This document shows positions 1 through 5,278 of a stretch of 5,278 nucleotides of DNA, in pieces; position 1 is the first letter of the stretch; every line of letters starts with the position of its first letter. The stretch is taken from assembly GCA_003160265.1 (NCBI GenBank), contig PLQY01000035.1, positions 1 to 5,278 of the forward strand, given 5' to 3'. Made by a program: the position numbers and the translations under genes. The stretch is from Peptococcaceae bacterium. Its GTDB lineage: Bacteria; Bacillota; DSM-12270; Thermacetogeniales; Thermacetogeniaceae. The notes below the pieces were generated by a model, which was given only the letters and a program-made list of their open reading frames with translations, ran no database searches and had not been told where the DNA came from.

Positions 1-45
1 TCCGGCTGGACGATCTGGAACAAAACTCTAGTTGAAAAGGCTTAA
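1..45 (+). other. possible 3' end of an incoming plus-strand gene
   Basis: One frame stays open from base 1 to a TAA at 43-45 and reads SGWTIWNKTLVEKA, which could be the tail of a gene converging on the cyclase gene with a 4-base gap. A second plus frame reads RLDDLEQNSS and stops at 33-35, and looks equally plausible. With so few codons neither can be chosen, and the stretch could also be non-coding. No family can be recognised. Confidence 0.2.
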
Positions 46-49
46 CGAA

Positions 50-739
50 TCAGTCTTCTATTTCCGCTACGATATTGACCACCGAGGCATCCTTATCTTT
101 AATCCTGAGCGGGACGCTGAAGGCAGAGAGAATCTTTTTGCCGGTAATCGGAGCCGGATTGTAGTCTTCAAAAATGAGGAGGGTTCGCTGGGGGAATCTC
201 TCCGGGTCGAGAAATGCTTTATGTGTTCTGAAGCCATCCTTAATCCCATTCGGGATGTTTTCAATACTCAGCGTATCAATAGCGACAGCCTTCACATTAG
301 GCAGTTCTTGGCGGATAAACTCGGCAGCCTCGGGAGAAACAGTTGGAAAGTTATTTCCATAGGTATTGAAATCAGTGGCTCTAAAATGAGCATGGCCAGT
401 GTTGAAGAAAAGTATATCCGCCTCATGAAGGGCTTCACCCGCAACTTTGATCTCATCAATTGTAACCAGATGATTGGGTTCCCACTTGGAATAGATCATC
501 AAAGGTTTTTTAAAGATAAATTTCTCAATTGGAACCTGATCAATACCACATCCAGCGGGACAAAAATGCCAGGGCGCATCCACATGCGTACCCGCATGAA
601 GATAAATTGTCAGTATTGTGCCATTCCAGTAATCGCCTTTCGCGAGCTGTTCACGGGGAGTGAGTTTAACCTCGGGCAAACCAGGATATACTGGCATGCC
701 TTCATAAATCGGATAGCCTAACTCAACATACTTTGTCAT
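50..739 (-). CDS. cyclase family protein (kynurenine formamidase-like metal-dependent hydrolase)
   Basis: This is a 229-residue protein of the cyclase family (Pfam PF04199), which includes the formamidase KynB and other cytoplasmic, metal-dependent amide or ester hydrolases. The signature is HAGTHVDAPWHF at residues 48-59. By family knowledge His48, His52, Asp54 and probably His58 bind the metal. A later AIDTLSIE segment, His173 (in THKAFLD) and Glu191-Asp192 sit where the family has its second active-site block. The length is normal and there is no signal peptide. The ATG at 739 is preferred over an in-frame ATG at 763, because AAGGAGA lies 6 bases before it; the longer reading only adds the basic leader MRRERRTN. 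The gene stands alone, without tryptophan-catabolism neighbours, so the substrate is unknown and the name kynB is not justified. Its base composition is poorer in GC than the genes to the right, which may reflect separate ancestry. Confidence 0.87.
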   Translation of the reverse strand: MTKYVELGYPIYEGMPVYPGLPEVKLTPREQLAKGDYWNGTILTIYLHAGTHVDAPWHFCPAGCGIDQVPIEKFIFKKPLMIYSKWEPNHLVTIDEIKVAGEALHEADILFFNTGHAHFRATDFNTYGNNFPTVSPEAAEFIRQELPNVKAVAIDTLSIENIPNGIKDGFRTHKAFLDPERFPQRTLLIFEDYNPAPITGKKILSAFSVPLRIKDKDASVVNIVAEIED

Positions 740-745
740 ATTTGT

Positions 746-753
746 TCTCCTTT
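746..753 (-). promoter_or_regulatory. ribosome binding site of the cyclase-family gene
   Basis: The minus strand reads AAAGGAGA here, 6 bases before the ATG at 739. It fixes that ATG as the likely start, because the upstream in-frame ATG at 763 would place this site inside the coding region. Confidence 0.75.
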
Positions 754-830
754 CTCTTCTCATGTTTCGAGCCGGAAATTAATTAAAACTTCTAAGTACC
801 CAACGTTGCTCATCCAGGCCAATTGTTTAA

Positions 831-836
831 ATTATA
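831..836 (-). promoter_or_regulatory. possible -10 box for the cyclase-family gene
   Basis: The minus strand shows a perfect TATAAT in an AT-rich patch. It would start transcription near 824, giving a leader of about 85 bases before the ATG at 739. No good -35 hexamer is found 16-18 bases upstream, so this is a candidate only. The rest of 764-855 shows no gene and no clear terminator. Confidence 0.35.
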
Positions 837-855
837 GTATCATCTCTCACCCCCT

Positions 856-1101
856 ATGTTTCACGAAGTTGATCGAGTATGGTTCTGCTATGAATGTGTT
901 GAGCACAAGATCAAATAGCTAAAACGGCCCTATGATTTCAAGCAGATCATCCCCGGGAGGAGCGATTTCCAATCCATCCTGGGGATGATTTTAAAGATCA
1001 GGTGGATCGAAAGCCCTGAGCCTTTGGCAGCCAGAGCAGGAAAGCTCTATCGTCTGGGAGAAATGATAGATAGTGGAAGTCTGGTGGTGTCTGATCTTTA
1101 G
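856..1101 (+). pseudogene. possible broken open frame, family unknown
   Basis: From an ATG at 856 a frame reads 20 codons (MFHEVDRVWFCYECVEHKIK) to a TAG at 916-918. The same frame then stays open for another 60 codons to a TAG at 1099-1101. The second part contains IIPGRSDFQSILGMILK and ends AGKLYRLGEMIDSGSLVVSDL without the last residue being followed by anything recognisable; its composition looks protein-like. This could be a gene remnant inactivated by a nonsense change and truncated upstream. I recognise no family. A strong SD-like GGGAGGAG lies at 955-962, but no usual start codon follows at the right distance. Chance open frame in intergenic DNA remains quite possible. Confidence 0.25.
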
Positions 1102-1208
1102 CCTTGAAACTAATAGCGAAATGGGTGAGCAAAAGTGCCGGTGTCCAGGACAGGGAGACATAAGAACAGGAAAAAAAGGCCGGATGACAGGAAATGCATT
1201 CTTTTTCC

Positions 1209-1228
1209 GCCCGACCATTAGATCGGGC
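1209..1228 (+). repeat. small inverted repeat upstream of the phosphoribosyltransferase
   Basis: GCCCGA and TCGGGC form a perfect 6-base-pair GC-rich stem around an 8-base loop. No T-run follows, so it is not a typical terminator. It lies about 60 bases before the preferred start of the phosphoribosyltransferase gene, just upstream of the proposed promoter. It could be an operator, a leader hairpin or chance. If translation began further upstream it would lie inside coding sequence. Confidence 0.3.
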
Positions 1229-1242
1229 TCCGGCCACCTTGA

Positions 1243-1272
1243 TTGCGAGCGCCGCCTGTTCATTCATATAGA
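1243..1272 (+). promoter_or_regulatory. possible promoter of the phosphoribosyltransferase/DprA-like operon
   Basis: TTGCGA (1243-1248) and TATAGA (1267-1272) each match four of six consensus bases and are separated by 18 bases. Transcription would begin near 1279, leaving a very short leader that contains a G-run (1280-1285) before the TTG at 1292. The match is moderate; what favours it is its agreement with the start chosen from the protein. An upstream promoter in 1000-1200 cannot be excluded. Confidence 0.25.
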
Positions 1273-1291
1273 GGGGTTCGGGGGGATCGGA

Positions 1292-1816
1292 TTGATTTTT
1301 AAAAATACGGCCAGCAACCAGGCGGACATCATCACTTTAGCATTCTATCACCCCCGGCGCGGCGGCTCAAATCCCGATTTTGACGAGCAGAGCATGCAGA
1401 TCTTGAGCTTGAAGGCGCGCAACAGACAGGTAATTTCATCGTATTACCGGATCGTCGATCCCTTGCTCGGATGGGACTTTGCTATTGCCGTCGTTCCTTC
1501 CAGCGACTCCGCCAGGATCGGTTCCGGCATTGGCGATCTGGCGCAACTGCTCGCCGGACCTGGCCGCACCGATGCCACATCATGCCTGGTTCGCCATACG
1601 ACAATTCCCAAGCTGGCCTGTGGCGGGGACCGGAAGCTGGAAGTTCATTTAAATTCGATCAGGGTGGCCAGGACGCATCTGATCAGGGGACGAGAGGTAT
1701 TGTTGCTCGATGACATCACCACAACAGGGAATTCGCTCCGGGCGTGCAGAATTCTTCTGGAACAGAACGGCGCCTCGCTGGTGAAGTGTCTCGCCCTGGC
1801 CGAAACGGCCAGTTAA
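1292..1816 (+). CDS. phosphoribosyltransferase paired with a DprA-like protein
   Basis: The protein is about 174 residues if it starts at TTG 1292. It is a type I phosphoribosyltransferase fold. The PRPP-binding motif VLLLDDITTTGNS (1697-1735, residues 136-148) has the two acidic residues and the TTG loop typical of the ComF-like and orotate/purine salvage superfamily. Upstream blocks NPDFDEQSM, AVVPSSDS and CLVRHTTIPKLACGGDR resemble, from memory, the phosphoribosyltransferases found beside RecQ-like helicases and DprA-like proteins. They do not look like housekeeping salvage enzymes. No N-terminal zinc-finger cysteines of true ComF are seen in the conserved part. The frame is open back to an ATG at 1073 (247 residues), with further ATGs at 1121 and 1181. 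The first 70 or so residues of that reading look non-coding and none of these ATGs has a good ribosome binding site. TTG 1292 follows GGGGGG by 6 bases. The start is uncertain; the fold is not. Substrate base unknown. It is the first gene of an operon with the DprA-like gene. Confidence 0.85.
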   Translation: MIFKNTASNQADIITLAFYHPRRGGSNPDFDEQSMQILSLKARNRQVISSYYRIVDPLLGWDFAIAVVPSSDSARIGSGIGDLAQLLAGPGRTDATSCLVRHTTIPKLACGGDRKLEVHLNSIRVARTHLIRGREVLLLDDITTTGNSLRACRILLEQNGASLVKCLALAETAS

Positions 1817-1820
1817 GGAG
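1815..1820 (+). promoter_or_regulatory. ribosome binding site of the DprA-like gene
   Basis: AAGGAG overlaps the TAA stop of the phosphoribosyltransferase gene and lies 5 bases before the ATG at 1826. It fixes the start of the second gene, and its position suggests translational coupling of the two cistrons. Confidence 0.85.
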
Positions 1821-1825
1821 AAGCA

Positions 1826-2809
1826 ATGTCGGCCATCGTTTACCTGTTGACACTCCTGAAGACCCCCAATTTCAGCCGGAAAAAGACCTGGAAAAGCGTG
1901 CCCCTGCTCAGACAGCACGAGCCCTCGGGAATTGCAGAGCTGAGAGACCTGCTGCTTGGTTCTGGTTTCAATCATGAGGAGATCCCCGGACCTGAGGCGC
2001 TGAGCGCCGCTTACTCCCAGGCGGTGGACCTGCTGGACCGGACGGACAGGCTGGGTATCCAGGTCATTCAGTCCGACAGTGAATATTACCCGGAACGATT
2101 GCGGGGCATCAACGACCCGCCCGTTTTGCTGTTTGTGAAAGGCAGCCCGGGCTGCCTCGCTTCCGGCCTGGCCTGTGCGGTCATCGGAACCAAGGAGCCC
2201 TCGCCATATGGCCTGAAATGTGCAAATTGGCTGGGCGCATCGCTCGCCGGGAAAGGTTTCGTAGTGGTCAGCGGCCTGGCGCGCGGCTGCGATACGGGCG
2301 CCCATCAAGGCTGCGTCCAGGCAAAAGGCCGGACAGTCGCCGTGTTGGCGCACGGCCTCGACCAGGTCTATCCTCCGGAAAACCGTGGTCTGGCCGAGCA
2401 GATCCTGTCGATGGATGGGTGCCTGGCGAGTGAATACCCCCCGGGCGAAAAACCTTTCAAGTATAGCTTTATCGAAAGAGACCGGATCCAGAGCGGGTTG
2501 AGTTCAGGACTGATCGTGGTGGAAACGGATCTTGAAGGCGGGACAATGCATACAGTCCGGTTCGGCCTGGAACAGGGACGGTCGATCGCCTGCCTGAAAC
2601 ATCCGGAGCACTTGGCATCGTTAGCGCAAGCTCGCGGCAACCAGAAACTGATCGCCGAAGAAAAGGCCGCGCCTCTGGGCAGCCGGGAGGATGTAGCTGC
2701 CTTCCTTTTAAAAATTTCCGGCTCCGGCGCCAAGCACGACCTGGAAAGCAACCGCCGGCCGCGATCAGTAAAATACCGGCAGCCGGCACTGTGGGAAGAT
2801 CAGGAGTAG
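1826..2809 (+). CDS. divergent DprA/Smf-like protein (SLOG-type Rossmann domain)
   Basis: This 327-residue protein has the whole DprA core. An N-terminal helical region (about 1-75) is followed by YYPERLRGINDPPVLL (87-102), VIGTKEPSPYG (119-129), VSGLARGCDTGAH (148-160), VAVLAHGLDQVYPPEN (171-186) and ASEYPPGEKP (201-210). In true DprA this Rossmann fold binds ssDNA and loads RecA during transformation. Two signature blocks differ. The usual FPxRNRIIAGLS reads FIERDRIQSGLS (215-226), with Asp219 in place of Asn. The usual SGSLITA loop reads EGGTMHTV (237-244). A terminal NQKLI...SREDVAAFL segment (272-293) matches the end of the core, and only a short basic and polar tail follows, so the usual C-terminal winged-helix domain is absent. 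It lies 9 bases after the phosphoribosyltransferase gene and is surely co-transcribed. It probably belongs to a paralogous group that senses or processes a nucleotide or nucleic acid; that role is inferred. It should not be named dprA as though it were the competence gene. Confidence 0.9.
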   Translation: MSAIVYLLTLLKTPNFSRKKTWKSVPLLRQHEPSGIAELRDLLLGSGFNHEEIPGPEALSAAYSQAVDLLDRTDRLGIQVIQSDSEYYPERLRGINDPPVLLFVKGSPGCLASGLACAVIGTKEPSPYGLKCANWLGASLAGKGFVVVSGLARGCDTGAHQGCVQAKGRTVAVLAHGLDQVYPPENRGLAEQILSMDGCLASEYPPGEKPFKYSFIERDRIQSGLSSGLIVVETDLEGGTMHTVRFGLEQGRSIACLKHPEHLASLAQARGNQKLIAEEKAAPLGSREDVAAFLLKISGSGAKHDLESNRRPRSVKYRQPALWEDQE

Positions 2810-2831
2810 GAAGCAGCGGAGAACGGTTCTT

Positions 2832-3311
2832 TTACGGCAGGAAGATATACTCGCTCGGCTTCACCCGCCGGAACACCAGGTGGTTGAAGACCGCCCTGTT
2901 CAGGTTTTCCGGGTCGTCCCCGTAGCGGGCGATCACATCCACGCACAGGTTCCAGAAGGACGAGAAGGGGCCGAGCGACGATCCCAGGTTCTCGTAGATC
3001 GTCTTTCCCTTGGGAGTGATCTGAACCCCCTTGTCCGACACCTCCACCAGTTTCTCCTTCTTCAGTTCCTCGATGATCCGCCGCAGGACGCGGCTGTAGC
3101 CGCCGGTCTTGGCGCGCATAAAGTCATAGAAGCCCAACTGCTGGCGATCCGTTTTTTCCGCGCTCACCAGAAACAGCAGGTTGTGTATGGTATACACGGA
3201 CTGGAAGGGATAGCACATGAGCAGCCGCAGCACCAGGACATGCTGCACGGTATAGGAGATCACTTCACCCGCAACTCCCGTAGCCTGAGCCCTGAGCCAG
3301 GTTTGTCCCAT
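2832..3311 (-). CDS. hypothetical protein with a winged-helix-like centre (weakly YwgA/Panacea-like)
   Basis: This is a 159-residue protein of no certain family. Residues 42-50 (IHNLLFLVS) followed by 69-109 (GGYSRVLRRIIEELKKEKL, then ITPKGKTIYENL) follow a pattern seen in small winged-helix proteins: helix, helix, wing, then 'LT..G'-like end. The order and spacing recall the uncharacterised YwgA and SocA/Panacea-type proteins, some of which act as antitoxins, but the likeness is weak and judged by eye. There is no signal peptide. Residues 17-33 are fairly hydrophobic but too interrupted to call a membrane segment. The start is uncertain: ATG 3311 would have a leader of only about 11 bases from the nearby -10 box and no clear ribosome binding site. 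Later choices are GTG at residue 17 or ATG at residue 32. The gene converges on the DprA-like gene, with 22 bases between the stops, and follows pabC on the same strand after 50 bases. Confidence 0.7.
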   Translation of the reverse strand: MGQTWLRAQATGVAGEVISYTVQHVLVLRLLMCYPFQSVYTIHNLLFLVSAEKTDRQQLGFYDFMRAKTGGYSRVLRRIIEELKKEKLVEVSDKGVQITPKGKTIYENLGSSLGPFSSFWNLCVDVIARYGDDPENLNRAVFNHLVFRRVKPSEYIFLP

Positions 3312-3328
3312 CTTAAAGAGATTTCTGT

Positions 3329-3334
3329 ATTATA
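3329..3334 (-). promoter_or_regulatory. -10 box for the winged-helix-like gene
   Basis: The minus strand has a perfect TATAAT, 17 bases before the ATG at 3311. The hexamer 17 bases further upstream (TTCCTC) is a poor -35. If it is real, the gene can be transcribed independently of pabBC, from a start near 3322. Confidence 0.4.
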
Positions 3335-3361
3335 GCGGATTTTCCTGCAGCGAGGAAGAGA

Positions 3362-4336
3362 TTATTCCGGGCCCGGCGCCTGCCGGATTCCGTGCTGTAC
3401 ATAGTCCCGGTATGCCTGGCGCATCCTAAAGGCGATCTCTCCCGGACGGCCGTTCCCGACCGGCACACCGTCGAGACTTACCAGGGGCATGACCTCGAGC
3501 AGGGAGTTGGTCAACCAGGCCTCGCGGGCGCTCTCGAAACCACGGCGGTCAATGGCCTCCTCGCTCACCGCCAACCCCAGGCCACCTCCGGCGTCCAGCA
3601 CGATCTCCCTGGCGATCCCGGGCAGCAAGCCGCTCCCGGCCGGCGGGGTGACGAGCCGCCCGCCATCGAAAAGCAGGAAGACATTGCTGACCGTGCCCTC
3701 GGCCAGCTCGCCCCTGAGATTGAAGAAGAGGCCCTCGTCGGCGCCGGCAGCCACCGCCTCCCGGCGGCCCAGAACATTCTCCAGGCAGTTGAGGGATTTC
3801 AGCCTGACCAGAGGAGACAGGTGATTGCGGGGAAAGCTGACGGTCGCCGCCCGCTGGCCAGAGCGATAAGCATCGGGGGGATAGGGTTCCCCCGGGTTGG
3901 CGGTGATCACCACGGTCGGGCGGAGTTCCCGGCGAGGCAGCAGACCTCTGACCCCCGGCGGATGAGCGCCCCTGGTCACCGTCAGCCGCAGACTGCCAGC
4001 GCCGACGGCGCCGGCAGCGCCAGGCTCTCTCCCCGCGCCCGCCGGGTGCCCGCTTGCGGAGGCGGTACCCGCCAGAGCGACCAGCACCGCCTCCAACCCA
4101 GCGGCGATCTCCTCTCCCGGATAGGGGATGCCGAGCGCCCGGCATCCCTCGGCCAGCCGGGCGGCATGCCGTGGCCAGACAGGCGCCCGCGCCGGGCGCC
4201 CTCTGGGCGCGGCGCCCGCATACAGCCTGACGGTCTCGAACAGCCCGTCCCCGAAGAGGAAACCGCGCTCTCCGGCCTCCAGGCAGGCCTCTCCGGAGGA
4301 GACGAAGCTCCCGTTGACCCAGGTCAGGTCAGGCAA
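3362..4336 (-). CDS. pabC: aminodeoxychorismate lyase (class IV PLP aminotransferase fold)
   Basis: This cytoplasmic enzyme cleaves 4-amino-4-deoxychorismate to p-aminobenzoate and pyruvate for folate synthesis. The class IV fold is clear: GERGFLFGDGLFETVR (22-37), then RLKSLNCLENVLGRREA (178-194), where Lys180 is the expected Schiff-base lysine to pyridoxal phosphate. Next come GELAEGTVSNVFL (209-221), with Glu213 near the cofactor, and a GLLPGIAR block (236-243). Sequence alone cannot fully exclude a branched-chain or D-amino-acid aminotransferase, but its place directly after pabB decides for PabC. At 324 residues it is longer than the usual 270-290. Two Ala/Gly/Pro/Arg-rich stretches (about 41-55 and 89-113) account for most of the excess. 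The start is TTG at 4336; the gene overlaps the end of pabB by 13 bases, and AGGAGGT lies 9 bases before it, inside pabB. Translational coupling with pabB is likely. Confidence 0.9.
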   Translation of the reverse strand: MPDLTWVNGSFVSSGEACLEAGERGFLFGDGLFETVRLYAGAAPRGRPARAPVWPRHAARLAEGCRALGIPYPGEEIAAGLEAVLVALAGTASASGHPAGAGREPGAAGAVGAGSLRLTVTRGAHPPGVRGLLPRRELRPTVVITANPGEPYPPDAYRSGQRAATVSFPRNHLSPLVRLKSLNCLENVLGRREAVAAGADEGLFFNLRGELAEGTVSNVFLLFDGGRLVTPPAGSGLLPGIAREIVLDAGGGLGLAVSEEAIDRRGFESAREAWLTNSLLEVMPLVSLDGVPVGNGRPGEIAFRMRQAYRDYVQHGIRQAPGPE

Positions 4337-5278
4337 GCGGTGACGACCTCCTCCCCGTATCCCAGGGCCTGCATCAAAGCCCGGGCCTTGTAGATCGTCT
4401 CCCAGTACTCGTCGTCCGGATCGGAGTCGGAGACGATGGCGCCGCCGGCGTGGAAGTAGGCCACCTGGTCCTTGATCACGAACGTCCTGATGACGATGTT
4501 CAGGTCCGAGCGCCCGTCGAAGCCCAGGTAACCGATCGAACCCGTATACACGCCCCGCTTTACCGGCTCCAACTCCTCAATGATCTCCATCGCCCTGATC
4601 TTGGGTGCTCCGGTGATCGAGCCGCCGGGAAAAGACGCCTTTAACAGATCGCCGACGTCCTTGCCGGCCTCCAGGGTGCCCCTGACCGTGGAAACCAGGT
4701 GCCACACCGTCGGGTACTCCTCCAGGCAGATCAGCTCGGGCACGTGGACACTCCCAAAGCTGCACACCCGCCCGATGTCGTTCCGCTCCAGGTCGATGAT
4801 CATCACCAGCTCCGCCCGGTCCTTCTCGCTGCTCACCAGGTCCTGGCGGAGGCCGGCGTCTTCGAGGGGATCCCGCCCGCGGCGACGTGTCCCCTTGATC
4901 GGCCTGGTCTCCACCTGCCCGCCGCGCACCTGGAGGAACCGCTCCGGCGAGGCACTGGCCACTGTCAATTCGGGGTAGTTGAGATAGGCCGCAAAGGGCG
5001 CCGGGTTGATCCGGCGCAACCTGCAATAGAGTTGCCAGGGGGTGGTGGAGATCGGACAGGCAAAGCGCTGGGTGAGGTTGACCTCGAAGATGTCCCCGGC
5101 GGCGATGTAGTCCTTGCACCGCTGCACCGCCCGGCGGTAGGAGGCCCGGTCGAAGTGGCCGGTAATCCGGAACTCCTCGCTGCTCTCGGTCCCGGCGCCC
5201 CGCGCCGGCATGCTCACCGGAGGCTCTTTCAGCGCTTGCGACAGCAACGCCTCCAACTCGCCCAGGCGCTGCCCGGCC
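4324..5278 (-). CDS. pabB: aminodeoxychorismate synthase component I, C-terminal part (5' end outside window)
   Basis: The frame is open to the window edge, and about 317 residues of the chorismate-binding domain are present. The family is usually near 450 or more, so the N-terminal part lies outside. PabB, with a glutaminase subunit (PabA/TrpG), converts chorismate and ammonia to 4-amino-4-deoxychorismate. Counting from the codon at 5256, blocks seen are GDIFEVNLTQRF (54-65), NPAPFAAYL (85-93), DLERNDIGRV (155-164), FPGGSITGAPK (209-219) and GGAIVSDSDPDDEYWET (271-287), the last holding a magnesium-binding Glu. RPIKGTRRRG (118-127) has Lys121. By family knowledge this lysine marks PabB, whereas anthranilate synthase TrpE has PIAGT. 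Overlap with pabC confirms the folate role. No pabA lies between them, so the glutaminase must be upstream, fused at the missing N-terminus, or shared with tryptophan synthesis. A TTG at 5256 is probably internal, since coding continues before it. Confidence 0.92.
   Translation of the reverse strand, partial: AGQRLGELEALLSQALKEPPVSMPARGAGTESSEEFRITGHFDRASYRRAVQRCKDYIAAGDIFEVNLTQRFACPISTTPWQLYCRLRRINPAPFAAYLNYPELTVASASPERFLQVRGGQVETRPIKGTRRRGRDPLEDAGLRQDLVSSEKDRAELVMIIDLERNDIGRVCSFGSVHVPELICLEEYPTVWHLVSTVRGTLEAGKDVGDLLKASFPGGSITGAPKIRAMEIIEELEPVKRGVYTGSIGYLGFDGRSDLNIVIRTFVIKDQVAYFHAGGAIVSDSDPDDEYWETIYKARALMQALGYGEEVVTACLT
4346..4352 (-). promoter_or_regulatory. ribosome binding site of pabC, inside pabB
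   Basis: The minus strand carries a consensus AGGAGGT, 9 bases before the TTG at 4336. It lies within the last codons of pabB and supports the unusual TTG start. No ATG or GTG in this frame sits nearer to it. Confidence 0.75.

What the first reader, a model, noticed from the sequence alone, without database searches (positions are those of the whole stretch)
1292..2809. Two-gene phosphoribosyltransferase and DprA-like module
Seen: a phosphoribosyltransferase with an intact PRPP motif, followed after 9 bases by a divergent DprA-like gene whose ribosome binding site overlaps the first stop codon. Known: SLOG/DprA-like proteins and phosphoribosyltransferases recur in nucleotide-centred bacterial conflict systems. 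From memory, the PsyrTA/RqlHI toxin-antitoxin and anti-phage type couples a RecQ-like helicase with a nucleotide-binding partner of this kind; I am not certain which domain is which there. Inferred: this pair may be a helicase-less variant or part of a larger system, using a PRPP-derived or base-modified nucleotide that the DprA-like protein senses.
Basis: partly seen in the sequence, partly recalled or inferred. Interest (0 to 1): 0.7.

Follow-up and report, generated by a model that had tools for sequence, protein, structure and literature searches.

The report
Stripped-down transferase–DprA toxin-antitoxin defence pair
Two adjacent genes, one for a phosphoribosyltransferase enzyme and one for a DprA-like protein, form a pair that likely works as a small toxin–antitoxin defence against phages, and it lacks the helicase or phosphatase-like part that its studied relatives carry.

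Summary
The pair is real: a 174-aa phosphoribosyltransferase (PRT, 1292-1816) and, 9 bases on, a 327-aa DprA-like protein (1826-2809), both intact and under purifying selection. Grouping the PRT with competence ComF is rejected, and there is no helicase. The nearest known system is ShosTA, a solved phage-defence toxin-antitoxin system, but the HAD region fused to known ShosT is missing. Of 20 places found with the PRT (many near copies), 20 have the DprA-like gene beside it; one further PRT of the branch stands alone. Relatives show the PRT with HAD fused, with HAD as a separate gene, fused to RecQ, or bare; in the solved ShosT the HAD catalytic aspartates are absent. So the PRT is probably the effector and HAD an accessory. 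New here: DprA-like proteins of this branch often end in a QxxL[F/W]-type peptide resembling the sliding-clamp-binding motif (89 of 120; shuffle mean 4; canonical DprA 1 of 48); the window ends in QPALW. In a same-genus genome the site is empty, so the pair is accessory. Toxicity, phage protection and clamp binding are untested.

The parts
1292..1816 (+). ShosT-like phosphoribosyltransferase, 174 aa, TTG start, no HAD domain
1697..1735 (+). PRPP-binding loop VLLLDDITTTGNS (residues 136-148)
   Evidence: both Asp invariant in 113 of 113 rows; Asp pair kept in 10 of 10 PRT-bearing rows of alignment A5
1814..1820 (+). TAAGGAG Shine-Dalgarno-like site overlapping the PRT stop codon
   Evidence: sequence
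1826..2809 (+). ShosA-like DprA-family protein, 327 aa
2045..2668 (+). DprA Rossmann-type domain (PF02481)
2780..2794 (+). C-terminal QPALW peptide (residues 319-323), resembling the QxxLF sliding-clamp-binding motif; function inferred
   Evidence: sequence; family statistics; tail predicted disordered; consensus from PMC12309361
2810..2831 (.). right edge of the accessory segment; homology to the site without the pair in G014 begins at 2828

Best explanation
Bases 1292-2809 encode a phosphoribosyltransferase with an intact PRPP motif and, nine bases downstream, a DprA-like protein, a pair that likely works as a ShosTA-type toxin-antitoxin module against phages, with the transferase predicted to be the toxic effector. 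Shown here: the two intact genes, their adjacency in relatives, their separation from ComF and from canonical DprA, the absence of HAD and helicase parts in the window, and a C-terminal QPALW peptide. Inferred: in the uninfected cell the DprA-like protein would sit on single-stranded DNA or at forks, probably docked on the replication clamp by its tail, and hold the transferase in check or repair its damage; when a phage disturbs host DNA or RNA synthesis the check would fail, the transferase would use PRPP to skew the nucleotide pool or damage DNA, and the infected cell would stop growing. The HAD part of known ShosT would be an accessory that this variant does without.
Against: No activity was tested. 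In RqlH the PRT domain alone was not toxic (PMC4670107), so a bare PRT may be harmless or need partners. Known ShosT carries a fused HAD region that is absent here. PADLOC matches do not discriminate: the genome's canonical DprA scores 203.9 bits on the ShosA model (window 237.9) and a ComF 55.4 on the ShosT model (window 60.7). ShosT and ComF fold matches are tied (Z differ by 0.5). In the PRT tree four of seven HAD-fused PRTs (L078, L079, L081, L082) and the RecQ-PRTs are drawn on the ComF side, with long-branch warnings; only the P2-type HAD-PRTs (L066, L068, L077) stand inside the window's branch. One PRT of the branch, in G334, has no DprA-like gene within the 9 kb taken. The contig ends at the window, so a defence island cannot be seen. 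For the clamp idea: the pattern is met by 4 of 8 short-type, 2 of 7 HAD-type, 3 of 3 RecQ-type and 0 of 4 other partners, and RqlI without its last 80 residues still largely rescues.
Confidence: 0.66

Rival explanations
1. A small DNA-uptake or recombination module: a ComF-like PRT and a second DprA that help natural transformation or RecA loading, not a toxin pair.
Against: AU test rejects the window PRT with the ComFs; 20 of 20 genomes of the family sample have a DprA-family match, 18 a single one, and only the window genome and G013 carry this second one; relatives occur on plasmids and in a P2-like prophage; no com gene among the six genes of the window.
Confidence: 0.15
2. A PsyrTA/RqlHI system that lost its RecQ helicase.
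For: RecQ-PRT + DprA operons occur in the same family (G010) and phylum, 3 of 3 examined with a DprA-like gene next to them.
Against: RecQ-type PRTs and their DprA partners form separate branches, 100/100 and 100/99, though with three rows each; the PsyrT model scores only 20.4 bits on the window PRT.
Confidence: 0.05
3. The pair is a relic of a three-gene PRT-DprA-HAD system whose HAD gene was lost at the insertion edge, now inactive.
For: Three-gene forms exist (Hymenobacter plasmid L053, viral contig L080), and the window's accessory segment ends right after the DprA-like gene.
Against: dN/dS 0.16-0.19; bare pairs of another branch are kept in 22 of 5426 E. coli genomes; PRPP motif intact.
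Confidence: 0.1
4. The conserved C-terminal QxxL[F/W] peptide is not a clamp-binding motif but, for example, the part that grips the PRT partner.
For: The motif is common in DprA-like proteins of this branch and nearly absent from the canonical DprAs compared.
Against: It resembles the published QxxLF consensus; RqlI without its last 80 residues still largely neutralises RqlH.
Confidence: 0.4

Closest known systems
ShosTA (solved: ShosT 8zvb/8zvc/8zvd/9w2p, ShosA 8zva/9vzo; P2-like phages)
   Same: PRT and DprA-like genes side by side; PRT fold and PRPP Asp pair; DprA-like partner of the same branch; occurs as accessory cargo
   Different: ShosT-type proteins seen here are 392-481 aa (PDB 432) with an N-terminal HAD region, the window PRT is 174 aa without it; in the P2/APEC type the DprA gene comes first, here the PRT gene comes first
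PsyrTA / RqlHI
   Same: PRT coupled to a DprA-like partner in one operon
   Different: There the PRT is the C-terminal part of a RecQ-like helicase; none here
ComF/ComFC + DprA (competence)
   Same: Same two folds
   Different: Window PRT rejected from the ComF clade; the genome has its own canonical DprA; no competence gene in the window
PRT-DprA-HAD three-gene operons (L053 Hymenobacter plasmid pHB, L080)
   Same: Short PRT then DprA-like gene; 46% PRT identity to L053
   Different: They have a separate HAD gene downstream; the window has none

Membership tests
ShosTA | PRT and DprA-like genes adjacent on one strand | tested here: met
ShosTA | PRPP-binding motif with paired Asp in the PRT | tested here: met
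ShosTA | PRT fold like the solved ShosT | tested here: met
ShosTA | HAD region fused N-terminal to the PRT | tested here: not met
   174-aa protein; no HAD ORF in the window; hence ShosTA-like, not ShosTA proper
ShosTA | DprA-like partner on the ShosA branch, apart from canonical DprA | tested here: met
   fork of all ShosA-type rows 89/74 (unstarred); set of 16 rows that holds the window 99/95; canonical clade 100/100
ShosTA | PRT toxic alone, neutralised by partner; phage protection | not testable with these tools
   needs expression and plaque assays
PsyrTA / RqlHI | RecQ-like helicase fused to the PRT | tested here: not met
   RecQ-PRT branch separate
ComF (competence) | PRT groups with ComF | tested here: not met
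   AU p 0.0047; TIGR00201 31 bits against cut-off 233.55 (true ComFs of the phylum can also fall under that cut-off, L025 107.9)
Canonical DprA | orthologue of the genome's chromosomal DprA | tested here: not met
   tree; own canonical copy is L001
Sliding-clamp binders | QxxLF-type peptide near the C-terminus | tested here: met
   QPALW at residues 319-323, Trp in place of Phe; (sequence only)
Sliding-clamp binders | measured binding to DnaN | not testable with these tools
   needs a peptide binding assay

The most novel reading that the evidence does not exclude
PRT-DprA conflict systems (ShosTA, PsyrTA and the bare pair of this window) are replication-fork sentinels: the DprA-like partner docks on the bacterial sliding clamp through a C-terminal QxxL[F/W] peptide, so that phage takeover or stalling of replication releases a PRPP-using transferase, which by itself is the minimal killing effector.
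Probability: 0.28. Interest if true: 0.7.

Novelty: new variant of a known kind. Interest (0 to 1): 0.44.

Why it matters
It shows the smallest form of a PRT-DprA system and, with its relatives, points to the transferase as the effector and to HAD and helicase parts as add-ons. The clamp-like C-terminal peptide, common in DprA-like proteins of this branch and nearly absent from the canonical DprAs compared, gives a direct, cheap test of where these systems might watch for phages: the replication clamp.

Tried and rejected
Rejected: ComF grouping; RecQ-less PsyrTA; purine or pyrimidine salvage enzyme (the salvage PRT models listed all score far under their cut-offs). PADLOC names were not used as proof, because a canonical DprA and a ComF match the same models.

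Led nowhere: the genome-contig scan gave one locus, the 93% relative; viral scans with another PRT alignment and with the Hymenobacter HAD found no relative; plasmid searches with three other PRTs found only plasmids already found; promoter and terminator scan at chance level. Alignment A4 was made and not used.

Not in print, as far as searched: papers found that join a clamp-binding motif with DprA: one review, whose passages do not link the two; the listing (sliding clamp with ShosTA, PsyrTA, RqlI or DprA-like) showed none by title or start of abstract that treats such a link, but I did not open those papers for it. No title or passage that I saw describes a HAD-less ShosTA. The library lacks most subscription papers and the main ShosTA mechanism paper.

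Rows dropped or chosen: of the 47 loci and 26 other than the window's and G013's, L023 had no PRT-profile ORF, leaving 46. The tree used 63 rows chosen by me for spread, among them 23 of the 112 proteins (partners unknown) and 20 ComFs out of the 46 weak loci. The tree used 40 rows, 10 of them of unknown partner. The 49 canonical DprA rows are L001, L109-L127 and L131-L159, 48 different genes (L001 and L126 are one), all from the window's phylum; one search had matches in 56 of 61 genomes but only 30 loci were fetched. L128 is in the tree but not in the 49. The motif pattern was chosen after seeing tails, and I ran three patterns on the same 120 proteins (35, 36 and 89 of 120; shuffle means 1.5, 2.0, 4.1; maxima 6, 6, 15). 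The 120 are the best 120 of 1330 hits, related to each other, partners unknown.

Papers: passages only of PMC9122126, PMC4670107, PMC12593503, PMC5512222, PMC7824862, PMC12448304, PMC12309361 and PMC4549789; all others as search listings. Pu et al. 2025 (Nat Commun 16, 3141) is not held and known only through the review's passage and reference entry.

Full report
The observation. The window is the whole of contig C103 of a 1.78-Mb assembly. It holds, in order, a cyclase-family gene (50-763, minus), the PRT (1292-1816, plus), the DprA-like gene (1826-2809, plus), a winged-helix gene (2832-3311, minus), an aminotransferase class IV gene (3362-4336, minus; by its neighbour a lyase of folate synthesis) and a chorismate-binding gene (4324-5277, minus, open). 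The gap between the two genes is 9 bases and TAAGGAG overlaps the first stop. dN/dS between window and L003 is 0.19 and 0.16.

What the DprA-like protein is. Its model (pLDDT 91.0) matches DprA 3maj first and ShosA 8zva second. In the tree it sits with the partners of short and HAD-fused PRTs (89/74; the inner set of 16 rows 99/95), apart from the canonical DprA of its own genome and relatives (11 of the 12 canonical rows in one clade, 100/100; the twelfth, L128, under the family cut-off, joins the RecQ partners with a long-branch warning). 20 of 20 family genomes have a DprA-family match, 19 over the cut-off; two, the window's and G013, have this second copy. PADLOC names (ShosA 237.9 bits, ShosT 60.7 bits) must not be over-read: the same genome's canonical DprA scores 203.9 and a ComF 55.4 on those models.

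Adjacency. Loci were sought with the PRT alone. In 20 of 20 places a DprA-like gene lies next to the PRT on the same strand: 15 of 15 viral-contig loci, 2 of 2 plasmids, 1 of 1 phage record by match coordinates, and the two genus members. Nine of the viral loci are near copies of each other and in one of these, L060, the DprA-like frame is in two pieces. In 4 of the 15 (L066-L069; only 23-25 bits on the short-PRT profile, two of them also pairwise near copies) the PRT is HAD-fused and the DprA gene comes first; the other 15 loci scored score 90 bits or more. By contrast 0 of 46 weaker matches in the family and phylum samples (26.2 to 75.1 bits, searched with about 1.5 kb on either side) have one. 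The strongest of these, G334 at 75 bits, falls on the window's side of the tree yet has no DprA-like gene in the 9 kb taken: an orphan. In a sample of 398 genomes of the phylum only the window's own and G334 score over 60 bits, so the family is rare there. From the DprA side, of 11 viral loci found with the DprA-like alignment, a PRT or HAD-PRT neighbour was seen in seven (L079-L084, L089; in L079 and L081 the PRT half is weakly or not seen by Pfam), L085 has a HAD gene at a contig start, and L086-L088 show none that I trust.

Architecture. Among these loci the PRT comes in four settings: fused behind a HAD region (L066-L069, L077-L079, L081-L083), with a separate HAD gene after the DprA gene (Hymenobacter plasmid L053, where the HAD gene is not in the plasmid gene table, and L080), fused behind RecQ (L094-L096, each with a DprA-like gene), or with neither (window, L003, L054, L055-L065; no HAD ORF found in the stretches held; L062 ends 52 bases after the DprA-like gene). 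Genus genomes hold only weak, generic HAD matches (20-23 bits). The ShosT of phage P2_4C9 matches PDB 8zvb over its full length. Its HAD motif I reads FSIADVV and that of L066 LSVEGTI, whereas L078, L079, L081, L082, L053, L080 and L085 read DLDxT. The PRT Asp pair is kept in 10 of 10 PRT-bearing rows. I infer that the PRT is the effector and HAD an accessory, sometimes without its catalytic aspartates, sometimes absent. The literature fits in part: RqlH toxicity is lost when the PRT domain or its PRPP-site residues are changed, but the PRT domain alone was not toxic (PMC4670107, passages).

Location. In G014 of the same genus (98% complete) the winged-helix, aminotransferase and chorismate genes are present in the same order and the pair is absent there; the neighbour on the other side lies 161 bases away. 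In L003 about 6.8 kb without match to G014, including the pair, lies between stretches that do match. The window shares 1254-4551 with L003 but not the left part. Window homology to G014 starts at 2828, just after the DprA-like stop. So the pair is accessory at a variable site. A bare pair of another branch is in 22 of 5426 E. coli genomes; in the one examined it sits in a P2-like prophage between replication endonuclease and portal genes, like the hotspot where a DprA + PRTase system protecting against T7 and lambda was found (PMC9122126, passages). Whether that tested system was HAD-fused I could not read directly; the figure legend lists HAD among its abbreviations.

The C-terminal peptide. 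The tail from residue 311 on is predicted with pLDDT under 50 and ends in QPALW-EDQE. With one pattern, 89 of 120 ShosA-like proteins carry a Q-x-x-hydrophobic-(x)-hydrophobic peptide in their last 17 residues, against a shuffle mean of 4.1 and maximum 15; stricter forms give 36 and 35 against 2.0 and 1.5. Canonical DprAs of the phylum: 1 of 49 rows, 48 genes; PRT tails: 0 of 112. Partner loci: 4 of 8 short-type (window and L003 are near copies), 2 of 7 HAD-type, 3 of 3 RecQ-type, 0 of 4 other; by eye four further ones (L055, L066, L068, L079) end in Q-x-x-(L/M/F)-D-L, which the pattern does not count. The published consensus for binding the bacterial sliding clamp is QL[S/D]LF or QxxLF, often C-terminal (PMC12309361, PMC4549789, passages). 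I infer clamp docking; nothing here measures it, and in RqlI the last 80 residues are largely dispensable for rescue (PMC4670107).

How it likely works. Shown: genes, adjacency, motifs, phylogeny, site. From the literature for ShosTA: ShosT disturbs purine metabolism and leads to DNA duplications, filamentation and death, ShosA binds DNA and counters it, and T7 Gp0.7 is a trigger (review PMC12593503, passage). Inferred for the window: the bare PRT does the harm through PRPP, the DprA-like protein restrains it near forks, and infection lifts the restraint.

Verdict. A HAD-less, helicase-less relative of ShosTA: a new variant of a known kind. The feature 'HAD fused to PRT' is not met, so I call it ShosTA-like. 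The most interesting by-product is the clamp-like tail of the partner family.

Noticed in passing
L053:3738-4247; L080:3514-4035; L085:731-1228: Separate HAD-family genes directly downstream of the DprA-like gene: a three-gene PRT-DprA-HAD form in L053 and L080 (in L085 the PRT is not seen, contig start); the Hymenobacter HAD gene is not in the PLSDB gene table.
   Followed up: partly
L077:1190-2473 (matches PDB 8zvb): The HAD region of the structurally solved ShosT type lacks both aspartates of HAD motif I (FSIADVV), while the HAD-PRTs L078, L079, L081, L082 keep FDLDxTL.
   Followed up: partly
L093:4473-5565 (E. coli AMSHJX01): The bare PRT gene upstream of the annotated DprA in the P2-like prophage is not in the gene table shown for the RefSeq record.
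   Followed up: partly
window 1-1253: The left part has 42-46% G+C against 56-73% from 1251 on, homology to L003 stops at 1254, and the cyclase gene has no match at 1e-20 in the other two genus genomes. Recent insertion or an assembly join.
   Followed up: partly
L078 (Pseudomonas phage PfAC02a): A filamentous phage carries HAD-PRT + DprA (annotated ShosT, ShosA) beside KwaA/KwaB.
   Followed up: no
L084:3047-5681: A 570-aa protein whose C-terminal part matches the short PRT profile (70.5 bits) precedes a DprA-like gene; Pfam shows no domain over cut-off in it.
   Followed up: no
G334:C15 (L075:3197-3802): A 201-aa PRT of this branch without a DprA-like neighbour in 9 kb.
   Followed up: partly
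L094 (G010:C101), L095, L096: PsyrTA/RqlHI-type RecQ-PRT plus DprA operons in the same family and phylum; their DprA-like partners end near QPSLF, QLSLF, QYSLF.
   Followed up: partly
window 2832-3311, minus: Conserved winged-helix protein beside the aminotransferase class IV gene in all three genus genomes; function not pursued.
   Followed up: no
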